Source of the DNA: Halolamina litorea
GTDB taxonomy: Archaea; Halobacteriota; Halobacteria; Halobacteriales; Haloferacaceae
DNA: 64,000 bases
NCBI RefSeq assembly: GCF_026616205.1
Contig: NZ_JANHGR010000001.1
Span: 1,178,001-1,242,000, forward strand
Direction: 5' to 3'
In this document: positions 1 to 64,000 of the stretch, piece by piece
Layout: each line of letters starts with the position of its first letter
Numbering within the stretch: the first letter of the stretch is position 1
The notes under the pieces: model-generated
What the model was told of the DNA's origin: nothing
Databases searched by the model: none
Seen by the model: only the letters and a program-made list of their open reading frames with translations
Program-made: the position numbers and the translations under genes

Positions 1-999
1 CGAGTGCGAACGGCGGACGCGACCGGCTACGGCGAAGGTTCGGCGCTGAAGTGGTTTACGGGGGACACCGCCGAGACGATGGCGTCCATCGTCCGGTCGG
101 AGTTCGCCCCAGCTATCGACGGCAAGTCCGTCCCCGCGGCCCTCGGGGCCTGCCGTGATCTGGCGGCCCGACTGCCGGGGAATCCGGGGGCGAGTGCCGC
201 CGTCGAGATGGCGCTGCTCGACCTCCGCGCGAAACAGATCGGGGTACCGGTCCGGGACCTCCTCGGACAGCCCCGTCGGGACTCGATCCCGCTGGCGTTC
301 GCTTCGGGCGCGCTCCCGGCGGAGACGGTCGCGGCGAACGTCGCCGACGCGTTCGAAGCGGGGTTCCGAACGTTCAAGATCAAAGTCGACGGCGACCTCG
401 ACGGCGACGCCGCGCGGATCAACGCGGTGACGCGGGAGTTGGCGGACCGAGCCGACCCCGGGGAGGCGTTCGTCAGGGCCGACGCCAACACGGGGTGGGA
501 GTCCTACGAGCGGGCGGTTCGGGCCGTCGACCGCATCGACCGGCAAGCGTTCATCGAGTACTACGAACAGCCGGTAGCGGCCGACGCCGTGGGTGATCTG
601 CGTTCGCTGCGCACCGGACGCGGGGTACCGGTGTTCGCCGACGAGGCGATCCACGGTGTCGAGGAGGTCCGTGAACTCACCCGCGAGCCGTCGGCCGTGT
701 CGGGGTTCTGTGCGAAACTCGCGAAGGCGGGCTCGCTGGTCGACATCGTCCGGATGGGGGAGCTCGCGGCCGACGCCGACCTCCCGGTGACGCTCGTCAG
801 CGCGTTCGAGACATCCCTCGGCGTGGCGGCGAACCTCCACATCGCGTCGGTGCTCCCGACGCTCTCCTCGGCGGCGGAGCTCGGCGGGAACCTCATCGAA
901 GAAGACCCGGTCGACCGACCGATCGCACGGCAGCCGGACGTCGCGGTCCCGGAGGGTCCGGGGCTCGGTGTCGAACTCGACGACGGCCTGTTCGACTGA
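1..999 (+). CDS. Enolase superfamily, dipeptide-epimerase-like (5' end outside window)
   Basis: Member of the mandelate racemase/muconate lactonizing subgroup, closest in type to L-Ala-D/L-Glu or dipeptide epimerases, which epimerise a residue of a dipeptide through an enolate stabilised by Mg2+. The frame is open from base 1. Alignment with the complete paralogue at 56669-57769 shows that about 35 N-terminal residues lie upstream, so the methionine at base 4 is not the start. Counting from that methionine, the K-x-K base pair is K125/K127 (FKIKVDG), metal ligands are D160, E188 and D213, and the second base is K238 (AKLAKAG). The family is certain; the substrate is not. It faces a convergent M28-like peptidase, which suggests peptide catabolism. 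Confidence 0.88.
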   Translation, partial: RVRTADATGYGEGSALKWFTGDTAETMASIVRSEFAPAIDGKSVPAALGACRDLAARLPGNPGASAAVEMALLDLRAKQIGVPVRDLLGQPRRDSIPLAFASGALPAETVAANVADAFEAGFRTFKIKVDGDLDGDAARINAVTRELADRADPGEAFVRADANTGWESYERAVRAVDRIDRQAFIEYYEQPVAADAVGDLRSLRTGRGVPVFADEAIHGVEEVRELTREPSAVSGFCAKLAKAGSLVDIVRMGELAADADLPVTLVSAFETSLGVAANLHIASVLPTLSSAAELGGNLIEEDPVDRPIARQPDVAVPEGPGLGVELDDGLFD

Positions 1000-1020
1000 G
1001 CCCTCGGGCCCCAGGAGCGT

Positions 1021-2826
1021 TCAGTTCGGAAGCTGGTCTCGCAGCCGCGACAGTTCGAACACCGCGTCGTTCTGCGCTCGCTGCAGTTCGACCTGCAGGA
1101 ACCGGTACTCGTCGTCGTCCTCGTCGTACAGCTCGAACATCGACGTGTTCTCGTAGCGGGGGTACGGCGGCCGGTTGTACGCCGGGTCCTGCTCGAACTG
1201 GCCGTCGCTGACGAAGTTGAGCCGAGTGAGCGTGCGCGAGAGCGTCTTGATCGTCTCGTTCGCGGTTGTCGGATCGACCTCGCCGGCGTCGACGGCGTCG
1301 TGGAACGCCTCGACCGCGTCGCCGACCTCCTCCAGCGCGTCGAGCGTGGGCCCGAAGTCGAACGCGTCGCCCGCGAGGTCGTCGTAGTCCGCGACGATGG
1401 ACTGGTGGCGCTCGACGTTCCGCGCGTGGTCGTGCGGGAGCACGTCCGAGCGGAGCAGCCGCGAGACAAGCACCGCGTACATCCGGATGTCCCGGACGAG
1501 TTCGGGTTTGCCCGCCTTGTCGAGGGTGTCGGTGCTGAGGTGCCAGGCGTCGGCGTTGCCGCCACAGCCGCCGACGGTGTGCCAGCGCATGGTCTCCCGC
1601 ACGTCCGCGGGGATGTTCGAGGAGAGCGTGAACGCCCCGGAGAGGCCGAGGTTGTTGAACGAGTAGTCGCCCGCGCGTCGGGGGCGGTTCTCGCTGTAGG
1701 GCGCCCCAGTCGCGTCCTCGATGGCCGAGGCGACGACGCCGTGCATCTCCGGCATCCAGCAGGCCATATCCACGTACTCAGTCGAGCCCTTCGCGCCCGG
1801 GCTGTCCATGTCCACGTGGGCGACACAGTCCTCAACGAGGTCGGTGGCGAACTCGTCGGCGTACCACGTCGAGCCGGCGTAGCGCCCCGTCGAGTGTCCG
1901 GGCCACCACGCGACGCGCAGGTCCCGCTTCAGGTCGTCGGCGTGCTCGTCGAAGACGCGGGCGAGTTCGAGCAGCCCGGCGTCGCCGGTCGCGTTGTCGG
2001 CGATGCCGACGCCCCACGAGTCGTAGTGGCCGTGCAGCAGCACGAAGTCGTCGTTGTCGGGGTCGGCGTCGCCGGCCTCGATGCGCGCCTCGACGATGGG
2101 GCACGCCATCCAGTCCGTCGTCACGTCGGTTTCGAGGGTGACCTCGTGGGTCGCCTCGGCGTCGGCGTACGACCGGAGTTCGTCGCCGTCCGGCCGAGTG
2201 ACGTTGGCGATGGGGACGTCGGGGATCCGCTCCCGTTCGTCGTAGGGCGGTGCGCCCCCCCAGACCGAACTCGCGATCCCGTCGTGGGGTTCGCGTTCGT
2301 TCTCGTGGATGGCGATGACGCCCGCGGCACCCTTCTCTTCGAGCACCCGGGTCGCGCGGATCGAGAGGCTCCCCGCGGCGGTGAGGGCGATCTTCCCGCT
2401 CAGGTCGTCCACGTCGGCGTACGGCCGCGTGATGTTCACCGCGTGGTACTGGCTGTCGTCGTCGTTCCCCACGTCGCTCTGCTCGGCTTCGCCGACGTAC
2501 ACGAGCTCACCCGTCACCGTCGTCGCCGCCGAAAACGCGACCGTCTTCACCGGGCCCGGTTCGAAGACGCCGTCGTCGACGGTTATCGACGCGCTGTGTG
2601 GTTGGCTGATGTAGAGTTCGGGGTCGTAGCGTTCGTACTCGACGCCGAACGCCTCGAGCCGGTCGGTCAGGTACCGCGCGGCGCGGCGTTCGTCCTCGGT
2701 ACCCGAGACGCGCACCAGTTCCGCGAACTCCTCGAGGAGCGCCCACGGTTCGTCTATCGATACGGACTCCGTGAGTTCTGACTCGTAGGAGTCCAGCGGC
2801 TTCTCGCTGGGGGGCTGCTGAGACAT
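1021..2826 (-). CDS. M28-like metallopeptidase with PA domain, copy 1
   Basis: This 601-residue protein resembles M28 aminopeptidases. It has an N-terminal cap with SIDEPW, a protease-associated region at about residues 100-230, then a zinc-peptidase core. Zinc-site elements are H267-x-D269, bridging D277, HVDMDSPG near 337-344 and WH..TDT.DK near 428-436. The classical Glu-Glu pair (general base and zinc ligand) is absent: the segment reads WPGHSTGRYAGS, with H311 and S312 at that place. No signal peptide is seen, so it is probably cytoplasmic. The start follows a TATA-like box 29 bases upstream. Similar copies lie at 10857, 13614 and 53698. Peptidase, amidohydrolase or another hydrolase activity remains open. 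Confidence 0.85.
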   Translation of the reverse strand: MSQQPPSEKPLDSYESELTESVSIDEPWALLEEFAELVRVSGTEDERRAARYLTDRLEAFGVEYERYDPELYISQPHSASITVDDGVFEPGPVKTVAFSAATTVTGELVYVGEAEQSDVGNDDDSQYHAVNITRPYADVDDLSGKIALTAAGSLSIRATRVLEEKGAAGVIAIHENEREPHDGIASSVWGGAPPYDERERIPDVPIANVTRPDGDELRSYADAEATHEVTLETDVTTDWMACPIVEARIEAGDADPDNDDFVLLHGHYDSWGVGIADNATGDAGLLELARVFDEHADDLKRDLRVAWWPGHSTGRYAGSTWYADEFATDLVEDCVAHVDMDSPGAKGSTEYVDMACWMPEMHGVVASAIEDATGAPYSENRPRRAGDYSFNNLGLSGAFTLSSNIPADVRETMRWHTVGGCGGNADAWHLSTDTLDKAGKPELVRDIRMYAVLVSRLLRSDVLPHDHARNVERHQSIVADYDDLAGDAFDFGPTLDALEEVGDAVEAFHDAVDAGEVDPTTANETIKTLSRTLTRLNFVSDGQFEQDPAYNRPPYPRYENTSMFELYDEDDDEYRFLQVELQRAQNDAVFELSRLRDQLPN

Positions 2827-2850
2827 CGTCTTGGTAAGTCAATCCACACC

Positions 2851-2860
2851 ACAAAAAGCT
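2851..2860 (-). promoter_or_regulatory. TATA-like box of M28-like copy 1
   Basis: Read on the minus strand this is AGCTTTTTGT, centred about 29 bases before the ATG at 2826. The spacing fits a leaderless haloarchaeal transcript. Confidence 0.5.
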
Positions 2861-2881
2861 TCGTGTGGCCCCGTCTGTCGC

Positions 2882-3919
2882 CTACTCTCGGTTCGGCGTC
2901 ACGACGACCTTGCCGAACACCTCGCGGTTCTCGATGGCCTGGTGGCCCTCAGCGACCCGGTCGAGCGGGAGCACGCGGTCGATGACGGGGCTGACCTCCC
3001 CACGGGCGATCAGCCGCCCCACGTCTCGGAAGTCCTGCCGGCTCCCCATCGGGGTGCCGAGGATACGGCGGTGGCGCTGATAGAGCGACCTGATGTCGAT
3101 GTCCGGGTCCGCGCCCGAAGTGGCCCCACAGATCACCATGCGGCCGCCGGTCGCGAGGCTGTCGATGGACTGTTGCCACGTCTCCTGGCCGACGTGGTCG
3201 GCGACGAGGTCGACACCGCGGCCGTCGGTGAGTTCGACGATGCGCTCGTCGAAGGGCGTCCGGGTGTAGTCGATCACCGATTCCGCCCACGTCGACGCCC
3301 GGTCAGCCTTCCAGTCGGCGGAGGTCGTCGCGTACACTTCGGCGCCGACCCGGTCGGCCAGTTGGAGCGCGGCGTGGCCGACGCCGCCGCTGGCGCCGAG
3401 GATCAGCGCCGTCTCGCTGGGCGCCAGCCCCCCGCCGCTCACGAGCATCCGCCACGCGGTCGTGAACGAGGACGGCCACGCCGCGGCCGTCTCCATCTCG
3501 ACGTGGTCGGGGACCGGTTCGAGGTTCGCCCCGGGGACGATAGCGTACTCGGCCAGTCCGCCCGGGAAGTCGCTCCCGAACTTCCGGTCGTGTGGGCACA
3601 TCGTCTGTTCGCCCCGCTCGCAGAACTCACACTCCCCACAGCTCACGTGGTGGTAGACGTTCACCCGGTCGCCCACCGCCCAGTCGTCGACGCCCGCGCC
3701 GACGGCGTCGACGACGCCGGCCATCTCTGTGCCGGGGCGCTTCGGGAACTCGTCCTCGATTTCGGGGTGGCCCGTGCGGGCGAACACGTCGGCGTGTTGC
3801 AGCGCGCAGGCTCGCACTTCGAGGCGTACCTCGTCGGGACCCGGCTCGGGCCGTGGGATGTCGCGGACTTCCAGTACGTCCTCGGGCGCGCCACTATCGA
3901 CTATGTGTACGGCTCGCAT
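2882..3919 (-). CDS. Zinc-binding MDR dehydrogenase (quinone-oxidoreductase-like), copy 1
   Basis: This 345-residue medium-chain dehydrogenase/reductase has a GroES-like N-terminal half and a Rossmann NAD(P) domain with LGASGGVG. The four-cysteine structural zinc lobe is present (CGECEFC...C). The catalytic-zinc ligands of true alcohol dehydrogenases are not: QHAD replaces CHTD and GTE replaces GHE. This suggests a quinone or enone reductase-like enzyme, although some MDR enzymes are simply misannotated as alcohol dehydrogenases. I chose the methionine of MRAVHIV because it aligns with the paralogue at 60420-61448; an ATG at 3946 would add nine residues, and the open frame upstream of that is arginine-rich and not protein-like. 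It is divergent from the ABC importer operon. Confidence 0.85.
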   Translation of the reverse strand: MRAVHIVDSGAPEDVLEVRDIPRPEPGPDEVRLEVRACALQHADVFARTGHPEIEDEFPKRPGTEMAGVVDAVGAGVDDWAVGDRVNVYHHVSCGECEFCERGEQTMCPHDRKFGSDFPGGLAEYAIVPGANLEPVPDHVEMETAAAWPSSFTTAWRMLVSGGGLAPSETALILGASGGVGHAALQLADRVGAEVYATTSADWKADRASTWAESVIDYTRTPFDERIVELTDGRGVDLVADHVGQETWQQSIDSLATGGRMVICGATSGADPDIDIRSLYQRHRRILGTPMGSRQDFRDVGRLIARGEVSPVIDRVLPLDRVAEGHQAIENREVFGKVVVTPNRE

Positions 3920-3964
3920 GCCCAGCAGGAACAGTTCCACCCTCATAGCTCTGTGCCAGGCTCC

Positions 3965-3983
3965 GGGGGCCGCCGCTGAAGCG
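3965..3983. repeat. GC-rich inverted repeat between divergent genes
   Basis: Perfect 6-bp arms (GGCCGC/GCGGCC) lie close together in the 179-base spacer between the dehydrogenase and the importer operon; an inner CCGC-TGAA-GCGG hairpin is also possible. A regulatory role is only a guess. Confidence 0.3.
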
Positions 3984-4098
3984 GCCGAAAGTGGCCCGAA
4001 GCCGCTTTCAGTCGCCGCTACCGTTGTAGTCGGCCTTCGACATGTGAGACCAACCCAAGGAACTATGTACCATGACACGGAGAACCAATCGGTAGCCC

Positions 4099-5901
4099 AT
4101 GGCCAAAGAGCAACCTGACAACCGACTGCCAAGGCGTAACTTTCTGAAAAAGACCGGTGTGGCTGGAGCGACGGTAACGCTCGCCTCGTTCGCCGGCTGT
4201 GCCGGGGACGGTGACAGCGGCGGCGAGGGCACGGACAGCGAGACGGTCGCCGGCGGTGACGGCGACACCGTCGAGATGGACGGGTTCCAGGTCCCCTCCG
4301 AGAACGTCGTCGCACAGGGCGATCTGGACGACGCACAGGCGATCCCCGAACTCACGCTCATCGTCAACCCACCAGACGCACAGCCCGACGACCACGAGAC
4401 GTCGATGTTCGTGAGCGAGGAGATCGCCAAGCTCGGCATCGACACGACCGTCGAGACGATGACGTGGCCCTCCCAGTCCTCGACCGTCTGGGACGGCACC
4501 GACTGGGACATGACGTTCTGGCAGATGGTCGGACGCCCGTCCCGATTGGACCCCGACGAGTTCTCGGTCCAGATGGGCCACTCGAGCTTCCAGGAGGGGT
4601 ACAACTACTACTTCTGGGAGGACGACGAGTACGACGAGAAGGTGATGGCCCAGCGTGAGGAACTGGACCAGGCGGCTCGCGAGGAGCTAGTGAAGGAGAC
4701 CCAACGGATCTTCCACGAGCGCGGGCCGAGCACGTTCCTGATGTACCCCGACAAGACGATCCCGTGGAACAGCGAACGCTGGGAGGGCGTCGTCGAACTG
4801 AACGGGATGGGCGCGGTGAACATGCTGACGTTCTCGAACATCGAGCCCACGGGCGACCGGACGGACCTCAACATCGCCTACGACCAGGAACTGCAGGCGC
4901 TCAACCCCTTCGACCAGTCCGGCGAGATCGACATGATCCAGCACCGGATGATCTGGGACCGCCTGGCGTGGCCCGACGAGTCCGCACTGCCCGCACCTCG
5001 GCTGGCCGAGGAGTTCAACTGGAAGGACGACACCACCCTGGAGGTACCGATCAAACAGGGCCACACGTTCCACGACGGTGAGGACCTGACCGCCGAGGAC
5101 GTCAAGTACAGCTACGACATCCACCGCAACTACTCGACGTACTTCTCGGGGCCGGTCGAACCGGTCAACGAGATCACGGTCGTCGACGACTACACCGTCG
5201 AGTTCAGCTTCGACTACCACTACGCGCCGTTCCCGATGGCGGCGATGGGCCGCATCGCCATCATCCCCAAGCACAAGTGGACCGACATCATCGAGAACCG
5301 GATGGACGTCGACAACCCGATGCTGTACCAGGAGGACACCCCGCTCGGGTCGGGGCCGATGGAGTTCGTCCACTGGAAGCCGTCCGAGGAGGTCCGTCTG
5401 GAGCGCTTCGACGACCACTTCGACCCCGTCGCCTACGAGGCCCGGAACTCCCGCATCATCCCCAGCGTCCAGACGATGCTGACCCAACTCGAGAACGGGA
5501 CCCTCGACATGCTGGCGAACTACCGTGGCGACAAGGACGTGCTGCAGGACCGCGTCGAGCAGAACGACAGCCTCAGCATGGCGTCGACGACGACGGTCGG
5601 GTTCAAACAGATCTCCTACAACAACGACCGCCCGCCGTTCCACATCGACGGGTTCCGCCGCGCGATGAACCACCGCTTCGACAAGGAAACGATCGTGAAC
5701 GACATCTACAGCGGCTGGGGGAGCATCGCGCCGAACTCGCTGGTATCCTCGGCGCTGGACTCGTGGCACAACGACGAACTCGAACGCTACGAGTTCAGTC
5801 TGCAGGCCGCCGCGAACGAACTCATCGAGGCTGGCTTCGTCTGGGACGAGAGCGACGGTATGCTCTACATGCCCGCCGACAAGACCGAAGTCGGCAACTA
5901 A
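4099..5901 (+). CDS. ABC importer substrate-binding lipoprotein, SBP family 5, apparently circularly permuted
   Basis: This is the extracellular binding protein of a Dpp/Opp-type importer, 600 residues. The N-terminus has a Tat motif (RRNFLKK, residues 12-18) and a lipobox ending at C34, so it is exported folded and lipid-anchored. The order of segments is unusual. Residues 84-250 (ELTLIVN, then EEIAKLGI, DPDEF) match the C-terminal part of ordinary family-5 proteins. Residues 254-600 match the usual N-terminal and middle part (LNPFD, RLAEEF, F.DGE.LTAEDV..SYD, RRAMNHRFDKETIV), ending at ELIEAGF, where the C-terminal part would normally begin. It is followed after 21 bases by the permease gene. 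The substrate is probably a peptide or peptide-like compound. Confidence 0.92.
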   Translation: MAKEQPDNRLPRRNFLKKTGVAGATVTLASFAGCAGDGDSGGEGTDSETVAGGDGDTVEMDGFQVPSENVVAQGDLDDAQAIPELTLIVNPPDAQPDDHETSMFVSEEIAKLGIDTTVETMTWPSQSSTVWDGTDWDMTFWQMVGRPSRLDPDEFSVQMGHSSFQEGYNYYFWEDDEYDEKVMAQREELDQAAREELVKETQRIFHERGPSTFLMYPDKTIPWNSERWEGVVELNGMGAVNMLTFSNIEPTGDRTDLNIAYDQELQALNPFDQSGEIDMIQHRMIWDRLAWPDESALPAPRLAEEFNWKDDTTLEVPIKQGHTFHDGEDLTAEDVKYSYDIHRNYSTYFSGPVEPVNEITVVDDYTVEFSFDYHYAPFPMAAMGRIAIIPKHKWTDIIENRMDVDNPMLYQEDTPLGSGPMEFVHWKPSEEVRLERFDDHFDPVAYEARNSRIIPSVQTMLTQLENGTLDMLANYRGDKDVLQDRVEQNDSLSMASTTTVGFKQISYNNDRPPFHIDGFRRAMNHRFDKETIVNDIYSGWGSIAPNSLVSSALDSWHNDELERYEFSLQAAANELIEAGFVWDESDGMLYMPADKTEVGN

Positions 5902-5922
5902 CACCCTCCATTTCGCACTATT

Positions 5923-6900
5923 ATGGGATTGAAAGAATTCGTAACGAGGCGTATCATTCAGATCGTCGTCCTCTATTTCGCGATAGCGACGATGCTGTTT
6001 TTCCTGTTCCGTGCCGCGCCGGGCGACCCGCTCGCGGCGTACATCGGGACGGGGTTCACACAGGAGCAAGCGGCCCAGATCCGCGCGACGTTCGGCCTCG
6101 ACCAGCCGGTCCACGTCCAGTACTGGAAGTACATGACGAACCTCGTCACGTTCAACTTCGGGCTCTCCTACATCACCGGCGACCCGGTTTGGCGGATCAT
6201 CCGGAGCCGCATCTGGAACACGCTCGTCCTGATGGGGACCTCGGTGATCCTCGCGTACCTGATCGGCGTCCCCTTCGGGGCCTACCTCGCGTGGAACCGC
6301 GGGACGAAACGCGAGCGGATCGGCGTCGTCTTCGCGCTGGTCTCCCGAAGCGCGCCGGTGTTCTGGACCGGACTGCTCGGCATCTGGCTGTTCTCGTTCA
6401 AACTCGGCTGGCTGCCCGCGGGGTCGATGTCACAACCCGGCGTGACCTACTCGAGCAAACTGGCACAGTTCACCAGCCCGGACTTCCTGCGACACCTGAT
6501 CCTCCCGGCGTTGATTCAGGCGTTCTACTTCTACAGCTTGCCCGCGTTGCTGATGCGAAACAGCATGCTCGAAGTGATGAACGAGGACTTCGTCGACTTC
6601 GCGGAGCTGAAAGGGATCAGTGACTTCGCGGTGATGCTGAAACACGCCGCACGGAACGCGCTGTTGCCCATCGTGACGGCGTTCGCCGTCGCCGCGGGCT
6701 TCGCCGTCGGCGGGAGCGTCGTGCTCGAAACCGTGTTCGCGTGGCCCGGACTGGGCAGGGAGATGGTCCGAGCGGTCATCGCGAACGACTACCCGGTGGC
6801 ACAGGCGACGTTCCTGATCCTCGCCGGACTGGTACTGGTCGCCAACTTCCTCGCCGATCTGGCCTACGGCTACCTCGACCCACGGATCACGTATGACTGA
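5923..6900 (+). CDS. dppB: Dipeptide/oligopeptide ABC transporter permease, DppB type
   Basis: This 325-residue integral membrane permease has an N-terminal transmembrane helix, the family motif FRAAPGDPL, about six helices, and a cytoplasmic coupling (EAA) loop around LKHAARNALLPI that contacts the ATPases. It is the second gene of a five-gene operon. Its stop overlaps the start of the DppC gene by 8 bases, which suggests translational coupling. Confidence 0.95.
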   Translation: MGLKEFVTRRIIQIVVLYFAIATMLFFLFRAAPGDPLAAYIGTGFTQEQAAQIRATFGLDQPVHVQYWKYMTNLVTFNFGLSYITGDPVWRIIRSRIWNTLVLMGTSVILAYLIGVPFGAYLAWNRGTKRERIGVVFALVSRSAPVFWTGLLGIWLFSFKLGWLPAGSMSQPGVTYSSKLAQFTSPDFLRHLILPALIQAFYFYSLPALLMRNSMLEVMNEDFVDFAELKGISDFAVMLKHAARNALLPIVTAFAVAAGFAVGGSVVLETVFAWPGLGREMVRAVIANDYPVAQATFLILAGLVLVANFLADLAYGYLDPRITYD

Positions 6901-7840
6901 ACGAACAAGCGACTCGAACACGGCCGCCATCGACTCGGAGTCGAACGTCGACAGCCTCGACTCGGAGTTCTCCACGTGGTCGGAACGCCAAGCCGACGCG
7001 TGGCGTCGACGTATCGCCTTCCTCAAGCAGGAGCCGATGGGGCTCGCGGGGATCCTCATCATGCTCGCGATCATCGCGGTCGCCATCCTCGCGCCAGTGA
7101 TCGCCCCCTACGAACCGACCGAAACCGACTACGGGAACTCCCTGGCCCCGCCGAGCGCCGAGCACCCGCTTGGCACGGACAGCGCGGGCCGGGACATCTT
7201 CAGCCAACTGGTGTTCGGCGCCCGGCCGGCCCTGCAGATCGGGCTACTCAGCGCCATCAGTGTGGCCTTCGTCGGGATGAACGTCGGCTTGATAGCCGGC
7301 TACTACGGGGGGTACGTCGACGACGTGTTGATGCGACTGGTGGACTTCGCGTACGGCATCCCGTTCACGCCGTTCATCATCGTGCTCGTCGCGCTCTGGG
7401 AGCCGTCGAAGTGGACCATCGTCGGCGCCATCGCGTTGCTGCTCTGGCGACAGACGGCACGTGTCGTCCGTTCACACGTGCTGAACCTCAAGGAGAAGCC
7501 GTTCGTGAAGAGCGCACGCACCGTCGGCGCCAGCGACAGGCGGATCATCTACAGACACATCGCGCCGAACGTCCTCCCGCTGGTGTTCCTCTACGGCAGT
7601 TTCGCCATCGCGTGGGCGATCCTGACGGAGGCGTCGATCAGCTACCTCGGCTTCGGCGACCCGACTGCGGTGACTTGGGGCCAGATGCTCCAGTCGGCCC
7701 AGCAGTCACAGGCGCTCGCTCGTGACGCGTGGTGGTGGTTCACCATGCCCGGCATGGCGATCATGCTGACGGTCATCTCGGCGTTCCTGATCGGCCGTGG
7801 CTACGAAGAACAACTCAACCCGGAGCTCCAAGAGAAATGA
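6893..7840 (+). CDS. dppC: Dipeptide/oligopeptide ABC transporter permease, DppC type
   Basis: This 315-residue permease pairs with DppB. A hydrophilic acidic N-terminal tail of about 45 residues precedes the first helix (GILIMLAIIAVAILAPVIAP). The segment HPLGTDSAGRDIFSQL is a hallmark of DppC/OppC proteins, and the EAA loop is at IYRHIAPNVLPLV. The start overlaps dppB and the stop overlaps the next start in an ATGA arrangement, so expression is tightly coupled. Confidence 0.95.
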   Translation: MTERTSDSNTAAIDSESNVDSLDSEFSTWSERQADAWRRRIAFLKQEPMGLAGILIMLAIIAVAILAPVIAPYEPTETDYGNSLAPPSAEHPLGTDSAGRDIFSQLVFGARPALQIGLLSAISVAFVGMNVGLIAGYYGGYVDDVLMRLVDFAYGIPFTPFIIVLVALWEPSKWTIVGAIALLLWRQTARVVRSHVLNLKEKPFVKSARTVGASDRRIIYRHIAPNVLPLVFLYGSFAIAWAILTEASISYLGFGDPTAVTWGQMLQSAQQSQALARDAWWWFTMPGMAIMLTVISAFLIGRGYEEQLNPELQEK

Positions 7841-8847
7841 CGCTACTCGAAGTAAACGACTTACACGTGACGTACAGCGGCGACCCGGACGTGGAGGCTG
7901 TCAGGGGCGTCTCGTTCACGCTCGAGGAGGGCGAGACCCTCGGCATCGTCGGCGAATCCGGCTGCGGGAAGACGACGCTCGCCCAGGCCATCATGGGGGC
8001 CCTCCCCGACAACGGCGAGATCACGGGCGGCGAAATCATCTTCGACGGCGAGGACATCACGCACCTCTCGAACCGCGAACGCCGCGAGATCCGCTGGGAG
8101 CGGATGTCGATGATCAGCCAGAGCGCGATGAACAGTCTCGACCCGGTCTACCGGGTCAAAGACCAGATCAAGGAGGCAATCCAGGAACACCGGGACATGT
8201 CCGACTCGGCGAGCTACGAGCGGGCCCGGGAGCTGATGGAGCTCGTGGGTCTCGACCCAGACCGCGTCGAGGACTACCCACACCAGCTCTCCGGGGGGAT
8301 GCGCCAGCGGGTCATCATCGCGATGAGCCTCGCGCTCGACCCGGACCTGATCATCGCCGACGAGCCGACGACGGCGCTGGACGTGATCATCCAGGAGCAG
8401 ATCCTCTACCGCATCAAGGAGCTCCAACGGGAGCTCGGCAACTCGATGGTGATGGTCACCCACGACATCAGCGTCGTCGCCGAGACCTGTGACAGTATGG
8501 TGGTGATGTACGGCGGCGAACTGATGGAGTACGGCGGTGTCGACGAGATCTTCAACGAGGCCCAGCACCCCTACACGCTCGGCCTGCAGAACGCGTTCCC
8601 CAGCGTCGAAGGGGAGAAGCGCGACCTCACCAGCATTCCCGGCTCGCCGCCGGACCTCTCCGAGCCGCCGGGAGGCTGTCCGTTCGCCTCCAGGTGTCCG
8701 TTCTCCGCTCCCGAATGTGAGCAGCCGCTTCCGACCGTCGAGGCGGGGGAGAACCACCAGGTCCGCTGCCACGAACCGATCCCGTTCGAACAGATCCGCA
8801 ACCGATCCACCGAAGACGAGACATGGCTATCACCGAATCAACACTGA
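7837..8847 (+). CDS. dppD: Dipeptide/oligopeptide ABC transporter ATP-binding protein, DppD type
   Basis: This 336-residue ATPase has a Walker A (GESGCGKTT, residues 39-47), a signature LSGGMRQRV and a Walker B with [12 protein letters not shown]. The C-terminal oligopeptide-transporter extension carries a cysteine pattern ([14 protein letters not shown]). The ATG at 7837 overlaps the dppC stop as ATGA; the open frame extends further upstream but only in the shadow of dppC. It forms a heterodimer with the DppF-type protein, whose gene starts 25 bases before this one ends. Confidence 0.95.
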
Positions 8848-9854
8848 ACTGGGACTACGACGGTCCGATCATGGAGGTAGCGGGGCTAGAGAAGCATTTC
8901 CCACAGAGCACGGGGATCGTCCACCAGCTCATCGGTGGGGAGACGAAACACGTCAAAGCCGTCGACGGGGTGGACATGGCAATCGAGAGCGGCGAGACCA
9001 TGGGGCTCGTCGGCGAGTCCGGCTGTGGGAAGTCGACACTCGGCGAGGTCCTGATCGGCCTCCAAGAGCCGACGGGCGGCTCGATCAAGTTCCTCGGGAC
9101 GGAACTCGACTCGATGTCGGGCGCCCAGCGCAAGGAGTTCCGACGGAACGTCCAGATGATCTTCCAGGACCCCTACGAGTCGCTGAACCCCCGCTTCTCC
9201 GTCGAGCAGTGGATCCGCGAACCGCTCGAGGTCCACGACATGGACAACCAGGACGAGCGGATCTACCAGGCGCTCGAGCGCGCGGAGCTGACGCCACCGG
9301 AGAACTACGTGAGTGAACACCCCCACGAACTCTCCGGCGGGGAGCGCCAGCGCGTCTCCATCGCCCGCGCGCTGGTCCTCGAACCCAAGTTCATCGTGGC
9401 CGACGAACCGGTCTCGATGCTGGACGTGTCCGTGCGCGCGAGCATCCTGAACCTGCTTCGTGACCTCGTCGACGAACTCGACATGGGGGCGCTGTACATC
9501 TCCCACGACCTCTCGCTCATCCGGCAGATGTGTGACCGGACGAGCGTGATGTACCTCGGGAACGTCGTCGAGCGCGGGCCGACCGAACGCCTGATCAAGG
9601 ACCCCAAGCATCCCTACGCGAGAGCGTTGCTCGACGCGGTCCCCGTACCGAACCCGGAACACCAGATCTCCAAGCCGCAGTTGCAGGGGGAGCCGCCGGA
9701 CCCGGTCGAACTCCCGGAGGGCTGTAACTTCCGCCCGCGGTGCCCGTTCGACACGGAGGAGTGTCTCGAGGTACCGGGACTCGACGCCTACGAGTCGGCC
9801 GAGGGGGATCACGCGGCCGCCTGTTGGCGGGTAGAGGCCATCGACGAGACGTGA
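8823..9854 (+). CDS. dppF: Dipeptide/oligopeptide ABC transporter ATP-binding protein, DppF type
   Basis: This 343-residue ATPase has Walker A GESGCGKST, signature LSGGERQRV, Walker B VADEPVSMLD, and the C-terminal extension with CNFRPRCPFDTEEC. A short insertion near the N-terminus (QSTGIVHQLIGGETKHVKAV) is typical of DppF/OppF proteins. It is the last gene of the importer operon, and its start lies inside dppD. The 135 bases downstream contain no gene but do contain the promoter of the racemase. Confidence 0.95.
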   Translation: MAITESTLNWDYDGPIMEVAGLEKHFPQSTGIVHQLIGGETKHVKAVDGVDMAIESGETMGLVGESGCGKSTLGEVLIGLQEPTGGSIKFLGTELDSMSGAQRKEFRRNVQMIFQDPYESLNPRFSVEQWIREPLEVHDMDNQDERIYQALERAELTPPENYVSEHPHELSGGERQRVSIARALVLEPKFIVADEPVSMLDVSVRASILNLLRDLVDELDMGALYISHDLSLIRQMCDRTSVMYLGNVVERGPTERLIKDPKHPYARALLDAVPVPNPEHQISKPQLQGEPPDPVELPEGCNFRPRCPFDTEECLEVPGLDAYESAEGDHAAACWRVEAIDET

Positions 9855-9958
9855 CACGCCCCCGTCGGCACCCCCCGTGTTGTCGACGGAGCCGCCTCAC
9901 CCGTCGTGGGTCGTCGCGTCGGACCGCGCGCGGTTGCGTGCTGAGAGTCGGGACATAG

Positions 9959-9966
9959 CTTTATCG
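9959..9966 (+). promoter_or_regulatory. TATA-like box of racemase 1
   Basis: CTTTATCG is centred about 28 bases before the GTG start at 9990. It supports that start and a leaderless transcript separate from the importer operon. Confidence 0.55.
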
Positions 9967-9989
9967 CGGGCCGATCGCTAGTTCGGGTC

Positions 9990-10715
9990 GTGACAGACAT
10001 TGCCTACCTCGTCCCGGGACGGGGACTGGAGCCGACCGAACTGGACCGCCGTGAGGGTATCGCCAACGAACTCACGCCCGCACACGTCGACGTGAGCGTC
10101 GTCGACGCCGACGACGGGCCGCTGTCCATCGAGAGCGAGGTCGAACACGAGTGGTGTGTCCGGAGTCTGCTCGGCCTTCTGCGGGACCACGAGGACGACC
10201 ACGACGCGTTCGTCATCGGCTGTTTCGGTGATCCGGGGCTCGCCGCGGCCCGCGAGTTCGTCGACAAGCCAGTCGTGGGTCCCGCATCGTCGACGTTCCA
10301 CACGGCCGCCCAGCTATCCGATCAGTTCTCCTGTTTGACGATCCGTTCCACGCCGGCCTCGAAGCGCCGGCAGATATTCGCGGACCACCTCGGCTCGCAG
10401 TTAGCCAGCGTCCGCGTCGTCGAACAGGGCGTGCTCGACGTCGACCACGAGTCGGACGCGGTCGTCGAGAAGATGGTCACCGAGGCCGAGCGGGCCGTGA
10501 CGGAGGACGCCGCCGAGTCGGTCATTCCAGGCTGTATGAGCCTGGCGTTCATGCAGGTCCACGACCGGGTCGCCGACGGGCTCGGCGTGCCGTTCCTCGA
10601 CCCCGTTCGCATCAGCCTCGGGACCGCCGCGATGTGGGCCGACTACGGGTTGGACCACAGCCGGGTCACCTACCCCGCGTTCTCGGCGGAGCGGGAAGCG
10701 AGCTTGTTCGAGTGA
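9990..10715 (+). CDS. Asp/Glu/hydantoin racemase family protein, copy 1
   Basis: This 241-residue, two-domain cofactor-independent racemase starts with GTG. The two catalytic cysteines expected for the family are C78 in GCFGDPG and C182 in PGCMS. The first motif is close to that of hydantoin racemases. Such enzymes invert the alpha carbon of amino acids or 5-substituted hydantoins; related members are maleate isomerases and decarboxylases, so the reaction is not fixed by sequence. The gene lies between the importer and an M28-like hydrolase and has a paralogue at 17190-17948 with both cysteines conserved. Confidence 0.85.
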   Translation: MTDIAYLVPGRGLEPTELDRREGIANELTPAHVDVSVVDADDGPLSIESEVEHEWCVRSLLGLLRDHEDDHDAFVIGCFGDPGLAAAREFVDKPVVGPASSTFHTAAQLSDQFSCLTIRSTPASKRRQIFADHLGSQLASVRVVEQGVLDVDHESDAVVEKMVTEAERAVTEDAAESVIPGCMSLAFMQVHDRVADGLGVPFLDPVRISLGTAAMWADYGLDHSRVTYPAFSAEREASLFE

Positions 10716-10825
10716 GCGAGCGTGCGCGGCGGGCCACGGAACCGGCGGCGACCCTGTCCTGCCCCGCCAGTCGGGGCGGTGATCGAGGAGTGCCGTTCGT
10801 GACCCTGAGCTGCCACGTATGCGAA

Positions 10826-10834
10826 GCTATTAGC
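10826..10834 (+). promoter_or_regulatory. TATA-like box of M28-like copy 2
   Basis: GCTATTAGC is centred about 27 bases before the ATG at 10857, consistent with a leaderless transcript. Confidence 0.5.
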
Positions 10835-10856
10835 AAAGCGGGTCCCCGAACCGGGT

Positions 10857-12587
10857 ATGGATCAGCCACTGTACGAGGAGGGATCACCATCGGTAACCGG
10901 TGTTGACGCGGCGATCGTCGACGACGTGTCGGCCGACGAGCCGTGGGGCGTCGTGGAACGCTTCGCGGAACTGGAGCGCGTCTCGGGTACCGAGGACGAA
11001 GCGACGGCGATGGCGTACCTGCGTGACCGGCTGGACGCGTTCGGCGTCGATCACGAACTGTTCGAACCGGAACTCTACCTGAGCACGCCCGGGGGAGCGA
11101 GCATCGAGACCGACGACGGCTGGGCGTCCGACACCGCCAAGACGGTCTCGTTCTCGGCGGACCGCACCGTGGAGGGCGACCTCGTCTACGTCGAGAACGA
11201 CGACGAGATGGACTCCATCGAGGCGATGCTTTCGGTCTCGCTGGAGGGGCTCCCCGAGGACCTCTCCGGAACGGTAGTGATGAGCGAGTCGATCATCCCG
11301 ATCAGCGCCATCGGAGAGCTCTCCGACCGGGGCGCGGAGGCGTTCGTCGGCATCCACCCCCACGAGCGCGAGCCACACGAGGGGATCGTCACGCCGGTCT
11401 GGGGCGGCGCGCCGCCCTACGACGACCGAGAGCGGATCCCCGACCTCCCCGTCGCCAACGTCTCCGCGAGCGAAGGGCGTGAACTGCGCGAGAAAGCCGC
11501 GAACGGCGCCAGCGTCACCGTTACGACCGAGACGACGACGGGCTGGCAGGCAGCGCCGCTGTTGCTGGCGAAGATCCCCGGCGAGGCCGCGCCCGGGACC
11601 GACGAGTTCGTGCTGGCCCACGGCCACGTCGACTCCTGGCACGTCGGCGTCACCGACAACGCCACGGGCGACGCGACGCTGCTGGAACTGGCTCGGGTGC
11701 TGAACGACCACAGCGAGGCCCTCCGGCGGGACGTGTGGGTCGCGTGGTGGCCCGGGCACTCGACGGGGCGCTACGCCGGGTCGACGTGGTTCGCCGACGA
11801 GTTCGCCGCCGACCTCGCCGAACGCTGTGTCGCTCACGTCAACATCGATTCCCCGGGCGTCGCCGACGCCACCGTCTACGACGAGCGCGTGAAGTGGATG
11901 GCCGCGGTCCACGACGTGGCGGCCAACACCATCCACGACGTGAGCGGGAAGGGCACCACCAAGGAGCGCCCGGCCCGCGCGGGCGACTACTCGTTCAACA
12001 ACCTCGGGATCCCGGGCATGTCGCTCCAGTCGAGCATTCCCCAGTCGGTTCGAGACGAGCGGGGCTACCACCCCGTCGGCGGCTCGGCCGGCCACGCCGA
12101 CGCCTGGCACCTCACGACCGACACCATCGAGAAGGCCGACCCGGACGTGCTGGAACGCGACACCGAGGTCTACACGCTCGCCACGGCCCGATTGAGCCGC
12201 GCGGACTGCCCAGCCGATCCGGTCCGAACCATCGACCGCATCGCCGCCGTCGCCGAGGAGTACGACGGCGCCAGTGAGTTCGACCTCGGCCCGGTCGTGG
12301 ACGAACTCGACGCGCTGCGCGAGGCGACGGTCGCGTTCCTCGACGACGCCGACGGCTACCCGGCGGCGGCCGACCGGCTCGTGAAGTCGCTTACCCGGCT
12401 GAACTTCGTCACCGAGGGGGCGTTCGAACAGGACCCCGCCGAGAGCCGGGCGCCGTTACCGCGACTCGCGCCGGTCGAGCGGCTCCCCGAACTGGGCGGC
12501 GACGACGCGCGGTTCCTCGAACTGCAGCTACAGCGTGCGCGAAACGACGTCGTGGCGGAGCTCCGGCGGCTTCGACGGTCGTTGTAG
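10857..12587 (+). CDS. M28-like metallopeptidase with PA domain, copy 2
   Basis: This 576-residue protein is of the same subtype as copy 1: ADEPW cap, RVSGTEDE, PA-like region about 100-225, then the zinc core. Zinc-site residues are H257-x-D259, bridging D267, HVNIDSPG and WH..TDT.EKA. As in the other copies, the Glu-Glu motif is replaced by WPGHSTGRYAGS (H301, S302). There is no export signal. The oxidoreductase that follows starts 39 bases downstream behind its own TATA-like box. The protein is probably a hydrolase of a peptide or amide bond, but the altered active site makes this uncertain. Confidence 0.85.
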   Translation: MDQPLYEEGSPSVTGVDAAIVDDVSADEPWGVVERFAELERVSGTEDEATAMAYLRDRLDAFGVDHELFEPELYLSTPGGASIETDDGWASDTAKTVSFSADRTVEGDLVYVENDDEMDSIEAMLSVSLEGLPEDLSGTVVMSESIIPISAIGELSDRGAEAFVGIHPHEREPHEGIVTPVWGGAPPYDDRERIPDLPVANVSASEGRELREKAANGASVTVTTETTTGWQAAPLLLAKIPGEAAPGTDEFVLAHGHVDSWHVGVTDNATGDATLLELARVLNDHSEALRRDVWVAWWPGHSTGRYAGSTWFADEFAADLAERCVAHVNIDSPGVADATVYDERVKWMAAVHDVAANTIHDVSGKGTTKERPARAGDYSFNNLGIPGMSLQSSIPQSVRDERGYHPVGGSAGHADAWHLTTDTIEKADPDVLERDTEVYTLATARLSRADCPADPVRTIDRIAAVAEEYDGASEFDLGPVVDELDALREATVAFLDDADGYPAAADRLVKSLTRLNFVTEGAFEQDPAESRAPLPRLAPVERLPELGGDDARFLELQLQRARNDVVAELRRLRRSL

Positions 12588-12594
12588 GGGATAG

Positions 12595-12603
12595 CTCTTT
12601 ACC
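12595..12603 (+). promoter_or_regulatory. TATA-like box of the luciferase-like oxidoreductase 1
   Basis: CTCTTTACC is centred about 28 bases before the ATG at 12627. The spacing favours that ATG over the GTG at 12618. Confidence 0.5.
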
Positions 12604-12626
12604 GGTCGTCGGGAACAGTGGAGGTG

Positions 12627-13586
12627 ATGCGGTTCGCTGCCAACATCCCGACGGCCGCCGGCGCCTCCGAGTACTCCACGCTCGCGTTCTGTGACTCGAT
12701 CTCGTGGGAGAAACAACGGTCGTTCGCCCGGGCCGCCGAGGCTGCGGGCTTCGACGGCCTCGGCGTCCCCGACCACCTGCTCGCGGGCGACGACGCGACG
12801 ACGGAGTGTTTCACGACGCTGACCGCCCTCGCTGGCGCCACCGAGGAAGTGACGCTGTTCCCCAAGACGGTGAACAACGAACTCCGCCACGGCCCCCTGC
12901 TGGCGAAGATGGCCGCCGACCTCGACAACGTCAGCGACGGCCGACTCAAACTCGGCATGGGCGCGGGGTGGAAGGCCGACGAGGCGCTGGCGTACGGCTA
13001 CGACTGGCCCGACGCCCCGGAGCGCCTGCGTGCGATGGAGGAGACCATCGAACTCACCAAGCGCCTCTGGACTGAGGACGAGGTCGACTACGACGGCGAC
13101 TACTACCAACTCGACGGCGCGACCTGTCGCCCCCGGCCACGACAGGATCCCCACCCGCCGATCATGGTCGGCGGCGGCGGCGAGGAGTTCACGCTCCGCA
13201 TCGCCGCCAAGCACGCCGACGAGTGGAACTACTGGGGACCGACGGAGGTCATGTCGCACAAGATCGACGTGCTGCGGGACCACTGTGAGACCTACGACAC
13301 CGACTTCGACGACATCGACGTATCGTGGTTCGCGCGCTGTATCGTCCGCGAGACCGAAGCGGAGGTCGAGGCGATCCTCGACGAGGTGCCGCGCTTCCGC
13401 GACCCCGACCCGGACGACCCGATGGCCTCGTACAACAACCTCATCGGCACGCCAGAACAGTTGGTCGCGGAGTTGGAGCCCTACGCCGACCTCGGCGTCG
13501 ACGAGGTCGTGCTGGAGTTCGTCGACTTCCCTGAGCCGACTGGGGTGGAGCTGTTCGCCGAGGAAGTCGTCCCGGCGTTCCGCTGA
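12627..13586 (+). CDS. LLM-class (luciferase-like) oxidoreductase, probably F420- or FMN-dependent, copy 1
   Basis: This 319-residue TIM-barrel protein of the bacterial luciferase-like family includes F420-dependent dehydrogenases and reductases and FMN monooxygenases. Typical segments are FDGLGVPDHL, RHGPLLAKMAADLD, GRLKLGMGAGWK and PPIMVGGGGEEFTLRIAAKHAD. The start at 12627 aligns exactly with the paralogue at 50150-51097; the upstream GTG would add three residues. Both copies sit beside M28-like or other hydrolase genes, so this one probably oxidises or reduces an intermediate of the same pathway. Cofactor and substrate are unproven. Confidence 0.88.
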   Translation: MRFAANIPTAAGASEYSTLAFCDSISWEKQRSFARAAEAAGFDGLGVPDHLLAGDDATTECFTTLTALAGATEEVTLFPKTVNNELRHGPLLAKMAADLDNVSDGRLKLGMGAGWKADEALAYGYDWPDAPERLRAMEETIELTKRLWTEDEVDYDGDYYQLDGATCRPRPRQDPHPPIMVGGGGEEFTLRIAAKHADEWNYWGPTEVMSHKIDVLRDHCETYDTDFDDIDVSWFARCIVRETEAEVEAILDEVPRFRDPDPDDPMASYNNLIGTPEQLVAELEPYADLGVDEVVLEFVDFPEPTGVELFAEEVVPAFR

Positions 13587-13613
13587 GGGACTGTCGGGCC
13601 GACAGCCGGCGGG

Positions 13614-15359
13614 TTAGGCCCGCCGGTCGAGAAACGCCTCGACGGTGTCGGCAGCTTCCTCGACGTTGTGCGCGAGCTTCGAGACGCCGCGGACGGCTTT
13701 CGTCCGGGCGAATCCGGCCCGCGGACCGGTTCGATCCGGGAGCGATTCGGCGACCCGGAGGTACGGCAGCAGTTCGTGGGGGAGCGCTGGGTCGTGTTCG
13801 TGCGCCGGCGACTCCATGTACAGCGCCGGGATGAGTAGGTTGCCGAGTCGGACCTGTACGTCCTCGACGGCCGTCGCGACGCCGTCGTCGTCGACGCCGT
13901 TGGCCACCGCGGCGAAGGACTCCAGCGCGGCGTCGAGGCGGTCGAGCCGGTCGTACACCGGCCCGAAGTCGACCTCGCCCCCGGCCGCGTCGTCGATTCC
14001 CTCGGCGAGCGCGCGGATCTCCGTCGCCGTCTCCCGGTAGTCGTGGGGGAGTACTGGCGAGTTCGAGAGCCGCGAGACGATGGCCGTGTACAGCCGGGCC
14101 TCCTCGGCCATCAGATCGAAGTCGATCTTGTCACGGGTGTCCTCGGGGGTGTGCCACCACCAGCCGCCGCCGACGGGGCCGGCGTCCTCGTGGTCGGCGC
14201 TGAACCGAGCGCCCGAGAGCAGCGAGGAGAGCCCGGCGCCCCAGAACGACTGGTCGGAGTTCCGGCCCGGCCGGCTTCCGCCGCCGAGCAGGCCGCCCTC
14301 GTCCCGCGCCGTCTCCAGCGGGAGCGGGCCGTCCGCCAGCACGTCGAGGTGTTCGTCCCCGACCTCGGCCATGTGCTGGGCCCAGAGGTGGTCAGCGCCG
14401 TCGAGGCCGTTCAGGTCGATGTGGATGTAGGCGACCCCGTTTTTGCGGAGGTCGAGCCAGTTCCGGTCTGCGTAGCGGGCGCTCCCGGCGTACCGGCCCA
14501 TCGAGTGGCCGGGCCAGAACCCGACGACGAGCCCACGTTTCGGCGGGTTCTCGGCGAACACGCGGGCCAGTTCCATCGACGTGGCGACGGCCGAGGCGTT
14601 GTCGGTGACACCCTCGTGCCAGGAGTCGATGTGGTTGCCGACGACGGTGTATCGGTCGCTCTCGGTGCCCTCGATGCGCGCGACCGGACACGGCAGTTCC
14701 TGCTGCTCGGTCCGGGCCTGCGTCTCGACGGCCACCTCCACGTCGTCGCCGGCGAGTCGCTCCGTCAGCCACTCGCCGTCGCTCTGGTGGATCTCCGCCA
14801 CCGGGAGGTCGGGGAGTTCGTCCACGTCGTCCACCGAGGGCGAACCCCAGATGGGGGAGGCGATCATCTCGTGCAGTTGGCCCTCGGTCGGCGACTGGAA
14901 CACGGCGGCCCGCGCGCCGGCCTGGTCGATCGCCCGCACGGCACCGGGGGTGGGGAGCCCTTCCGTGAAGACGACCTTCCCCGAAAGATCGGGCAGGTCA
15001 GTCGCGCTGTGGCCGACCGCGTCCACCGCGACGAGTTCGCCGCTGACCCCGCCCGGGGGCGTGCTCGCGCTGAACGCGGTGGTGATCGCGTCCTCGAACG
15101 CCGTGTGGACCGGGCTGGTGACCGTCACCGTCGCGGACACCGGGACGCTCGTGTACGCCTCGACCGTCTGCAGTTCGACGTCGACGCCTTCGGCCCCGAG
15201 TTCGTCGACGATGTACTCCGCCGCCTCCCACTGGTCGTCCGTTCCGGGATACCGTCGCAGGTCGGCCAACGCGTCGATGTGGGTCTCCAGCGCGCTCCGG
15301 TCGATCTCTCCGACGAGTCCGTCTTCCGTCGTTCTGTCGACTGTGTCAATCACACCCAC
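13614..15359 (-). CDS. M28-like metallopeptidase with PA domain, copy 3
   Basis: This 581-residue protein belongs to a second subtype, closer to the copy at 53698 than to copies 1 and 2 (RRYPGTDDQWEAAEYIV near residue 36). Zinc-site residues are H243-x-D245, bridging D253 and WWWHTPEDTRDKID, which matches the classical M28 C-terminal ligand motif. The catalytic Glu-Glu segment is replaced by WPGHSMGRYAGS (H285, S286). A TATA-like CGCTTATTGC about 25 bases upstream supports this start. It is convergent with the luciferase-like gene and follows the amidase on the same strand after 84 bases. Confidence 0.85.
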   Translation of the reverse strand: MGVIDTVDRTTEDGLVGEIDRSALETHIDALADLRRYPGTDDQWEAAEYIVDELGAEGVDVELQTVEAYTSVPVSATVTVTSPVHTAFEDAITTAFSASTPPGGVSGELVAVDAVGHSATDLPDLSGKVVFTEGLPTPGAVRAIDQAGARAAVFQSPTEGQLHEMIASPIWGSPSVDDVDELPDLPVAEIHQSDGEWLTERLAGDDVEVAVETQARTEQQELPCPVARIEGTESDRYTVVGNHIDSWHEGVTDNASAVATSMELARVFAENPPKRGLVVGFWPGHSMGRYAGSARYADRNWLDLRKNGVAYIHIDLNGLDGADHLWAQHMAEVGDEHLDVLADGPLPLETARDEGGLLGGGSRPGRNSDQSFWGAGLSSLLSGARFSADHEDAGPVGGGWWWHTPEDTRDKIDFDLMAEEARLYTAIVSRLSNSPVLPHDYRETATEIRALAEGIDDAAGGEVDFGPVYDRLDRLDAALESFAAVANGVDDDGVATAVEDVQVRLGNLLIPALYMESPAHEHDPALPHELLPYLRVAESLPDRTGPRAGFARTKAVRGVSKLAHNVEEAADTVEAFLDRRA

Positions 15360-15443
15360 AACGAGGGAACGACCGCAATAAGCGTGACGGGGGCAGCGGC
15401 CGTGAAACGGGACAAAACGCGCCTCAAACGTCGATCGCGTCCC

Positions 15444-16931
15444 CTACCGATCGACCGCCTCCCAGATCGCCGCCGCGCGGAGTGCGCTCGCATCGGCGCC
15501 ACGTCGCCCGATGAACTGCAGTCCGACCGGGAGTCCATCGTCCGAGCCACAGGGTACCGAGACGGCCGGGTGGCCGGTGAGGTTGAACGGGCCGGTGGTG
15601 CGGACCGCTTCGTCGAGCGTGCTGTCGGCCAGGTAGTTCTCCCCCTCCCAAGCAGGCGCGACCATCGGCGTCGTCGGCCCCGCGAGCACGTCCACGCCGT
15701 CGAGTGCGTCGTCGACGCCCGCGGTTACCAACTCCCGGGCACGCTGGGCCCGTGCGTAGTACTCTTCGCCTTCGGCCAGCAGGTGCTGCCCGTAGAGGAA
15801 CGCCTCCGCGGGGTAGTCGCCGAGTTCGTCGGTCCGTTCGGCGAACGCCGCTTCGACGGCCGCCGTGAACGCCGGGTCCGTCACCGATGGCTGCCAGTAG
15901 TCGTTCCCGTTCGCCTCGACGTATGCCGCGGCCTCCGTCATCGCGATGGCCCACCACGCGGGCACGGCGTACTCGAAGTCAGGGATCGATACCTCCCGGA
16001 CGGTCGCGCCGGCGGCAGCGAGGGCGTCGATGGCCGCTCGCACCGTCTCGTCGACGGCACGGGCGCCGCCGAACAGTTCTTCGGGGACGCCGACGGTGAG
16101 CGTCTCGGCCGCGCCGGCGTCGATGCCGGCGACCACATCGACGTACGCCTCGGGGCTCGACCCGACCGTGGCTGCGTCCTTCGGGTCCGGTCCCGCGATG
16201 GCCGCGAGCGTCCGAGCGACGTGCTCGACCGTGTCCGCGAGGATCCCGATCTCGTCGTTCACCTTCGAGAACTGGACGAACCCCGTCAGCGGAACGAGTC
16301 CACGGCTCGGCTTCAGGCCGACGACCCCACAGAACGACGCCGGGAACCGAACCGAGCCCCCGGTATCGCTCCCGAGGGCCACGTCGGCGAGGCCGTCCGC
16401 GACGGCGACGCCGCTGCCCGCCGAGGAGCCACCCGGCTGATGGTCGGGGTCGTTGGGGTTCCGAGCCAGGCGGAACCGCATCGTCGCGGCGTCGCCGCCG
16501 AGCGCGAACTCGTCCATGTTGGCCTTGCCGACGATCCGTCCGCCGGCGTCCAGTAGCCGATCGACCGTTGTCGCGTCCTCGGCCGGGACGTGGTCCGCGA
16601 ACAACGGCGACCCGCAGGTCATCGGGAGCCCCGCAACCGCGATGTTGTCCTTGACCGCGACGGTCAGCCCGGCCAGTAGCCCCTCGTCGGTTCGTTGGAT
16701 GTCACACCGGGAGAGGAACGCCGCGTTCGGGTCGTCGTCCCCGTCCGGGTCCCAGTACTCTCGGTCGGGCGCGGTCGGCATGTCGAGTCCGTCGAGACGG
16801 GCCACCAGTGTGTCCTGTGTCTCCATGGCGGCCGCCTGCTCCTCCGGATCGAACCGATCCGGGTCGAGGCGCGCTCGTTCGGCGTACTCGCCGATGTCGT
16901 CGGCCGTGAGGCTCGAGTCGTCCATGTGCAT
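15444..16931 (-). CDS. Amidase signature family hydrolase
   Basis: This 495-residue member of the GatA/amidase signature family hydrolyses carboxamides with a Ser-cisSer-Lys triad. K94 (TVAVKDN), S169 (GGSSAGSG) and S193 (GSDTGGSVR) have the same mutual spacing as the known triad. There is no GatC-like partner nearby, and the neighbours are M28-like and racemase genes, so a catabolic amidase is more likely than tRNA amidotransferase. An in-frame ATG six bases further in (MDDSS) is an alternative start. A TATA-like AACTATTTGA lies about 24 bases upstream. Confidence 0.9.
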   Translation of the reverse strand: MHMDDSSLTADDIGEYAERARLDPDRFDPEEQAAAMETQDTLVARLDGLDMPTAPDREYWDPDGDDDPNAAFLSRCDIQRTDEGLLAGLTVAVKDNIAVAGLPMTCGSPLFADHVPAEDATTVDRLLDAGGRIVGKANMDEFALGGDAATMRFRLARNPNDPDHQPGGSSAGSGVAVADGLADVALGSDTGGSVRFPASFCGVVGLKPSRGLVPLTGFVQFSKVNDEIGILADTVEHVARTLAAIAGPDPKDAATVGSSPEAYVDVVAGIDAGAAETLTVGVPEELFGGARAVDETVRAAIDALAAAGATVREVSIPDFEYAVPAWWAIAMTEAAAYVEANGNDYWQPSVTDPAFTAAVEAAFAERTDELGDYPAEAFLYGQHLLAEGEEYYARAQRARELVTAGVDDALDGVDVLAGPTTPMVAPAWEGENYLADSTLDEAVRTTGPFNLTGHPAVSVPCGSDDGLPVGLQFIGRRGADASALRAAAIWEAVDR

Positions 16932-17107
16932 TCCTCACAATCGAGCCGTCAAATAGTTTCGCCGGCGAGGTGTTCCCCGTCCCGGCCGGTGCCCCTCGCA
17001 GGGGGCGGAACATTCTTTCGTCGTACCAGAACCCTCGTGTGGCCGGCGATGACTGACCTTCGTCATGCCTCGGCGGTACAGAAGCACGCTGACTGGGTCC
17101 GGACCGC

Positions 17108-17114
17108 AAAAAAA
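17108..17114 (-). terminator. Oligo-T terminator after racemase 2
   Basis: Seven consecutive T residues on the minus strand lie about 75 bases after the racemase 2 stop codon. Archaeal transcription often ends at such T-tracts. Confidence 0.5.
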
Positions 17115-17133
17115 TCGTCGGCGGCAGGGGTTT

Positions 17134-17197
17134 GGCTGTCGGTCGCCGTGCCTCAGTCGTACAGAATCACGGCTGTCGGTCGCCGTGATTCAGTCGT
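17134..17197. repeat. Direct repeat copying the 3' end of racemase 2
   Basis: Two 27-base copies (17134-17160 and 17171-17197) are identical except at two positions. The right-hand copy includes the last codons and stop of the racemase gene, and a third, weaker match begins near 17079. This looks like a small tandem duplication at the gene's 3' end. Confidence 0.7.
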
Positions 17198-17948
17198 CGC
17201 CCGCCGCTGCGGGCGCCCCACCCAACAGATCGCCGAGCTTCTCGAACTTCGGCTCGGGGTAGGTCTTCGAACTCTGCGAGATGCCGTGACGAGCCCACGA
17301 CGCGGCCTGCTCCAGCGCGATGCTCGCGGGGTCGAGGAACGGTACGCCGACGCGCTCCTCGATCTCCTTATTTCGCTGGGCGAACGAGAGGCTCATACAG
17401 CCCGGGAACAGCGCCTCGGCGCCGTCCTCCTCGACGGCCGCCTTCCCTTCTCGGACCATGCGCTCGACGAGGTCGTCGTCGCCGTGGTCGATCTCCTCGA
17501 CGGGGGCGTCGACTGACCGGACGCTGACACAGCGCTCCGAGAGGTGGTGTTCGTGAGCCTGCTCGTGGCTCATCGGCATCGTCTCGTCGAGGATCGTGAG
17601 CCACGAGAACCGGTCGGAGATCATCGCCGCGGTGTGGATCGTTGCCTCGGCGGGACCGACGACCGGGATGGTCAGTAGCTCCCGCAGCGCGCGGCTGCCG
17701 GGGTCGCCGAAGCAGCCGATCACCAGCGCGTCGAACTCGTCTTCGATACGGTGGGCGGTCTTCATCGAGCCGACGACACACCAGTACTCCTCGACGGCGC
17801 TCTCGATGCTCGTCGGGCCGGGACCGTCGGCTTCCACCACGGTCACGTCCACGTGGCCGGGCGTGAGTTCGTTGGCGACACGCTCGCGGCGTTCTTTCTC
17901 CTTACTGGGGAGGCCAACGCCGGGAACGAGGTAGCACACGTCGACCAT
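17190..17948 (-). CDS. Asp/Glu/hydantoin racemase family protein, copy 2
   Basis: This 252-residue paralogue of 9990-10715 has both catalytic cysteines in matching contexts: C79 (GCFGDPG) and C184 (PGCMS). The start codon overlaps the stop of the upstream 80-residue frame (TGATG), so its translation is probably coupled to that frame. It belongs with the amidase and M28-like genes of this region. The exact reaction (hydantoin, amino acid or maleate-type chemistry) is not determined by sequence. Confidence 0.85.
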   Translation of the reverse strand: MVDVCYLVPGVGLPSKEKERRERVANELTPGHVDVTVVEADGPGPTSIESAVEEYWCVVGSMKTAHRIEDEFDALVIGCFGDPGSRALRELLTIPVVGPAEATIHTAAMISDRFSWLTILDETMPMSHEQAHEHHLSERCVSVRSVDAPVEEIDHGDDDLVERMVREGKAAVEEDGAEALFPGCMSLSFAQRNKEIEERVGVPFLDPASIALEQAASWARHGISQSSKTYPEPKFEKLGDLLGGAPAAAGDD

Positions 17949-18190
17949 CAGGCCTCACCTCCAGTGGTCCGCGCCACGGTGCGGTTCGCCCGTGCCAGTT
18001 CACCAAGCACGGTGTTCCGTTCGCGGGCGAGCCGGCTGGCGTCGAAGCCCGCTCCCTCGTCGGTTCCGGGGCGGCGTGTGAGCGTCGAGAACGCCTCTCG
18101 GAGCTCCCACGGCCCATCGATCGATACGTCGTCGAAGAGGTGCCCGTCGAACTGTTCGAGGGCGCCCCTGTTGATTGTCGGCTGGCTCAT
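17948..18190 (-). pseudogene. M28-like peptidase remnant: N-terminus joined to C-terminus (80 residues)
   Basis: The first part (DDVSIDGPWELREAFSTLTR.PGTDE) matches the N-terminal cap of the M28-like proteins here. The last part (ARERNTVLGELARANR) resembles their C-terminal helix (LQRARNDVVAELRRLRR). About 500 central residues, with the PA domain and zinc core, are missing, and the frame remains open. The simplest reading is an in-frame internal deletion. It could survive as a leader that couples translation to the racemase, since its TGA overlaps the racemase ATG. The methionine of MSQPT at 18190 was chosen as the start; the open frame extends to 18247. Confidence 0.6.
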
Positions 18191-18310
18191 GGAGTCGCGT
18201 TCGCGCGGAAGGATGCAGGGGTCATAAAGTTTGGTAACAGTAACCACAATCTGCGCTCCCGGGACGCCGATCTCACCGCGACACCGGCCATTCTGTATCG
18301 CGTTATCAGA

Positions 18311-18320
18311 TATATAGATA
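18311..18320 (+). promoter_or_regulatory. TATA box before the DUF3267-like gene
   Basis: TATATAGATA is unusually AT-rich for this genome. It lies 20-25 bases before the ATGs at 18325 and 18333, and about 45 bases before the preferred ATG at 18360. Confidence 0.5.
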
Positions 18321-18359
18321 CACGATGGCTATATGTGTTCGTCGAGAGACGTCGTGTTC

Positions 18360-19232
18360 ATGACGGAGGAACCGGTCGTTCTCGGCGATCTCGAACTGAC
18401 TCGGGGGGTGACGATCCAGATGACGGCTGTCGGGACGCTGGGGTTGGCAGTCGCGTTCACGCTCTTCGGGGCGCTGTACCAGACCGTCATCGGTACACCG
18501 CCGTCGCTCCAGTTCACGCCCGGGGTCGGGTGGTGGACGAGCGCGCTCGACGTGCTGGTACTCGTCGTTCTCACGGCGGTGTTCATCGTCCCCCACGAAC
18601 TCCTCCACGGGCTCGCGATCCGGTACTACGGCGGCGACCCACGCTACGGCGTCGGCGTCGCGCATTTCGTCCTCCCTTACGCTTACGCGACGACCGACCA
18701 CGAGTTCACGCGGAACCAGTTCATCGTCGTCCTCCTCACGCCGCTGGTCGTCATTACGACCGTCGGCCTACCCGTGATGGTGGCGCTTGAGTGGAGTTGG
18801 CTGCTCGTGCCGCTGGCAGCCAACGCGGCCGGCGCCGTCGCCGACGTGTGGATGGCGCTGACGCTGCTTGGCTACCCGGCACACGTCCGCCTCGAGGACC
18901 ACAAGACGGGCGTCCGTATCGTCGGGAGAGAGGGTGATCGGCCGCGCCCGCTCTCGGTGACGGCGATGGTTTGGGACGCTCTCGTGGGTGCGGCTATCTC
19001 GGCGTTGGGAGTGTTGGTGCTACTGGCTGTCGGCGGGCCGTTCGTACTGTCGGCGATGGGTGTCGAGTCGGTCACGGTCGGCACACCCGGAACTGTCGGC
19101 TACCTGTTCTCCTTTACGAACACGCCCACGGAGATCTCGATGGGCGTCGGACCGGCGGTCTTGGGCGTCGGCGCGGTGATCGGCCTCGCGTACGCACTGA
19201 TCAAGAGCTATCTGCGCGTCGCCCGCGCCTGA
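18360..19232 (+). CDS. DUF3267-like membrane protein with HExxH motif
   Basis: This 290-residue polytopic membrane protein of about six helices carries a zinc-metalloprotease-like motif (PHELLHG, H79-E80-H83) at the end of a helix and a distal aspartate (GAVADVWM, D162) that could be a third ligand. This is the pattern of DUF3267/putative zinc metallopeptidases related to site-2 proteases; substrates are unknown. The ATG at 18360 gives the natural-looking MTEEPVV start, and an in-frame ATG at 18333 adds nine residues. A 12-codon frame from 18325 overlaps the 18360 start as ATGA. Confidence 0.72.
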   Translation: MTEEPVVLGDLELTRGVTIQMTAVGTLGLAVAFTLFGALYQTVIGTPPSLQFTPGVGWWTSALDVLVLVVLTAVFIVPHELLHGLAIRYYGGDPRYGVGVAHFVLPYAYATTDHEFTRNQFIVVLLTPLVVITTVGLPVMVALEWSWLLVPLAANAAGAVADVWMALTLLGYPAHVRLEDHKTGVRIVGREGDRPRPLSVTAMVWDALVGAAISALGVLVLLAVGGPFVLSAMGVESVTVGTPGTVGYLFSFTNTPTEISMGVGPAVLGVGAVIGLAYALIKSYLRVARA

Positions 19233-19247
19233 CTCCGTGCGTACCGC

Positions 19248-19568
19248 TCAGGCCTGTTCGGCGCGTTCCCAGTCGGGCGACGACGTCAGGCGCGGGACCG
19301 CGTTTCGGAACTCCGCCCGCGTCGCGCCGTAGAAGCGGCTCCGGCCGACCGGGGTTCGGAGTTGGAGGATCAGCGTCTCGTCGGTGGCCTCGAACGCGGC
19401 CAGCGTCCAGCCACCGCCCGTGTGGGCCCACGTTCCGAACCGCTCGGCGTCCTCGACGATCCGACTCCCCAGCTTCCAACTCTGTCGGGTCAGCTGTCGC
19501 AGATCGAACGGTACCGTCTCCGGCAGCGACGCAGGGCCCGGGTCGTCGGCCGATGCATGCGTAGCCAT
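19248..19568 (-). CDS. Hypothetical protein, 106 residues
   Basis: This small soluble acidic protein has no recognised domain. It has a conserved-looking core (FDLRQLTRQSWKLGSR, then FGTWAHTGGGWTLAAF) and no signal peptide or transmembrane helix. I chose the methionine of MATHASADD; an ATG nine codons upstream gives a less typical N-terminus. It ends 15 bases from the convergent membrane-protease-like gene, while the upstream pirin gene runs the same way. No function is assigned. Confidence 0.6.
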   Translation of the reverse strand: MATHASADDPGPASLPETVPFDLRQLTRQSWKLGSRIVEDAERFGTWAHTGGGWTLAAFEATDETLILQLRTPVGRSRFYGATRAEFRNAVPRLTSSPDWERAEQA

Positions 19569-19651
19569 ACCACGCAAAAGTGGGTGCAGATTCAAAAGCG
19601 CTACTAGTCGCCTGTCGCCTCACTCCCCCACCGTGATTCGGGCCGGCCCGC

Positions 19652-20392
19652 TCAGAACACGAACGGGCCGCGCTGTTGGATCGGCTGGCCATAGGGTTCG
19701 CCCGCCACCGCGACGAGTCGGAGTTCGCCCTCGACGGTGGTGCCGCCGGCTTCTGAAACCGGCAGCACGTCGCCCGTGCCGAACGCCTCGCCGTCGACGG
19801 CCCCCTCGCCCTCGACGCCGAAGAGGAAGCCCGACCAGCCCTCGGGGGCGGTCCACTCCCACATCCCGTCGACGCGCACGTCCTCGTAGGTTATCTCCGT
19901 CACCGTCGAGAGCGGGGAGCCCTCGCCGACGACGGTGGTGATCGTCGCCCCCTCGACCTCGTGGGTCGGGAGTTCGTCGGCGTCCGCGTCGGCGTAGCTG
20001 GCGTCCATCTCCTTCTTCTCGCGCGGGAGGTTCACCCACAGTTGGAGGCCGTTACAGCTCGCGCCGTCGGCGGGCATCTCGGAGTGTTCGATGCCGCCGC
20101 CGGCGACGATGTGCATCGCGTCGCCCTCGTAGGCGGTGTGGGACACGCCGAGGGAGTCGCCGTGTTCCATCCCGCCGTCGAGCATGTAGGAGACGATCTC
20201 GAACCCCTTGTGTGGGTGAGTGGGGAAGCCGTCGTCGGGCTCGATGTAGAAGCGTTCGAACAGCACGAACGGGTCGAGGTTGTGCGGGTACCCCTCGGTC
20301 GGGAACGCACGCGTCGAGTTCACACCGGTCCCGTGGCGAACCGTCTCGCCGGGAATCGGGCCGTCGGTGTTGACCGTTTGGTCGAAAGACAT
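19652..20392 (-). CDS. Pirin family protein
   Basis: This 246-residue bicupin has the pirin metal motif in its first domain (THPHKGFEIVSYMLDG...HGDSLG) followed by HSEMP, and a shorter C-terminal cupin. Pirins bind Fe or Mn; some act as quercetin dioxygenases and others as redox-responsive regulators. I chose MSFDQTV at 20392, 28 bases after a minus-strand CGGTTATCC box. It is divergent from superoxide dismutase, and the pairing is consistent with an oxidative-stress role, which is inference. Confidence 0.88.
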   Translation of the reverse strand: MSFDQTVNTDGPIPGETVRHGTGVNSTRAFPTEGYPHNLDPFVLFERFYIEPDDGFPTHPHKGFEIVSYMLDGGMEHGDSLGVSHTAYEGDAMHIVAGGGIEHSEMPADGASCNGLQLWVNLPREKKEMDASYADADADELPTHEVEGATITTVVGEGSPLSTVTEITYEDVRVDGMWEWTAPEGWSGFLFGVEGEGAVDGEAFGTGDVLPVSEAGGTTVEGELRLVAVAGEPYGQPIQQRGPFVF

Positions 20393-20558
20393 GCTTCGAG
20401 TCACTCGGTGGCTACGGATAACCGTCACGGCGCCGGCACTCCGGAACTCTCAATATCCCTATGAAGGAAAGGCTGAGACCGACTGGATGGCTGTGATAGT
20501 CGCTTAGTAGCTACTTCACTACCTTTCAGTTCCCGAACTTGAATCCGTTTCAGCGAAC

Positions 20559-20568
20559 GTTCTTACCG
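20559..20568 (+). promoter_or_regulatory. TATA-like box of superoxide dismutase
   Basis: GTTCTTACCG is centred about 30 bases before the ATG at 20595, in the 202-base spacer shared with the divergent pirin gene. Confidence 0.45.
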
Positions 20569-20594
20569 GGTGGGGTCCAACGTGGAACTGCACA

Positions 20595-21197
20595 ATGAGC
20601 GACTACGAACTGCCGCCGCTGCCGTACGAGTACGACGCGCTGGAACCCTCGATCTCCGAGCAGGTGCTGACCTGGCACCACGACACGCACCACCAGGGCT
20701 ACGTGAACGGCTGGAACAGCGCCGAGGAGACGCTGGCCGAGAACCGTGAGAACGGTGAGTTCGGCTCTTCGCCGGGTGCCATCGGGAACGTGACTCACAA
20801 CGGTTCGGGTCACATCCTCCACGACCTGTTCTGGCAGTCCATGAGCCCCGAGGGCGGCGACGAGCCTTCGGGCGCGCTCGCCGACCGCATCGAGGAGGAC
20901 TTCGGTTCCTTCGACGCCTGGAAGGGCGAGTTCGAGGCCGCCGCGGGCGCCGCGGGCGGCTGGGCGCTGTTAGTGTACGACTCCTTCAGCAACCAGCTCC
21001 GCAACGTCGTGGTCGACAAGCACGACCAGGGCGCCCTCTGGGGCAGCCACCCGATTCTGGCCCTCGACGTCTGGGAGCACTCGTACTACTACGACTACGG
21101 CCCGGCCCGCGGCGACTTCATCGAGGCGTTCTTCGAGGTCGTCGACTGGGAAGAGCCGTCCGCCCGCTTCGAGCAGGCGACGGAACTCTTCGAGTAA
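20595..21197 (+). CDS. sod: Superoxide dismutase, Fe/Mn family
   Basis: This 200-residue cytoplasmic enzyme dismutates superoxide. Metal ligands by family pattern are H28 (WHHDTHH), H76 (ILHDLFW), D158 and H162 (LDVWEHSYY). The length and the many acidic residues are normal for haloarchaeal manganese-type enzymes, but Fe versus Mn use cannot be settled by eye. The gene is monocistronic, divergent from pirin. Confidence 0.96.
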   Translation: MSDYELPPLPYEYDALEPSISEQVLTWHHDTHHQGYVNGWNSAEETLAENRENGEFGSSPGAIGNVTHNGSGHILHDLFWQSMSPEGGDEPSGALADRIEEDFGSFDAWKGEFEAAAGAAGGWALLVYDSFSNQLRNVVVDKHDQGALWGSHPILALDVWEHSYYYDYGPARGDFIEAFFEVVDWEEPSARFEQATELFE

Positions 21198-21396
21198 GCC
21201 AGTCACGGCGACGAGCCCATCGGGTCTCGTCCGCCAACCAGAACGCGACGTCACACAGGCTGCCGAACGGCCCTTCCACGATTCGTCCACGCACCCGGCG
21301 ACGGCGGCGACGACGGTTGGCACACCCCGCTGACGGCCGCCCGGGTGCGCTTTTGCGGTCCGCCGCGCTCATAACCCCGCCAGCCGTACGCTCGCC

Positions 21397-22005
21397 ATGG
21401 CCACGCCCGAGGGGGTCGCCGCCGACGACACCCGTCGCCAGATCATGGAGGCGACGTTCCGCGCGCTGAGCGAGCACGGCTACTCGGACCTCCGGGTCCG
21501 GGACATCGGCGCGGAGTTCGAGAAGAGCCGGACGCTGATCCACTACCACTTCGACGGCAAGCACGACCTCATCGCGTCCTTTCTGGAGTACGTCATCGAG
21601 CAGTACGAGGAGCCCGAGGCCGACGACCCGGCCGACCCGTGGGCGACGCTCTCTGCCCGGCTCGATCAGTGCCTGTTCGGCCCCGACGTTGGCGATTTCG
21701 ACCACTGGGAGCGCATGACCGTCTACCACGAACTGTTCGCTCACGCGCGCCACGACGAGCGCCATCGCGCCGTCTTCACCGACCACTACGAGCAACTCCG
21801 CGGGAACCTCACTGCGGTGATCGAGGCGGGGATCGAAGAGGGGGCGTTCCGCAAGGTCGACGCCGAGTCCCTCGCACAGCTACTGACGGACGTGATCCAC
21901 GCCGCACGGGCACGCCGGATCTCGTTAGGCCACGAGGACGCCCCCGATCAGGCCCGCGAGGCCGTCGACGCGTTCGTGCTCGACACCCTCGAACCCGAAA
22001 ACTGA
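21397..22005 (+). CDS. TetR/AcrR family transcriptional regulator
   Basis: This 202-residue regulator has an N-terminal TetR helix-turn-helix (RRQIMEATFRALSEHGYSDLRVRDIGAEF, then SRTLIHYHFDGKHDLI at about 48-63). The C-terminal helical ligand-binding domain is of the BetI-like type. The preceding 199 bases hold no gene; a CTCATAACC box about 25 bases before the ATG suggests a leaderless transcript. Its target is unknown; possible targets are itself or neighbouring oxidoreductase genes. It is convergent with the Rieske protein gene. Confidence 0.9.
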   Translation: MATPEGVAADDTRRQIMEATFRALSEHGYSDLRVRDIGAEFEKSRTLIHYHFDGKHDLIASFLEYVIEQYEEPEADDPADPWATLSARLDQCLFGPDVGDFDHWERMTVYHELFAHARHDERHRAVFTDHYEQLRGNLTAVIEAGIEEGAFRKVDAESLAQLLTDVIHAARARRISLGHEDAPDQAREAVDAFVLDTLEPEN

Positions 22006-22021
22006 GCCGCCGTGCGTCGAC

Positions 22022-22432
22022 TCAGAAGCCGATGTTCGAGGTCGAACTCGGGCCGTCGTCGTCCTCCAAGCCGCCCGCCTGCAGGAACTCGTAGTTGTCG
22101 TCGACGAGCACCACGTCGCCGTCCTCCACCGCCACCTCGACCGGGAGCAGCGACATCCCCGCGGCGGGCCCGTTGCTGCAGCCGCCCTCACAGGCGTCGA
22201 ACATCGAGCCGTGTTTGGGACAGATGATCTCGCCGTCGCGCATCGCCGCCCCCATCCCCCGGTCGAGTTTCTGGGGCTCGTGGGGACAGTCGTTGATCCA
22301 CGCTTCGACGCCGGGGTCGTCCTCGCAGGGCACGAGGATGGCCTCCCGCTCGTTGGTGAAGGCGTCCTCGACGCTGAACAGGAAGGAACTGTCCGCCGGC
22401 ACCGCCGACATCGACGTGATCGTCTCCGCCAT
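22022..22432 (-). CDS. Rieske [2Fe-2S] ferredoxin-like protein
   Basis: This 136-residue soluble Rieske domain has cluster ligands C49-x-H51 (DCPHE) and C71-x2-H74 (CPKHG). Two further cysteines (C81, C85) follow directly. There is no transmembrane anchor, so it resembles the small electron-transfer Rieske proteins that feed oxygenases or act with redox enzymes. I chose MAETITSM at 22432 over an ATG four codons upstream. An SDR gene follows upstream on the same strand, 66 bases away. Confidence 0.88.
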   Translation of the reverse strand: MAETITSMSAVPADSSFLFSVEDAFTNEREAILVPCEDDPGVEAWINDCPHEPQKLDRGMGAAMRDGEIICPKHGSMFDACEGGCSNGPAAGMSLLPVEVAVEDGDVVLVDDNYEFLQAGGLEDDDGPSSTSNIGF

Positions 22433-22497
22433 CGGCCGATCCACGCGCCCCCGGGGGAAATGCTCCCGGGTTCTGCCGGAGTCGGACTGTCCGCAGG

Positions 22498-23295
22498 TCA
22501 GAACGCGTGGCGGTGCCAGCCGCCGTCGACGGGGACGTGGCTCCCCGTGACGTAGTCCGCTGCCGGCGAGGAGACGAACGCCGCGACCTTGCCGAACGTC
22601 TCTGGCGACCCGAGGTCGTCGACCGGGAGGTCGGCGACGCGCCGAGCGAGCGCTTCGTCCTCCGTGATCCCCTCGCGTTCTGCGCGCTCGCGGAGCTTTT
22701 CGTCGATGCGGTCGGAAGCGATCCCCTTCGGCCCGACGCAGTTCGAGCGGACGCCGTCGGCACCGTACTCCTCGGCGAGCGTCTTCGAGAGGCCGTAGAT
22801 CGCGGGCCGGAAGACGTTACACACCGCGCTGCGGGCGTCGGGCTCCATCACCGAGACGGCGACGAGGTGGGTGATCGCGCCCCCACCGTCCCGGAGCGCG
22901 GGCAGGGCGGCTTCGCAGGCACCCATCGTCGAGCGGAGGATACCCTGATAGGCGTCGTCGAAGTCGGCCAGCGAGAGCTCCGGGAGCGGTGCCGTCGACG
23001 GCCCACCGTGGTTGGTCACGAGTACGTCCAGCCCGCCCAGCGCCTCGATCGCCGCCTCGGTCCCCGACTCGACGGATTCGGGGTCGTCGAGGTCACAGAC
23101 GACGTACTCGACGGCGTCGGTCGCACAGTCCGTGGCCTCACGGATCGACGCGGCGGCGGCGGCGAGTCGCTCCTCGTCGCGCGACGAGATCACCACCTGC
23201 GCGCCCTCACGGGCCAACTCCGTCGCTACCGCCTGTCCGATCCCGCTACTCGACGCGAGGACGAACGCCCGCGCGTCACGTAGTCCGATATCCAT
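22498..23295 (-). CDS. SDR family oxidoreductase with altered catalytic motif
   Basis: This 265-residue short-chain dehydrogenase fold has a nucleotide-binding segment ASSSGIGQAVA and NHGG in place of NNAG. The usual Tyr-x3-Lys is not at its normal position: where it should lie the sequence is CNVFR, and a YGLSK string occurs eight residues later in the helix that normally follows. The C-terminal VTGSHVPVDGGWHR is standard. NAD(P) binding is likely, but catalysis could use a variant mechanism. A minus-strand CGCTTATCG box lies 27 bases upstream of the start. Confidence 0.85.
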   Translation of the reverse strand: MDIGLRDARAFVLASSSGIGQAVATELAREGAQVVISSRDEERLAAAAASIREATDCATDAVEYVVCDLDDPESVESGTEAAIEALGGLDVLVTNHGGPSTAPLPELSLADFDDAYQGILRSTMGACEAALPALRDGGGAITHLVAVSVMEPDARSAVCNVFRPAIYGLSKTLAEEYGADGVRSNCVGPKGIASDRIDEKLRERAEREGITEDEALARRVADLPVDDLGSPETFGKVAAFVSSPAADYVTGSHVPVDGGWHRHAF

Positions 23296-23410
23296 GTGAG
23301 ACGCTCACGCACCGACGCGATAAGCGTGGCGCCGGGCGGGCACTGACGCCGCCACCACGGCCCCGACAACGGGGTTCCGGTACCGGTACGTCCCACCGGG
23401 GACGCTCCGC

Positions 23411-23420
23411 CCTTTACGTT
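23411..23420 (+). promoter_or_regulatory. TATA-like box of aldehyde dehydrogenase
   Basis: CCTTTACGTT is centred about 26 bases before the ATG at 23441; a second similar box (CTTTACC) follows directly. Confidence 0.5.
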
Positions 23421-23440
23421 CTTTACCGTACGGTCAAACG

Positions 23441-24931
23441 ATGAGCCAAGACTACTCTATCGACGCCGACTGGGCCACCCAGTACATCGACGGCGAGTTC
23501 GTCCCGAGCGAGAGCGGCGAAACGATCGCCGTCGAGGACCCCTCGACGCGGGAGGACGTGACCGAGGTGCCCGCCGGCGTCGAAGCCGACGTCGACGCCG
23601 CCTACGAGGCCGCCGCCGAGGCACAGGAGTCCTGGGCCGAACAGCCCCCCGCCGCGCGGGCCGAGGTCGTCCAGAACCTCCTCGGACTGTTGGAGGAACA
23701 CGAAGACGAGATCACCTCGCTGCTGACTCAGGAGGTCGGTGGCTCCCCCGCGATGGGGGCGACTTCCATCCAGATCGCCAGCGACCACGCCGGCGAGGCG
23801 GCGACGCTCCCTCGACGGATGAAAGGCGAGACCGCCGAGTCGAACATCCCGGGCAAGGAGAACCGCCTCTTCCGCGAGCCGAAGGGCGTGGTGACGGTGA
23901 TCTCGCCGTGGAACTTCCCGCTGAACCTCTCGATGCGGGCGGTCGCGCCGGCCATCGCCGCCGGGAACAGCGTCGTCCTGAAGCCCTCCACGCAGTCGCC
24001 GATCACCGGCGGCCTCCTGTTCGCCAAGCTGTTGGAGGAAGCCGGCCTGCCCGAGGGCGTGCTGAACGTCGTCGTCGGCCGGGGGAGCGAGATCGGCGAC
24101 CGCGTCGCCAGCCACCCCGAGAGCGACGTAGTCGCGTTCACCGGCTCCACCGAGGTCGGCCGCCACGTCGCCGGCCTCGCGGGTGAGAACCTCGCGGTGC
24201 CGGCGATGGAACTCGGCGGCAACAACGCCCACGTCGTCACGGGAGACGCCGACCTCGACCGCGCCATCGACGGCGCCGTGTTCGGGAGCTTCGTCCACCA
24301 GGGACAGGTCTGTATCTCGATCAACCGCCACATCGTCCACGAGAGCGTCTACGACGAGTACGTCGAACGCCTGACCGAGCGCGCCGCGGAACTGCCCGCC
24401 GGGAGTGCCCACGAGGAGGGCACCGTCGTCGGGCCGATCATCGACGAGTCCCAGCGCGACGAGATGCTGGAGTACGTCGAGCGGACCGTCGACGCCGGCG
24501 CGACGCTCGAGACGGGTGGCGAGACGGTCGACCTCGACGGCGTCGAGGACTCACTCGTCGTCGCGCCGACGGTGCTCTCGGACGTGGACAACGAGATGGC
24601 CGCGGCGTGCAACGAGCACTTCGGCCCCATCGCGCCCGTGATCCCGTTCTCGACGGTCGAGGAGGCGATCGAACTGGCCAACGACACTGAGTACGGCCTC
24701 TCGGGGGCGGTTCACGCCGGCGACCTCGGGGTCGCCGAGAAGATCGCCCACGGGATGGAGACCGGCAACGTCCACATCAACGACCAGCCGATCAACGACG
24801 AGGCCCACGTCCCCTTCAGCGGCGTCGGCGCCTCCGGGGTCGGCCACTACAACAGCGACGCGTTCCTCGAGGAGGTCACCGAGACGAAGTGGATCTCGGT
24901 CCAGAAGGAACCCCGCGACTACCCGTTCTGA
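23441..24931 (+). CDS. NAD(P)-dependent aldehyde dehydrogenase
   Basis: This 496-residue enzyme of the ALDH superfamily oxidises an aldehyde to the acid through a thioester. Oxyanion N158 (SPWNFP), general base E257 (MELGGN) and nucleophile C291 (GQVCIS) are all in place, as is the FTGSTEVG coenzyme loop. The substrate class is not evident; it resembles broad-range and benzaldehyde/vanillin-type enzymes. The gene is monocistronic and ends just before the probable replication origin. Confidence 0.94.
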   Translation: MSQDYSIDADWATQYIDGEFVPSESGETIAVEDPSTREDVTEVPAGVEADVDAAYEAAAEAQESWAEQPPAARAEVVQNLLGLLEEHEDEITSLLTQEVGGSPAMGATSIQIASDHAGEAATLPRRMKGETAESNIPGKENRLFREPKGVVTVISPWNFPLNLSMRAVAPAIAAGNSVVLKPSTQSPITGGLLFAKLLEEAGLPEGVLNVVVGRGSEIGDRVASHPESDVVAFTGSTEVGRHVAGLAGENLAVPAMELGGNNAHVVTGDADLDRAIDGAVFGSFVHQGQVCISINRHIVHESVYDEYVERLTERAAELPAGSAHEEGTVVGPIIDESQRDEMLEYVERTVDAGATLETGGETVDLDGVEDSLVVAPTVLSDVDNEMAAACNEHFGPIAPVIPFSTVEEAIELANDTEYGLSGAVHAGDLGVAEKIAHGMETGNVHINDQPINDEAHVPFSGVGASGVGHYNSDAFLEEVTETKWISVQKEPRDYPF

Positions 24932-24974
24932 GGCGGCCGCTGAACGGGGCCGCGCTAAGACGACGTGGCCGCGA

Positions 24975-25003
24975 GGAGGAGAGAGAGACCACCGTTTCCG
25001 GTG
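24975..25003 (+). repeat. Origin recognition box, left long copy
   Basis: A purine-rich tract (GGAGGAGAGAGAGA) is followed by CCACCGTTTCCGGTG. This mirrors the copy at 25167-25195 in inverted orientation; the G-rich flank corresponds to the G-string of haloarchaeal boxes. Confidence 0.72.
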
Positions 25004-25166
25004 CTCTACGGAGCGAACGAGTGGTCGTGTCAGGGTGGACGACGGCCGTCCACGCCGACACGACGAGTAACGACTGCTCTACGGACTAACTCATCCGCCC
25101 CCTACATGAATCCTGCTCTATTCATCGCCGGTTTCGGGAGTTCCCCACCCGCCCGCCCCGGGAAAG

Positions 25167-25195
25167 CACTGGAAACAGTGGTGTCTCTCTCCCCC
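25167..25195 (-). repeat. Origin recognition box, right long copy
   Basis: The minus strand reads GGGGGAGAGAGACA then CCACTGTTTCCAGTG, differing from the left copy at four of 29 positions. Confidence 0.72.
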
Positions 25196-25239
25196 GCGGC
25201 GTCGACGCCGAATCGCGGCGGTTCGACAGCTTCATACAG

Positions 25240-25303
25240 CACCGGAAACCCCACTCCACCACGAAACAGCGGAAACGGTGGTCGACGACGAGCCACCGGA
25301 AAC
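25240..25303 (-). repeat. Three short origin-box cores before orc1/cdc6
   Basis: Minus-strand cores GTTTCCGGTG at 25240-25249 and 25294-25303, and GTTTCCGCTG at 25267-25276. All have the orientation of the right long copy and end 16 bases before the gene, so they could also serve autoregulation. Confidence 0.6.
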
Positions 25304-25318
25304 TACGCCTGCTAACCC

Positions 25319-26566
25319 ATGCCAGACATCAGCTTCAGCCCGGACGACTCGCTCTACCGCGACCGGGACCGGCTCTCCGAGGAGTACACGCCCGCGGAGC
25401 TGGTCGGCCGCGACGACGAGATCGCCCGCTACCACACCGCGCTCCAGCCCGTCATCAACAACGAGGACCCCAACAACATCTTCGTCTACGGGAAGACCGG
25501 CGTCGGGAAGACGGCGGTCACCCGCTACCTGCTCGAGCAGTTGGAGGCGGACGCCGGCACCTACGGCGTCGACCTCACGACAGTCGAACTCAACTGCGAA
25601 GGGCTCACCAGCAGCTACCAGGTCGCGATCAACCTCGTCAACAAGCTCCGCCCGCCGGACGAGGGGATCTCCAACACCGGCCACCCGATGCACGAGGTGC
25701 TCTCCCAGCTCTGGGACGCCCTCGAGAGCATCGGCGGCACCGTCCTGATCGTGCTCGACGAGGTCGACAACATCGGCGGCGACGACACGCTGCTCTACCA
25801 ACTCCCCCGCGCCCGCTCGAACGGCAACGTCGACGCCGCCCGCGTCGGCGTCATCGGCATCAGCAACGACCTCGCGTTCCGGGAGAACCTCCGGCCCGAG
25901 GTGAAGTCCTCGCTCGCGGAGGTCAACATCCGGTTCCCGCCCTACGACGCCGGCGAACTCAAGCAGGTGCTCTCCCAGCGGACGAGTGTGGCGTTCTACG
26001 ACGGTGCGCTCGCCGACGACGTGGTGCCGCTCTGTTCGGCCTACGGCGCCAAGGACGGCGGCGACGCGCGGAAAGCCCTCGACCTGCTCCGGGCCGCCGC
26101 CGACCTCGCGCGGGCGGACAACGCCGACACCGTCACCAGCGACCACGTCGAGTCGGCCCGCCGCGAACTCGAACGCGAGGAGGTGATGGACGGGATCGCC
26201 GACCTTGCCGACCAGCACAAACTGGTGCTCTACGCGCTGGTCACCCTCGAAGCCGCCGATGAGACGCCGGCGCGCTCCCAGAAGGTGTACGAGCGCTACG
26301 CCGAACTCTGTGACAGTTCGACCCACGACGCCCGAACGACCCGCCGCGTTCGGGACTTCCTCGGCGAGATCGAGGGGTTGGGGATCACGGCCTCCAGTCG
26401 CCACAACGACGGGCTTGCGGGCGGCCAGTACCGCGCCCACGAACTCTCCCACAGCACCGAACTCGTGTTGGCGGCGATGTCTGACCTCGTCGATCACGTC
26501 GGTGTCCACGAGAGCATCGTCGGCCTCGTCGAGGACTCCGACCGGATCTCGGTCTCGCTGGCCTGA
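25319..26566 (+). CDS. orc1: Orc1/Cdc6 replication initiator
   Basis: This 415-residue AAA+ initiator binds origin boxes and loads the MCM helicase. Walker A GKTGVGKT is at residues 58-65, Walker B LDEVD at 146-150, sensor-1 GISNDL near 180, and a C-terminal winged helix at about 310-415. The length is normal for the haloarchaeal family, which usually has many paralogues per genome. The position directly downstream of origin-type repeats indicates that it is the cognate initiator of this origin. Confidence 0.95.
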   Translation: MPDISFSPDDSLYRDRDRLSEEYTPAELVGRDDEIARYHTALQPVINNEDPNNIFVYGKTGVGKTAVTRYLLEQLEADAGTYGVDLTTVELNCEGLTSSYQVAINLVNKLRPPDEGISNTGHPMHEVLSQLWDALESIGGTVLIVLDEVDNIGGDDTLLYQLPRARSNGNVDAARVGVIGISNDLAFRENLRPEVKSSLAEVNIRFPPYDAGELKQVLSQRTSVAFYDGALADDVVPLCSAYGAKDGGDARKALDLLRAAADLARADNADTVTSDHVESARRELEREEVMDGIADLADQHKLVLYALVTLEAADETPARSQKVYERYAELCDSSTHDARTTRRVRDFLGEIEGLGITASSRHNDGLAGGQYRAHELSHSTELVLAAMSDLVDHVGVHESIVGLVEDSDRISVSLA

Positions 26567-26664
26567 GCCGCGCCGTCGACCCCCGTGTCGCGACTGACCG
26601 CCGACCCGTGCGCGAACAGTTCCCACCGTTAACGTCATGTCGGGTGGCCCATACCTACTCCCAA

Positions 26665-27618
26665 ATGGATACCGACGAGGCCGCCGGCCGTGCCGGCGAC
26701 GTGATCGACGAACTGAGCGCCGCCGTTGTCACCGACCGATCGTTCCTCGAAACCGTGATGACGGGCGTACTGGCCGGCGGCCACGTGCTGCTGGAGGACG
26801 TGCCGGGGACCGGGAAGACCCTCGCGGCGCGGAGCCTCGCGGGCGCACTGAACCTCTCGTTCACCCGCATCCAGTTCACGCCGGACCTGCTCCCGGCGGA
26901 CATCACCGGCTCGAACGTCTACAACGAGGGGGCCGGCGAGTTCACCTTCGCCGAGGGGCCGGTGTTCGCCAACGTCGTGCTGGCCGACGAGATCAACCGT
27001 GCACCCCCCAAAACGCAGGCCGCGCTGCTGGAGGCGATGGGCGAGGGGCAGGTCTCCGTCGACGGCGAGACCCACCAGCTTCCGGACCCGTTCGTCGTCA
27101 TCGCCACCCAGAACCCCGTCGAACAGGAGGGGACCTTCGGGCTGCCGGAGGCCCAGCGCGATCGCTTCATCGTGAAGACGTCGATGGGCTACCCCGACTT
27201 CGACGGGGAGATGGAACTGATCAACCGCCGCGCGGGCCGGACCGAGTCGGTCCCCAGCGTCTCGGCGGTCGCCGACGAGGCGACGGTCCGTGACTTACAG
27301 GCCGTGCCCGAGACCGTCCGTGCCGAGCGCAACGTCCGGGAGTACCTCGTGAAACTCGGTCGGGCGACCCGCGAGCACCGCCACGTCTCCGTCGGCGTCT
27401 CCCCGCGTGGGATCCAGCACCTGTTCGAGGCGAGCCGTGCCTACGCGACCCTGCGGGGCCGAGAGTACGTGGTCCCCGACGACGTGAAGCGGATCGTCGA
27501 CGACGTGTTCCCCCACCGACTGGTCCTGACCGCCGAGGCCGAGATCGAGGGCATCGACGCCGCCGACGTGCTCGAGGAGGTCAAGGGACAGGTACCCGTC
27601 CCGGCGATGGAGGCCTGA
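26665..27618 (+). CDS. MoxR-family AAA+ ATPase, copy 1
   Basis: This 317-residue MoxR/RavA-type ATPase is thought to act as a chaperone in maturing membrane or metal-containing complexes. Walker A is EDVPGTGKT, the pore region ADEINRAPPKTQAALLEAM, and sensor ATQNPVEQEG. I chose MDTDEAAG at 26665 because the longer frame adds a poorly conserved tail. It is convergent (9 bases apart) with the DUF3592 gene that ends a DUF58/transglutaminase operon, the usual MoxR partner set, so joint function is likely. Confidence 0.92.
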   Translation: MDTDEAAGRAGDVIDELSAAVVTDRSFLETVMTGVLAGGHVLLEDVPGTGKTLAARSLAGALNLSFTRIQFTPDLLPADITGSNVYNEGAGEFTFAEGPVFANVVLADEINRAPPKTQAALLEAMGEGQVSVDGETHQLPDPFVVIATQNPVEQEGTFGLPEAQRDRFIVKTSMGYPDFDGEMELINRRAGRTESVPSVSAVADEATVRDLQAVPETVRAERNVREYLVKLGRATREHRHVSVGVSPRGIQHLFEASRAYATLRGREYVVPDDVKRIVDDVFPHRLVLTAEAEIEGIDAADVLEEVKGQVPVPAMEA

Positions 27619-27627
27619 ACGGACGGG

Positions 27628-28134
27628 CTACCGCCGATAGCCTGTGAGCAGGGAGCCGAGACCGAGGAGTGCCACCACGGCGCCGATGAAGCCCGCCGTC
27701 ATCGGACTGTCCGCGGGTTGACGAACGAGGAACGCATCGCTCGGCGAGTCGGGATCGACGTACGCCGTCGCCGCCTTGCCGTCCTCGTAGTCCGCGAGTA
27801 CTGCTTCAGCCGCCGAGCGGGTGTCGTAGTTCGGCGTCGACGCCGAGGCGAAGACGCTGTGACTGGTGTAGTTCTCGCCGCCGTAGCGGTAGGTGAACGT
27901 CGCCGTCGGGCGGTAGTCGACGCCGGAACTGCTGGCCCCGCCGACCGACTCGACGCCGGCCTCCTGTACGGTCGCGTTCACGGCGACGGAGTCGTCCAGT
28001 GCCGCCTGCTGTTGCTGGTAGTCGTACGCGCCGAACCCACCGACGGCGAGACCGACCACGAGCAACAGGGCGCCGCCACGGACCGGATCGACCTCCCGAC
28101 CGCCTATTCGGACGGTGAAACCGTCGTCGCTCAT
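27628..28134 (-). CDS. DUF3592-like membrane protein
   Basis: This 168-residue protein has one transmembrane helix near the N-terminus (residues about 20-38), an external domain with the DUF3592-type core (TATFTYRYGGENYTS, then YDPDSPSDAFL-like AYVDPDSP), and a second helix at the C-terminus (IGAVVALLGLGSLL). The start MSDDGFTV was chosen because the frame continuing upstream is arginine-rich and antisense to the next gene. It is the last gene of the transglutaminase operon, 41 bases after its neighbour. Function unknown. Confidence 0.75.
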   Translation of the reverse strand: MSDDGFTVRIGGREVDPVRGGALLLVVGLAVGGFGAYDYQQQQAALDDSVAVNATVQEAGVESVGGASSSGVDYRPTATFTYRYGGENYTSHSVFASASTPNYDTRSAAEAVLADYEDGKAATAYVDPDSPSDAFLVRQPADSPMTAGFIGAVVALLGLGSLLTGYRR

Positions 28135-28175
28135 CGCCGACAGTCCATGGCGCGCCGCCTGTAAACTGATCGAAC

Positions 28176-29783
28176 CTATCGCGCCAACACCAGGCTGGCG
28201 AGGAACGCCACTCCGAGCGTGACGAACAGCACCAGCGCCGCGGTCGTCTCGGTCGCCAGCGACACCGACGTCGTCGACGAGACGGCCGCCAGTCCGGCCG
28301 CGGCGGTGACGCCGCCGATCAGGACCGCCGTCAGGACGCGGACGAACTGCACCGGCAGCGACGGCGCCCGGCGGCCCACGTCCCGGCCGAGTCCCACGCC
28401 GAAGCGGCCGATGTCCCAGACGACGACGGCGCCGACCATCACGCCAAGCGCGTGGCTCGCCGGCACGCTGAGTGCCGCGGCGAACCCACCGGCTGCGAGC
28501 AGCCCCGCGCCGGCGAGCGTGGTTGCGGTGTGGCGTCGGGGCACCACCCCGAACAGCATCCCGCCCCGCAGGAAGGCCAACGCGCCCGCACCCGTCGCCG
28601 TCCCCACGGCGACCAGCCCGAGCGCGACGACCTCCCCGGAGTAGTAGTCGACGACGGTGCCGGCCTGTTCGAGCACGAGGTCGGCGACCGGGCCGGGCAG
28701 CGAGCGCTCCAGTTCGCCCAACACCGTGTTCAGGATCAGTTCGTGGCCGAACCAGCCGGCGGCGAACGCCGTCCCGATGCCCGCGAGTACGGCGAATTTT
28801 CCGAGGTGTTCGCTGATCCCGGCACGGTGGAGCCGTCGGAGCACCCGTACGGCGAGGACGATACAGACGCTGACGACGAGCACGCGCACCGTCAGCCAAC
28901 GGAGCCCCTCGGAGGTCGAGAGCCACGCGAGCAGGCCGTAGAGCCCCCCGGGAACGGTCGTCCATATCGCGGCGTAGGCCGGGCCCATCACGAGGCGGGC
29001 TCCGACCAGAACGATGCCGAGCACGACGCCGAATTTCGCCCACCCCAGCAGCCAACACAGGCGCTCGAACGCCGCTACCACGGCGTCGTCGTCGCCCGAG
29101 CGGTCGTCGAGTAGCTCAGCGACCGGAAGCGCCGTCAGCGCCCCCTGGAGCGCGAGCAGGGCGAGCGACGTGAGCAGCAGGAACACCCCGAACGGGGGCA
29201 CCATCGTCGCTTCGGGGAACAGCGACGGAACCGTCTCCAGCGCCGGCAGGGCCGCGAACGGCTCCATCTCCTCGGCCTGTCGGATCGCGTTCCCGACGAA
29301 GCCGCCAGCCACCACGATCAGCGCCACCGCGGCGATCATCGTGCTCTTCGCGGCGGCGGCGACACCCTCGCCGTCGGCGGAGTCCCCGGGGATCGACGCC
29401 GCGCCGAACGCCGCGAGCACGATACTGAGTGCGACGAACACCGTCCCCTGTGGAACGATCCCGCCCAACTGTGCGATCAGCGCGTAGCCGACCCCGGCGA
29501 ACAGCAGGCCGCCCGCGAGGGGTGCGAGCGTCACGCCGAGCAGCGTCCCGGCCATGCTGTAGCGGTCCCAGCCGAGCAGCCAGACCACGACGGCCATCCC
29601 GGCCGCACCGCCGGCGGCGATAGATAGCGAGTCGAGGGCGCCCAGCGCGTCCGCCAGTAGCCAGCAGCCGACCACGACGATCAGCGCCGCGAGCGCCGAC
29701 CCCGCACGTGGGGGACGCCAGTTCCGTTCGGGAAGCGCCGTCACCGTCTCGGCGCCGGCGCCGTCGGCGGAATCAGTCGCCAT
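28176..29783 (-). CDS. Polytopic membrane protein of the MoxR/DUF58 operon
   Basis: This 535-residue very hydrophobic protein has roughly 12 to 14 transmembrane helices and no catalytic motif that I recognise. It appears to be the haloarchaeal-specific membrane member commonly found with DUF58 and transglutaminase genes. Its start overlaps the stop of the DUF58 gene (TGATG), so synthesis is coupled. A structural or transport role in the cell envelope is possible but not shown. Confidence 0.75.
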   Translation of the reverse strand: MATDSADGAGAETVTALPERNWRPPRAGSALAALIVVVGCWLLADALGALDSLSIAAGGAAGMAVVVWLLGWDRYSMAGTLLGVTLAPLAGGLLFAGVGYALIAQLGGIVPQGTVFVALSIVLAAFGAASIPGDSADGEGVAAAAKSTMIAAVALIVVAGGFVGNAIRQAEEMEPFAALPALETVPSLFPEATMVPPFGVFLLLTSLALLALQGALTALPVAELLDDRSGDDDAVVAAFERLCWLLGWAKFGVVLGIVLVGARLVMGPAYAAIWTTVPGGLYGLLAWLSTSEGLRWLTVRVLVVSVCIVLAVRVLRRLHRAGISEHLGKFAVLAGIGTAFAAGWFGHELILNTVLGELERSLPGPVADLVLEQAGTVVDYYSGEVVALGLVAVGTATGAGALAFLRGGMLFGVVPRRHTATTLAGAGLLAAGGFAAALSVPASHALGVMVGAVVVWDIGRFGVGLGRDVGRRAPSLPVQFVRVLTAVLIGGVTAAAGLAAVSSTTSVSLATETTAALVLFVTLGVAFLASLVLAR

Positions 29784-31258
29784 CAGTGACCACCCCCGTC
29801 AACGGCGGCGGCGACAGCGGAGAGCGAACGGTCCGCGGGCCAGTCGATCACGCGGTCACAGACGCCGCGGGCCTCCCGCAGGCGAACGTCCCGTCGAGCG
29901 CCGCTCAGCCGCCCACCCGGCGTCCGATCGCCGGTCGGGTCCGGCGAGAGGAGCGTCGGCGTGTTCCCCACGACGGCCGCGCGCTTGGCGTAGGAGAGCG
30001 GCGCCCGATCCACCAGCGGCGAGACGACCAACAGTTCGGCCCGGTCGGGGAACTGGGCGATCAGCCCCGAGACGCCCTTGGGCTCGGTCGTCCGGCGTTC
30101 GGTGAGCGACTCCCCCGGCCCCCGTCCCGGCGTTCGTACGGCGGCGGCGTCGGCCGCGGCCGTGAAGGTGGCGTCGGCGGCCCGGCGCCCGGCCTCACTG
30201 GCGGCGTCCTCGATCCAGAGTGCGTCCCCGGCCGTTCGGACCGACACGTCCACGTCGGCGGCGTCGACGCCGAGAACGGCGAGCGAGACGCGGTGGCCGA
30301 GCGACCGGTAGCGCTCGACCGCCGCTTCAGCGGCGTAAGCGGCGTACTCGGCGCCGGTCGGGTGTGTCGGTGCGGAGGAGCGCCGCGTAGTCGGGCGCAC
30401 GTCGAGCAACACGACCTCCCGGGCCGCCCGCTCCTGTCTGAACTCCGTGGTGACCAGTTCGCCGGATTTGGCGTACTGGCGCCAGTTGACACGGTTCCGC
30501 GCGTCACCCGGCCGGTACTCCCGGGTCGAGTGGAACTCCAGGCCCTCGCCGCCCTGGTCGCTCTGTGTGACACCGGTCCGGAGCCGTGTGGCCCGATCCA
30601 GCCCGGCGAGTGCGGCGGGGTCGGTACAGTCGATGGAGTCGGCACCGGCGACCGTCGCCGACAGCGTGGCGGCGTCCGTGCCCAGCAGCGAGCGAACGAT
30701 CAGCCGCGCGTCGCCGAACCCGAAGTCCCCGCGCTTTGCGATCACGCTGTAAGAGAACGTCCCGGTCGAGCCGGGGCGTAGCGCCATCGACGCGCGGGGG
30801 GAGCCTTCGACCACCGCGAGTTCCTCGGGGACGCCGTCGACGACCCGGAGGTCGGTCAGTACCGTCTCGCCCGTGTTGGTGACCGAAACGGTCACTTCGA
30901 CCGGATCGCCGGGCGTGAGTCGCCGCTCGTCGACGCGGCGCTCGACATCGACGGACAGTCCGGTGGGGAGCGTCGAGAGCGCGGCGTAGCCGACGTAGGC
31001 GAACGGCACCGCCGCTCCCGCGAGCAGCGTCGCCTCCCCGTAGAACACCCCCAAGCTGACCAGGAAGAAGCCGGCCACGAGCCAGACGCTCCAGGGGGCG
31101 ACGCGCCGGACCCGGCGAAACATCCGCAGGGAACTCCCCGACTCGTTCGACGGGCCTGCAACGTCGTCCACCGGCTCAGCCGCGGTCTCGTCCTCGGTTT
31201 CGGGGGGCTGATCGTCGTCCGGTTCCGCCGTCTTCGGCCGTTGGGTTGCCTCACTCAT
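29783..31258 (-). CDS. DUF58 domain protein
   Basis: This 491-residue protein has an acidic N-terminal tail of about 45 residues, two close transmembrane helices (about 52-95), an immunoglobulin-like CARDB/NEW3-type segment (VEVTVSVTNTGETVL), then the DUF58 core with its hallmark around EYRPGDARNRVNWRQYAKSGEL and a VWA-like region. DUF58 proteins are regular partners of MoxR ATPases. Overlaps of 8 bases upstream and 3 bases downstream place it firmly in the operon. Confidence 0.92.
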   Translation of the reverse strand: MSEATQRPKTAEPDDDQPPETEDETAAEPVDDVAGPSNESGSSLRMFRRVRRVAPWSVWLVAGFFLVSLGVFYGEATLLAGAAVPFAYVGYAALSTLPTGLSVDVERRVDERRLTPGDPVEVTVSVTNTGETVLTDLRVVDGVPEELAVVEGSPRASMALRPGSTGTFSYSVIAKRGDFGFGDARLIVRSLLGTDAATLSATVAGADSIDCTDPAALAGLDRATRLRTGVTQSDQGGEGLEFHSTREYRPGDARNRVNWRQYAKSGELVTTEFRQERAAREVVLLDVRPTTRRSSAPTHPTGAEYAAYAAEAAVERYRSLGHRVSLAVLGVDAADVDVSVRTAGDALWIEDAASEAGRRAADATFTAAADAAAVRTPGRGPGESLTERRTTEPKGVSGLIAQFPDRAELLVVSPLVDRAPLSYAKRAAVVGNTPTLLSPDPTGDRTPGGRLSGARRDVRLREARGVCDRVIDWPADRSLSAVAAAVDGGGH

Positions 31259-31934
31259 CGGTTGTCACCCCATCCGTCTCCTCGTCCGCTTCGACCGGCA
31301 TCCGCGTGGCCGCGTCGGGCGCCGCCGCGAGTTCGCCGACGGCGTCGATGCTGCGGACGACCCGCCGACGCCCCTCGCTGGCCCCGTCGAGCCAGCCCCG
31401 GAGGCGCGCCAGCAGCGGCACCGGCGCGTCCGATCCGAGGAACCCCGCGGCGAGTTCGTCGTCGGTCCACGCACCCTGCGCGATCCGGCGCTGGGCACGC
31501 TCCGGGGACTCGCCGGCGGTCTGGAGCGCCGCCACGGCCGTCTTCGATAGCCCGCGCCGCCGTGCCCGGGCGTCCTCCAGCGACTCGATGTCCTCGATCG
31601 AACGGTCGGCGCCGGCGCCGGTGACCGTCGCGGGATCGACGCTCACGGATTCGGGCGGCCGGTCGCCGTCCTCGACCAACACCGGTTCGGGGTCGCCGCC
31701 GCCCGACAGCTTCCGGATCATACCCACGAACAGCGACATCGCCGCCACGACGCCGACCACGACGAAGAGGGTCTGTTCGGTGTCGAACTCCTCGATCAGG
31801 TCGACCGCCGGTGCGAGCGCGGCCTCGGCGGGGCCGGTTACCCCGGGAGCGAACACCAGCGCCGCTGCCACGCCCAGCGCCGCCAACAGCGCGAGCGTGA
31901 TCAGCGCCCGCCCGAGCCATCGGAGCGCGCTCAC
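31251..31934 (-). CDS. Small membrane protein of the MoxR/DUF58 operon
   Basis: This 227-residue protein has two predicted transmembrane helices at about 8-30 and 57-75 and an acidic cytoplasmic domain. It appears to be the haloarchaeal uncharacterised family (DUF7269-type by context; this name is not verified) that sits between transglutaminase and DUF58 genes. It overlaps both neighbours by 4 and 8 bases. Function unknown. Confidence 0.75.
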   Translation of the reverse strand: MSALRWLGRALITLALLAALGVAAALVFAPGVTGPAEAALAPAVDLIEEFDTEQTLFVVVGVVAAMSLFVGMIRKLSGGGDPEPVLVEDGDRPPESVSVDPATVTGAGADRSIEDIESLEDARARRRGLSKTAVAALQTAGESPERAQRRIAQGAWTDDELAAGFLGSDAPVPLLARLRGWLDGASEGRRRVVRSIDAVGELAAAPDAATRMPVEADEETDGVTTDE

Positions 31935-34777
31935 GCGGTCCCACCTCCGTTCGCGTCGTCGGGGGCCGGATCGGCGGCCCCGTCGTCGGCACCGCCACCC
32001 GAGGACGCGTCGAGGGCGTCGACGGCCGACTCGGCGGCGTCCCGCTGAGTAGCGGGGTCGGCCCCGCCGTAGGACACCTCCCGGTAGGCGTCACGCAGTC
32101 GCTCGACCGGGCCAGCGGGGAGGTTCGCGTCGTCGACGGCGAAGCGAGCCACTTCGCCGGGAGTCAGCGTCCGTACCCTGCCCAGCGGCAACAGCGAGAG
32201 GAACCGCTGCCACGCCCGGCGAACCCGCTCGCGGGCCGCGGCGGTCTCCGGATCCTCGTCGGCCGTCGCCGCCGTGTCCGACGCCTCGTCGGTTTCGGCG
32301 TCGTCTGGTCGGGGGTTTCGGACCCAGTCGAGGAGTCGCTCGGGCAGCGAACTGATCGCCGCAGCGACCGACACCGCCCACGCCGTGAGGGCGGCGACGA
32401 TGGCCGACCCGACCTGTCCGGGCGTCTTGGTCCGCGCGTAGAGTTCGGCGGCGAGTTCCGTCAGTCGGTCGGCGGCGTTCCGGAGCGCGGTCACCGCGGC
32501 GTCGACGCCGCGACTCAGCGCGTCCGAGAGCGAGACGACGCTCATCAGGATCAGCTGATACCCCTGGCGGATGCTGTCGCCCATCCGGCCGAGCAGGCCC
32601 CGGGGCGTCACCCCGCGGTAGTACGCGACGCCGAAGACGGCGGCGATGGCCGCGAGGAGGGCGGCGAGCAGGCGGCCGAGCGTCCCGTAGAGACCGTCGA
32701 TGGTGACGGAAGCACGTTGGCCGTGGGCCGTGACCGCGAGCGTGACCGAGTCAGCGGGCGGGAGTCGAGCAAGCGCGGTGCCGTTCGCCCCGGTCGTCCC
32801 GGCCACTTCGCCGTCGATGGAGACGGTGCCGTTCGACAGCGGCTGGTCGCCCAGCGTCGCGTTGAGCGTTACCGGCGCGAACGGAATCGTCGCCGGCCAG
32901 CCGACGCTGTAGTTCAGCGCCAGTTCCCGAATCGAGACCGTCTCGCTCCCGCTGACGCTCCCGCGGCTGATGGCGTACTCGTACTCGCCCGGGTCGCTCG
33001 GCAGCCTGACGGTCAACTGCCCGCGGTCGCCCGTGCGGCCGATCTGCTCGCCGTTGCGCGTGACGACGGCGTCGCGGACCGGCACGTCGTCGATAGTGGC
33101 GACCAGCGTCACTTCGGCGTCGCTCCGGACTGTCCCGACGAACGAGACGGTGGCGTTCGTGTTCAGGGTAAAACTCGTGTTCTCGTCGGTCTGGAAGGCG
33201 TAACCGTCGACGGCACGCGGCGCGTCACCTGGCGGCGGCAGGGTCGCGGCGGTGTCGGTTCGAACCGTCACGTCGAGCCGCTGTGTGTAGGGCACCTCGC
33301 CGACGACGGTGCCCTCGGCGTCGGTCCGTCCGATCGGGTCGCCGTTGAACAGCACCTGTGCGCCGGCGACCGGTTCGCCGCCGCGCGTGACCGTCACTTC
33401 GACGGTGGCGCCGGGGACGGCGGTTCGGTTGAGCGAGACCGAGATGGGCTGCTCCGTCGGCGACGGTGTCGGCGTGGGAGTCGCCGTCGCGGTCGGCGGT
33501 GCCTCGGTGCCGTTCTCCGTGGTCCCGTTCTGCTCGCCCGGAACCGCCGTGTTCGGTGTCGAAGTCGGCGTGGGCGTCGGCGTCGGGGACTCGGTCGGGG
33601 CCGGCGTCGGTGCAGGGGTCGGCGTCGGAGACTCGGTCGGTGTCGGGGTCGGCGTCTCCTCGAGCGCCGCCTCTTCGGTCTGCTCTCGCTCCGCGCTCGG
33701 CGTCGGGTCGAAGCGGACCCAGCCGACCTCGGGGAAGTACACTTCGACCCACGCGTGTGCGTGCATCCCGCGAACCGTGTACTCGTTCGGCCCAGTCTGC
33801 TCGCCGGGGGCGTAGCCGACGACGTACCGGGCGGGGACGCCCTGCGTCCGCAGCATCGTCGTCATCGCGGTGGCGAAGTACTCACAGTAGCCGGCGTCCA
33901 TCTCGAAGACGAACTCGGAGGTGATCGTCCCGTTCTCCCGGTCGTGGCTCGCGTTCAGCGAGTACTCCTTGTTCGACTCCAGCCACTCCTCGATCAGAAC
34001 GGCCGTCTCGTAGGGGTTCTCGGCATCGGCGGTCAGTTCCGCGGTGAAAGCGCCGACGCGTTCGGTGTCCCGGTTCGGCGGGAGGCTCGTGTAGACGCGC
34101 TCGACGTCGGCGGGGTACTGGTCGCCGGCCGCGCGGAGGGTCTCCGGGTCGTCCGGCGGCGCGACGGACTCGCCGACGTAGGTCGTGCCGGCGGGCACCT
34201 GTTCCCCGCTACTGATCGACCGTCCCGGCCCGAGTTCGAGGGGGTAGCCCGACAGCGAGACCGATTCGGGTTGCCAGACGGTCGGTAGCGCCGTCGCTGG
34301 CTGTGCGAGGGTCACTTGGTACCTGACCCGTTCGCCGGCGGCGCCCTCGATGGGCGCGGTGCCGTCGAAGTCGGCCGCCTCGCCGGTGCGCTCCCAGCCC
34401 TGCCCGGTGTAGCGGTCGAACGAACCGGTCCGCCAGTAGCTGGGTCGGTCGCTCTCGACGACGAAGTGCACCTCCTGGTTCAGGCTGCTGTAGGGGTTCG
34501 CCGCCTCGCTTCCCTGACTGCTCCCGGCGGAGAGTTGACTCAGCGAACTCAGCGCGCCCAACGCGCCGGCGGCGCTGGCGGGGATGCCCGCGCCTTGAGC
34601 GCCCGCGCTCAGCGGCTGGCCGAGGTCGAACTGCGCGGCTGGCGGCGACGCGTCGCCGACGAACAGCGGCAGCGCGATGCTCGCAAGCACCACCGCGGCG
34701 ACACAGACCAGCGTCAGTACGACCCGCCACCACCGACGATCCGAGCCGAGGTCGACGGTTCCGTTGTCGTCGCTCAC
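31931..34777 (-). CDS. Transglutaminase-like membrane protein with DUF4129 C-terminus
   Basis: This 948-residue protein starts with GTG. The order is: N-terminal helix (about 17-40), external region, transglutaminase core with triad C298 (YCEYFA), H341 (HAHAWVE) and D357 (FDPTP), a Thr/Pro-rich linker at about 373-410, Ig-like repeats of about 80 residues, another transmembrane segment (LLAALLAAIAAVFGVAYY), and a cytoplasmic DUF4129 tail (VRTLTPGEVARFAV). It probably processes or cross-links cell-surface proteins. The GTG at 34777 was preferred to an ATG 37 codons upstream that would precede the helix with an unlikely tail. First gene of the operon. Confidence 0.88.
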   Translation of the reverse strand: MSDDNGTVDLGSDRRWWRVVLTLVCVAAVVLASIALPLFVGDASPPAAQFDLGQPLSAGAQGAGIPASAAGALGALSSLSQLSAGSSQGSEAANPYSSLNQEVHFVVESDRPSYWRTGSFDRYTGQGWERTGEAADFDGTAPIEGAAGERVRYQVTLAQPATALPTVWQPESVSLSGYPLELGPGRSISSGEQVPAGTTYVGESVAPPDDPETLRAAGDQYPADVERVYTSLPPNRDTERVGAFTAELTADAENPYETAVLIEEWLESNKEYSLNASHDRENGTITSEFVFEMDAGYCEYFATAMTTMLRTQGVPARYVVGYAPGEQTGPNEYTVRGMHAHAWVEVYFPEVGWVRFDPTPSAEREQTEEAALEETPTPTPTESPTPTPAPTPAPTESPTPTPTPTSTPNTAVPGEQNGTTENGTEAPPTATATPTPTPSPTEQPISVSLNRTAVPGATVEVTVTRGGEPVAGAQVLFNGDPIGRTDAEGTVVGEVPYTQRLDVTVRTDTAATLPPPGDAPRAVDGYAFQTDENTSFTLNTNATVSFVGTVRSDAEVTLVATIDDVPVRDAVVTRNGEQIGRTGDRGQLTVRLPSDPGEYEYAISRGSVSGSETVSIRELALNYSVGWPATIPFAPVTLNATLGDQPLSNGTVSIDGEVAGTTGANGTALARLPPADSVTLAVTAHGQRASVTIDGLYGTLGRLLAALLAAIAAVFGVAYYRGVTPRGLLGRMGDSIRQGYQLILMSVVSLSDALSRGVDAAVTALRNAADRLTELAAELYARTKTPGQVGSAIVAALTAWAVSVAAAISSLPERLLDWVRNPRPDDAETDEASDTAATADEDPETAAARERVRRAWQRFLSLLPLGRVRTLTPGEVARFAVDDANLPAGPVERLRDAYREVSYGGADPATQRDAAESAVDALDASSGGGADDGAADPAPDDANGGGTA

Positions 34778-34927
34778 GTATCGTTCAGTACGATTGTCCG
34801 GGGTGACATGAATGATGCGGTGTGAATCACCCACATGGCTTGGCCGAAACACGGCGTCAGCGTCGCCGACGGCGGCGGTGTGTGGCACTTGGACACCGCC
34901 GCCGAGAACGTGTCAACGGAAGTCAAT

Positions 34928-34957
34928 GGGGACTTTATCAGTTAGTCTTGAGTCCCC
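34928..34957. promoter_or_regulatory. TATA-like box inside an inverted repeat, propeller gene 1
   Basis: GACTTTATCA (34931-34940) is centred 28 bases before the ATG at 34964. It is flanked by perfect 7-bp arms GGGGACT (34928-34934) and AGTCCCC (34951-34957), which would cover the TATA box and approach the start site, as a repressor operator might. Confidence 0.5.
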
Positions 34958-34963
34958 GAACCC

Positions 34964-36049
34964 ATGTGGCAACTCGGTGAAGACGGGGAGCGACCGGAGT
35001 GGCGAGTCGTCGAGACTCCTTTCGACATCACGCTGTTCGACGTGGCACAGACGACGCAGGGGCTCTATGCGGTGGGCAGTGGGGGGCACCTGGTCGCGGA
35101 CCGCGGCGAGGGCTGGGAGATCGTCTTCGACGACGGTCCGTCGACGCGGGACAACCAGATGCGAGCCATGGACGTGACCAGCGACGGCGAACGCGTCTGG
35201 ATGCTCGGCTCGTCGGGGGCGATGGCGTGTTACGACGTGGAGGAGCGCAAGAAGTTCGACTACTCCTACCCCAACGAGATGACCTCGACGTGGGAGGGGA
35301 TCGCCATCGCCGGCGAGCGGGGCAAGGAGAAGGGTCTCGCCGCCAACGGTTCGGGGGAGATCCTGCCGTTCACCATCGACGGCTTCGACGTGGACTGGGG
35401 CCAACTGGACAAGCCGGCGGGGAAGGGGTCGAAGATGGCCGCGCTCGCGGCCACCCCCGACGGCATCGGCTTCGGCGTCGACACCTCCGGCAACGCGTTC
35501 AAGACGACCGCCGAGGACGGCTGGAAGGACATCGGCATCGTCAACGCGCAGGTGAAGTTCTACGACATCTACGCCGGCACGAACCAGCGGGTCTACGTGG
35601 CCGCCGGTGACGGCCGGATCTACCGCTACGACGACTCCTACAACAACTGGACGCCCATCGGCGTCGCCGAGACCACCTCCCTGACCGCCATCGACGTCTA
35701 CGATGAGGGGAGCCGCAAGCGCCAGATGGTCTGTATCGGCGCCAACGGGAACATCTACCAGCGAACCGGGAAGGAGCGCTGGGAGGAGATCCCCTCGCCG
35801 ACCAAGAACGCGCTCAACGCCATCCGACTGGGCAGCGCGTTCGACGTGGCTGTCGGGAAGAACGGCACCGTGATCGAGCGCCCGCGCGGCACCACCCGAT
35901 CGGCGGGGAAGTCCGCGGACGGCGACAACTTCGACGGCCGAGGCGAGACCTACCAAGGCGACGGCAACCAGATGGAGACGACCGACCGCCAACAGCGGGA
36001 AGACCGGATGAAGGACGGAATCGATCAGCAGCAGAAGCAGTTCGAGTAA
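34964..36049 (+). CDS. Beta-propeller-like (YCF48/BNR-type repeat) protein, copy 1
   Basis: This 361-residue cytoplasmic protein has repeated blade-like units of 40-50 residues, each with an aromatic turn and a G-x-G ending, for example YAVGSGGHLVADRGEGWEI, MLGSSGAMACYD, VAAGDGRIYRYDDSYNNW and VAVGKNGTVIERP. This fits a six- or seven-bladed propeller of the YCF48/BNR-like type. The C-terminal 60 residues are polar and Gln-rich (QQREDRMKDGIDQQQKQ). No enzyme motif is seen; a protein-binding scaffold is a plausible role. A paralogue follows at 36465. Confidence 0.75.
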   Translation: MWQLGEDGERPEWRVVETPFDITLFDVAQTTQGLYAVGSGGHLVADRGEGWEIVFDDGPSTRDNQMRAMDVTSDGERVWMLGSSGAMACYDVEERKKFDYSYPNEMTSTWEGIAIAGERGKEKGLAANGSGEILPFTIDGFDVDWGQLDKPAGKGSKMAALAATPDGIGFGVDTSGNAFKTTAEDGWKDIGIVNAQVKFYDIYAGTNQRVYVAAGDGRIYRYDDSYNNWTPIGVAETTSLTAIDVYDEGSRKRQMVCIGANGNIYQRTGKERWEEIPSPTKNALNAIRLGSAFDVAVGKNGTVIERPRGTTRSAGKSADGDNFDGRGETYQGDGNQMETTDRQQREDRMKDGIDQQQKQFE

Positions 36050-36317
36050 ACCGCCCGAACAACCCCGTTTCGCCCCTTGACCCGTCCGGAACACAAGAAC
36101 GGGGGTGTGTTCTGCGGGTCGACCTCACGCGAGGGGGGTCGACACGGCGCCGGTGCCACAGTACTTGCGCCGCTACCTCGGGGCGGGTCACTCCCCTCTT
36201 CTCGGGGGCGCCGTACTTCGCTTCGTAGCGGTGTTTGCGGACGCGGAGTTCCCTGTCACGGGTCGGAACCGGTGGCGGGGACGGCAAGGAATCGTCGTGG
36301 CCGGAGAACGACTCGAC

Positions 36318-36395
36318 ATGGATACGTGGGCGAGGGCACTCGTCGCGACGGTCGGCGTCTTCGCGGTCGCCCTCGTGGCCTCGATTACGCTCTGA
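36318..36395 (+). CDS. Possible 25-residue membrane peptide
   Basis: MDTWARALVATVGVFAVALV followed by five more residues would form a single hydrophobic helix, with GC-rich third codon positions like real genes here. No clear promoter at leaderless distance is seen, and the frame is too short to judge by itself. Confidence 0.3.
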   Translation: MDTWARALVATVGVFAVALVASITL

Positions 36396-36430
36396 GCGGG
36401 CGAGCGGACCGAACGGACTCGATCAGGGCA

Positions 36431-36440
36431 CACTTTTTAC
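36431..36440 (+). promoter_or_regulatory. TATA-like box of propeller gene 2
   Basis: CACTTTTTAC is centred about 29 bases before the ATG at 36465. Confidence 0.5.
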
Positions 36441-36464
36441 ACCTTCTCCTGTGTTCGATGCGCT

Positions 36465-37517
36465 ATGTGGCACCAGCAAACGGGGGCCGATCGGGCGCAG
36501 TGGCGGACCGCTGACACGCCGTTCGAGGTAGACCTCTACGACGGCGAACTCACGCCGAAGGGGGCCTACGCCATCGGTGAGGGTGGGACAATCGTCGCCG
36601 ACACGGGGACCGGCTGGCACGTCGTCGTCGAGGGGGCGGCGCCGACAGCCGACGCGACCAGCGTTCGGGCGATGGACAGCACCTCCGCCGGGGAGCGACT
36701 CTGGATGGTCGGCACCGGCGGCAGCCTCGCCTGTTACGACGTGAGCAAGGGCGAACTGTTCGAGTACGACTACCCCGTCGAGATGGCCTCCGTCTGGGAG
36801 GGGATCGCCATCTCCGGCGACGCCGGCGAGGAGAAGGGCGTCGCGGCCGACGGCCGCGGCGGCATCCTCCCGTTCAGCGTCGACGGCCACGACGTGGACT
36901 GGGGGACCGTCGACCGCCCCGACGAGAACGAGCGCATCGACGCGCTGGCGGCCAGCCCCGACGGGATCGCCTACACCATCGACACCGGGGGGATCGCCTA
37001 CAAGACGACCATCAAGGACGGCTGGTCGGCGACGGGAACCGTCAAACCCGACACCACGTTCCACGACCTCGACGCCTGGGAGAACGAGCGGGTCTACGTG
37101 AGCGCCGACGACGGCTGTCTCTACCGCTACGACAACGAGCCCGACGACTGGGCCCCGTTGGGTGTCACCGGCGGCACCGGCGTCGTCTCCATCGACCTCC
37201 ACGACGAGGGGGACGGCTACCCCCAGATGTGTGCCCTCGGCGCCGACGGCGCGCTCTACGAGCGAACCGGCCCCGAGGAGTGGGAGCGTACGGCGCTCCC
37301 GACTGACGAGCCACTGATCGACCTCGCACTCGGGTCCCCCGACCTCGTCGTCGGCGCGAACGGGACGGTGCTCGTGCGCGAGCGCAACGAGGAGTTCCAC
37401 GAGGAGGACCCGCAGTCGGCCGACGCCGAAACCGCCGACGGCGGCGACGTGGACCCAGCGGACGCCGACGACAGCGATACGGACGCCCCCGACCCGCCGG
37501 ACGAACCCGACGCCTAA
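36465..37517 (+). CDS. Beta-propeller-like (YCF48/BNR-type repeat) protein, copy 2
   Basis: This 350-residue paralogue of 34964-36049 is similar along its whole length (MW.Q..G.DR..WR..DTPF start, WEGIAI.GD.G.EKG.AA.G.GGILPF, RVYVSADDGCLYRYDN). Its C-terminal tail is instead a very acidic Asp/Ala/Pro stretch. It has the same domain picture: a cytoplasmic repeat propeller without catalytic motifs. The two genes look like a tandem duplication separated by 415 bases, each with its own promoter. The next gene is convergent and ends within 4 bases of this stop, so their 3' ends overlap. Confidence 0.75.
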   Translation: MWHQQTGADRAQWRTADTPFEVDLYDGELTPKGAYAIGEGGTIVADTGTGWHVVVEGAAPTADATSVRAMDSTSAGERLWMVGTGGSLACYDVSKGELFEYDYPVEMASVWEGIAISGDAGEEKGVAADGRGGILPFSVDGHDVDWGTVDRPDENERIDALAASPDGIAYTIDTGGIAYKTTIKDGWSATGTVKPDTTFHDLDAWENERVYVSADDGCLYRYDNEPDDWAPLGVTGGTGVVSIDLHDEGDGYPQMCALGADGALYERTGPEEWERTALPTDEPLIDLALGSPDLVVGANGTVLVRERNEEFHEEDPQSADAETADGGDVDPADADDSDTDAPDPPDEPDA

Positions 37518-40500
37518 CGGTCGTTCCAGCGCCGTTCTGCGAGGCTGTCGAGCAGTTCGCGGACATCAGCCCCGCCGGCGTCGACGGCCGCGGTCGCTTG
37601 GTGTGCGCCGACAGTCGTCACCGACGCCGTCACCGCCGACGCCCCCTGTCGCTCCAACAGCCACGCGTAGGCCGCGGCCTGTAGCTCGTAGCGTTCCGTG
37701 AGTTCCGGTTCCGGCGGGCGCAGGCCGACTTTGAGTTCGTCGATGTGCCAGCGGCCGTCACCGTCGACCGACACCACGTCCGCTCGGCCGCCGATCTCGA
37801 CGGCCACCCCGCGGACCCTGACGACCGCGTCCAGCGGCTCCTCGACGAACCGACGGTCGCTGTTCACGAGCCGGTCGTACGCTTCTGTCGCCGCCAACTG
37901 CGGGCAGAGCGTTCCCGCGACGTAGCGTCGGAGCTCCTCGCGCTCTTCGGGAGCGACGCCGTTTGCGTGGGCGGCGACCGCACGGTCCAGCGCCGCGGGC
38001 AACGGCCCGCCACAGTCCGACAGCGTCGCCGCGTCGACGCCCGCCGAGAGCGCGAACGTGAAGAGGTCGTGTGCCACGTCGCCGACCACTTCCGGCCCCA
38101 TGGTCTCGAAGCTGAGCGGCACGGTCACCCCGTCCTGCTCGGCGTGGAGGGGACGCCCGCTCAGGTGGGCGAGCACGCCTTCCTCGGGTGCGGCGGCGAG
38201 TTCGTAGACGGTGCTGGGGTTGACGAACCGCGGCGTCCAGCCCCGGTCCGGAAGCGGCGGCGGCCCGTCGTTGCCGTCGGCGTCGCCTGACTCCTCGGTC
38301 GCCGTCGGCGACGCTGCCGACGGTCGGTGGACAGCGACCGCCAGCGGGTCGTGCTGGCCGGGCGTGTCGACGGTGTACTCCCCGCTGCGCCCCTCGTGGA
38401 ACTCGAACGCTTCCCGGAGGCTGTCGACCCAACGGTCGCGCGGGGTCGGTGCCGACCGACGACCCGGCAGCGGGAGCACGAGGTGGTCGCGCGCCCGCGA
38501 GAGGGCGACATAGAGGAGCCGCCAACGCTCGGCGCGCGCGTCGGCGACCGCGGTACGCAGCGGCGGCGGGCCGGCGAGCATCCCACCGTCGGTACTGCCC
38601 ACCTCACGTTCGTCGGTCCCGTCGTCGATCCAGCGTTCGCTCGCCCAGCGGAGACCCGCGTCGCCGTCGCCCGGCGAGGCGTCGGGGTCGTACGGACCGT
38701 TCTCGAGGACGGTACCGCCCAGTGCCGGGTAGTCGTCGCCGAGGGCGACGTTCGCCGGCGGCGCGAGCGCGACGTGGCGACCGTGGGCGACCAACTGATC
38801 GAGGTAGGCGCCGTACCGTCCCAGTTCGGTACCGGGGTCGGCGAGCGCGACTACGTCGTCCTCGTCGCCTTTCGCGCCGTGGATCGTCCGGAACGTCACG
38901 TCGGCCTCGGCGGCGGTGGGGAGGCTCGGCCCAGTCCGGGGATTCCGCCGCGCGTGGTTCAACTCCGCGGAGAGCTCCGCGAGCGAGTAGGTCTCCTCGC
39001 CCTCCCAGTCGCCGACCGTACCGACCAACCGGTCCAGCACGGCGGCGTCCTCGACGGCGGTCGCGCTCTGGTCTAGCGGGTCGACGGCCAGCGAGAGCGT
39101 CTCGACCACGTCCGCCACCACGTCGGCGCCCGCACCCGCGAGGTGGTCGGCTCGGCGGTCCGCGAGTTCGGCGAGGCCGTCGACGAACGCGCCCTTCGCC
39201 CCCCGCATCGACCCGGAGTCGGCGACGGCGTGGATCGACCAGTCCGAACGCATCAGTCGGTCCACCAGCCCGTTGATCGGCACCGCGTCGTCGTTGGTCA
39301 GATCGAGCGTCGTGGACTGCTCGGTCGGCGCGAGGAGCCACTGTACGACCGCACAGACCGCCTCGACGAGCGGGTGCTCGAACAGCGAACGGCTGGTGTC
39401 CCGTACCGAGAGCCCGGCGTCGGCGAAGGCCTCGACGTAAGCACCCATGTGGGTCCGCTGGTGGAACAGCACCGTCACGCCCGGATCGTCGCCGAAGCGA
39501 CCGTCCTCCAGTCCGGCCGCGATGCAGTCGGCCATCGCGGCGGCTTCGCCGATCCCCTCCTCCGGGTCGACCCACGTCGGCGAGCCGGGGTGACCGTGCT
39601 CCGGGAACGCGGCGACGTGGAGGCTCGGCCCGGGCGAGGGATCACGAACCGCCGAGAGCCGGTCGTAGCCGTCGATCCCCCGCCCCGCCGTGGCGTCGTC
39701 GACGGCACCGCGGGTCGGGTCCGTGAACACCGAGTCGAAGACGGTGTCGATGGCGGCGGCGACCGACGGCCGCGAGCGGTACGTCCGGGTCGCAGTTCGG
39801 CGTTCGTGGGTCTCCCAGTCGATCCCGAAGTAGCGACCCTCGGTCGCGGCCGTGTCGAACAGTCGCGGCTGGGCGTTGCGCCACGCGTAGATACACTGTT
39901 CGGGGTCACCCACCAGCAGCACCCGCGTCTCGGCATCGACTAGGGGTGCCAGCGCGTCGTGCTGGGCCCGCGAAACGTCCTGGGCCTCGTCGACGACGAC
40001 CGTCGAGAGCCGGCCGGTCCAGCGCTCCCGGAGTCGGTCGCGGAACGGGCTCTCGTAGGCTGGCTCCGCGAAGAACGTCGCGATCCAGTGGGCCACGTCG
40101 ACGTGCGCGACGACGCCGGCCCGCCGACAGGCCTCGTCGTAGGCGTCGAGGTAGGCCGGCAGCACCGTACAGAGCGCGTCAACGGCAGCCGCCCAGCCGG
40201 CCCGGCAGGCGCCGTCGGCGTCGACGACCGATTCGGGAGCGCCGTCCGGGTCGGCGTCCAAGCCCCGTTCGACCGCCTCGCGCTCCCCGGCGCCGAAGAA
40301 CCGCTCCGTGTCTCGAAGCACGTCCCCGAAGGAGTCGGGCGCCCCCTCCGGGTAGCTCCCGGCGACGACAGTCTCCAGTCGCTCCCGGAGGTCGGGGACC
40401 GAGAGTCGGCGTTCCCGACAGGCTGTTCGGGCGCCGGCGAGCAGCGCGGCCGCGTCGTCGTCGTACCGCCCGCCGGGGTAGGCGTCGTCGAGCGCCGCCA

Positions 40501-41062
40501 GCGGCTCGGCCAACGACGGTTCGTTCCGCACAGCCGCCAGCGCGTCGCCGTGCACCTGTGCGAGGGCGGCGCCGTCGCCGGCGTCGGGGACGCCGTCGAA
40601 GCCCACCTCCTCGGCGACGGCCTCGAACACCGCGCCGAGCACGCTGTCTATCGTTCCCACGCGGTCACTGCCCCTGAGCGACCCACCCAGTTCGTCGGCG
40701 GCGTCGGGAGCCAGATCGACCGGCGCCTCCGGGTCGGCCGCGAACCCGCGCAGCGCCGCCTCGACGCCGGGGAGGATACTCGCCGCGTCGTCCCGGGAGA
40801 AGGAGGTGAGACAGAGCGTCTCCGTCGGGCTCTCGACGCCGTCGTGGACTTTGCGGGCGAGGTCCTCGGCGGCGACGGTGTCGGCGGTGACCGACTTGCC
40901 GGCGCCGGGGCCACAGTCCAGCACGAACAGTCCCGAGTCGGCCTCGAAGAAGGCGTCGCGGATCTCGGCCTGTGCACCCTCCAGTCGGCGGTAGCCGTTC
41001 GGGCTGTCGTCGCCGTCCGTCTCTGCCGTTGTGTCCTCGCCGCCCGACAGTTCTTCACTCAT
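37514..41062 (-). CDS. AddA-like UvrD/REP helicase with PD-(D/E)XK nuclease
   Basis: This 1182-residue protein has a superfamily 1A helicase core: Walker A CGPGAGKS (about 50-57), Walker B VVVDEAQD (355-362), motif III VGDPEQCIYAWRNA (384-397), and the later motif TIHGAKGDE. The C-terminal nuclease has GRADVV (1092-1097), IDELK (1107-1111) and QAAAYAWLL (1128-1136), the order expected for RecB/AddA-type nucleases. It would unwind and resect broken DNA ends. Its start overlaps the stop of the AddB-like gene as ATGA, so the two are a coupled pair. Confidence 0.88.
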   Translation of the reverse strand: MSEELSGGEDTTAETDGDDSPNGYRRLEGAQAEIRDAFFEADSGLFVLDCGPGAGKSVTADTVAAEDLARKVHDGVESPTETLCLTSFSRDDAASILPGVEAALRGFAADPEAPVDLAPDAADELGGSLRGSDRVGTIDSVLGAVFEAVAEEVGFDGVPDAGDGAALAQVHGDALAAVRNEPSLAEPLAALDDAYPGGRYDDDAAALLAGARTACRERRLSVPDLRERLETVVAGSYPEGAPDSFGDVLRDTERFFGAGEREAVERGLDADPDGAPESVVDADGACRAGWAAAVDALCTVLPAYLDAYDEACRRAGVVAHVDVAHWIATFFAEPAYESPFRDRLRERWTGRLSTVVVDEAQDVSRAQHDALAPLVDAETRVLLVGDPEQCIYAWRNAQPRLFDTAATEGRYFGIDWETHERRTATRTYRSRPSVAAAIDTVFDSVFTDPTRGAVDDATAGRGIDGYDRLSAVRDPSPGPSLHVAAFPEHGHPGSPTWVDPEEGIGEAAAMADCIAAGLEDGRFGDDPGVTVLFHQRTHMGAYVEAFADAGLSVRDTSRSLFEHPLVEAVCAVVQWLLAPTEQSTTLDLTNDDAVPINGLVDRLMRSDWSIHAVADSGSMRGAKGAFVDGLAELADRRADHLAGAGADVVADVVETLSLAVDPLDQSATAVEDAAVLDRLVGTVGDWEGEETYSLAELSAELNHARRNPRTGPSLPTAAEADVTFRTIHGAKGDEDDVVALADPGTELGRYGAYLDQLVAHGRHVALAPPANVALGDDYPALGGTVLENGPYDPDASPGDGDAGLRWASERWIDDGTDEREVGSTDGGMLAGPPPLRTAVADARAERWRLLYVALSRARDHLVLPLPGRRSAPTPRDRWVDSLREAFEFHEGRSGEYTVDTPGQHDPLAVAVHRPSAASPTATEESGDADGNDGPPPLPDRGWTPRFVNPSTVYELAAAPEEGVLAHLSGRPLHAEQDGVTVPLSFETMGPEVVGDVAHDLFTFALSAGVDAATLSDCGGPLPAALDRAVAAHANGVAPEEREELRRYVAGTLCPQLAATEAYDRLVNSDRRFVEEPLDAVVRVRGVAVEIGGRADVVSVDGDGRWHIDELKVGLRPPEPELTERYELQAAAYAWLLERQGASAVTASVTTVGAHQATAAVDAGGADVRELLDSLAERRWNDR

Positions 41063-43134
41063 CGCGAACCACCCCCGCCGGCGGCGAGGGCGTCCGGGAG
41101 CGTCCCCCTCGTCAGGAGCGACTGCGTCGCCGACTCGTCGACGGAGTCGGCCGATACCCGGGAAAGCAACGGCGAACGCTCCATCGCCGTTCCCTCGCGG
41201 TCACGGCGGTATCGAGTGACGGCGAGGCTCTCGGTCGCGGCACCGAGCCCCGACGCGAGATGGTCGACCTCGCGGGCGGCGGTCCACCGGCCGGGGACCG
41301 CTAGCCGTCGAGCGGCGGCGCTGTCACCCTTGACGACCGCGCTCCGGAACGCCTCGGGGAACACGCTCTCGACCCGGCGCGGCCAGACGCCGTCGACCAG
41401 TCCCACGGCGACGACGTGGGGCACCTCGCGCAGCCACGCGTCGGTCGCGTCGATGGCGTCGACGGCGGCGGCGTTGGCGTGTTCGCGGCGGCCGGGGCGG
41501 GTGGTGACGACGCGCTCGGCGAGGTCGGCGACGGCCAGCCACGACCGCGGCACGTCGCCCGCAGCGAGCCACTCGTCGTACTTCGCGCGGGTGTCGGTCA
41601 GTAGCTCCTCGACCCGGGAGAGGGCCCGCGCGTAGCGCGAGGTCCGGCTGAGGTCGTCGCTGTCGGCCGCGAAGACGGCCGGCAGCGCGGTCTCACGCCC
41701 GGATTCGACCAGCGGCTCGAACGTCCGGTGGATATCGGGCGGCTCCGGGGCCGTGGGCTGCTCCCGAACCCAATCGAGGAACGTCCGGAGGGCCGCGGCG
41801 TCGGCGCCGGGGACCTGCCCGCTGTCGACGGCGTCGTCCAGTCGGTCTGCCCACCCGTCGACCGAGCGCTCGGTCGGATCGGGCGACTCGTCGGCGAGTC
41901 CGGCGCGAAGGGCGCCGACCCGGGCGGCGGAGAGTGGCCACGCTGTCGAGCCCTCTTCAGCGTCGCCCTGCGGTGGAACCCACTCGAAGGAAAGCGGTTC
42001 GAGGAGCCCCTCGACGTCGACCCCGTCGTTCCCGAGCAGTTCACAGACCGCCGCGAACTGGCGGTACGGCACCGTTCGCTCGGCGGGAAGCTGTGCCCAG
42101 ACGGCGAGTGTCGCGCCGTGGCGACCCAGCGCCCGGCGCAGCGACCGCTCGTACTCGCCGGCGTCCCGGGCGACGATCAGCACGTCACTCGGTGAGACCC
42201 CGTTCCGGAGGTGGCCGGCGACGACGGCCGCGGCGACACGGGCCTCGCCTTCGGGCGTGTCGGCGACGAACTCCGCGGCGTCGAGGCCGGGCGCGACCGC
42301 GGTTTCGGTATCGTTCCGAGCCCCGGGGGTCCCGACTCCCCTTCCGGGTTCCACATCGAGTCGGTCGCTCAGCCGCTCGGCGATATCGGGGCCGGTCCCC
42401 GGTCGGAGCGAGACCGTCACCGTGACGCCCGCCGCTGCCGCGGCGTCGAGCAGGCCGAGCAACGGCGCGTCGACGGCACTCACGCCGGCGACCGAGAGCC
42501 GTTCGGCCGCGGGGAACGTCTCGCGCCAGCGCCCCGGGTCCTCCCGGAGCGCGTCGGCGGCCGCCGGGAGCAGCGTTTCGCGGGAGTGGATCGGGGCGAC
42601 ACGTTCGACGAGTCGGTCTTCGAGTGCTCGGACGCCGGCGACGACGTCCGCCGTGTCGCGTGCATCGACCCCCGGGAGACCGTCGGCGACCGTCGAGAGG
42701 TCGTCGAGTCGGTCGTCGGCCCAGCCGGTCAGTTCGCCGACGCGGCTGTGGGCGGCGGCGATCGTTTCGACGCGAGCCGGGAGGTCCCCGCCGAACGCCG
42801 CGCGGAGCCGCCTGTTCGACTCGGTCTTGCGCTGCAGGAGCGTTTCGAAGTGGTTGAGTCGGTCGATCCGGTCGATCGTGTCGACCGGCTCCCCGACGCC
42901 GTCGAGCAGGTCGTCGGCGATGGTCGTCGCGTCGGTCAGCCGGAGGCTGCTGCGCGGGGTGGCGTGCTCGGCCAGCCGGCGCTTGAGGTTGCGTCGGTGG
43001 AGGCGCTCGGGCGTCACGACCAGCTCCGTCGGCTGTGGGGCACGGCTGGCACGACCGAGGAGCGCGTCGGCGTCGCTCCCGTGAACGCCGCCGACGACCG
43101 CCCGGATCGAGCCGCCTTCGGTAGTGTCGGGCAT
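41059..43134 (-). CDS. AddB-like inactive helicase partner
   Basis: This 691-residue protein is probably the second subunit of an AddAB-like complex. The N-terminus (IRAVVGGVHGSDADALLG) sits where AddB proteins have a nucleotide-binding loop, but no GKS/T is present. Later segments (LSVAGVSAVDAPLLGLLDAAAAAG, LIVARDAGEYERSLRRAL, VVAVGLVDGVWPRR) match the general AddB/RecC-like pattern. I see neither the C-terminal nuclease motif nor the iron-sulfur cysteines of bacterial AddB, so nuclease activity would rest on the partner alone. The start MPDTTEGG was chosen because the upstream frame is antisense to the asparaginase gene. Confidence 0.7.
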   Translation of the reverse strand: MPDTTEGGSIRAVVGGVHGSDADALLGRASRAPQPTELVVTPERLHRRNLKRRLAEHATPRSSLRLTDATTIADDLLDGVGEPVDTIDRIDRLNHFETLLQRKTESNRRLRAAFGGDLPARVETIAAAHSRVGELTGWADDRLDDLSTVADGLPGVDARDTADVVAGVRALEDRLVERVAPIHSRETLLPAAADALREDPGRWRETFPAAERLSVAGVSAVDAPLLGLLDAAAAAGVTVTVSLRPGTGPDIAERLSDRLDVEPGRGVGTPGARNDTETAVAPGLDAAEFVADTPEGEARVAAAVVAGHLRNGVSPSDVLIVARDAGEYERSLRRALGRHGATLAVWAQLPAERTVPYRQFAAVCELLGNDGVDVEGLLEPLSFEWVPPQGDAEEGSTAWPLSAARVGALRAGLADESPDPTERSVDGWADRLDDAVDSGQVPGADAAALRTFLDWVREQPTAPEPPDIHRTFEPLVESGRETALPAVFAADSDDLSRTSRYARALSRVEELLTDTRAKYDEWLAAGDVPRSWLAVADLAERVVTTRPGRREHANAAAVDAIDATDAWLREVPHVVAVGLVDGVWPRRVESVFPEAFRSAVVKGDSAAARRLAVPGRWTAAREVDHLASGLGAATESLAVTRYRRDREGTAMERSPLLSRVSADSVDESATQSLLTRGTLPDALAAGGGGSR

Positions 43135-43263
43135 GCGGGGTAGGTGACTCGACGGTGGGCCCGGATCGGTAAGAAGCCGAGGGACGGCGCGGACCCCGCC
43201 CTGGGTCGCGGCAACACCGTCCGGGATCGACCGGCGTATCGCCCACCCGTCCGGCGGTCCACC

Positions 43264-44271
43264 ATGCACGTCACGGTTCTGAGCACGGGCGGGACGATAG
43301 CGAGCACCGGTGGGGAGAGCAAGACGCCGACGAAGGCCGGCGAGGAACTGATCGATGCGGTGCCGGGCCTCTCGGAGTTGGCGTCGTTCGCCGTCGAGCG
43401 CGTCGCCAGCGTCTCCGGCTTCGACGTGACGTGGGAGCGGGCCGCGGCGCTCCGAGAGGCGGCCGAGCGGGCGGCCGAGGACGCCGACGGGATCGTCGTC
43501 ACCCACGGCACGGACACGATGGCCGAGTCGGCGTACCTCCTCGATCTGACGACGGCCCTCGACGTTCCCGTCGCGTTCACCGGCGCCCAGCGGCCGTTCG
43601 ATCAGGTGGGAACCGACGGCCCGCCGAACCTCCTCTCGGCGGTCCGAACCGTCACCCACGAGCGCGTCGACGCGGGGACGTACCTCGTCTTCGACGACGA
43701 GGTCCACGCGGCCCGGGACGTTGTCAAGCGCCACACCAGCGCCCTCTCGACGTTCGACTCGCCCGAGCGCGGCCCCGTGGGGGAGTTCACCCCGCTCGGG
43801 CTTCGGCTGTTCCGCGAGCCGCGGAGCTACTCGGGGTCGGCCCCCGAAGTGGGCTCCGTCGAGGCCGAAATCCCGGTGGTGACCACGGGACTCGGCGCCA
43901 GCGGCGACACGCTGCGGCGGGTCGTCGGCGACGTCGCAGACCCCGCCGTCGATGGCGTCGTCGTCGCCGGGACCGGTCTCGGGAACACCACCGGTTCGCT
44001 CTGTGCGGCGATCGAGGAACTGCTGGCGGCCGGGGTTCCTGTCGTCGTCGCCTCGCGGTGCCACGAGGGCGCGACCGCGCCGCTGTACGGCGGCGACGGC
44101 GGCGGCACCACCCTCGACGAACTGGGCGTCCTCTGGGGCGGCGACCTCCCGGCGTGGAAGGCCCGGATCAAACTCGCGGTGGCGCTCGAACGCGGCGCGG
44201 GTGGAACGGGCGGTGACGACGCCGTCGACGCGGAGTTCTTCGAGGCGGGGCTGCGCGAACCGTCGGCGTGA
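43264..44271 (+). CDS. ansA: L-asparaginase, type I/II family
   Basis: This 335-residue enzyme hydrolyses asparagine to aspartate and ammonia. The nucleophile threonine is in STGGTIAS (residues 8-14), the second catalytic pair Thr-Asp in THGTDTMAES (near 85), and the conserved lysine in VVKRHTS (near 160). The length fits asparaginase better than GatD. I chose the ATG at 43264; the open frame upstream has 40 arginine-rich residues. It is divergent from the AddB-like gene. Confidence 0.92.
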   Translation: MHVTVLSTGGTIASTGGESKTPTKAGEELIDAVPGLSELASFAVERVASVSGFDVTWERAAALREAAERAAEDADGIVVTHGTDTMAESAYLLDLTTALDVPVAFTGAQRPFDQVGTDGPPNLLSAVRTVTHERVDAGTYLVFDDEVHAARDVVKRHTSALSTFDSPERGPVGEFTPLGLRLFREPRSYSGSAPEVGSVEAEIPVVTTGLGASGDTLRRVVGDVADPAVDGVVVAGTGLGNTTGSLCAAIEELLAAGVPVVVASRCHEGATAPLYGGDGGGTTLDELGVLWGGDLPAWKARIKLAVALERGAGGTGGDDAVDAEFFEAGLREPSA

Positions 44272-44309
44272 GCGTCGCCGATTTGGCCCTGGAGCGCTAA
44301 CTCGCCCCC

Positions 44310-44570
44310 GTGACTGACGACGAAGCGACGCGCGTGGTGCTCTCCTACACGCCCGCCGAGTCGCGGGTCGGCGACGAACTCCGGACGGAACGGTTCCGGG
44401 GCTATCTCCGGCGCGCCCACGCCGGCGCAGTCGCCGTCGGCGACCAGTGGGCGGAGTTCGTGAGCCGCGGCTGTGGCTCGACGCGGGACGTGACACTCCG
44501 CGTGGAGTCGGTGGAGGGCGGCGACGAAGTGGGCGAGCGGACGGGGTTCGCCTTCGAGATGCGGAGTTAG
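44310..44570 (+). CDS. Hypothetical protein, 86 residues
   Basis: This small soluble protein with a GTG start has a compact mixed composition (LRTERFRGYLRRAHAGAVAV). No domain is recognised. It follows asparaginase by 38 bases and may be cotranscribed. Its stop codon overlaps the stop of the convergent MoxR gene. Acidic composition and codon use are like real genes here. Confidence 0.6.
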   Translation: MTDDEATRVVLSYTPAESRVGDELRTERFRGYLRRAHAGAVAVGDQWAEFVSRGCGSTRDVTLRVESVEGGDEVGERTGFAFEMRS

Positions 44571-45544
44571 GCCTCGGGTGGCGCGTCGACGGTCGGTACC
44601 TCGACGCTGTCGAGGACGTCCTGAACCACCGTGGCCTTCCCGATCCCGTCGATCTGTGCCTCTGGGGTGAGAACCAGTCGGTGAGCCAGCGCGGGGCCGG
44701 CGACGGCTTTCACGTCGTCGGGGGTGAGGAACTCCCGGGAGCGAAGCGTCGCGTGGGCGCGGGCGATCTCGAAGAGCCGTTGGGTCCCCCGCGGGGAGAC
44801 GCCGACCTCGACTCGCCGGTCCTCGCGAGTCGCCCGGGCCACGTCGGCGATGTAGTCGAGCAGGTCCGGGTTCGCGTGGACGGACTCGGGCACCTGCTGG
44901 AGCGCCTCGACCATGCCGTCGTCGAGCACGCGCTCGACGGTGGGGACCTGTTCGGTGCGGCCCGCACGCCGTCGGAGCAGTTCGATCTCCCCGTCGCGCT
45001 CGGGATACCCCATCGAGTCCTTCACTGCGAAGCGGTCGATCTGGGCCTCCGGCAGCGGGAACGTCCCCTCGCTCTCGACGGGGTTCTGGGTGGCGATGAC
45101 GATGAACGGCTCCGGGAGGTCGCGGGTCTCGCCCTCGACGGTCACCTGTCCCTCGGCCATCGCCTCCAGCAGCGCGGCCTGCGTTTTGGGGGGTGCGCGG
45201 TTGATCTCGTCGGCCAGCACGACGTTGGCGAACACGGGACCGGGCTGGAACTCGAAGTCGCCCTCGTTCTCGTGGAACACGTTCGTCCCGGTGATGTCGG
45301 CGGGCAACAGGTCGGGCGTGAACTGGATACGGGAGAAGGAGAGCCCGAGCGCCGTCGAGACGCTCTGGGCGGTCAGGGTCTTGCCGGTCCCGGGGACGTC
45401 CTCGAGCAGGACGTGGCCGCGGGCGAGCACGCCGACGAGGACGGTCTCGAGGAACTCACGGCGGACGATCACGGCGCCTTCGATAGCGTCGAGCACTGCC
45501 TCGAGGTGGTCGCCGGCGTCGTGGGCGGAGGGTGTGTCGCTCAT
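44567..45544 (-). CDS. MoxR-family AAA+ ATPase, copy 2
   Basis: This 325-residue paralogue of the ATPase at 26665 has Walker A LEDVPGTGKT, ADEINRAPPKTQAALLEAM and ATQNPVESEG. The ATG at 45544 is preceded at about 28 bases by a minus-strand GACTTTCAC box, and the longer open frame upstream is arginine-rich. No DUF58 gene is adjacent; the upstream membrane protein gene (44 bases away) runs in the same direction and could be a partner. Confidence 0.92.
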   Translation of the reverse strand: MSDTPSAHDAGDHLEAVLDAIEGAVIVRREFLETVLVGVLARGHVLLEDVPGTGKTLTAQSVSTALGLSFSRIQFTPDLLPADITGTNVFHENEGDFEFQPGPVFANVVLADEINRAPPKTQAALLEAMAEGQVTVEGETRDLPEPFIVIATQNPVESEGTFPLPEAQIDRFAVKDSMGYPERDGEIELLRRRAGRTEQVPTVERVLDDGMVEALQQVPESVHANPDLLDYIADVARATREDRRVEVGVSPRGTQRLFEIARAHATLRSREFLTPDDVKAVAGPALAHRLVLTPEAQIDGIGKATVVQDVLDSVEVPTVDAPPEA

Positions 45545-45588
45545 TCGTTCGTGGGTTCCCTCGCGGGGGTGAAAGTCCTTGCCTCGCG

Positions 45589-46113
45589 TTACCGCGCGTC
45601 GGCGTCGGCCGGCGGCGGCGACGGATCGTCGGCACCGGCGGCCCGTACGTCCCCGTCGTCGCCGACCAGGTCGAAACGCTCCAGCCCCGCACCGGCGACG
45701 GCGCCGAGGAGCGTGACCACGACGACACTCAGGGGCATCGAGAGCGCGACGACCAGGAACGGGGCGCTGACGACCGCGACGACGACGGCGGCGAGCGCTG
45801 TCAGGCCGAGGAGTGCGACGCCGACGGCGCCGGCGGCTCGGAGGCCGTCCCGGAGTTCGTCGTCGTCGACGGCCTGTCGGGCGATCCAGTAGCCCAGGGC
45901 GACCCCGGCCGCGGTCGGCGCGAGCGCTTCGACGGCCGAAGTGACGTAGAGGAGTGCCGACACCGTCTGCCCGACCGTGCCGAAAATCGGGAGGATGCCT
46001 GCCTCGGGGGCACCGGTCACCCACTGATCGACGAGGTAGCCCGGAACGATACGGAGGAGGAACGCGAGGACCAGCGCGGCGAGGGTCGTCGCAGCGACAC
46101 GCTTTCGGTCCAT
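45589..46113 (-). CDS. Membrane protein upstream of MoxR copy 2
   Basis: This 174-residue protein has about four transmembrane helices (7-25, 48-75, 92-115, 120-142) and an acidic, proline-rich cytoplasmic tail. No family is recognised. A minus-strand CCGTTAAGG box lies about 27 bases before the start. Probably an operon with the downstream MoxR gene. Confidence 0.7.
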   Translation of the reverse strand: MDRKRVAATTLAALVLAFLLRIVPGYLVDQWVTGAPEAGILPIFGTVGQTVSALLYVTSAVEALAPTAAGVALGYWIARQAVDDDELRDGLRAAGAVGVALLGLTALAAVVVAVVSAPFLVVALSMPLSVVVVTLLGAVAGAGLERFDLVGDDGDVRAAGADDPSPPPADADAR

Positions 46114-46173
46114 CGCGTTCGTGTCGGTGCGCTGTCTCCTTAACGGTACGGGAGAAAACGGCCCCCTGCGGGC

Positions 46174-46638
46174 TTACGCTCCGGGTTCGGCGCCGCACTC
46201 GGGGCAGACGGTGCCCATCTCGCCGCCCTCGAAGGTGATCGCGAGCGACTCCTGGCCACATTCGGGACACGGGCCGGGAACGCGCACGTCGGTGCTGTCG
46301 GCCGGCGCGCCGAGCGCCAGCGCCTCGACGTCCTCGTCGCCCTCGTTGGAACCGGTCTGGTACTCGCCGGGGGCGAACCGGACGACTTCGCCGGCCCCGA
46401 CCTCGACGGTCTCGGGTTCGCCGGTCGGCTCCTGGGTGACCTCGAAGGTGGCGGTTCCCGAGATGACGTAGAACGCCTCCTCCTGGTCGAGGTGGGTGTG
46501 CCGGCCGCCGGAGAACCCCTCGCCGGGTTCGAGGTGGTAGTGGTTGATGGCGAAGTCGCTCGTCCCGAGCGGCTCCGAGAGCCCGCGACGGTTCAGTTCG
46601 CCCTGCGTGTCGACGTCGTCGACGGTTACGTGTTCCAT
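46174..46638 (-). CDS. Cupin domain protein with C-terminal zinc ribbon
   Basis: This 154-residue protein has a cupin barrel motif (GGRHTHLDQEEAFYVISG) and second motif region (GEVVRFAPGEYQTGSN), followed by two CPECG knuckles (CPECGQ and CPECGAE) that should form a zinc ribbon. I chose MEHVTVDD at 46638. Such cupins bind metals or small ligands; no substrate can be named. The 161 bases upstream contain its promoter and an AT-richer stretch but no gene. Confidence 0.82.
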   Translation of the reverse strand: MEHVTVDDVDTQGELNRRGLSEPLGTSDFAINHYHLEPGEGFSGGRHTHLDQEEAFYVISGTATFEVTQEPTGEPETVEVGAGEVVRFAPGEYQTGSNEGDEDVEALALGAPADSTDVRVPGPCPECGQESLAITFEGGEMGTVCPECGAEPGA

Positions 46639-46799
46639 CGTTCCGTCAGTGTGTCGCTCCAGCGAAGAAAGTTGGGCTCCCGGTAGGCCCCACCGTCGGG
46701 GACCGGCAAACGGTCCGGACCGCACGGACACGCTACAAATTGTGAACTTTCTCAGCGGTTCGAAGTTCTCGGAAACTCCAGAACGCGGCCGCGGTCCAC

Positions 46800-47429
46800 T
46801 CACGTCCCCTCAGTGAAGCGCTGTGTGAGGATGGTCTCGGCCACGTCCGTCAGGTGGACCTGCCCGAACACGGCGACGAGCAGCGCGCCGAGGGCGTTGA
46901 ACATCGTGTCCCGAACCGTGTCGTCGAGGCCGTGCTGGGCTAGCGGCATCGTCACCCCCGTCGACGCCGACAGCGCGTCGAGGCCGAACTCGAACAGCTC
47001 CCAGACGACGCCGAAGGAGAGCACCACCACGAACAGGTAGACGAAGAGGAACTCCCGGGGGATGTTGATCTCGTCGCTGTGGAGGTCGATGGTCCGGGCG
47101 GTCGTGTAGCCGACGGCGGCGATCAGGGAGGCGGACATCGCGTGGGTGAGGTGATCCCACCAGCCGACCGTGCTGTAGAGGCCGGCCGAGCCGGCGCTGT
47201 GGAGGAACACCGCACTCGTGACCCAGAGCCCGAGCCACGGGTCGAGGGACACCTCGTAGTTGCGCTCGAACGTCGCCGGCAGCAACGTCACCAGCAGGCC
47301 GGCGCCGCCGTTCGTGACCGCTTTGGGTTCCCCCGCGAGCAGGCCGTAGGCGACGACCGAGAGCAGCAGGACCTGGAGGGTCCGCGTGATACGCCGTTGG
47401 TTCCGTGCCGACGGCCGCGGAAGCCTCAT
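46800..47429 (-). CDS. Multi-pass membrane protein (YjdF/DUF2238-like)
   Basis: This 209-residue protein has about six transmembrane helices. The segment WWDHLTHAMSASLIAAVGY with nearby acidic residues and VWELFEFGLDAL resembles the DUF2238/YjdF type, though this is by eye. Its start overlaps the stop of the upstream gene as ATGA. Function unknown; the conserved charged residues inside helices suggest transport or a structural role. Confidence 0.65.
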   Translation of the reverse strand: MRLPRPSARNQRRITRTLQVLLLSVVAYGLLAGEPKAVTNGGAGLLVTLLPATFERNYEVSLDPWLGLWVTSAVFLHSAGSAGLYSTVGWWDHLTHAMSASLIAAVGYTTARTIDLHSDEINIPREFLFVYLFVVVLSFGVVWELFEFGLDALSASTGVTMPLAQHGLDDTVRDTMFNALGALLVAVFGQVHLTDVAETILTQRFTEGT

Positions 47430-48046
47430 CGGCGAACCACCCGGCGGATCGCCCGCCACAGGATCCGGTCGCGGCGCCGGAAGTAGCCCTCGAACAGGAC
47501 TCCGGCGACGAGCCCCGCGACGGTCACCGTGAGCCACTCCGCCATCAGCGCCTCGTTAGTCGTGAGGTAGTTCGTCCCGAACAGGCGGTCGGCGTTCCAC
47601 CGGAACACCGTCCACGCGCCCACCGACGCCAGCGTCGTCAACACGACCAGCACCACCGCGAACCACTGGGTGACCTGCAGCGCGGTGAACGTGTGCAGTT
47701 CGACGATGACGATCAGCGCGAGCGCCGCCAGCGCCAGCGCGGTCACGAACGTCCCGACGCCGCGGCCGCCGACGGCCCGAGCGAGGATCGGCAACAGCGC
47801 GAGCACCAGCAGCTCCCAGGGGAGCATCACCCGCCACTCGCGGTACGCGGCCGGCGGCAGCAGGACGATGCCCCCGGCGACGGCCACGAGCAGCACCCAC
47901 TGGTAGTCACGGTCGAGCGCGCTCTCGCCGAGGGTCAGCGCGAGCACGCCCACCAGCGCCCACGACAGCAGGGCGTTGGTCCGTCCGTCCCGGAACAGGC
48001 GTTCGAGGGCATCCCCGATTTCGGTCCCGCGGCCCGGGTCACTCAT
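47426..48046 (-). CDS. Membrane protein, 206 residues
   Basis: This protein has about six transmembrane helices, a short acidic N-terminus (MSDPGRGTEIGDALERLF) and a basic C-terminus (RRRDRILWRAIRRVVRR), which places both ends in the cytoplasm. No family is recognised. It is coupled by an ATGA overlap to the next membrane protein gene. A minus-strand CGGATTAATG box lies about 29 bases upstream. Confidence 0.68.
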   Translation of the reverse strand: MSDPGRGTEIGDALERLFRDGRTNALLSWALVGVLALTLGESALDRDYQWVLLVAVAGGIVLLPPAAYREWRVMLPWELLVLALLPILARAVGGRGVGTFVTALALAALALIVIVELHTFTALQVTQWFAVVLVVLTTLASVGAWTVFRWNADRLFGTNYLTTNEALMAEWLTVTVAGLVAGVLFEGYFRRRDRILWRAIRRVVRR

Positions 48047-48070
48047 CACCGGCGTATACGTGGGCCAGCG

Positions 48071-48095
48071 CATTAATCCGGCGACGCGCTTATCC
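48071..48095. promoter_or_regulatory. Divergent promoter boxes
   Basis: A minus-strand CGGATTAATG (48071-48080) serves the membrane protein gene at 48046. A plus-strand CGCTTATCC (48087-48095) serves the gene starting at 48120. Both are 25-30 bases from their starts. Confidence 0.5.
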
Positions 48096-48119
48096 CGTTG
48101 TCCCACGTCGTCAGAAACA

Positions 48120-48722
48120 ATGATGCTGCCAACACACGCGATCGCCGGCTTGGCGGTCGCCGCGCCGCTGCTCGTGCTGGCGCCCGAACAGGCGCCGGCG
48201 GCGCTCACCGGCGCGCTGATCGGCGGCGTACTCCCGGACCTCGACCTGTACGCGGGGCACCGGCGATCCCTGCACTACCCGACGGGCTACGCGCTGGCAG
48301 CGGTGCCGGCGGTCGGCGGGGCGTGGCTGCTCGGGACGCCCATCGCCGTCGGGCTGGCGTTCCTGCTCGTCGCGGCGGCGCTGCACTGTCGGATGGACCG
48401 CTACGGTGGCGGCCTCGAACTCCGACCGTGGATGGGGACCTCGGAGCGGGCGGTGTACGACCACGTACGCGGCCGCTGGCGCCGCCCGAAACGGTGGGTC
48501 CGCTACGACGGCGCCCCCGAGGACGTGCTGTTGCTGGGGACGCTCGCGGTGCCGCTGGCGGCGGTGCTCCCCAAGCCGTTCCACTGGGTCGCGGCCGCGG
48601 CGCTCCTGATCGGCGGGACCTACAGCCTGCTCCGACGCCGGCTGGCGTCGTTGGCGCCGACGGTGTTCGAGAACGTCCCCGAACCGGCAGCGGCGTACGT
48701 CCCTGACCGGTATCAACAGTAG
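48120..48722 (+). CDS. Membrane-bound metal-dependent hydrolase-like protein (YdjM/DUF457 type)
   Basis: This 200-residue protein has an N-terminal HAIAGLAVA helix, PDLDLYAGHRRSLHYP and a later AALHCRMDRYGGG, the His/Asp pattern of the YdjM/DUF457 family, often called metal-dependent hydrolases without biochemical proof. It has about four to five transmembrane helices. Two adjacent ATGs (48120 and 48123) are possible starts. Confidence 0.8.
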   Translation: MMLPTHAIAGLAVAAPLLVLAPEQAPAALTGALIGGVLPDLDLYAGHRRSLHYPTGYALAAVPAVGGAWLLGTPIAVGLAFLLVAAALHCRMDRYGGGLELRPWMGTSERAVYDHVRGRWRRPKRWVRYDGAPEDVLLLGTLAVPLAAVLPKPFHWVAAAALLIGGTYSLLRRRLASLAPTVFENVPEPAAAYVPDRYQQ

Positions 48723-48753
48723 TTCTCGGAACTGGGCGTCGCCGACGCCTCGC

Positions 48754-50070
48754 TCAGGCCCGCGGCCCGAGGTAGCCCCACGCCTGTAGCTTGTCGCCCT
48801 CGCCCTCCATCCAGCGCTCGCCGATGTCGTCGCGGTAGTACCGGTTCGGGATGGCGATGTCGCCGATACGCCCGTAACACTGCTCGCGAGCAGCGGCCAT
48901 CGTTTCGCCCTTCCCGGTGACGACGAGCGGCATGCCGCTCTCGCCGGCGACCCGCCACTGGCCGTCGACACGTTTGGTGTCCTCCAGGTGGATCCCCGAC
49001 CGGTCGGGTGTCTCGAACACGACCGCGGCGTTGCGGGAGTTCTCGTCGTAGGTCTCCTCGTCGTCGAACGGGAACGGCGGCAGGACGACCCGGACGGCGA
49101 CTTGGAAGCCCCGGTGGACCTCGGGTTCGGGGTCGTTTCCGTGGGCGAGGTCGTGGAAGAACGCGGCCGTCGAGGACTCGATGGACTCCTCTTGGAGCGC
49201 GATCGTCGGGTACCCGAACCGGGGGGTGAACTCCAAGGGGTAGATCCCGGTGTCGTTGACGATGCAGTTGAGGTCGATGCTGCCGACGTACCCCTCCTCG
49301 GCGAGCCACCCCTCCAGTTTGCCAAGCGTCTCCTCGAACAGTTCGTTCCGGCCGGCCCAGAACATCGAGGTCCCCATCTCGCCGGTCGAGGGGCCGATGT
49401 TGCCCGGGAAGAGCTTCTTGTGCTCGAAGTTGAAGTTCACCCGGTCGACGAACCCGTCGCCGTCGAAGAAGCCACAGACGGCGACCTCGACGCCCTCGAC
49501 CTTCCGCTGGAGTTGGAACCCCTTCATCCGGTGACCCCACGCCTTCTCGTAGGCTTTGAGCACGTCGGCCACGTCGCTGCCGTCGTCCTCGTCGCCGACG
49601 TAGAGCAGGCGCTTGACGTTCTGGACCTCCCCCAACGGCTTGATGACGTAGGGGGCGGGGTTCTCCTCGACGAACCGGATCCCCTCCTCGAAGCTCCGGA
49701 ACTCCCGGTGGTCGATGGTGCTCACGCCGTTCTCCTCCAGCACTTCCATCGCGTAGCCGCGGTCCTCCTCCAGCCGGTCGGTGTTCCGCGTGCCGCCGAC
49801 GACGGCGTGGCCCTCGGCGCGGAGTTCCTCTGCCCGCGCGCCGGTGCCGATGTCGTCACCCATCCAGATGTCGTCGAAGACGATCACGTCCGCCCAGTCG
49901 ACCTCGGCCTCCCAGTCGTCGGTCTTCGGGACGAAGCCGTCGCCGATCTCCCGGTCGCTCTCGGCCTCGATGTAGTACTTCACGTCGTGGCCCTCCTCGT
50001 GGACCTGCCACGCGAGGTCCGTGATCAGCGCGGCGTCGGCGGAGACGAAGAGGAACCGTTTGGTGTCCAT
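48754..50070 (-). CDS. PurD-like ATP-grasp ligase
   Basis: This 438-residue protein has an ATP-grasp core of the phosphoribosylamine-glycine ligase type: APYVIKPLGE for nucleotide binding, and GSIDLNCIVNDTGIYPLEFTPRFGYP for the metal-binding strand and loop. The N-terminus (KRFLFVSADAALITDLAWQV) is not the GGGGREHA loop of true PurD, so a different carboxylate-amine ligation is possible. The ATG at 50070 was chosen by the start of the conserved strand. It is divergent from the luciferase-like gene. Confidence 0.78.
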   Translation of the reverse strand: MDTKRFLFVSADAALITDLAWQVHEEGHDVKYYIEAESDREIGDGFVPKTDDWEAEVDWADVIVFDDIWMGDDIGTGARAEELRAEGHAVVGGTRNTDRLEEDRGYAMEVLEENGVSTIDHREFRSFEEGIRFVEENPAPYVIKPLGEVQNVKRLLYVGDEDDGSDVADVLKAYEKAWGHRMKGFQLQRKVEGVEVAVCGFFDGDGFVDRVNFNFEHKKLFPGNIGPSTGEMGTSMFWAGRNELFEETLGKLEGWLAEEGYVGSIDLNCIVNDTGIYPLEFTPRFGYPTIALQEESIESSTAAFFHDLAHGNDPEPEVHRGFQVAVRVVLPPFPFDDEETYDENSRNAAVVFETPDRSGIHLEDTKRVDGQWRVAGESGMPLVVTGKGETMAAAREQCYGRIGDIAIPNRYYRDDIGERWMEGEGDKLQAWGYLGPRA

Positions 50071-50118
50071 GCCGGTCGCTCGGTTGGCCCCGTCTTGGCT
50101 CTTTGGCCGGGAGGGATG

Positions 50119-50128
50119 GGATAAAGTG
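50119..50128 (+). promoter_or_regulatory. TATA-like box of luciferase-like oxidoreductase 2
   Basis: GGATAAAGTG is centred about 27 bases before the ATG at 50150 and supports that start. Confidence 0.5.
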
Positions 50129-50149
50129 CGTGTGGTGGCACCAGTCCTC

Positions 50150-51097
50150 ATGGAGTTCGCCGTCAACGTCCCGATCTGTGCGGGGAGTTCGGAGTACAGC
50201 ACGCTCGCGTTCTGCGACGAGATATCGTGGGCCGACCAGCGCGACTACGCCGTCGATATCGAGGCCCTCGGCTTCGACGGGCTGGCGATCCCGGACCACA
50301 TCATGGCCGGCGCCGGGCCGACGACGGAGGGGCTGTCGACGCTCGCCGGGCTCGCGGGCGCGACGGAAGACGTCTACCTCTACCCGAAGACGTTCAACGA
50401 CCAACTGCGCCACGGCCCGCTGCTGGCGAAGGCGCTGGCGCAGTTGGACCACATCTCCGAGGGCCGGCTGAAGGTCGGCATGGGCGCCGGCTGGAAGCAG
50501 GACGAGGCCGAGGCGTTCGGCTACGAGTGGCCGAGCGCCCCCGAGCGCCTCCGCCGGATGGAGGAGACCGTCGAGGTCTGTAAGGAACTCTGGACCGGCG
50601 ACGACGTTGACTACGACGGCGACTACTACGAACTCGACGGCGCCGACGGCCGGCCACACCCGATACAGGACCCCTACCCACCGATCATGATCGGCGGCGG
50701 CGGCGAGCAGTTCACGCTCCGCATCACCGCCAAACACGCCGACACGTGGAACTACTGGGGCGATCTGGAGATGCTCGAGGGCAAACTCGACGTGCTCCGC
50801 GAGCACTGCGAGACCTACGGCACCGACTACGACGCCATCGAGAAGTCGTGGTTCGCACGCTGCATCATCCGCGAGACGGAGGCGGAAGTCGAGGAGCTAC
50901 TGGACGCCGTCCCCCGGTTCCGCCCGGAGAACCTCGACGACGACGAGTTCCACCTCGTCGGCACGCCCGAGCAGGTCGCCGCCGATATCGAACGCTACCG
51001 GGAGGCCGGCTTCGAGGAGTTCGTCGTCGAGTTCGTCGACTTCCCCGACACGACCGGGCCGGAGCTGTTCGCGGACGAAGTGATGGGACAGTTCTGA
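50150..51097 (+). CDS. LLM-class (luciferase-like) oxidoreductase, copy 2
   Basis: This 315-residue TIM-barrel protein is collinear with 12627-13586 from the first residues (MEFAVNVP..AG.SEYSTLAFCD) to the end (EFVVEFVDFPDTTGPELFA.EV). It shows the same GRLKVGMGAGWK and PPIMIGGGGEQFTLRI segments. Probably F420- or FMN-dependent, cytoplasmic. It lies at the edge of the second catabolic region, convergent with an EF-1alpha gene. Confidence 0.88.
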   Translation: MEFAVNVPICAGSSEYSTLAFCDEISWADQRDYAVDIEALGFDGLAIPDHIMAGAGPTTEGLSTLAGLAGATEDVYLYPKTFNDQLRHGPLLAKALAQLDHISEGRLKVGMGAGWKQDEAEAFGYEWPSAPERLRRMEETVEVCKELWTGDDVDYDGDYYELDGADGRPHPIQDPYPPIMIGGGGEQFTLRITAKHADTWNYWGDLEMLEGKLDVLREHCETYGTDYDAIEKSWFARCIIRETEAEVEELLDAVPRFRPENLDDDEFHLVGTPEQVAADIERYREAGFEEFVVEFVDFPDTTGPELFADEVMGQF

Positions 51098-51101
51098 AAA
51101 A
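51097..51101 (-). terminator. Short T-tract after the EF-1alpha gene
   Basis: A C-rich stretch followed by TTTTT on the minus strand, about 22 bases after the EF-1alpha stop. Confidence 0.4.
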
Positions 51102-51123
51102 CGGGGGCCGTGGGCCGATCAGC

Positions 51124-52392
51124 TTACGCCCGCTCCTCGATGTCGAGGACCTTCCCGGCCGCGATGGTCTGGCCCATGTCGCGGACGGCGAAGCTCCCCA
51201 GTTCGGGGATGTCGCTCGAACGCTCGATCGAGAGCGGCTTCTGCGGTCTGAACGTCACCACGGCGGCGTCGCCGGACTTGATGAAGTCGGGGTTCTCCTC
51301 GGCGACTTCGCCGGTCGAGGGGTCGATCTTCTGGTCGATGGACTCGATGGTTCCGGCGACCTGTGCAGTGTGGGCGTGGAGGACGGGCGTGTAGCCCGCC
51401 GTGATCACCGATGGGTGCTGCATGACGACCAACTGGGCTTGGAACGTCTCGGCGACCGTCGGCGGGTCGCTCGCCGGCCCGGCAACGTCGCCGCGACGGA
51501 TGTCGTCTTTGCCGACGCCGCGGACGTTGAAGCCGACGTTATCGCCGGGCTGGGCGTTGGGCACCTCCTCGTGGTGCATCTCGATGGTTTTGACCTCGCC
51601 GCTCACGTCGCTGGGCTGGAACGAGACCATGTCGCCCACGTCGAGGGTCCCGGTCTCGATCCGGCCGACCGGGACGGTCCCGATGCCGGAGATGGTGTAG
51701 ACGTCCTGAATCGGCAGTCGAAGCGGCGCGTCCGTCGGCGGCTGTGGCTCGGGGAGGTTGTTGAGCGCCTCCAGCAGGCTCGGGCCGTCGTACCACGACG
51801 TGTTCCCGGAGTGTTCCGAGATGTTGTCGCCCTCGAACGCCGACAGCGGGATGAACGACGCGTCCTCGGTGGAGAAGCGGACCTGCCCGAGCAGCTCCTT
51901 CACCTCGTCGACGACGCCGCGGTAGGTGTCCTCGCTGTAGTCGACGAGGTCCATCTTGTTCACCGCGACGATCAGTTCGTCGATGCCCAGCGTGCGGGCG
52001 AGGAACACGTGCTCGCGGGTCTGGGGCGCGACGCCGTCGTCGGCGGCGACGACGAGGACGGCGTGGTCGGCCTGCGAGGCGCCCGTGATCATGTTCTTGA
52101 CGAAGTCACGGTGCCCCGGCGTGTCGACGATGGTGAAGTCGTACGTGTCCGTGTCGAACTCCTGGTGGGCGATGTCGATGGTCACCCCGCGCTCGCGCTC
52201 CTCGGCGAGGTTGTCCATCACGTAGGCGAACTCGAAGCCGCCCTTCCCCTTCTCCTCGGCCTCCTCACGGTGCTGCTCGATGACGTGCTCGGGCACGCTG
52301 CCGGTCTCGTACAGCAGTCGGCCGACGAGCGTGCTCTTGCCGTGGTCGACGTGACCGATGATGGCTAGGTTCTGGTGCGGTTTCTCACTCAT
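51124..52392 (-). CDS. tuf: Translation elongation factor EF-1alpha, isolated gene
   Basis: This 422-residue GTPase delivers aminoacyl-tRNA to the ribosome. G1 GHVDHGKS (13-20), G3 DTPGH (90-94), G4 NKMD (145-148) and the beta-barrel domains 2 and 3 are all present. The gene stands alone: no S10 (rpsJ) gene follows, although the main haloarchaeal EF-1alpha gene is normally next to it. DTPGH also differs from the DCPGH that I recall for the main haloarchaeal protein. It may therefore be a second copy. A minus-strand AGCTTTTGCC box lies about 28 bases upstream. Confidence 0.93.
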
Positions 52393-52416
52393 GACGGCAC
52401 TACTAGGTGATTCGGC

Positions 52417-52425
52417 GGCAAAAGC
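52417..52425 (-). promoter_or_regulatory. TATA-like box of EF-1alpha
   Basis: The minus strand reads GCTTTTGCC, centred about 28 bases before the ATG at 52392. Confidence 0.45.
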
Positions 52426-52448
52426 TGCCGACTCTCGGCGTGGTAGCC

Positions 52449-52465
52449 GCTTCCACGGTGGAAGC
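52449..52465. promoter_or_regulatory. Perfect 17-base palindrome between EF-1alpha and HxlR genes
   Basis: GCTTCCAC-G-GTGGAAGC has 8-bp perfect arms. It is located about 57 bases before the EF-1alpha start and 62 bases before the HxlR-family start, a natural place for an operator of the regulator. Binding is inference. Confidence 0.5.
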
Positions 52466-52527
52466 CGTGGCCTTCGACGGTCAAGGGCTGCGGAACCCAC
52501 AATACTCCCGAACCCGTAGTGACTGAC

Positions 52528-52890
52528 ATGAGTGACCCGAACGGCCCGCCGACGGCAGTCGAGTACGAGTCCGTCGCCGAGCCCGAACTGTTCTCGCTGC
52601 TCGGGAAGGCACACACCATGGCCATCCTCCACGAGGTCCTCATCGAGGCCGACGGCCCGGTCCGCTTCGGCGAGCTACAGGCGGCCCTCGACGTGTCCCC
52701 GAACACGCTCTCCCGGCGCCTCGGGGAACTCGACGACCTGGGCTTGCTCGACCGCACCCAGTACGACGAGATCCCGCCCCGCGTCGAGTACGAGCCGACG
52801 GCGCCGCTCGCCGACCTCGAACCGACGTTCCGGGAACTCGACCGGTGGATGCGGCAGTACGGCGACGGCGGGACCGACTGGACGGCCTGA
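52528..52890 (+). CDS. HxlR-family winged-helix transcriptional regulator
   Basis: This 120-residue protein has the HxlR-like winged helix ([18 protein letters not shown], then [25 protein letters not shown]). The order matches HxlR regulators, which bind as dimers to inverted repeats. The ATG at 52528 is preferred; a GTG at 52519 adds three residues. It is divergent from EF-1alpha, with a palindrome between them, and 49 bases before an SDR gene on the same strand. Confidence 0.85.
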
Positions 52891-52939
52891 GCCTCGCCCC
52901 CGGGCGAACACGTAAGTCCCCTGCAGCCAACCCCCGGGT

Positions 52940-53665
52940 ATGACCGACGCAGCAATCGTGACTGGCGCGGCCAGCGGGATCGGACGCGCCACCGTTGACC
53001 TGTTCCGGGAGCGCTACGACCTCGTCGCCGGCATCGACGTCGACGAGACGATCACCGAGGTCGCCGCCGAGTTCGACGACGTCGAGGGGTACGTGGCCGA
53101 CGTGCGCGACGGCGACCGGATCGCCGAGATCGTCGCCGAGATCGAGGCCGACGCCGACGTGGTCGCGGTAGTCAACAACGCCGCCATCTCGCGGTCCGTC
53201 TGGATCGGCGACCTCGACCCCGAGGAGTGGCACGAGGTCCTCGACATCAACCTCACCGGCCAGTACAACCTCGTTCGCGCTGCCGGCCCGCACATGTTCG
53301 AGCGCGGACACGGCGCCATCGTCAACGTCTCCTCGGGCGCGGGCAAGCAGGGCTCGGCCAGCGGCGGCGTCCACTACTCCGCCTCGAAAGCTGGCGTGTT
53401 CGGACTCACGAAGGGCCTGGCCAAACAGCTCAGCCCGCACGTCCGGGTGAACTGCGTCGTCCCCGGGCTGATGGACACGCCGCTGACGACCGACTCCGGG
53501 CTGTGGACCGAGGAGGGGATCGAGCAGTTCACCGATCAACTGCCGATCGACCGACTCGGCAAGCCCGAGGAGGCCGCCGACCTGATCGACTTCCTCTGCT
53601 CGGAGCGGGCCAGCTACATGACCGGCGCGGTCGTCGACGTCGACGGCGGCGCGTCGCTGGTCTGA
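52940..53665 (+). CDS. SDR family oxidoreductase, classical type
   Basis: This 241-residue classical short-chain dehydrogenase has TGAASGIG (8-15), NNAA, NVSSGAG with the catalytic serine, and YSASK with tyrosine and lysine. The C-terminal YMTGAVVDVDGG is typical. It is a 3-ketoacyl reductase or sugar/alcohol dehydrogenase-like enzyme; D41-like acidic residues after the second strand (GIDVDE) suggest NAD. It is convergent with the M28-like copy 4, so it may serve the same catabolic region. Confidence 0.9.
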   Translation: MTDAAIVTGAASGIGRATVDLFRERYDLVAGIDVDETITEVAAEFDDVEGYVADVRDGDRIAEIVAEIEADADVVAVVNNAAISRSVWIGDLDPEEWHEVLDINLTGQYNLVRAAGPHMFERGHGAIVNVSSGAGKQGSASGGVHYSASKAGVFGLTKGLAKQLSPHVRVNCVVPGLMDTPLTTDSGLWTEEGIEQFTDQLPIDRLGKPEEAADLIDFLCSERASYMTGAVVDVDGGASLV

Positions 53666-53697
53666 TCGCGAAAGAAGGGAGTTCGGCCGCGAGCGCG

Positions 53698-55425
53698 TTA
53701 CTGTTCTTCGACGAACGCGTCGGCGGCCCGCTGTGCGTTCTGCAGTCGGTGCCGGAGGCGGTTGACCTCCCGTGCGAGCGTCGTTTCGGCGAACAGTTCG
53801 GTCCGATCGGTTCCTTCGACGGCCGCGGCGCGGCGGAGTTCCGGTAGCGGCTGGTGGGGAAGTGCGGGCTCCTGGTCGTAGTCCCGCCGAGTCATGTACA
53901 GCGCCGGCACCAGTTCGTTGCCCAGTTCGACCTGGAGGTCCTCGGCGGCGGCCGCGGCGTCGGTGCCGACGCCGTCGACGGCCTCGATAGCCTCGTAGGC
54001 CTCGTCGAGCGCGACCTCCAAGGCGTCGAGGTCCTCGTGGATGGCCGGGAAGCTGCTGTCGGTGTCAGACTCGATCCCGGCGACCTGCTCGCGCACGTCG
54101 GCGGCGGTCGCCCGGAAGTCGTGGGGGAGCGTCGGCGAGTCACAGATTCGGCTGGCCAGCGTGACCGCGATCTCGGTCTCCTCGGCCAGCACGTCGATGT
54201 CGACCTTGTCCCGGGTGTCGGCGGGGGTGTGCCACCACCAGCCCCCGCCGATGGGGCCGCCCTCGCCGCCGGGGTTCATCCGGGCGCCCGAGAGTAGCGA
54301 GGTGAGGCCGGCGCCCCAGAACGACTGGTCGGAGTTGCGGGCCGGCCGGTCGGAGCCGAGGAAGCCGGCGTCGGCCGTCTCGAGCATCGGCATGTCGCTG
54401 GCGGTGTCGAGGATGTCGAGGTGTTCCTCGTTGAGTTCGGCCATCTCCTGGTGCCAGAGGCCGTCGGCACCCTTCAGCCCGTTCAGGTCGAGGTGGTAGT
54501 AGGCGACGCCGTTCTCCCGGAGGTCGAGCCACTCCTGATCGGCCCACCACGTCGACCCGGCGTAGCGCCCGGTCGAGTGGGCCGGCCAGAAGCCGAACAC
54601 CAACCCTCGCGCGGGCGGGTTCTCGGCGAAGACCCGGGCCAGTTCGAGCGTCGCCGCCATCGCCGTCGCGTTGTCGGTGATCCCCTCGTACCACGAGTCG
54701 ACGTGGTTGCCGACGACCATGTAGCGATCACTCTCGGTCCCCTCGACCCGGCCGACAGGGCAGGGGAGCGTCGTGAGTTCGGTGGTGACCTGCGTGGTGA
54801 CCGTGACGTCGACGGGGCCCTCCTCGTTGCGGTCGCGCAGCCAGTCGCCGGCGTCGTGTGTCACCTGTGCGACCGGCACGTCGGGGATCTCCTCCTCGTC
54901 GCCGAGCGTCGGCGTCCCCCAGACGGGGGTGACGATCATCTCGTGGAGGTGGTCGGGGTTCGAGGACTGGTAGAGCACCGCCTCGGCGCCGGCGTCCTCG
55001 AACAGTCCGATCGGTTCGGGCGTCGGCAGGCCGGTGGTGAACGCGACCTTCCCCTCCAGGTCAGCGGCGGCCACGTTCTCCTCGGTCACGTCCTCGATGC
55101 GGACGACCTCGCCGGAGACGCCGCTCGGGGGCGTGCTCGCGCCGAAGGAGGAGGTGATGGCCTCGTCGAACGTTTTCGCCGTCGGCGCCGTCACGTCCAC
55201 CCGGGCGCTGCCCGGGACGCTGATGTACGCCTCGAACTCCAGTAGCTCGGCCTCACAGCCGTACTCCCGCAGGGTCTCGACGACGTACTCGCTGGCCTCC
55301 CACTCGTCGTCGGTGCCGGAGATCCGTTCGGTACCGTCGAAGGCGTCGACGTGCCGTTCCAGTTCGTCGGCGTCGACGAGGTCGCGTAGCTCCGTCTCGG
55401 TTTCTCTGTCGATCGGTTCGAGCAT
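53698..55425 (-). CDS. M28-like metallopeptidase with PA domain, copy 4
   Basis: This 575-residue protein is of the same subtype as copy 3 (RISGTDDEWEASEYVVETL; PA-like region about 100-210). Zinc-site residues are H241-x-D243, bridging D251 and WWWHTPADTRDKVD. The Glu-Glu segment is replaced by WPAHSTGRYAGS (H283, S284). I chose the ATG at 55425; an upstream ATG would extend through the divergent promoter. It faces the amidohydrolase gene across 52 bases, and the two are probably coregulated. Confidence 0.85.
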   Translation of the reverse strand: MLEPIDRETETELRDLVDADELERHVDAFDGTERISGTDDEWEASEYVVETLREYGCEAELLEFEAYISVPGSARVDVTAPTAKTFDEAITSSFGASTPPSGVSGEVVRIEDVTEENVAAADLEGKVAFTTGLPTPEPIGLFEDAGAEAVLYQSSNPDHLHEMIVTPVWGTPTLGDEEEIPDVPVAQVTHDAGDWLRDRNEEGPVDVTVTTQVTTELTTLPCPVGRVEGTESDRYMVVGNHVDSWYEGITDNATAMAATLELARVFAENPPARGLVFGFWPAHSTGRYAGSTWWADQEWLDLRENGVAYYHLDLNGLKGADGLWHQEMAELNEEHLDILDTASDMPMLETADAGFLGSDRPARNSDQSFWGAGLTSLLSGARMNPGGEGGPIGGGWWWHTPADTRDKVDIDVLAEETEIAVTLASRICDSPTLPHDFRATAADVREQVAGIESDTDSSFPAIHEDLDALEVALDEAYEAIEAVDGVGTDAAAAAEDLQVELGNELVPALYMTRRDYDQEPALPHQPLPELRRAAAVEGTDRTELFAETTLAREVNRLRHRLQNAQRAADAFVEEQ

Positions 55426-55477
55426 AGAGAGGGGGTGGAACGATGGAGCTATAGTTATTTGGGCACCAGCAGAATTC
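55426..55477. promoter_or_regulatory. Divergent promoter, M28-like copy 4 and amidohydrolase
   Basis: The 52-base spacer contains an AT-rich core (CTATAGTTATTTGG) about 22-30 bases from both starts. A single region probably serves both genes. Confidence 0.5.
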
Positions 55478-56623
55478 ATGCAGTATGTTCACACGGATGG
55501 TGTGTACCGCCCGAAAAGTGGCCACGTCGACGGCCGCGTCGTCTGTATCGAGGACGGCGAAGTAGTCGACGTACGCGAGGAACCGCCGGCTGACGCCGAA
55601 CCGCTCTACGAGGGAGAGGGCTACGCGCTGCCGGGCTTCGTCGACGCGCACACCCACGGGCCGATCCGACCGGGCGAGGGCGACCAGTTGAGTCAGATGC
55701 GCGCCGACCCCGCCGTGCAGGCGGTCAGGGCGGCGAACAACCTCGAAACCGACCTCCGGGCGGGCACGACGACCGTCCGCATGATGGGCTGTGAACACCG
55801 GCTGGACCTCCGGCTCCGGGAGTCCGAGCGCGCGGGCGAACTCGACGCGCCGCGGATCCTGCCCTGTGGCGGCCACCTCACGCCGACCAACGGGCACGGC
55901 GTCGCGCTGACGGCGACCGACGGGCCGGAGGCTTGCCGCCAGCGCGTGCGGGACATGCTCGCGGCCGGCGCCCACCACATCAAGTACTTCGCCACCGGCG
56001 GGGTCTCGTCGGGCTCGGGGAGCCTGGATCGGGCGCCGTACACCGACGAGGAGGTCGAAGCCATCATCGACGAGGCTCACCGACAGGGCGTCCACGTCGC
56101 CACCCACGCCCACGGCGGCGCCGGCGCGCGGCAAGCCATCGAGGCGGGCGTCGACACCGTCGAACACGCCGCCGCCTTCGGGCCGGCGCTGACGAACCTC
56201 CTCGCCGAGAGCGACGCCCACGCAGTCGGGACGTTCAGCATCCTCCACGACCCCGAGGGGATCGTCGGCGGCGACGCCGACGACCCGGACGTGATGGCTC
56301 GCGTCGAGGAGGCTCGCGCGAGCGAACGGGAGAGTTGGGAGCGCGTGCTCGCGGCCGACGTGCCCGTCGCCGTCGGCACCGACAGCATGCACGGCAACCT
56401 CGCCGACGAGGCCGCCCACCTCGTCGACTACGGCGCCAGTCCCGAGACGGCGATCAGAGCGATCACGAGCGAGGCCGCACGCGCGTCCCGGGCCGAGCGG
56501 GCCGGCACGCTGACACCGGGCGATCACGGCGACGTGGTCGTCGTCGCCGACCACCCGGCGGAGAACGTCGACACGCTCACCGAGCCGGTCGCGGTCGTGA
56601 AAAACGGCGAGCGCGTGGTCTGA
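55478..56623 (+). CDS. Amidohydrolase (dipeptidase/imidazolonepropionase-like)
   Basis: This 381-residue metal-dependent hydrolase has a TIM barrel and a small beta domain. H58-x-H60 (DAHTHG), K169 (HHIKYFATGG, likely carboxylated), H210 (ATHAHGG), H230 (TVEHAA) and the aspartate of VGTDSMHG form the binuclear metal site. The pattern is that of the family containing Xaa-Pro/Xaa-Arg dipeptidases. In this setting, next to an M28-like hydrolase and an epimerase, a peptide or amide substrate is likely, but the substrate is not settled by sequence. Confidence 0.87.
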   Translation: MQYVHTDGVYRPKSGHVDGRVVCIEDGEVVDVREEPPADAEPLYEGEGYALPGFVDAHTHGPIRPGEGDQLSQMRADPAVQAVRAANNLETDLRAGTTTVRMMGCEHRLDLRLRESERAGELDAPRILPCGGHLTPTNGHGVALTATDGPEACRQRVRDMLAAGAHHIKYFATGGVSSGSGSLDRAPYTDEEVEAIIDEAHRQGVHVATHAHGGAGARQAIEAGVDTVEHAAAFGPALTNLLAESDAHAVGTFSILHDPEGIVGGDADDPDVMARVEEARASERESWERVLAADVPVAVGTDSMHGNLADEAAHLVDYGASPETAIRAITSEAARASRAERAGTLTPGDHGDVVVVADHPAENVDTLTEPVAVVKNGERVV

Positions 56624-56668
56624 CGGGGCTGGACCGCGGCGGGTGCTGCTCCCGGCGGTCCGGACCCC

Positions 56669-57769
56669 TCAGTCGAACAGTTCGTCGGGGAGTTCGACGC
56701 CGATCCCGGGGCCGTCGGGTACGGCCATCTCGGGGCCGGTGTCGAGCGGTTCGGTCGCCGGGTCCTCGGTGACCATGTCCGGGATCAGCTCCGCACCGAC
56801 CGAGAGCCGCGGGACCGTCGCACAGAGGTGCAGCGTGAGCGCGGCACCAAGCGAGGTGTCGAACGCGCTGATCGGCGTCACCGGCCGGCCGGCGTCGGCG
56901 GCCAGTTCGGCCATCGTGAGCCACTCCCGGATCGAGCCGGTCTTGGCCAGCTTCAGGCAGGCGCCGGACACCGCGGCCGGTTCGGCGGTGAGTTCGCGCA
57001 CGTCCCCGAGGTCGTGGATCGACTCGTCGGCGAACACCGGGAGGCCGCTCTCCCGGCGGAGGTGGCGCAGGTCCGCCGTCGCGTCGGGCGCGACGGGCTG
57101 TTCGACGTACTCGACGTACTCGGCGTGCTCGACGGCGCCGAGGGCGCGCATGGCGCGCTCGGCGGTCTCCCACCCCGTGTTGGCGTCGATGCGGACCGAG
57201 AAGTCCTCGGGCCGACCCTCGGCGGCCAGCCGTTCGGTCACGGCGTTGATCCGGCGGGCGTCGGTGGTCGGGTCGCCGTTGGCCTTCAGCTTGAACCGCG
57301 TGTAGCCGCCGTCGAGCCCCGCTTCGACGCGGTCGACGGCGTCGTCGGGCGGGACGCCGCCGACCACGCTGACGGTCGGCACGGTTCGTCGGCGCGTCGG
57401 CCCCAGCAGGTCCCGGAGCGGGACGCCCCGTTTCCGGGCTTTGAGGTCGAGGACGGCGGACTCGACGGCGACGGCGGCGCCGGGATGCCCCGGCAGGTGG
57501 TCACGGGCCGCGGCGAGCGCGGCCAGCGCGGCGTCGGGTGGTTCGTCGACGACCGCGGGAGCGTAGTGCTCGCGGGCGGCGACGGCCATCGTGGCTGCGG
57601 TCTCGCCGGTGAACGTGCGGAGGGCCGCTCCCTCGCCGTAGCCGACGGTCTCGCCGTCGCTCACGCGGACGTAGCAGTGGTCGGTCGGCAGGTCGCCGTA
57701 GCTGGTCGGGAACGACTCGGCGAGCGGAACCTCGCGGGTCGTCACGTCGACGGTGGTGAGTGGCTGCAT
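56669..57769 (-). CDS. Enolase superfamily, dipeptide-epimerase-like
   Basis: This 366-residue full-length homologue of the fragment at 1-999 has base pair K160-x-K162 (FKLKANG), metal ligands D195 (IDANTGW), E223 (VEQP) and D248 (FADES), and second base K273 (CLKLAKTG). This is the full set for L-Ala-D/L-Glu or other dipeptide epimerases. It follows the sodium/solute symporter gene by 39 bases on the same strand; a T-tract between them may partly separate their transcripts. Confidence 0.92.
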   Translation of the reverse strand: MQPLTTVDVTTREVPLAESFPTSYGDLPTDHCYVRVSDGETVGYGEGAALRTFTGETAATMAVAAREHYAPAVVDEPPDAALAALAAARDHLPGHPGAAVAVESAVLDLKARKRGVPLRDLLGPTRRRTVPTVSVVGGVPPDDAVDRVEAGLDGGYTRFKLKANGDPTTDARRINAVTERLAAEGRPEDFSVRIDANTGWETAERAMRALGAVEHAEYVEYVEQPVAPDATADLRHLRRESGLPVFADESIHDLGDVRELTAEPAAVSGACLKLAKTGSIREWLTMAELAADAGRPVTPISAFDTSLGAALTLHLCATVPRLSVGAELIPDMVTEDPATEPLDTGPEMAVPDGPGIGVELPDELFD

Positions 57770-57779
57770 GGGTCTGTGG

Positions 57780-57784
57780 AAAAA
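57780..57784 (-). terminator. Short T-tract between symporter and epimerase genes
   Basis: The minus strand reads CCCCGATTTTT, 25 bases after the symporter stop; it may be only a partial terminator. Confidence 0.35.
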
Positions 57785-57808
57785 TCGGGGCCTCCCGGGT
57801 GGAGGTGG

Positions 57809-59284
57809 TTAGACGTCGAAGAACGGTGCGAGCGCTTCCTTCGTCGGTTTGGACGTGGCGTAGGAGCCGCCGACCATCCCGACTAGGCACATCAGCACGC
57901 CCGGCACGACCGGGTCGATCTGGGCGAGTGTCCCGGTGATGACGCCGCCGTCGACCGAGAAGTGCCAGATCAGGACCGTCACGAAGCCCAGCAACATCCC
58001 GATGAACGTCCCGGGGGTGTTGATGCGGTCCCAGTGCAAGCCCAGCAGCAGCGGCATCGAGAACGTCGCCCCGATGATCGCCGACTGCAACAGGACGATG
58101 AACTGCACCAGCCCGCCGAGCGCCTCGCCGTAGAGCGCGAGGAAGAACGGCACGATGCCGACGAAGATCACCGCGAGCCGGTTGGCCCAGAGCTTGCGGT
58201 TCTCGCTCGCTTCGGGGTTGATCAGTTCGGCGTAGATGTCGTGGGCGATGGCGCCCGCCGAGACGATCATGATCGAGTCGACCGTCGAGAGCATCGCCGA
58301 CAGGATGGCGCCGATGACGAGCGCGCCGAGGATCGGCCCCAGCACGTCGATGCTCATGATCACGCTCGCCAGGTCGGGCGTGGTGAGCTGCGGGTAAAGG
58401 ACGGCCATGCTCATCCCGATCAGCGCGACGCCCGTGGCGATCAGGATCTGGAAGATCAGCGTGGTGCTGATCGCGTAGCGGACCGTCTGCTCGTCGCGCA
58501 TCGAGTAGATGCGGACGATCTCGTAGGGAGCGCCCAGCATCCCGAAGCCGAACGCCAGCGCGATGGTACCGACTTCGAGGGGCGTGAACGCCCAGCCGAT
58601 CAGCGCGGGGTTGGTCGAGGTCAGCAGGAGTTCGAGTTCGCTGATTCCGCCGACGTTGCCGAGCAGGACCGGGATCGCGATGATCGCGCCGACGGTCATG
58701 ATGATGATCTGCACGAAGTCCGAGAGTGCGCTCGCGCGCATCCCGCCGAAGGCCGTGTAGGCGATGATGATGGCGACCATGATCGCCATCCCCACCGTGT
58801 TCGAGACGCCGAAGATGGACTGGAAGATCAGCCCGGCACCGGTGTACTGGGCGCTGATGTACACCGTGTAGGCGACGACGATCAACAGCGCCGAGAACGC
58901 CCGCATGCGGTCCCCGCCCGCGCCGTCGTCGCCGTATCGAACCGCGATGAAGTCGGGGACGGTAATCTCGCCGAAGCGTCGCATCTGCGGCGCGACGAAC
59001 ACCAGCGAGGTCAGCCAGCCGAGCCAGAGCCCGATCCAGATGTAGATGAAGCTCACGCCCGTGAGGTAGTGGATCCCGATGGTGCCGACGAACGTCCCGG
59101 CACTCATCTGTGTCGCTGACAGCGTCGCCGCCCCGACGGCGGGACCGATCTCACGGTTGGCGACGAGGAAGTCGTCCTCGTCTTTGGTCGTGAGGTAGCC
59201 GTACACCCCGATCCCGAAGATGATCAGGAAGTAGACTACGAGGGTGAGGATGAACGCCCACCCGACGGTGCCGATAACCGCCAT
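57809..59284 (-). CDS. Sodium:solute symporter (SSS) family transporter
   Basis: This 491-residue protein has about 13 transmembrane helices, the SSS core (LSATQMSAGTFVG, TAFGGMRASALSDFVQ) and the family motif STVDSIMIVSAGAIAHDIY. It would import an organic solute with Na+; proline, pantothenate and other carboxylate or amino acid transporters share the fold. The start overlaps the stop of a 49-residue membrane protein (TGATG). The epimerase gene that follows hints at a dipeptide or amino acid derivative as substrate, which is inference. Confidence 0.93.
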   Translation of the reverse strand: MAVIGTVGWAFILTLVVYFLIIFGIGVYGYLTTKDEDDFLVANREIGPAVGAATLSATQMSAGTFVGTIGIHYLTGVSFIYIWIGLWLGWLTSLVFVAPQMRRFGEITVPDFIAVRYGDDGAGGDRMRAFSALLIVVAYTVYISAQYTGAGLIFQSIFGVSNTVGMAIMVAIIIAYTAFGGMRASALSDFVQIIIMTVGAIIAIPVLLGNVGGISELELLLTSTNPALIGWAFTPLEVGTIALAFGFGMLGAPYEIVRIYSMRDEQTVRYAISTTLIFQILIATGVALIGMSMAVLYPQLTTPDLASVIMSIDVLGPILGALVIGAILSAMLSTVDSIMIVSAGAIAHDIYAELINPEASENRKLWANRLAVIFVGIVPFFLALYGEALGGLVQFIVLLQSAIIGATFSMPLLLGLHWDRINTPGTFIGMLLGFVTVLIWHFSVDGGVITGTLAQIDPVVPGVLMCLVGMVGGSYATSKPTKEALAPFFDV

Positions 59285-59433
59285 CAGGCACCACCTCCGC
59301 GTTCGAGGTCCTCACTGCCGATTTCCTGCTCCGATACCTCGCCGCCCTTGTGTCGCGCCCACAGCAACGCCGCCGTCACGAAGATGATCCCGATGATGAC
59401 GAACGGTGCGAGCATTGTGATGAGTGATGCCAT
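59284..59433 (-). CDS. 49-residue single-helix membrane protein, symporter partner
   Basis: This short protein begins MASLITMLAPFVIIGIIFVT, has one transmembrane helix (about 8-24) and an acidic C-terminal tail ending in GGGA. Its TGA overlaps the symporter ATG, and it starts 9 bases after the upstream gene. Small partner proteins are known for some SSS-type and other transporters; here the role is inferred from coupling alone. Confidence 0.72.
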   Translation of the reverse strand: MASLITMLAPFVIIGIIFVTAALLWARHKGGEVSEQEIGSEDLERGGGA

Positions 59434-59442
59434 TGTCTTGTT

Positions 59443-60165
59443 TCACGCAGTCCTTCGGTCGATCGCCAGTCCACCGACGACGACGCCGGTGATCAACACG
59501 ACTCCGAGTATCGAGTAGAGGAAGTCCTCACTCAGGAGACCCGGTCCGGAGGACCCGTACTCAGCCGCGACGAACCCCGGAACGTGCAGGAGTTCGTAGG
59601 TCGCCGTGTTCCCGTCGACCGTGGTCGGACTCGGGAACGCCCCGCCCGCAACCGTCTGGCCGTCAGGGAGCGTCAGCGTGATGCCCACGGCGTCGCCCTC
59701 GCCAGCCGTCGGGTACTCCGGCACCCAGAGGGCCGCACGCACGTCACCGGCGGGCCCGGCCACGTCGTACTCCATCGTGACCGTCACGGTGTCGCCGTCG
59801 GAGACGTCCTCGACGGGGACCGAGACCTCCCAGTGGCGGTCCTGTTCGGTGATGGAGGCCTCGACGCTCTCACCGTTGACCGTCGCGGTGATGTCGCCGA
59901 TATCGCGGTTGGGAAGCTGCCAGATCGTGCCGCTGATCGCCGACAGTGCCTGGTCACCGCTGCCGGTCGATGCCACGTCGAACTCGTACTCGGCAGTTAC
60001 TGTGCTCGTCTCCCCGCCGTCGACGGTGATCGACGTGTCGGCCAACGTCACCGATGGGGCGGCGGCCTGCGCGGCGACGGTGCTCGGGGCGAGCAGGAGG
60101 CCCGCTACGAGCAGCACCGCCGCGAGTTTCGCCGTTCGTGATGGTCTACTGGCGTATGGAATCAT
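59443..60165 (-). CDS. Secreted protein with C-terminal membrane anchor
   Basis: This 240-residue protein has a Sec-type signal peptide (AKLAAVLLVAGLLLAPSTVAAQA, cleavage near 34), an external beta-rich domain with a Thr/Asp-rich composition (VDGGETSTVTAEYEFDV), and a C-terminal transmembrane helix (YSILGVVLITGVVVGGLAI) with a basic end. No family is recognised. It is the first gene of the symporter operon and may capture the substrate or interact with the transporter outside the cell; that is inference. The ATG at 60165 precedes a typical signal peptide. Confidence 0.7.
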   Translation of the reverse strand: MIPYASRPSRTAKLAAVLLVAGLLLAPSTVAAQAAAPSVTLADTSITVDGGETSTVTAEYEFDVASTGSGDQALSAISGTIWQLPNRDIGDITATVNGESVEASITEQDRHWEVSVPVEDVSDGDTVTVTMEYDVAGPAGDVRAALWVPEYPTAGEGDAVGITLTLPDGQTVAGGAFPSPTTVDGNTATYELLHVPGFVAAEYGSSGPGLLSEDFLYSILGVVLITGVVVGGLAIDRRTA

Positions 60166-60419
60166 GTGTAGCGTGAGTAAGTCGTCATTATGGTATTCGG
60201 TACACTGTCGCATACTACTGACTTGGTAAATAGGTTTTGGTCACTCCCCATATGTGTCATCTAAACTAACTTACCCACAACCGCCGAGAACAGGTTACTC
60301 GGGGTCCCTACCCACAAAACCAACCGAGCGATTGTGAGGTACAACTAGTTCTCCGGAAACGATACGTTTCCGCAGCCGGCGAGTGTGTATGGTACTCGTC
60401 CTCGCGGGAACCGCCCGAT
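60166..60419. promoter_or_regulatory. AT-richer regulatory spacer before the symporter operon
   Basis: This 254-base region with no gene is markedly richer in A and T than its surroundings. It contains a minus-strand CCTATTTACC-type box near 60225-60235 that could start the operon with a leader of about 40 bases, and a 19-base palindrome at 60354-60372. Confidence 0.5.
60354..60372. repeat. 19-base palindrome
   Basis: CGGAAACG-ATA-CGTTTCCG has 8-bp perfect arms. It lies between the end of the dehydrogenase gene and the symporter operon promoter. Confidence 0.55.
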
Positions 60420-61448
60420 TCAGGGCTGAATGACTACTTTCCCGATCACGTCCCGGTCCTCGATGGCGGCGTGACCCTCGGCGATCTCCTCGAGGGGGAG
60501 CACCCGGTCGATGCGCGGTTCGAGTTCGCCCGCGGCGACCAGCGAGAGCACGTCGCGGAAGTCCTGTCGGTTCCCCATCGGCGCCCCCCGGATCTGGCGG
60601 TGGTGCTGGTAGAGCGAGCGGATGTCGATGTCCGGGTCGGGGCCGGAGGTGGCGCCACAGACGACCATCCGACCGCCCATCGCCAGCGAGTCGATCGACT
60701 GCTGCCACGTCTGCTGGCCGACGTGCTCGGCGACGAGGTCGACGCCGCGGCCGTTGGTGAGGTCCATCACCGCCTCGTCGAAGGCGACTTCGGTGTAGTC
60801 GATCACCTCGTCGGCGTGCTCGGCGACGACCGCCGCCTTCTCGTCGCTGGAGGTCGTCGCGTAGACGGTCGCGCCGAGTCGCTCGGATATCTTCATCGCG
60901 GCGTTGCCGACGCCGCCGCTGGCGCCGAGGATCAGCGCCGACTCCGCGGGTCGGAGTTCGCCGGCGGTGACGATCATCCGCCACGCCGTCGTGAACGTCA
61001 CCGGGACCGCCGCGGCCGTGACGAAATCGAGCGACTCGGGCTTGGGTTCGAGACACCACTCGGGGACGACCACGTACTCCGCGAGGCCGCCGGGGCGGTC
61101 CTCGCCGATGATCTCGTAGTCGTGGCACATCGTGTGCTCACCGGCCATACAGAACTCACACTCCCCACAGGAGACGCCGGGGTAGACGACGACCTCCTCG
61201 CCGACCCACGAGTCGTCGGCCGCCTCGCCGACGGTGTCGACGACGCCGGCGATGTCACAGCCCGAGCGTTTGGGGAAGTCACCTTCGTCGCCGGGGTGGC
61301 CAGTGCGCGCGAACACGTCCAGGTGGTTGAGCGACACCGCCTCGACGGCGACGCGGACCTCGTCCGGCCCGGGTTCGGGGTCCTCGACCTCGACCACGTC
61401 GAGGGCGTCTTCGGGCGCACCGTACTGTGTGATGTGGGCAGTTCGCAT
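60420..61448 (-). CDS. Zinc-binding MDR dehydrogenase (quinone-oxidoreductase-like), copy 2
   Basis: This 342-residue paralogue of 2882-3919 has a GroES-like half and a Rossmann domain (LGASGGVGNAAMKI), and the four-cysteine structural zinc lobe (CGECEFC...C). Catalytic-zinc ligands are again replaced (NHLD and SGCD), so a true zinc alcohol dehydrogenase reaction is unlikely. A minus-strand GGGTTTTTGA box lies about 27 bases upstream. The gene runs in the same direction as the symporter operon. Confidence 0.87.
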   Translation of the reverse strand: MRTAHITQYGAPEDALDVVEVEDPEPGPDEVRVAVEAVSLNHLDVFARTGHPGDEGDFPKRSGCDIAGVVDTVGEAADDSWVGEEVVVYPGVSCGECEFCMAGEHTMCHDYEIIGEDRPGGLAEYVVVPEWCLEPKPESLDFVTAAAVPVTFTTAWRMIVTAGELRPAESALILGASGGVGNAAMKISERLGATVYATTSSDEKAAVVAEHADEVIDYTEVAFDEAVMDLTNGRGVDLVAEHVGQQTWQQSIDSLAMGGRMVVCGATSGPDPDIDIRSLYQHHRQIRGAPMGNRQDFRDVLSLVAAGELEPRIDRVLPLEEIAEGHAAIEDRDVIGKVVIQP

Positions 61449-61470
61449 ACCTCGCCGTAGGTGAGCGGCC

Positions 61471-61480
61471 TCAAAAACCC
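61471..61480 (-). promoter_or_regulatory. TATA-like box of dehydrogenase copy 2
   Basis: The minus strand reads GGGTTTTTGA, centred about 27 bases before the start at 61448. Confidence 0.5.
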
Positions 61481-61551
61481 GTGGGTCGGGGCGAAGGAGG
61501 GAGTGACGGACCGCCGACGGCTTTTTGTCCCGTCGGGGAATACTGTTGGGT

Positions 61552-61773
61552 ATGCGAGAACGGATTCAGAAGACGCTTCGACGTGCACAGTTCGCCGCCG
61601 CCGGCGCCGCCATCGGTGGCGGTCTCGGTGGGTTGGTCGGTCGGAACGCCGCGAGTACGGGCGCCGGCTTCGGCGCGCTGATCGGCGCGACGGTCGCCGA
61701 GAAGATGGGACCGGTCGACGCGATGAAGAAACGACTCGACCGCGGCGACGACGCCGAGATCGCCGCCGAGTAA
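61552..61773 (+). CDS. Small glycine-zipper protein, 73 residues
   Basis: A basic amphipathic N-terminus (MRERIQKTLRRAQFAAAG) is followed by a glycine/alanine-rich zipper (AIGGGLGGLVGRNAASTGAG, FGALIGATVAEKMG) and an acidic end. The zipper may insert into or associate with the membrane. A plus-strand CTTTTTGTCC box about 28 bases before the ATG supports a leaderless start. Function unknown; similar small proteins are common in haloarchaea. Confidence 0.65.
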   Translation: MRERIQKTLRRAQFAAAGAAIGGGLGGLVGRNAASTGAGFGALIGATVAEKMGPVDAMKKRLDRGDDAEIAAE

Positions 61774-61798
61774 CGCGGTCGTCGCTTTTCCGGAGCTC

Positions 61799-63736
61799 TC
61801 AGTCGTCGGCCGGTGCCGCGCCGCCCGAGGAGACGCCCGTCCCCGGTCCGATCTCGATATCGAGTTCGGCGAGTTTCTCGTCGGGGACGACGCCGTCGAC
61901 CCAGCCGCGGTGCTCGTAGTACTCCTCCTTCATGGCGTCGAGTTCACAGAGTTCGCCCTCGATCCCGCCGCCGGCCGGGACCGCGTCCTCGTCGCCCTTC
62001 ACGAACCGCCCCGGCAGCGAGTCGTCGTCGCCGTCGAAGCCGGCGAGGTTGTTGTAGTAGCGTTCGAGGTTGTAGACGCGCTCGCCGGCCTGCATCAACT
62101 CCTCCTCGCCGACCGAGCGGCCGGTCATGCCGTTGTACTGGTCGATGTACTCCTCGACGCCTTCCGCGAACGCGTTGAACTTGCAGATGTCGAAGGAGTC
62201 AGAGATGGCGTGGAGGTCCTGGAACGTCGCCGTGAGTTCGCCCTTCCCTCGCCACTCGGTGGGGTCGACCTTCTCGGGGATCCCGAGAATCTCCGCGGCC
62301 GGGGTGTACCCGCGGAGGTGGCAGCCGCCGCGGTTGGAGGTGGCGTAGGCGATGCCCATCCCCTTCAGTCCGCGTGGGTCGTAGGCGGCGATGGACTGGC
62401 CCTTCACGTCGAGGCGGCAGTCGTGGGCGTCGAGGGTCTCGGCGGCCCGTTTCTGGCCCTCCGCGAGCACGTCCGCGAGGTCGGTCTCGCGGTGGGCGAC
62501 CTTCCCGAGCATCTCGACCATCTCCTCGACGTCGCCCCACTCGAGGGTCTCGTCGAACTCCTCGAGGTAGCCCTTCTCGGCGGCCTCCATCGCGAACGCG
62601 AGCATGTTCCCGCCGTCGATGGTGTCGATGCCGTAGTCGTTACAGCGATCCATCATCATCGCGATCTTGTCCCGGTCGTCGTTCATCGAGTTCGGGCCGA
62701 GCGCCCACGCCGACTCGTACTCGTAGGACTCCATCCGGACGTTCAGGTCCTGGCCCTTGTGCTGGACGTCGACCTCGACTTCCTTCTTACAGGCGACCGG
62801 GCAGGAGTGACAGGTCGGGTCGTTGATCAGGATGTTCTGCTCGACGCTCTCGCCCGAGACCTTCTCGGAGTCGATGTTCGGCTCGCTCGGGTCGTTCTCG
62901 GCCTCGGTGCTCGTCGACGTGAAGCGGCCGTTCCGTGTGGGCAGGCCGTCCATCTCCTCGGCGAGGTTCATCAGGACGTTCGTCCCGTACACCGAGAGGC
63001 CGCCCTCGTTGGGAGCGGTCACGTCGGACTCCTGGATCGCCCGCATCGCGGCCTTGTGGCCCGTCATGAACGTCTCGCGGTCGGCGGGCTTGGGCATGTC
63101 CGTGCTCGCCTTGATCACGATTGCCTTGAGGTTCTTCGACCCCATCACTGCGCCCGTGCCGCCGCGGCCCGAGGCCCGGTCGTCCTCGTTGAGGATGCAG
63201 GCGTAGCGGACCTGGTTCTCGCCGCCGGGGCCGATGGCCATCGTCGAGAGGTTCTTCCCGTACTCGCCCTCCACCTCGCTGTCCAGTTCGTCCATCGTGT
63301 CGTGGACGCCGTAGCCCCAGATGTGGCTCGCGTCCCGGAGTTCGACCTCGCCGTCCTCGACGACGGCGTAGACGGGGTGTTCGGCCTTCCCCTCGAACAG
63401 CAGGCCGTCGAAGCCTGCCCACTTCAGCCGGGCGCCGCTCCAGCCGCCGTGGTGAGAGTCGGTCACCGTGTCGGTCAGCGGTGACTTCGTGACGACGGCG
63501 ATGCGGCCGCTCATTGGTGTCTGGGTCCCGGTCAGCGGCCCGTTCATGAACGCGAGGAGGTTCTCCTCGCTCAGCGGCTCCACGTCCGGCCCGTTGTCGA
63601 ACACGTACTTCACGCCGAGGCCGCGCGCGCCGATGTACTTGTGCGCGTCGTCGTCGTCGATGCTCTCGTAAGCGGTCTCGCCGGCGGTCAGGTCCACCCG
63701 CGCGACGCGGTCGTTGAATCCTCCGAGGTCAGTCAT
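61799..63736 (-). CDS. aor: Aldehyde:ferredoxin oxidoreductase family protein
   Basis: This 645-residue enzyme of the tungsten/bis-pterin AOR family oxidises aldehydes and passes electrons to ferredoxin. Cluster ligands are C309, C312 and C316 (CHSCPVAC) and C518 (SFDICKFN). The pterin-binding segments GRGLGVKY, GRGGTGAVMGSKNLKA and GMGIAYATSNRGGCHLRGY are present. The length is close to that of other family members. No ferredoxin gene is adjacent. The substrate could be aldehydes formed in amino acid breakdown, which suits the neighbourhood but is inference. Confidence 0.93.
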   Translation of the reverse strand: MTDLGGFNDRVARVDLTAGETAYESIDDDDAHKYIGARGLGVKYVFDNGPDVEPLSEENLLAFMNGPLTGTQTPMSGRIAVVTKSPLTDTVTDSHHGGWSGARLKWAGFDGLLFEGKAEHPVYAVVEDGEVELRDASHIWGYGVHDTMDELDSEVEGEYGKNLSTMAIGPGGENQVRYACILNEDDRASGRGGTGAVMGSKNLKAIVIKASTDMPKPADRETFMTGHKAAMRAIQESDVTAPNEGGLSVYGTNVLMNLAEEMDGLPTRNGRFTSTSTEAENDPSEPNIDSEKVSGESVEQNILINDPTCHSCPVACKKEVEVDVQHKGQDLNVRMESYEYESAWALGPNSMNDDRDKIAMMMDRCNDYGIDTIDGGNMLAFAMEAAEKGYLEEFDETLEWGDVEEMVEMLGKVAHRETDLADVLAEGQKRAAETLDAHDCRLDVKGQSIAAYDPRGLKGMGIAYATSNRGGCHLRGYTPAAEILGIPEKVDPTEWRGKGELTATFQDLHAISDSFDICKFNAFAEGVEEYIDQYNGMTGRSVGEEELMQAGERVYNLERYYNNLAGFDGDDDSLPGRFVKGDEDAVPAGGGIEGELCELDAMKEEYYEHRGWVDGVVPDEKLAELDIEIGPGTGVSSGGAAPADD

Positions 63737-63790
63737 AGGTAATGCTCGTCCGTTACATAGGGCTCGTTTGCTGTTAGTTGTTCACATGGA

Positions 63791-63814
63791 GGGGTAACCA
63801 CTAACGATTACCCC
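63791..63814. promoter_or_regulatory. Inverted repeat upstream of the AOR gene
   Basis: Perfect 7-bp arms GGGGTAA (63791-63797) and TTACCCC (63808-63814) lie 10 bases apart and about 55-78 bases before the AOR start, in the 177-base divergent spacer. It could be an operator. Confidence 0.4.
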
Positions 63815-63881
63815 CGTGCCGACGACTCCCCGTAGAGTCGGCGAGAACCCCGTCGATGTCGGGCGGTTTCCGTCGCCGGGA

Positions 63882-63889
63882 GCTTTATG
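63882..63889 (+). promoter_or_regulatory. TATA-like box of the last gene
   Basis: GCTTTATG is centred about 28 bases before the ATG at 63914. Confidence 0.5.
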
Positions 63890-63913
63890 CGAGTCGGTGT
63901 GCCATATCCGACC

Positions 63914-64000
63914 ATGGAGCCGGTCTCACTCGGCGTACCCGAACCGATCCTCGACTCGCTGCCCGGCGACGACGACGGCCGTGCCGACATGCGTGAGGCC
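63914..64000 (+). CDS. Start of an unidentified gene (cut by window end)
   Basis: Open frame of 29 codons from ATG to the end of the window, beginning MEPVSLGVPEPILDSLPGDD. The acidic composition and the correctly spaced TATA-like box suggest a real gene. Too little is visible to assign a family. Confidence 0.55.
   Translation, partial: MEPVSLGVPEPILDSLPGDDDGRADMREA

Follow-up and report, generated by a model that had tools for sequence, protein, structure and literature searches.

Natural circular permutation of a protein is usually a single old event, reached by a route that leaves no trace. Among the binding proteins of ABC importers, the closest precedent for the protein described here is TpMglB-2 (Tp0684) of Treponema pallidum, a naturally permuted glucose-binding lipoprotein assigned to 'Type Ic / Cluster Bc', which has spread horizontally and whose crystal structure retains the two-lobed fold and ligand binding (PMC4990184). 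Two further reports, on engineered permuted halves of ribose-binding protein and on the idea of 'domain dislocation', describe the topology of binding proteins as tolerating, or as probably having passed through, permutation; their systems are engineered pieces or deep-time scenarios, not the natural, recent and repeated permutation of a working gene (PMC9815098, PMC10601554). Among the open-access papers covered by our literature search, none described a cluster C binding protein that is permuted in nature, and none described repeated permutation within one binding-protein family.

Here we analyse a gene at positions 4099-5901 of a window of 64,000 nucleotides, the whole stretch of Halolamina litorea DNA under study. 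Its sequence identifies the encoded protein as a family-5 substrate-binding protein (cluster C, Opp/Dpp-type) whose chain is circularly permuted. It resembles TpMglB-2 in being permuted relative to its parent family, in being the substrate-binding lipoprotein of an ABC importer and in its horizontal spread. TpMglB-2, however, is a type I, cluster B protein (MglB, sugars) that carries part of the N-lobe at its C-terminus and was described as one subclass, whereas the present family belongs by sequence to cluster C (Opp/Dpp), carries its last third in front, occurs in archaea and bacteria and has several origins. No MglB-like type I sequence was found in the 4099-5901 protein, for which SBP_bac_5 and a Tat signal are the only matches. 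With DppA, AppA and OppA (PF00496, cluster C) it shares the sequence family of both segments and the type of operon, but those proteins run in the order N-middle-C and this one in the order C-N-middle.

The gene and its product

The open reading frame extends on the forward strand from ATG to TAA over 600 codons without interruption; translation probably begins at this ATG (4099), since the in-frame stretch upstream closes with a stop codon. The features of the gene are listed here, where norm-HMM denotes a profile, used to test segment order, that was made from seven proteins of this genome with the normal order.

4099-5901, +: whole gene, encoding a circularly permuted family-5 substrate-binding lipoprotein, as judged from sequence (600 aa)
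4099-4206, +: leader; twin-arginine motif at residues 12-15 (RRNF), Cys34 of the lipobox at codon 4198-4200
4207-4341, +: acidic linker, residues 37-81, probably disordered (from sequence)
4342-4848, +: residues 82-250, found at the C-terminal end of normal members of the family (Pfam profile; AppA 375-493)
4840-4911, +: junction of the old C-terminus and the old N-terminus (IEPTGDRTDLNIAYDQELQALNPF)
4858-5841, +: residues 254-581, equivalent to the N-terminal and middle parts of a normal member (Pfam profile; norm-HMM 67-380 at residues 256-580)
5842-5898, +: tail at the new C-terminus, behind helix ANELIEAGF (break point)

The leader matches TAT_signal at E 0.014, under the cut-off, and TIGR01409 over the cut-off. 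The acidic linker is absent from the alphaproteobacterial relatives, in which a signal peptide is followed directly by the C-terminal-type segment. Against SBP_bac_5 (PF00496) the protein scores 177 bits, over the family cut-off of 32.4, and its family-5 content is complete, with N, middle and C segments all present (profile positions 3-288 and 287-364).

Swapped order of the segments

Within the window, SBP_bac_5 positions 287-364 lie at 4336-4587, ahead of positions 3-288 at 4993-5874; the two pieces are complementary and reversed, and the usual linear order of the profile was not found at this gene, which we class by homology as a permuted variant of the family and not as a standard member. 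Given alone, residues 84-250 fall on the end of the profile (291-364, E 9.5e-5); in the match of the whole protein, which has E 8e-52, residues 299-588 fall on the start of the profile (3-286). In a scan of the whole genome the profile was split only at 4099-5901, the 11 other family loci giving single-run matches. The alignment to AppA (1xoc) places query residues 282-591 on chain positions 49-355 and residues 100-221 on positions 375-493. In four structure alignments of the permuted-family profile both parts fall in normal chain order and, among the best 60 matches listed for this profile against solved structures, no chain ran across the junction.

Read with the norm-HMM, every one of the 57 relatives collected has its C-segment ahead of its N-segment, and permuted proteins fetched later show the same swapped order, with the break at norm-HMM positions 380/385. 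Eight normal-order bacterial controls gave single-run matches to this profile, and in the reverse test controls appeared in the usual order, apart from two in which the C-segment was weak or missed. Chance as the source of the swapped order is excluded. AlphaFold2 predictions for the full-length protein and then for its mature part, made from an alignment of only four close sequences, reached pLDDT 33 and 36 (pTM 0.26), too low for a usable model. Locus L011, which matches residues 58-249 only and was considered as a half permutation, is instead an ordinary normal-order protein.

Profile pieces, AppA alignment and norm-HMM thus all give the swapped order that a preliminary description had proposed from the letters of the window alone. 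Its two swapped segments, given there as residues 84-250 and 254-600, are retained with limits nearer 82-250 and 254-581; the protein does not end at ELIEAGF, as had been stated, since the stop codon lies 20 residues past that motif.

Distribution and transfer between domains

Full-length collinear homologues are found in Halolamina rubra and H. pelagica (91-92% identity) and in an uncultured haloarchaeon (61%). The H. pelagica copy, L013, has a frameshift close to its end in its assembly, near codon 541 of the homologue, its remaining residues lying in another frame. Of the 391 haloarchaeal genomes sampled, 126, from 46 of 86 genera, have a match at E <= 1e-35, and most of these matches span the junction. 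The closest relatives found outside the haloarchaea are permuted alphaproteobacterial homologues, with up to 36% identity; among the plasmid sequences sampled for bacterial relatives, the permuted order was found in Nitratireductor, Neorhizobium, Microvirga, Ketogulonicigenium, Roseomonas and Maritalea. In one relative, L071, the gene is split. Scans of viral contigs returned either nothing or three distant normal-order loci.

A tree was built from de-permuted sequences. In it, four alphaproteobacterial proteins join the window protein and its 61% relative (99/94), and Maritalea, a second alphaproteobacterial line, groups with a haloarchaeal protein (100/97). Because these are two separate haloarchaeal-alphaproteobacterial groupings, at least two transfers of the permuted gene between domains are likely. 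The permuted order is not special to haloarchaea, as it occurs also in Alphaproteobacteria and in another archaeal family and has several origins.

Several origins of the permuted order

Four sets of permuted proteins are scattered in the tree and form no joint grouping: type A (with C), which holds the window protein, and types B, D1 and D2. AU tests, whose p-values are nominal because the groups were defined with a first tree already in view, rejected a single clade whether it was to contain all permuted rows (dlnL 818, p 9e-53), A, C and B (dlnL 217, p 4e-7) or D1 and D2 (dlnL 137, p 3e-61); a clade of A and C was not rejected (p 0.36), and the monophyly of type B was borderline (p 0.055). 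The sequence identities given below for D2 and B are independent of these p-values. The minimum number of order changes on the tree is six, and we count at least four changes (A/C, B, D1 and D2).

Type B was found in two other haloarchaeal families. It shares 45% (N-middle) and 41% (C-segment) identity with a normal-order protein of the window's own genome and only 24-29% with the other permuted proteins, and in a sample of 292 genomes permuted type-B proteins and their normal-order kin are listed side by side. Normal-order proteins are nested within permuted type B in the tree (L094 and L107-L131 versus L003 and L132-L136). A natural reversal of circular permutation to the normal order is possible within type B.

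Types D1 and D2 belong to the other archaeal family. D1 carries a C-terminal PGF-CTERM anchor; L093:6730-8472 (minus strand) encodes a permuted binding protein whose new C-terminus bears such an anchor. D2, found in three genomes (L157-L159, one of them a single contig), consists of permuted orthologues of normal-order proteins, with 77-89% identity to them across both halves; in the permuted protein, residues 196-520 match normal residues 29-353 at 86% and residues 30-192 match 353-515 at 83%. There is a single clean cut at residue 353, the leader is retained in front, and few residues join the old ends. With these properties the recent D2 case fits an origin by duplication and trimming; the same origin, put forward in the preliminary description, is plausible for the 4099-5901 gene. 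The flanks of the D2 genes hold no duplication remnants, and a duplication intermediate was not seen. The D2 gene (at about 6.8-8.4, 7.1-8.7 and 7.6-9.2 kb in L157-L159) is divergent from the permease operon, whereas in its normal-order relative the binding-protein gene heads the operon, which argues that a rearrangement moved or inverted the D2 gene.

Position of the cut

The break of the 4099-5901 protein aligns to DppA precursor residues of about 369-384, just ahead of R383, in a helix-to-strand stretch of the second lobe. By the lobe and hinge limits of the DppA and OppA structures, we take this region to lie inside the second lobe, with the hinge strands elsewhere, and the earlier suggestion that the termini had moved to a hinge is therefore not supported. 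The type B cut lies at Pfam position 257, not 287, some 30 residues away and before, not after, the helix AxxLLxxAG, and all cuts flank this one helix of the second lobe. This loop region is probably a hot spot at which permutation recurs in archaea as well as bacteria, the cuts falling to both sides of a single helix; the cases include a shallow one, in which close orthologues occur in both orders, and possibly one type-B reversal.

Importer operon, neighbourhood and substrate

A complete Dpp/Opp-type importer operon (two permeases and two oligo_HPY ATPases, 5923-9854) lies behind the binding-protein gene, and complete importer operons are also present at annotated relatives. The importer genes and several of their neighbours are:

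5923-6900, +: DppB/OppB-type permease (PF00528, PF19300)
6893-7840, +: DppC/OppC-type permease (PF00528, PF12911)
7834-8847, +: ABC ATPase 1 (oligo_HPY)
8823-9854, +: ABC ATPase 2 (oligo_HPY)
9990-10715, +: Asp/Glu/hydantoin racemase, likely in a catabolic module
17190-17948, -: second Asp/Glu/hydantoin racemase
1021-2826, -: M28 peptidase with PA domain, likely in the same module
10857-12587, +: second M28 peptidase
13614-15359, -: third M28 peptidase
15444-16931, -: amidase

A zinc dehydrogenase is also among the importer neighbours. The alphaproteobacterial relatives have M28 peptidases near this importer, and most of those annotated also have hydantoinase A/B and M20 hydrolases there (L066, L068, L069 and L071). 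Beside one haloarchaeal relative lie genes of the creatininase family and of M20 hydrolases. A catabolic module containing M28 peptidases is apparently common to, or transferred between, haloarchaea and Alphaproteobacteria. The two racemases and the amidase point to the breakdown of amides or hydantoins, and our guess for the substrate is a short peptide or a hydantoin-like amide. In DppA, R383 and D436 are the two residues that grip the dipeptide (PMC12136057). These contacts are not kept in the window protein, where the aligned residues are about P92 and R146, so that a classic dipeptide ligand is doubtful.

A proposed permuted receptor and its likely origin

The observations on which we build are the swapped order, its conservation over many species, the importer operon, the several origins and the site of the cut. 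We give a probability of roughly 0.88 to the reading that the protein is a permuted member of family 5, exported by the Tat route and anchored by a lipid at Cys34, which would catch a small peptide- or amide-like nutrient and pass it to a DppBCDF-type importer, and which would derive from duplication in a family where permutation arose at least four times. The chain begins at the last third of a normal member and finishes just short of that point, with the old termini joined without a long linker. The termini of normal family-5 proteins are close together in the normal fold. Since all parts of the family are there, since the joined ends are these neighbouring termini and since a full importer stands behind the gene, we favour the view that the protein would be a functional lipoprotein receptor, different from a normal member in its order of connection alone; its ligand would be held between the two lobes and then handed to the importer encoded directly behind. 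The most likely route would be a tandem duplication in frame, or some comparable rearrangement, in which the leader was kept and both outer parts were trimmed. A tolerance of the second-lobe loop for new termini would explain why the same change occurred at least four times, and such a loop, with tandem duplication as raw material, would be enough to account for the permutation.

Alternative explanations

We considered whether the gene is an assembly artefact or a decaying pseudogene, as the frameshift in L013 and the split in L071 might suggest; the chance of this is vanishingly small and the idea is already refuted, because the window gene is intact on a 2.1-Mb contig and the order is repeated in many independent assemblies, some of them complete. 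That residues 84-250 are an unrelated or separately acquired domain ahead of a truncated binding protein has hardly more to recommend it. The isolated segment scores 22 bits against Pfam, under the family cut-off, but it is recognised as the normal C-terminal third with an E-value of about 1e-14 in the window protein and values as low as 1e-27 in relatives. Solved structures agree with this assignment, and in types B and D2 the segment is 41% and 80-89% identical, respectively, to that third in normal orthologues. This alternative, too, is already refuted.

A single ancient permutation, with the normal-order kin in the tree explained as reversions or tree errors, would account for breaks that all lie within about 30 residues of one another, and it could draw on the normal-order kin nested in type B and on the borderline monophyly of that type (p 0.055). 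We consider it very improbable, given that the AU tests speak strongly against one clade, that type B is cut elsewhere, that D2 sits within a shallow group of normal-order orthologues and that normal-order bacterial and other archaeal proteins surround all types; for D2 versus A, a single origin is already refuted. Somewhat less remote, yet still unlikely, is that permutation is an adaptation for membrane tethering in which the anchor is shifted to the second lobe, an idea put forward for TpMglB-2 (PMC4990184). A lipobox is present in 65 of 66 haloarchaeal type-A proteins (type-C pair included) and in all D2 proteins, and D1 has its C-terminal PGF-CTERM anchor at the same loop. Against this, a lipobox is lacking from all six permuted proteins of Alphaproteobacteria that were examined, and the D2 orthologues that keep the normal order are themselves lipoproteins, so that tethering is neither needed for the permuted form nor specific to it.

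Implications

Profile tools give partial or oddly split matches for permuted proteins such as these. The second-lobe loop offers a natural candidate site for the construction of biosensors. The soluble bacterial forms, which have the same order, challenge the membrane-tethering proposal for permuted binding proteins. A single family that has undergone permutation on at least four occasions, close to one and the same site, over a range from old and cross-domain to recent, provides natural before-and-after pairs of about 85% identity, and these open the route, the tolerance and the benefit of circular permutation to study.
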